Shown piece by piece: positions 1-6,818 of a DNA stretch of 6,818 nucleotides (positions are counted from its first letter, which is position 1; the number at the start of each line of letters is the position of its first letter). The stretch spans positions 1 to 6,818 of the forward strand of contig JACQUN010000043.1 in assembly GCA_016210285.1 (NCBI GenBank), in the 5' to 3' direction. Below the pieces are notes generated by a model that saw only the letters and a list, made by a program, of their open reading frames with translations, ran no database searches and was not told the DNA's origin. This stretch comes from Chloroflexota bacterium (GTDB lineage Bacteria > Chloroflexota > Dehalococcoidia > UBA1127 > JACQUN01). A program made the position numbers and the translations under genes.

Positions 1-1036
1 ACCGACCATCCGGACTGAACGCCACGGAATTGACATAAGACGTATGCCCAGAGAAGCTGCGGACCTCCTGACCCGTTGCCACCTCCCATAACTTCAGGGT
101 GTTGTTATCCCAAAAACCAGAGAGGGCATACCGACCATCTGGACTATACGCCACTGACAAGACCCCGCCAGTATGCCCAGAGAAGCTGCGGACCTCCTGA
201 CCTGTGGCCACCTCCCACAACTTCAGGGTCGCCCCCCCAGAGAGGGCATACCGACCATCCGGACTGAACGCCACGGAATTGACCCCGTCTTCCCCAGAAA
301 AGCTGCGGACCTCCTGACCTGTGGCCACTTCCCACAACTTCAGGGTCGCATCAGAGGAGCCGGAGAGGGCATACCGACCATCCGGACTAAACACCGCGGA
401 ATTGACCTCGCCTGTATGCCCAGAAAAGCTGCAGACCTCCCGACCCGTAGCCACCTCCCATAACTTCAGGGTCGCATCAGAAGAGCCAGAGAGGGCATAT
501 CGACCATCCGGACTAAACGCCACGGAATTGACCCCGCCTGTATGCCCAGAAAAGCTGCGGACCTCTCTCCCGGTGGCCACCTCCCACAACTTCGGGGTCT
601 TATCCCCAGAGCCCGAGAGGGCATACCGACCATCCGGACTAAACGCCACTGACTTGACAAAAGATGTATGCCCAGAGAAGGTGCGAACCTCCTGACCCGT
701 AGCCACCTCCCACAACTTCAGGCACCCTGTGTTGTACCCAGAGCCCGAGAGGGCGTACCGCCCATCCGGACTAAACGCCACTGCGTTGACCCGGTCTGTA
801 TGCCCAGAAAAGCTGCGGACCTCTCTCCCGGTGGCCACCTCCCACAGCTTGAGCGTCCTGTCAGTGGAGCCCGAGAGGGCATACCGACCATCCGGACTAA
901 ACGCCACTGAGTTGACCCCCGATCTGTGTCCCACCGGCAATACCAGTTGAGGCGTCTCTGAGGTAGCGCCCCGGCATGGCACGGCCAGCAGCCCCAGACT
1001 TAGAACCATCAGGGTACACCTAGAGCTGATTTTCAT
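1..1036 (-). CDS. Exported WD40-repeat beta-propeller protein (C-terminus beyond window)
   Basis: Reading left from the ATG at 1034-1036, the frame stays open for 345 codons to the window edge, so the gene is partial at its C-terminus. Residues 1-24 look like a Sec signal peptide (MKISSRC followed by a Leu/Val-rich core). Seven complete WD40 repeats follow at residues 36-77, 78-121, 122-163, 164-205, 206-247, 248-286 and 287-329, with an eighth starting at 330. Each carries GH near its start (missing in repeat 6), then SVAFSPDGRYALSG and LKLWEVATG. WD40 propellers are protein-binding scaffolds without catalysis; an exported one would act in the periplasm or at the surface. It starts 16 bases after the upstream stop behind a strong SD, so it is surely cotranscribed. 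The AVPC in the signal peptide has Pro before Cys and is a poor lipobox, so a lipoprotein is unlikely. The ligand is unknown; an adaptor or recognition role for the neighbouring caspases is inference. Confidence 0.93.
   Translation of the reverse strand, partial: MKISSRCTLMVLSLGLLAVPCRGATSETPQLVLPVGHRSGVNSVAFSPDGRYALSGSTDRTLKLWEVATGREVRSFSGHTDRVNAVAFSPDGRYALSGSGYNTGCLKLWEVATGQEVRTFSGHTSFVKSVAFSPDGRYALSGSGDKTPKLWEVATGREVRSFSGHTGGVNSVAFSPDGRYALSGSSDATLKLWEVATGREVCSFSGHTGEVNSAVFSPDGRYALSGSSDATLKLWEVATGQEVRSFSGEDGVNSVAFSPDGRYALSGGATLKLWEVATGQEVRSFSGHTGGVLSVAYSPDGRYALSGFWDNNTLKLWEVATGQEVRSFSGHTSYVNSVAFSPDGR
2..931 (-). repeat. In-frame tandem array of about 126-bp WD40-coding repeats
   Basis: Units in gene order occupy 931-806, 805-674, 673-548, 547-422, 421-296, 295-179, 178-50 and 49-2 (last one partial). 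Most are 126 bp (42 codons). Unit 2 is 132 bp, unit 6 is 117 bp and unit 7 is 129 bp, and every length change keeps the frame. Units 4 and 5 differ at 12 of 126 bases by my count, about 90% identical including many synonymous sites. This points to recent internal duplication or gene conversion. Confidence 0.95.
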
Positions 1037-1042
1037 CACCCG

Positions 1043-1050
1043 TTCTCCTC
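1043..1050 (-). promoter_or_regulatory. Strong ribosome binding site of the WD40 gene
   Basis: On the coding strand the 16-base gap reads GAGGAGAA followed by six bases and ATG. This is a near-ideal SD sequence and spacing. It fixes the start at 1036 and shows independent translation initiation within the polycistronic message. Confidence 0.85.
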
Positions 1051-1052
1051 GC

Positions 1053-2612
1053 TCACCGCTTCGGCATAGTCGTGATCGTCACCCGCGTCTCGGTCATCTC
1101 CCGCCCCTTCTGCTGCTTCTTCAGCCCTCGCACCTGGGCCACGTAGGTCCCCAGGTCCTCTGCCAGTACCTCGTACCCCTCCCAGTTGCGCACCTGCACC
1201 GGGGGAAACTTCTCCGTGCTGGCGAATACCTGCAATACCTCTACCCCCAGGGGCGCTGTCACCACAAAGGTATCGGGCAGGGCCACGGCGTGGTTCACAT
1301 CCGCTTCTTTGATGTAGTAGTTGTTGTAGAGCAGGGCGCGCTTGCCGTCGGCCAGGTGGTAGGTCAACTGCAGGTAGCAGGGCTGGTTGGCCCGCACCGC
1401 CAGGGTGATTTTCTCCCCTTCCTCCAGCATGACTTCCTCAGACCCCCGATCGGTCCAGGCCTCCACCTGCAACTGACCACCCACCAGTTCACCGGCGCCG
1501 AAGATGCCGGCATCCTGTTGGGCCCGGCTGAAGTTCTGCGGCACAAAGGCCAGGTGTTCACGTACCAGCAGCGCGCTGTCCACCTCCACGTCCGCCACGC
1601 CCACCCGTTGTCCGCTCTCCACCTCTGAGGCACCGGCAAAGACCTTCAGCACCGACCCTTTCTGCACGTACGGCCCTTTGATGACCAGGTCAGCGCCGGC
1701 CTGGCGGCCCAGTTCCCGCTGGTGGTCCGCGCCCCTGGGCTGGAACCCGGCTCCAGCCTGGACCGGCTGCAGCCCTGCCTCCGCCAGCTTTTGGCCCAGG
1801 GCCTGGGCCAGGTACCGCGAAAAGGGCGAGGTGAACTGGGTCTCGCCATAGGTGAAGGGCAGAACCAGCACCCGCTTCCCAGACGGTAGTTGTTGCCCCA
1901 GACGGAAGGCCAGCACTGCGGCCGCATCGTCCACCGAGCCAGAGGCTTTCTGCGTCAGGTGATCCACCGCCTGGTCCACCTGGGCGCGGCTCACGGCGAC
2001 CTCTTCGTCCAGCGCCTGCAGTTCGTCAAAGGCAGCGGCGGCGAAATCGCCCAGCGCCAGGAGCACGACCTGGGCCTCCTCGCGGCGGGCCAGCAGGGGA
2101 TAGAGGCGCAGATAGGTTTTCAAGGCGGATTCAGCCTGGCCGGCCCCTTCGCGCCCTTTGGCCTCTTTCCACAGGGGGCCGATCTCCCGGTCCAGGGCCT
2201 CGACCTTGTTCTGGTGGAGCTGCCGGCCCTTGACCTTGTCGAGCACGGCCAGGGCATAGGCGGTGTTGCCCTTGTCTTCCTGCTTGGCGATCTGGATCCC
2301 GTCCACCTCCAGGAAGACGGTGGACACTACGCGGCTCTGCACCTCCTGGTCCACGCGCTTATTGGTCTCAGTGATCTGGCCCGTGAAGGCCGAGGAGATC
2401 TGGACGCGGATCGTTTTGATCAGTTCGCTGCGGGCGTTCTCCGCCGCCAGTTGCAGGCGTTCAGCCGGGGTTTTCCCCGCAGCAGTGCCCTGACCGACCA
2501 GGAAACGGGCGCTGGGGAAGTCCTGCTCGGGCTGTCGGTACCAGGAGGGCTGGGCCTGGACCAGCACCGGGACGAGCAACAGGCAGGTCAGCCAAAGCAT
2601 TTTGTGCACCAC
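1053..2612 (-). CDS. Exported LPP20/CsgG-like protein with C-terminal DUF4384-type domain
   Basis: This 519-residue protein starts at GTG 2612; a second GTG follows immediately at 2609. Residues 1-20 form a signal peptide with a VQA/Q cleavage site and no lipobox. Residues 22-125 resemble the LPP20-type N-terminal domain (PSWY, FLVGQGTA, then a helix with NARSELIKTI). Residues about 130-240 are helical and charged. Residues 245-350 resemble CsgG/FlgO-type envelope domains (GKRVLVLPF, then SRYLAQALGQKLAEAGL and ADLVIKG). Residues about 380-475 match the DUF4384 pattern (EEGEKITLAVRANQPCYLQL, ADGKRALLYNN, VVTAPLGVEVLQVFAS). DUF4384 proteins are often found fused to or next to bacterial caspase-like proteins, which fits this locus, but the domain has no established activity. 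The likely place is the periplasm or outer membrane, as a partner or scaffold for the caspases (inference). Family assignments come from pattern recognition, not a search. Confidence 0.85.
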   Translation of the reverse strand: MVHKMLWLTCLLLVPVLVQAQPSWYRQPEQDFPSARFLVGQGTAAGKTPAERLQLAAENARSELIKTIRVQISSAFTGQITETNKRVDQEVQSRVVSTVFLEVDGIQIAKQEDKGNTAYALAVLDKVKGRQLHQNKVEALDREIGPLWKEAKGREGAGQAESALKTYLRLYPLLARREEAQVVLLALGDFAAAAFDELQALDEEVAVSRAQVDQAVDHLTQKASGSVDDAAAVLAFRLGQQLPSGKRVLVLPFTYGETQFTSPFSRYLAQALGQKLAEAGLQPVQAGAGFQPRGADHQRELGRQAGADLVIKGPYVQKGSVLKVFAGASEVESGQRVGVADVEVDSALLVREHLAFVPQNFSRAQQDAGIFGAGELVGGQLQVEAWTDRGSEEVMLEEGEKITLAVRANQPCYLQLTYHLADGKRALLYNNYYIKEADVNHAVALPDTFVVTAPLGVEVLQVFASTEKFPPVQVRNWEGYEVLAEDLGTYVAQVRGLKKQQKGREMTETRVTITTMPKR

Positions 2613-2616
2613 CCGC

Positions 2617-2624
2617 TTCCTCTC
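2617..2624 (-). promoter_or_regulatory. Ribosome binding site supporting a GTG start
   Basis: The coding strand reads GAGAGGAA, then GCGG, then GTG GTG. The AGGA core lies 5 bases from the first GTG (2612) and 8 from the second (2609). The first ATG (2600) is 17 bases away, too far for this site. The start is therefore one of the tandem GTG codons. The signal peptide is intact from any of the three. Confidence 0.6.
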
Positions 2625-2649
2625 TGATTGGGGTCCGTTCGCACAGCGG

Positions 2650-2671
2650 GCAGGGGGCTAACGCCCCCTGC
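2650..2671. repeat. Perfect 9-bp GC-rich inverted repeat with 4-base loop in the 103-base intergenic gap
   Basis: In the gap between the second caspase gene and the LPP20/DUF4384 gene (2613-2715), GCAGGGGGC and GCCCCCTGC flank a 4-base loop (GTTA on the coding strand). A weaker CCCC/GGGG pairing lies just upstream on the same strand. Neither strand has a T-run after the stem, so this is not a classic intrinsic terminator. It could be an RNA processing or stability hairpin, a dispersed palindrome, or a DNA cruciform. The gap shows no convincing promoter or short gene. Confidence 0.8.
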
Positions 2672-2715
2672 ACCCCCATGCAAGGGGTAAAGGCGTAAAG
2701 GAACAAGGTGTTATT

Positions 2716-4455
2716 CTAGTCCTGGGCGCAACGAAAACCGAGGCTGACGAACGTGCTCGTCGGGTTGCCGTAGTCGCGGCCCGAGGCGGACAGGTAGCTG
2801 GTGTCATCGGCCCAGCTACCCCCCCGAATCGAGCGGGCCGAACCATTCGACGGTCCGGCCGGATTGCGCGAAGGACTCTGGGCGTAGTACTTCCCATCGT
2901 ACCAATCCGCCACCCACTCCCACACATTGCCGGCCATATCATATGCGCCGTAGGGAGAAACACCCGCAGGATAACTGCCCACTGGCTTGGTACCACCTGA
3001 GCCATAATGCGCCTTACTCTCATCTACCCCCTCCCCCCACGGGTACGTCCGCCTGTCCGTGCCCCGCGCTGCCTTCTCCCACTCTGCCTCAGTAGGAAGG
3101 CGTTTGCCAGCCCACTGACAATAGTCCCGTGCATCCCCCCAGGTCGCATTGACTACGGGGTGATCGTCCGGCTCGGATTTCGTACTCTTGCCGGTAGCCC
3201 GGGCGTACGCGTTCCACTGCGCATTCGTCACCTCGTACTGGTCAATGAAAAAAGCATCCAGATACAACCGGTGCGCCGGCTTCTCGTCACGGACTTCATC
3301 ATTCGACCCCATCACGAACTCCCCGGCCGGCACCAGGACCATCTCGCCTCCCCCACCACCAGAGGAAGTCGAGGAGGATTTTCCCTGGGGTTGTTGCTGC
3401 GTCTGCTGACGCTTCAGCGCCTCCAACTGCTGCTGCAACGCCTCCGCCTCCCGCTGCTTGCGCTGGGCCTCTGCCCGGGCCGAGTCCTCGGTGGCCTGCC
3501 GGCGCTTCTCAGCCTCGATCTGTGCCTTCAGTTTCTCGATCTGATCCTCGTACTGCTTGGACTGGTTCTGGTACTGGTTTGTTTGAGATGCCGAGGTGCC
3601 ATCTGCGCCGGACAACACGAACAGAAACTCGCCCTCTCCGCCCGACAGCCTGCCGAACTGCGGGGTCTGCGCGTTGTTCGTCTCCAGGGACACCGTCGGC
3701 TTCAGGTAAGCACCCAGCTCGCTGCCGGTAAGCACCCCGAAGGGCGGGTACTTGTCCGCGTTGCCATCCAGGGCCAGCAGCAGGTTCCGGGTGAAGGCCC
3801 CGTGGCCACCCTGCTCGACCACCTGTTCGCCGGCACTGCCCGCAGTCACCAGTTGCCGGGCCGGGAAGCGCGCCACCTTCCGCAAGTATTGCTGGTCCTG
3901 GTTGTCCAGCTCCCCGGCCCGCATAAAGGCCAACCCCGAGTAGCAGGCATCGATGGCGTAGAAGACGTGTTTGGCCGCCAGCCGCTCGGAGAACTGCCGC
4001 ACCGAGGTCATGGAGATGCAGGTGGAGAACAGGTTCGCCTTATCCCCATCCACCGGCACGATATACCCCTCCTGTTTGCCCCCTGGTAGATCCTCGGTCT
4101 GCCCGTGGCCGGCAAAGTAGAGAAACACCCGGTCGTTCTCCCCCACCTTGCGCCGCAGCTCGTCGCCCAGGATCAGCTCGATCCGCGTCTTGGTCGCCTG
4201 GGCATCGGCCAGAAAGAGGATATTCGCCGGCGGGAAGCCCAGGCCGATCAGCTTGTCCTGGACAGCCCGGGCATCCTTGACCGCGTACTGCAGGGCAGGC
4301 CACTTCTGGTACTGGTCGATGCCGATGACCACCGCCCAGGAGTTGTCGTAGAGGTCGAGCACACCCTCAGGCGTGCGCGTCACGACCTTCAGGCCGCGCT
4401 GCTGGCCAGAGGCCGGCAGGGCCAAGAAAAAGAGCCCCAGGAGGAGTAACTGCAT
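2716..4455 (-). CDS. Exported caspase-like (C14) protease with coiled coil and C-terminal FGE-like domain
   Basis: This 579-residue protein has a signal peptide at 1-17 (hydrophobic, ending ASG, but without the usual basic residue near the start). The caspase-like domain spans about 21-282: strand SWAVVIGIDQY, catalytic His117 in YFAGHG and catalytic Cys171 in DACYSG, so the dyad is intact. Residues about 292-352 are rich in Gln, Glu, Lys and Arg with coiled-coil character, followed by a Ser/Gly linker (357-370). Residues 371-579 are an FGE/SUMF1-like domain (MVLVPAGEFVMGS, KRLPTEAEWEKAARG, DMAGNVWEWVADW, RGGSW, GFRCA). The cysteine pair that makes true FGE catalytic after GGS is absent, so this is probably a ligand-binding domain. 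The likely model is an envelope protease gated by a C-terminal sensor. It lies 41 bases after its paralogue. The SD is weak (GGAAGAG, 14 bases from ATG), suggesting translational coupling or hairpin control. Cleavage specificity and substrate are unknown. Confidence 0.92.
   Translation of the reverse strand: MQLLLLGLFFLALPASGQQRGLKVVTRTPEGVLDLYDNSWAVVIGIDQYQKWPALQYAVKDARAVQDKLIGLGFPPANILFLADAQATKTRIELILGDELRRKVGENDRVFLYFAGHGQTEDLPGGKQEGYIVPVDGDKANLFSTCISMTSVRQFSERLAAKHVFYAIDACYSGLAFMRAGELDNQDQQYLRKVARFPARQLVTAGSAGEQVVEQGGHGAFTRNLLLALDGNADKYPPFGVLTGSELGAYLKPTVSLETNNAQTPQFGRLSGGEGEFLFVLSGADGTSASQTNQYQNQSKQYEDQIEKLKAQIEAEKRRQATEDSARAEAQRKQREAEALQQQLEALKRQQTQQQPQGKSSSTSSGGGGGEMVLVPAGEFVMGSNDEVRDEKPAHRLYLDAFFIDQYEVTNAQWNAYARATGKSTKSEPDDHPVVNATWGDARDYCQWAGKRLPTEAEWEKAARGTDRRTYPWGEGVDESKAHYGSGGTKPVGSYPAGVSPYGAYDMAGNVWEWVADWYDGKYYAQSPSRNPAGPSNGSARSIRGGSWADDTSYLSASGRDYGNPTSTFVSLGFRCAQD
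2740..2811 (-). other. Hypervariable C-terminal segment of the FGE-like domain (caspase-coiled coil protein)
   Basis: This encodes residues 549-572, between RGGSW and GFRCA. Only 8 of 24 residues match the paralogue, against 75 of 98 in the stretch before it (residues 451-548) and 6 of 6 just after. At the 14 positions where this family's repeats usually have Asn (549-551, 553, 554, 559, 561-564, 567, 569-571), every codon ends in C or T, so each could arise from an AAC or AAT codon by changing adenines. That is the expected pattern for a DGR variable region. No template repeat is present here. Confidence 0.5.
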
Positions 4456-4463
4456 AGGGTTTA

Positions 4464-4485
4464 TTATCTCTCTTCCAAGAGATAA
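4464..4485 (-). promoter_or_regulatory. Possible mRNA hairpin presenting the ribosome binding site of the second caspase gene
   Basis: On the coding strand TTATCTC and GAGATAA form a perfect 7-bp stem around the 8-base loop TTGGAAGA. It begins 11 bases after the upstream stop and ends 8 bases before the ATG at 4455. The only SD-like bases (GGAAGAG) lie in the loop and the start of the 3' stem. No T-run follows, so it is not a terminator. It may tune translation or mark a processing site; the AT-rich stem is only moderately stable. Confidence 0.4.
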
Positions 4486-4496
4486 AGGGACAAATG

Positions 4497-6347
4497 TTAT
4501 TTATGGCCCTGAGCGCAACGAAAGCCAACATTGGAGTCCGTAATTGTCGGACTATAGTAGTAACGGTCCGAAGCCTGCACAAAGTATGCGTGATCGCGCC
4601 AACTACCTCCTCGAACAGTCCGGTACTCACCGGTTTCTGGTCCCCGGGGATTGCGCGATGGACTCCGCGAGTAATAACCCTCATCAAACCAGTCAGCCAC
4701 CCACTCCCATACATTGCCAGCCATATCATGTACCCCATAAGGAGACACCCCAGCAGGATAGCTCCCAGTGGGACGTGTCTCGTCACCGCTATAGTTTGCT
4801 TTGCTTTCGTCCTTTCCCTCACCCCATGGATAGGTCCTTCCGTCCGTCCCCCGCGCTGCCTTTTCCCACTCCGCCTCTGTGGGTAGGCGCTTTCCTACCC
4901 ATGTACAGTAACCTTTCGCCAGGTTCCAGGTTACGCAGTTGATGGGGTGATCTTCCCGGTCAAACTTTCCCCAGTTGCAGAGACCTCCAGTAACTGGTTT
5001 TCGACAAACATCTGCTTCCACACACGCTCGGTACTGTTCCACTGTTACCTCGTACTTGTCAATGTAGTAGACATTCAGGTACACCGCACGGGCCGGCTTC
5101 TTGTTACTGTCTCCCTCATTCGACCCCATCATAAACTCCCCGGCTGGGACCAGGACCATATCTCCTTCCCTTGTATCTGACGAGGGGCGCAACGCTGGCT
5201 GCGGTGTTGGTAACTTCTCCGCTTGCGGCATCGGTGGTGGAATCGCCTCCAGTTTCATCACCACCTGCGTCCACGCGTCGGCCCGGAGTACCGCACGCTC
5301 TGTCTTCGTCTTGTAGCCGGTGGCCTCCACCCGTACCTCTACGGTTTCCACGCGCAGATCCGACAGATTCAGCGGTTGTCTTGGATTCGCCTCCCCCTGA
5401 TAGATCCCATTCACATATACCTTGCTCCCAGGGACATCGACGTTCACCTGCAAATATCCAACCTGTACGGCTGGTGGCGGAGGAGGAGGCTTGTCCCCGG
5501 CCCCTTTCAGCGTCAGCACGAAGTCTCCCTGGTCCAGTTCCGGATCGCGCAGTGTGCCGGCCTGCGGGTGCTGGGTACCGCGTGAGTAGTCCACCACCTT
5601 CTCCTGCAGGTAGAGCCCCAATTCCGTGCCGGTGAGATAGCCATCCCCGGTCACGTCCCCCTCCCCTCCCAGCGCCCTCAGCAAACTGACCTTGAACACA
5701 CTTTGATCTGGTACCGGCTCATCCCGGCCGCCGGCGGTGATGAACTGCCGCACTGGCAGGGCGCACTTCTCGCTGATGTTCTGGGGAGCGGCCCGTTGCA
5801 AGGCGAAGATAGAACCGGAGAAACAACTGTCGAAGACAAAAAGGGCGTGCTTGAAGCGCATGCGCTTGGCACACTGTTCGATCCGCTGCATGGAGACGGC
5901 TTTTTCCACAAATAGACGCGGATGAACACTCTGTAGGGGCGCATCACGAGGCACGATGTAGCCCAACTCCTCGCTGTTGGCCAGGGTTTCCGTTTCTCCG
6001 TGGCCAGCAAAGTAGAACAACACTCTGGCCTGCTCTACTTCCTTTCGGAACTCCAGATCCTTGAGCGCACCCTCCAGTGCCTGCTGATCAGGGTCGCGCA
6101 CGACAAGCACCTCAAATCCCAACTCGCTCAACACTGCGCCTATCTCCTCGGCGTCACGCACTGCATTGGGCAGATCTGGCCAGTAATCATAGTTCGACAC
6201 GCCTACCACCACTGCGTAGGAACCTTGGTACAAGGCCACCTCCTTACCTGAAGGTAACCGCACCTGCAATAGACCCCGCGATTGCTGCGCGGCTAGCGGG
6301 AGATTCAGCAGCATGCAAAGCAGCAACATCTGGATATAAAATATCAT
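4497..6347 (-). CDS. Exported caspase-like (C14) protease with PEGA domain and C-terminal FGE-like domain
   Basis: This 616-residue protein has a hydrophobic signal peptide at 1-20 ending PLAA/QQ. The caspase-like domain is at about 25-282, with catalytic His116 in YFAGHG and Cys175 in DSCFSG. An EF-hand-like loop (DVTGDGYLTGTE, 231-242) sits in its C-terminal part. A run of six prolines (287-292) leads to a PEGA domain (about 296-366; VPGSKVYVNG, YQGEANPRQPL, EATGYKT), a surface-associated beta domain. A Pro-rich linker (369-395) leads to the FGE-like domain (397-616). FGE catalytic cysteines are absent. Extra cysteines 442, 448, 457, 471 and 481 could form disulfides, fitting export. The ATG at 6347 is chosen over the longer frame from 6476, which would overlap the M24 gene. 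A GTG at 6359 would add a Lys to the signal peptide, but the SD AAGGAG would then touch the start. This is the first gene of the presumed operon. Substrate unknown. Confidence 0.92.
   Translation of the reverse strand: MIFYIQMLLLCMLLNLPLAAQQSRGLLQVRLPSGKEVALYQGSYAVVVGVSNYDYWPDLPNAVRDAEEIGAVLSELGFEVLVVRDPDQQALEGALKDLEFRKEVEQARVLFYFAGHGETETLANSEELGYIVPRDAPLQSVHPRLFVEKAVSMQRIEQCAKRMRFKHALFVFDSCFSGSIFALQRAAPQNISEKCALPVRQFITAGGRDEPVPDQSVFKVSLLRALGGEGDVTGDGYLTGTELGLYLQEKVVDYSRGTQHPQAGTLRDPELDQGDFVLTLKGAGDKPPPPPPAVQVGYLQVNVDVPGSKVYVNGIYQGEANPRQPLNLSDLRVETVEVRVEATGYKTKTERAVLRADAWTQVVMKLEAIPPPMPQAEKLPTPQPALRPSSDTREGDMVLVPAGEFMMGSNEGDSNKKPARAVYLNVYYIDKYEVTVEQYRACVEADVCRKPVTGGLCNWGKFDREDHPINCVTWNLAKGYCTWVGKRLPTEAEWEKAARGTDGRTYPWGEGKDESKANYSGDETRPTGSYPAGVSPYGVHDMAGNVWEWVADWFDEGYYSRSPSRNPRGPETGEYRTVRGGSWRDHAYFVQASDRYYYSPTITDSNVGFRCAQGHK
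4527..4598 (-). other. Hypervariable C-terminal segment of the FGE-like domain (caspase-PEGA protein)
   Basis: This encodes residues 584-607, between RGGSW and GFRCA. It has the same length (24 residues) as the paralogue's segment, but only 8 match. All 14 putative variable codons (584-586, 588, 589, 594, 596-599, 602, 604-606) end in C or T. Several differ from the paralogue in that third base (for example TAT against GGC, ATT against AGC). If DGR-derived, the two segments therefore came from different templates or have drifted since. Confidence 0.5.
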
Positions 6348-6358
6348 GGTGCTCTTCA

Positions 6359-6364
6359 CTCCTT
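6359..6364 (-). promoter_or_regulatory. Ribosome binding site of the caspase-PEGA-FGE gene
   Basis: AAGGAG on the coding strand lies 11 bases upstream of the ATG at 6347, slightly long but usable. It is the only good SD near the start of the hydrophobic signal peptide and supports 6347 over the GTG at 6359 or the more distant upstream starts. Confidence 0.55.
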
Positions 6365-6365
6365 C

Positions 6366-6395
6366 AGTATACGCACACATCGCCACCACGAACAA
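6366..6395 (-). promoter_or_regulatory. Candidate sigma70-type promoter for the four-gene operon
   Basis: In the 58-base gap the coding strand has TTGTTC (6395-6390), an 18-base spacer, and TATACT (6371-6366, five of six to the -10 consensus). The -35 match is weak (three of six). Transcription from it would begin within or next to the AAGGAG ribosome site, leaving a very short leader, which counts against it. Expression by read-through from the M24 gene is the alternative. Confidence 0.3.
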
Positions 6396-6405
6396 TATTT
6401 CTACC

Positions 6406-6818
6406 CTACCCCGGCACAAAAGCCTGGTGCCGGTCCTGGGGGATGAGCGGCCTGGTCTCCCGCTCCCCCACCACAAAGGACTGTTCCAGATGTAGGGAGC
6501 CGGCCCCCCGCATGAAGATCATCGCCTCCAGGTTGAGCACCATGCCCTGCTCCAGGGGCAGATCCGCGGGCTCGTCGACGCACTCGTCTTGCACCCGCAG
6601 CCCGGTGTCCGGCACCAGCACCGGATAGTCGCGGATCTCCAGGCCCACCCCGTGCCCGTGCGGGAAAGAGGCAGTAATGCCCTCTTTCTTGAGGAACTCC
6701 TTCATGGCGTGGTGGACAGCCGATGACCGCGCCCCTGGCCGCATGGCCGCGATCCCCTCTTCCACACAGGCGCGCAGCGCCGCATGTACTCCACAGCGCG
6801 GGGTCGGTTGAAGAGCAC
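6406..6818 (-). CDS. M24-family metallopeptidase, Xaa-Pro aminopeptidase-like (C-terminal part)
   Basis: The open frame enters at the right edge and ends at TAG 6406-6408, leaving 136 visible residues, so the N-terminus is outside. The pita-bread fold of M24 peptidases is recognisable: a helix with ACVEEGIAAMRPGA, then FPHGHGVGLEIRD with the metal-binding His, then LEQGMVLNLEAMIF and LHLEQSFVV carrying the two glutamates that complete the dinuclear metal site. These enzymes remove N-terminal residues preceding proline; some relatives are creatinases or dipeptidases, and the visible part cannot separate them. It has no obvious tie to the caspase genes beyond strand and the 58-base spacing, and may be an ordinary cytoplasmic peptidase that marks the border of the system. 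Confidence 0.85.
   Translation of the reverse strand, partial: ALQPTPRCGVHAALRACVEEGIAAMRPGARSSAVHHAMKEFLKKEGITASFPHGHGVGLEIRDYPVLVPDTGLRVQDECVDEPADLPLEQGMVLNLEAMIFMRGAGSLHLEQSFVVGERETRPLIPQDRHQAFVPG

Follow-up and report, generated by a model that had tools for sequence, protein, structure and literature searches.

Tandem caspase–lectin genes of a GC-rich contig as probable target genes of a diversity-generating retroelement

Two tandem genes for caspase-type proteins (g1 and g2) contain, close to their 3' ends, 24-codon segments (2740–2811 and 4527–4598, both on the minus strand) which probably (at a rough probability of 0.77) represent variable regions (VRs) of diversity-generating retroelement (DGR) target genes, active or recently retired, on which a reverse transcriptase (RT) and templates located outside the contig act in trans. 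The assignment is based on the register of the segments, a codon signature present in both genes, the association of this signature with DGR RTs among relatives and a related caspase-PEGA-FGE gene matched by a template. The genome would have, or have had, an RT and templates, the two proteins would be exported, and sensing would drive the caspase.

The window, i.e. the whole stretch of DNA analysed (6,818 nt), appears to correspond to an entire 6818-bp contig. Five genes were examined, all of which locate on the minus strand. These code for a fragment of an M24 metallopeptidase as upstream neighbour (6406–6816; ORF and Pfam), a caspase-PEGA-FGE-type C-lectin protein of 616 amino acids (g2, 4497–6347; ORF and Pfam), its tandem paralogue, a caspase-coiled coil-FGE-type C-lectin protein of 579 amino acids (g1, 2716–4455; ORF, Pfam matches to Peptidase_C14 and FGE-sulfatase, and a structure model), an LPP20/DUF4384 protein downstream of g1 (g3, 1053–2612; Pfam) and a WD40 repeat protein truncated by the window end (g4, 2–1039; ORF and Pfam), in which Pfam recognized eight WD40 stretches nearly alike among themselves. 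Homologues of g3 and of the caspase proteins occur on listed contigs of equal size in two cases (16632 bp, P0125 and P0252; 14268 bp, P0143 and P0222), which suggests a conserved neighbourhood. Codon usage differs between g1 and g2, with A occupying 5.7 % and 17 % of the third positions, respectively. An Rfam scan of the window yielded no matches above the gathering scores.

Peptidase_C14 was detected above the Pfam cut-off in both g1 and g2. The caspase domain of g1 spans residues 40–235 (3751–4338, minus strand; Pfam and alignment), and His117 and Cys171, which we take to be its putative catalytic pair, are invariant in all 38 sequences aligned, g1 and g2 among them. The hydrophobic N-termini of both proteins read like signal peptides. 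The structure model of g1 (mean pLDDT 84.7, pTM 0.50) contains a helix at residues 2–11 and a predicted long helix or coiled coil at residues 289–352 (3400–3591, minus strand). The FGE-type domain comprises residues 371–577 (2725–3345, minus strand), as judged from the Pfam FGE-sulfatase match, which reaches residue 577 of 579, and from PDB sequence matches. Among the latter is the variable protein of the Treponema denticola DGR (2y3c, E 3.5e-17); the best ones are to sulfatase-modifying factor 1. Together with the Pfam assignment, these best matches would fit a functional formylglycine-generating enzyme, or another one of the FGE superfamily, whose active-site loop differs between the paralogues. 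Such an enzyme is, nevertheless, highly improbable: sulfatase-modifying factor aligned to g1 has cysteines within the segment, presumably the catalytic pair of formylglycine-generating enzyme, at places where g1 has none, and Cys is absent from the 24-residue segment of both g1 and g2, which makes formylglycine-generating activity unlikely.

Read on the minus strand from 2811 to 2740, the g1 segment is ADDTSYLSASGRDYGNPTSTFVSL, flanked by RGGSW and GFRCA, with the stop codon 21 nt past the segment end; its counterpart in g2 is RDHAYFVQASDRYYYSPTITDSNV. The preliminary description had proposed a DGR variable region in g1 from a drop of identity to the paralogue and from the codons found there. 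The drop was reproduced exactly, with 75 of 98 residues identical before, 8 of 24 inside and 6 of 6 after the segment, in an ungapped alignment. It proves nothing by itself: for 407 pairs of FGE family members that match at 72–77 of the 98 upstream residues, the mean number of matches among the 24 segment residues is 8.1 (s.d. 5.0). This norm is not free of DGRs, as it includes some pairs that are DGR targets in their own right. The segment belongs to the most weakly conserved parts of the FGE alignment columns printed, with 16 of its 24 columns having an entropy of 3.6–3.9 bits over 334 family rows. Outside the segment, the third base is the same in g1 and g2 in only 44 of 98 codons, marking them as old paralogues. 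The scaffold residues Arg12 and Pro17 are retained in both.

The family norm and the age of the paralogues speak for ordinary divergence, that is, a loosely constrained ligand-binding loop between RGGSW and GFR that drifts faster than its surroundings and in a GC-rich genome acquired, by chance, small or polar residues with codons ending in C or T. The 14 g1 codons quoted in the preliminary description were confirmed, each ending in C or T. Their reachability from AAC/AAT by adenine changes is likewise true, but true by construction, as every NNC or NNT codon qualifies; it is therefore undiagnostic, as is the identity drop taken alone. Over the entire g1 segment, 19 of 24 codons end in C or T, a number attained by 7 of the 556 stretches of 24 codons in g1 (those overlapping the segment included). 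The paralogue g2, which had served as yardstick, bears the same codon signature as g1.

That FGE-like C-lectin folds are targets of DGRs was borne out within the family itself by Levilinea saccharolytica, where one RT (Pfam RVT_1), one template and four FGE genes locate within 13.6 kb (L024). The template encodes RGGSW-NNESNNIRTANRNRNNPDNRNNNI-GFRCAR. Over 72 nt, one of the four FGE genes matches it without any non-adenine mismatch and a second one with a single such mismatch; the other two have at least 13 non-adenine mismatches to any template. A further template-matching FGE gene is present elsewhere in the Levilinea genome (L189). When 104 FGE C-terminal stretches from 79 related loci were scanned for an adenine-specific repeat within the same locus, two matches were obtained, both in Levilinea. 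Of the 48 genomes of related loci, 16 contain a match to the Levilinea RT at E<=1e-15, and a blind scan of 30 loci around RT matches revealed an adenine-specific repeat pair in eight. A motif search in these 30 loci, which allowed 22–26 residues and kept templates with at least 8 Asn, retrieved 18 Asn-rich templates, all of them 24 residues long and in the same register as the segments of the window. All 18 encode Asn at columns 1, 2, 6, 13, 15, 19, 21 and 23 and Arg at columns 8 and 12, and vary among themselves at several of the non-Asn columns. With templates chosen at a minimum of 9 Asn, 16 VRs across the loci match some template at the limit of <=3 non-adenine differences in 72 nt, the actual number being 0 or 1. 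One repeat pair (L082), with 19 adenine differences and no others, has no match in the 24-residue register; it represents another target type, and the template of at least one real DGR lies outside this register. A single relative genome (G009) yielded eight DGR RT matches with E<=1e-15, of which several cover nearly the full length.

A DGR leaves C or T at the third base wherever the template has Asn encoded by AAC or AAT. The 12 Asn columns of a single template, that of Levilinea, were used for a codon test; in g1 they correspond to the codons starting at 2811, 2808, 2799, 2796, 2781, 2775, 2769, 2766, 2757, 2751, 2748 and 2745. All 12 are NNC or NNT in g1 and likewise in g2, compared to 7 (g1) and 5 (g2) of the remaining 12 columns. 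Twelve of the 14 positions that the preliminary description expected to vary coincide with these Asn columns. Two of the 14, Asp at 2808 and Tyr at 2772, are the same in the paralogue. For calibration, 143 FGE rows in register were available, after exclusion of 57 loci lacking an ungapped register of 24 amino acids: 45 from RT-positive genomes (12 of 13), 79 RT-negative, 12 ambiguous and seven from genomes without RT search. Genomes counted as RT-positive were the 13 with a best RT match at E<=1.8e-59, a line set after the matches had been seen. Three genomes were set aside as ambiguous (G029, whose RT match carries two stops, and G040 and G048 with weak matches), and none of their 12 rows has C or T at all 12 columns. 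Rows of five loci (L012, L019, L037, L054 and L069) were assigned to genomes via the contig name. A smaller table comprised 75 rows, i.e. 73 relatives plus g1 and g2, with 59 rows skipped.

The complete 12-column state was found in 20 of the 45 RT-positive rows versus none of the 79 RT-negative ones (Fisher 5e-11, rows within a genome being non-independent) and, counted by genome, in 7 of 12 versus 0 of 32 (Fisher 2e-5). The Levilinea genome, from which the column set was taken, contributes five of the 20 positive rows; without it the proportions are 15/39 and 0/79. The background share of codons ending in C or T is alike in the two classes (0.55 RT-positive, 0.53 RT-negative). Other column sets separate the classes less sharply: the eight invariant columns are all C/T in 28/45 RT-positive and 11/79 RT-negative rows, a ten-column test gave 23/45 and 8/79, and 11 of the 12 columns are reached by 10 of the 79 RT-negative rows. 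Both g1 and g2 pass the eight-column test and indeed all four column sets tried. Among the 16 template-matched VRs, 15 are all-C/T at the eight invariant columns and only seven at all 12. Some of the RT-negative genomes may be incomplete assemblies. An example is G016 (L020, L054), in which two FGE genes are identical at 93 of 98 upstream residues and at 6 of 24 in the segment, in a genome without a match to the Levilinea-type RT; perhaps its DGR relies on an RT of a different type, or on one that the assembly lacks.

Ordinary divergence draws further support from groups that keep the segment across species and lack the DGR signature, for example rows of Nitrospirales and Latescibacterota (C or T at 6–9 of the 12 columns). 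It is, on the other hand, difficult to reconcile with a state that is absent from all RT-negative rows yet complete in both g1 and g2, for which the product of the RT-negative column frequencies amounts to 0.009 per gene. Given the amino acids and the codon usage of each gene, C or T at all 12 columns has a chance of 0.017 in g1 and of 0.15 in g2. At those of the 12 columns where the encoded residue leaves a choice of codon, 11 of 11 codons in g1 and g2 together end in C or T, the corresponding share among RT-negative rows being 0.645, and Lys, Glu, Gln, Met and Trp are missing from the 12 columns of both genes. A large part of this codon signal reflects the choice of residues, and a binding loop could have the same preference; the case as read from the sequences is therefore residue choice plus third base, taken for both genes jointly and calibrated against relatives. 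On balance, ordinary divergence appears improbable. The DGR reading of the preliminary description is partly supported, on other grounds than those first given, namely register, 12-column codon signature and the template-matched caspase-PEGA-FGE relative.

This relative belongs to Rokubacteria (genome G001). Its locus (L001) was the best match to g1 in the genome_contigs collection, with 41 % identity over g1 residues 36–578, and its gene at 9821–12277 has the caspase-PEGA-FGE architecture (Pfam; PEGA just above the cut-off). Like the window genes, it combines caspase and FGE domains on one chain and shares the 24-codon register; unlike them, it has a VR for which a matching template is known. 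This template, situated in the same genome on a different contig (L090), differs from the VR by one non-adenine difference in 72 nt, with 14 of 29 adenines changed, and the similarity between the two loci drops away beyond the repeat. Since the VR matches a template elsewhere in the genome, the caspase-PEGA-FGE architecture is, or once was, diversified in at least one relative. Downstream of the Rokubacteria gene, an ORF begins as a DGR-type RT (query residues 5–95, 57 % identity) and ends in a transposase match. A literature search retrieved no paper joining the term diversity-generating retroelement with Rokubacteria.

A template within the window was ruled out, the best ungapped internal match to the VR having 25 non-adenine mismatches. 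The repeat at 605/737 found by a blind scan was likewise rejected; it falls into the WD40 repeats of g4, and the mismatch bases between its units follow base composition. No RT domain was detected by Pfam in the five window genes scanned. Searches with an exact pattern revealed no template in viral_contigs (one pattern each for g1 and g2) or in 226 loci (g1 pattern). Two hairpins on the minus strand are candidate DGR target hairpins or terminators: a perfect 9-bp hairpin with GTTA loop at 2650–2671, 68 nt past the start of the g1 GFR codons, and an 8-bp hairpin at 4464–4485, 41 nt past the start of the g2 GFR codons. A hairpin downstream of the VR is a feature of the BPP-1 phage DGR. Among the template-matched VRs of relatives, however, only some are followed by one, and because of this irregularity the hairpins were kept out of the evidence.

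At 5 of the 12 columns, g1 and g2 do not have the same third base. This rules out one shared template for both genes, so that either two templates are required or one gene has been retired. The need for two different templates is one of several observations pointing to fossil targets, whose RT or template was lost or became mismatched and whose segments now are fixed binding sites. At column 8, where all 18 templates of relatives encode Arg, g1 has Ser and g2 has Gln. Degraded RTs exist among relatives, as in G029 with its two stops and in the RT start running into transposase remains behind the Rokubacteria gene. Moreover, neither a near-identical relative nor a close strain variant was present among the best 120 proteins listed in each of two protein searches. 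Drift should, on the other hand, erode the signature, which is complete in both g1 and g2, and two rows from RT-positive genomes with C or T at all 12 columns (L019, L050) likewise lack Arg at column 8. The odd column 8 is not decisive, as the templates of relatives differ at several non-Asn columns. A fossil state, which is compatible with the preferred reading insofar as the latter covers recently retired genes, is considered somewhat unlikely.

As targets of a DGR acting in trans, g1 and g2 are probably rapidly varied sensors, judging from their sequences. The template RNA would be copied with random bases incorporated opposite adenines, and the cDNA would then replace the 3' end of the gene. 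About 12 residues of the FGE-type C-lectin domain would thereby be re-drawn, with Arg12, Pro17 and the GFR scaffold remaining fixed. The lectin domain would function as ligand sensor and the caspase domain as effector, ligand binding by the lectin tip controlling the caspase, and both would act, probably, outside the cytoplasm. A more far-reaching proposal, which we put forward only tentatively, is that an uncultured lineage possesses tandem exported caspases, each equipped with a hypermutated lectin sensor and served by separate templates in trans, which would constitute an adaptive extracytoplasmic switch from recognition to proteolysis in one polypeptide.

Several of these traits have counterparts in known systems. 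Cyanobacterial DGR variable proteins include, as described in PMC7517822, an orthocaspase-CLec architecture with targets often remote from the RT. The window proteins resemble these in combining an N-terminal caspase-type peptidase with a C-terminal C-lectin domain and a VR near the 3' end; they differ in their GC-rich context, in their hydrophobic leader and in being known here without RT or template repeat (TR). The same source states that homologues without a VR/TR match also occur in cyanobacteria and that most of the cyanobacterial variable proteins are predicted to be cytosolic. In Thiohalocapsa PB-PSB1, DGR targets are described as putative antigen sensors, with evidence for diversification in trans and with variable positions falling almost entirely on codon positions 1 and 2 (PMC10907252). 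As in the window, the CLec sensor domains of this organism bear the VR, belong to the FGE subtype at one locus and have peptidase effectors nearby. The same account assigns the peptidase effector to a protein of its own and STAND, NACHT or vWA domains to the targets, whereas caspase and sensor reside on one chain in g1 and g2, and none of these three domains was detected by Pfam in the five window genes scanned. The Levilinea target shares with the window genes the FGE type, the identical register and C or T at all 12 columns, but has an N-terminal protein kinase (one gene checked) and adjacent RT and template. Treponema TvpA (2y3c) and Thermus TaqVP (5VF4; PMC6328139) likewise belong to the FGE subtype within the C-lectin fold; they are single-domain proteins and contain no caspase. 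FGS domains of such systems have been tied to DGRs (PMC7159879), and a metagenome survey of DGRs indicates that its own approach would miss remote targets (PMC8144416).

Caspase-lectin proteins as DGR targets have thus already been published for cyanobacteria, and the window contains a probable further member of this group. With the 12-column codon test, remote DGR targets can be picked out even where the contig contains no RT. If the assignment is correct, DGR-diversified caspase sensors would extend beyond cyanobacteria to a GC-rich lineage, with Rokubacteria providing a template-matched example, and sensor and effector would be united in one protein.
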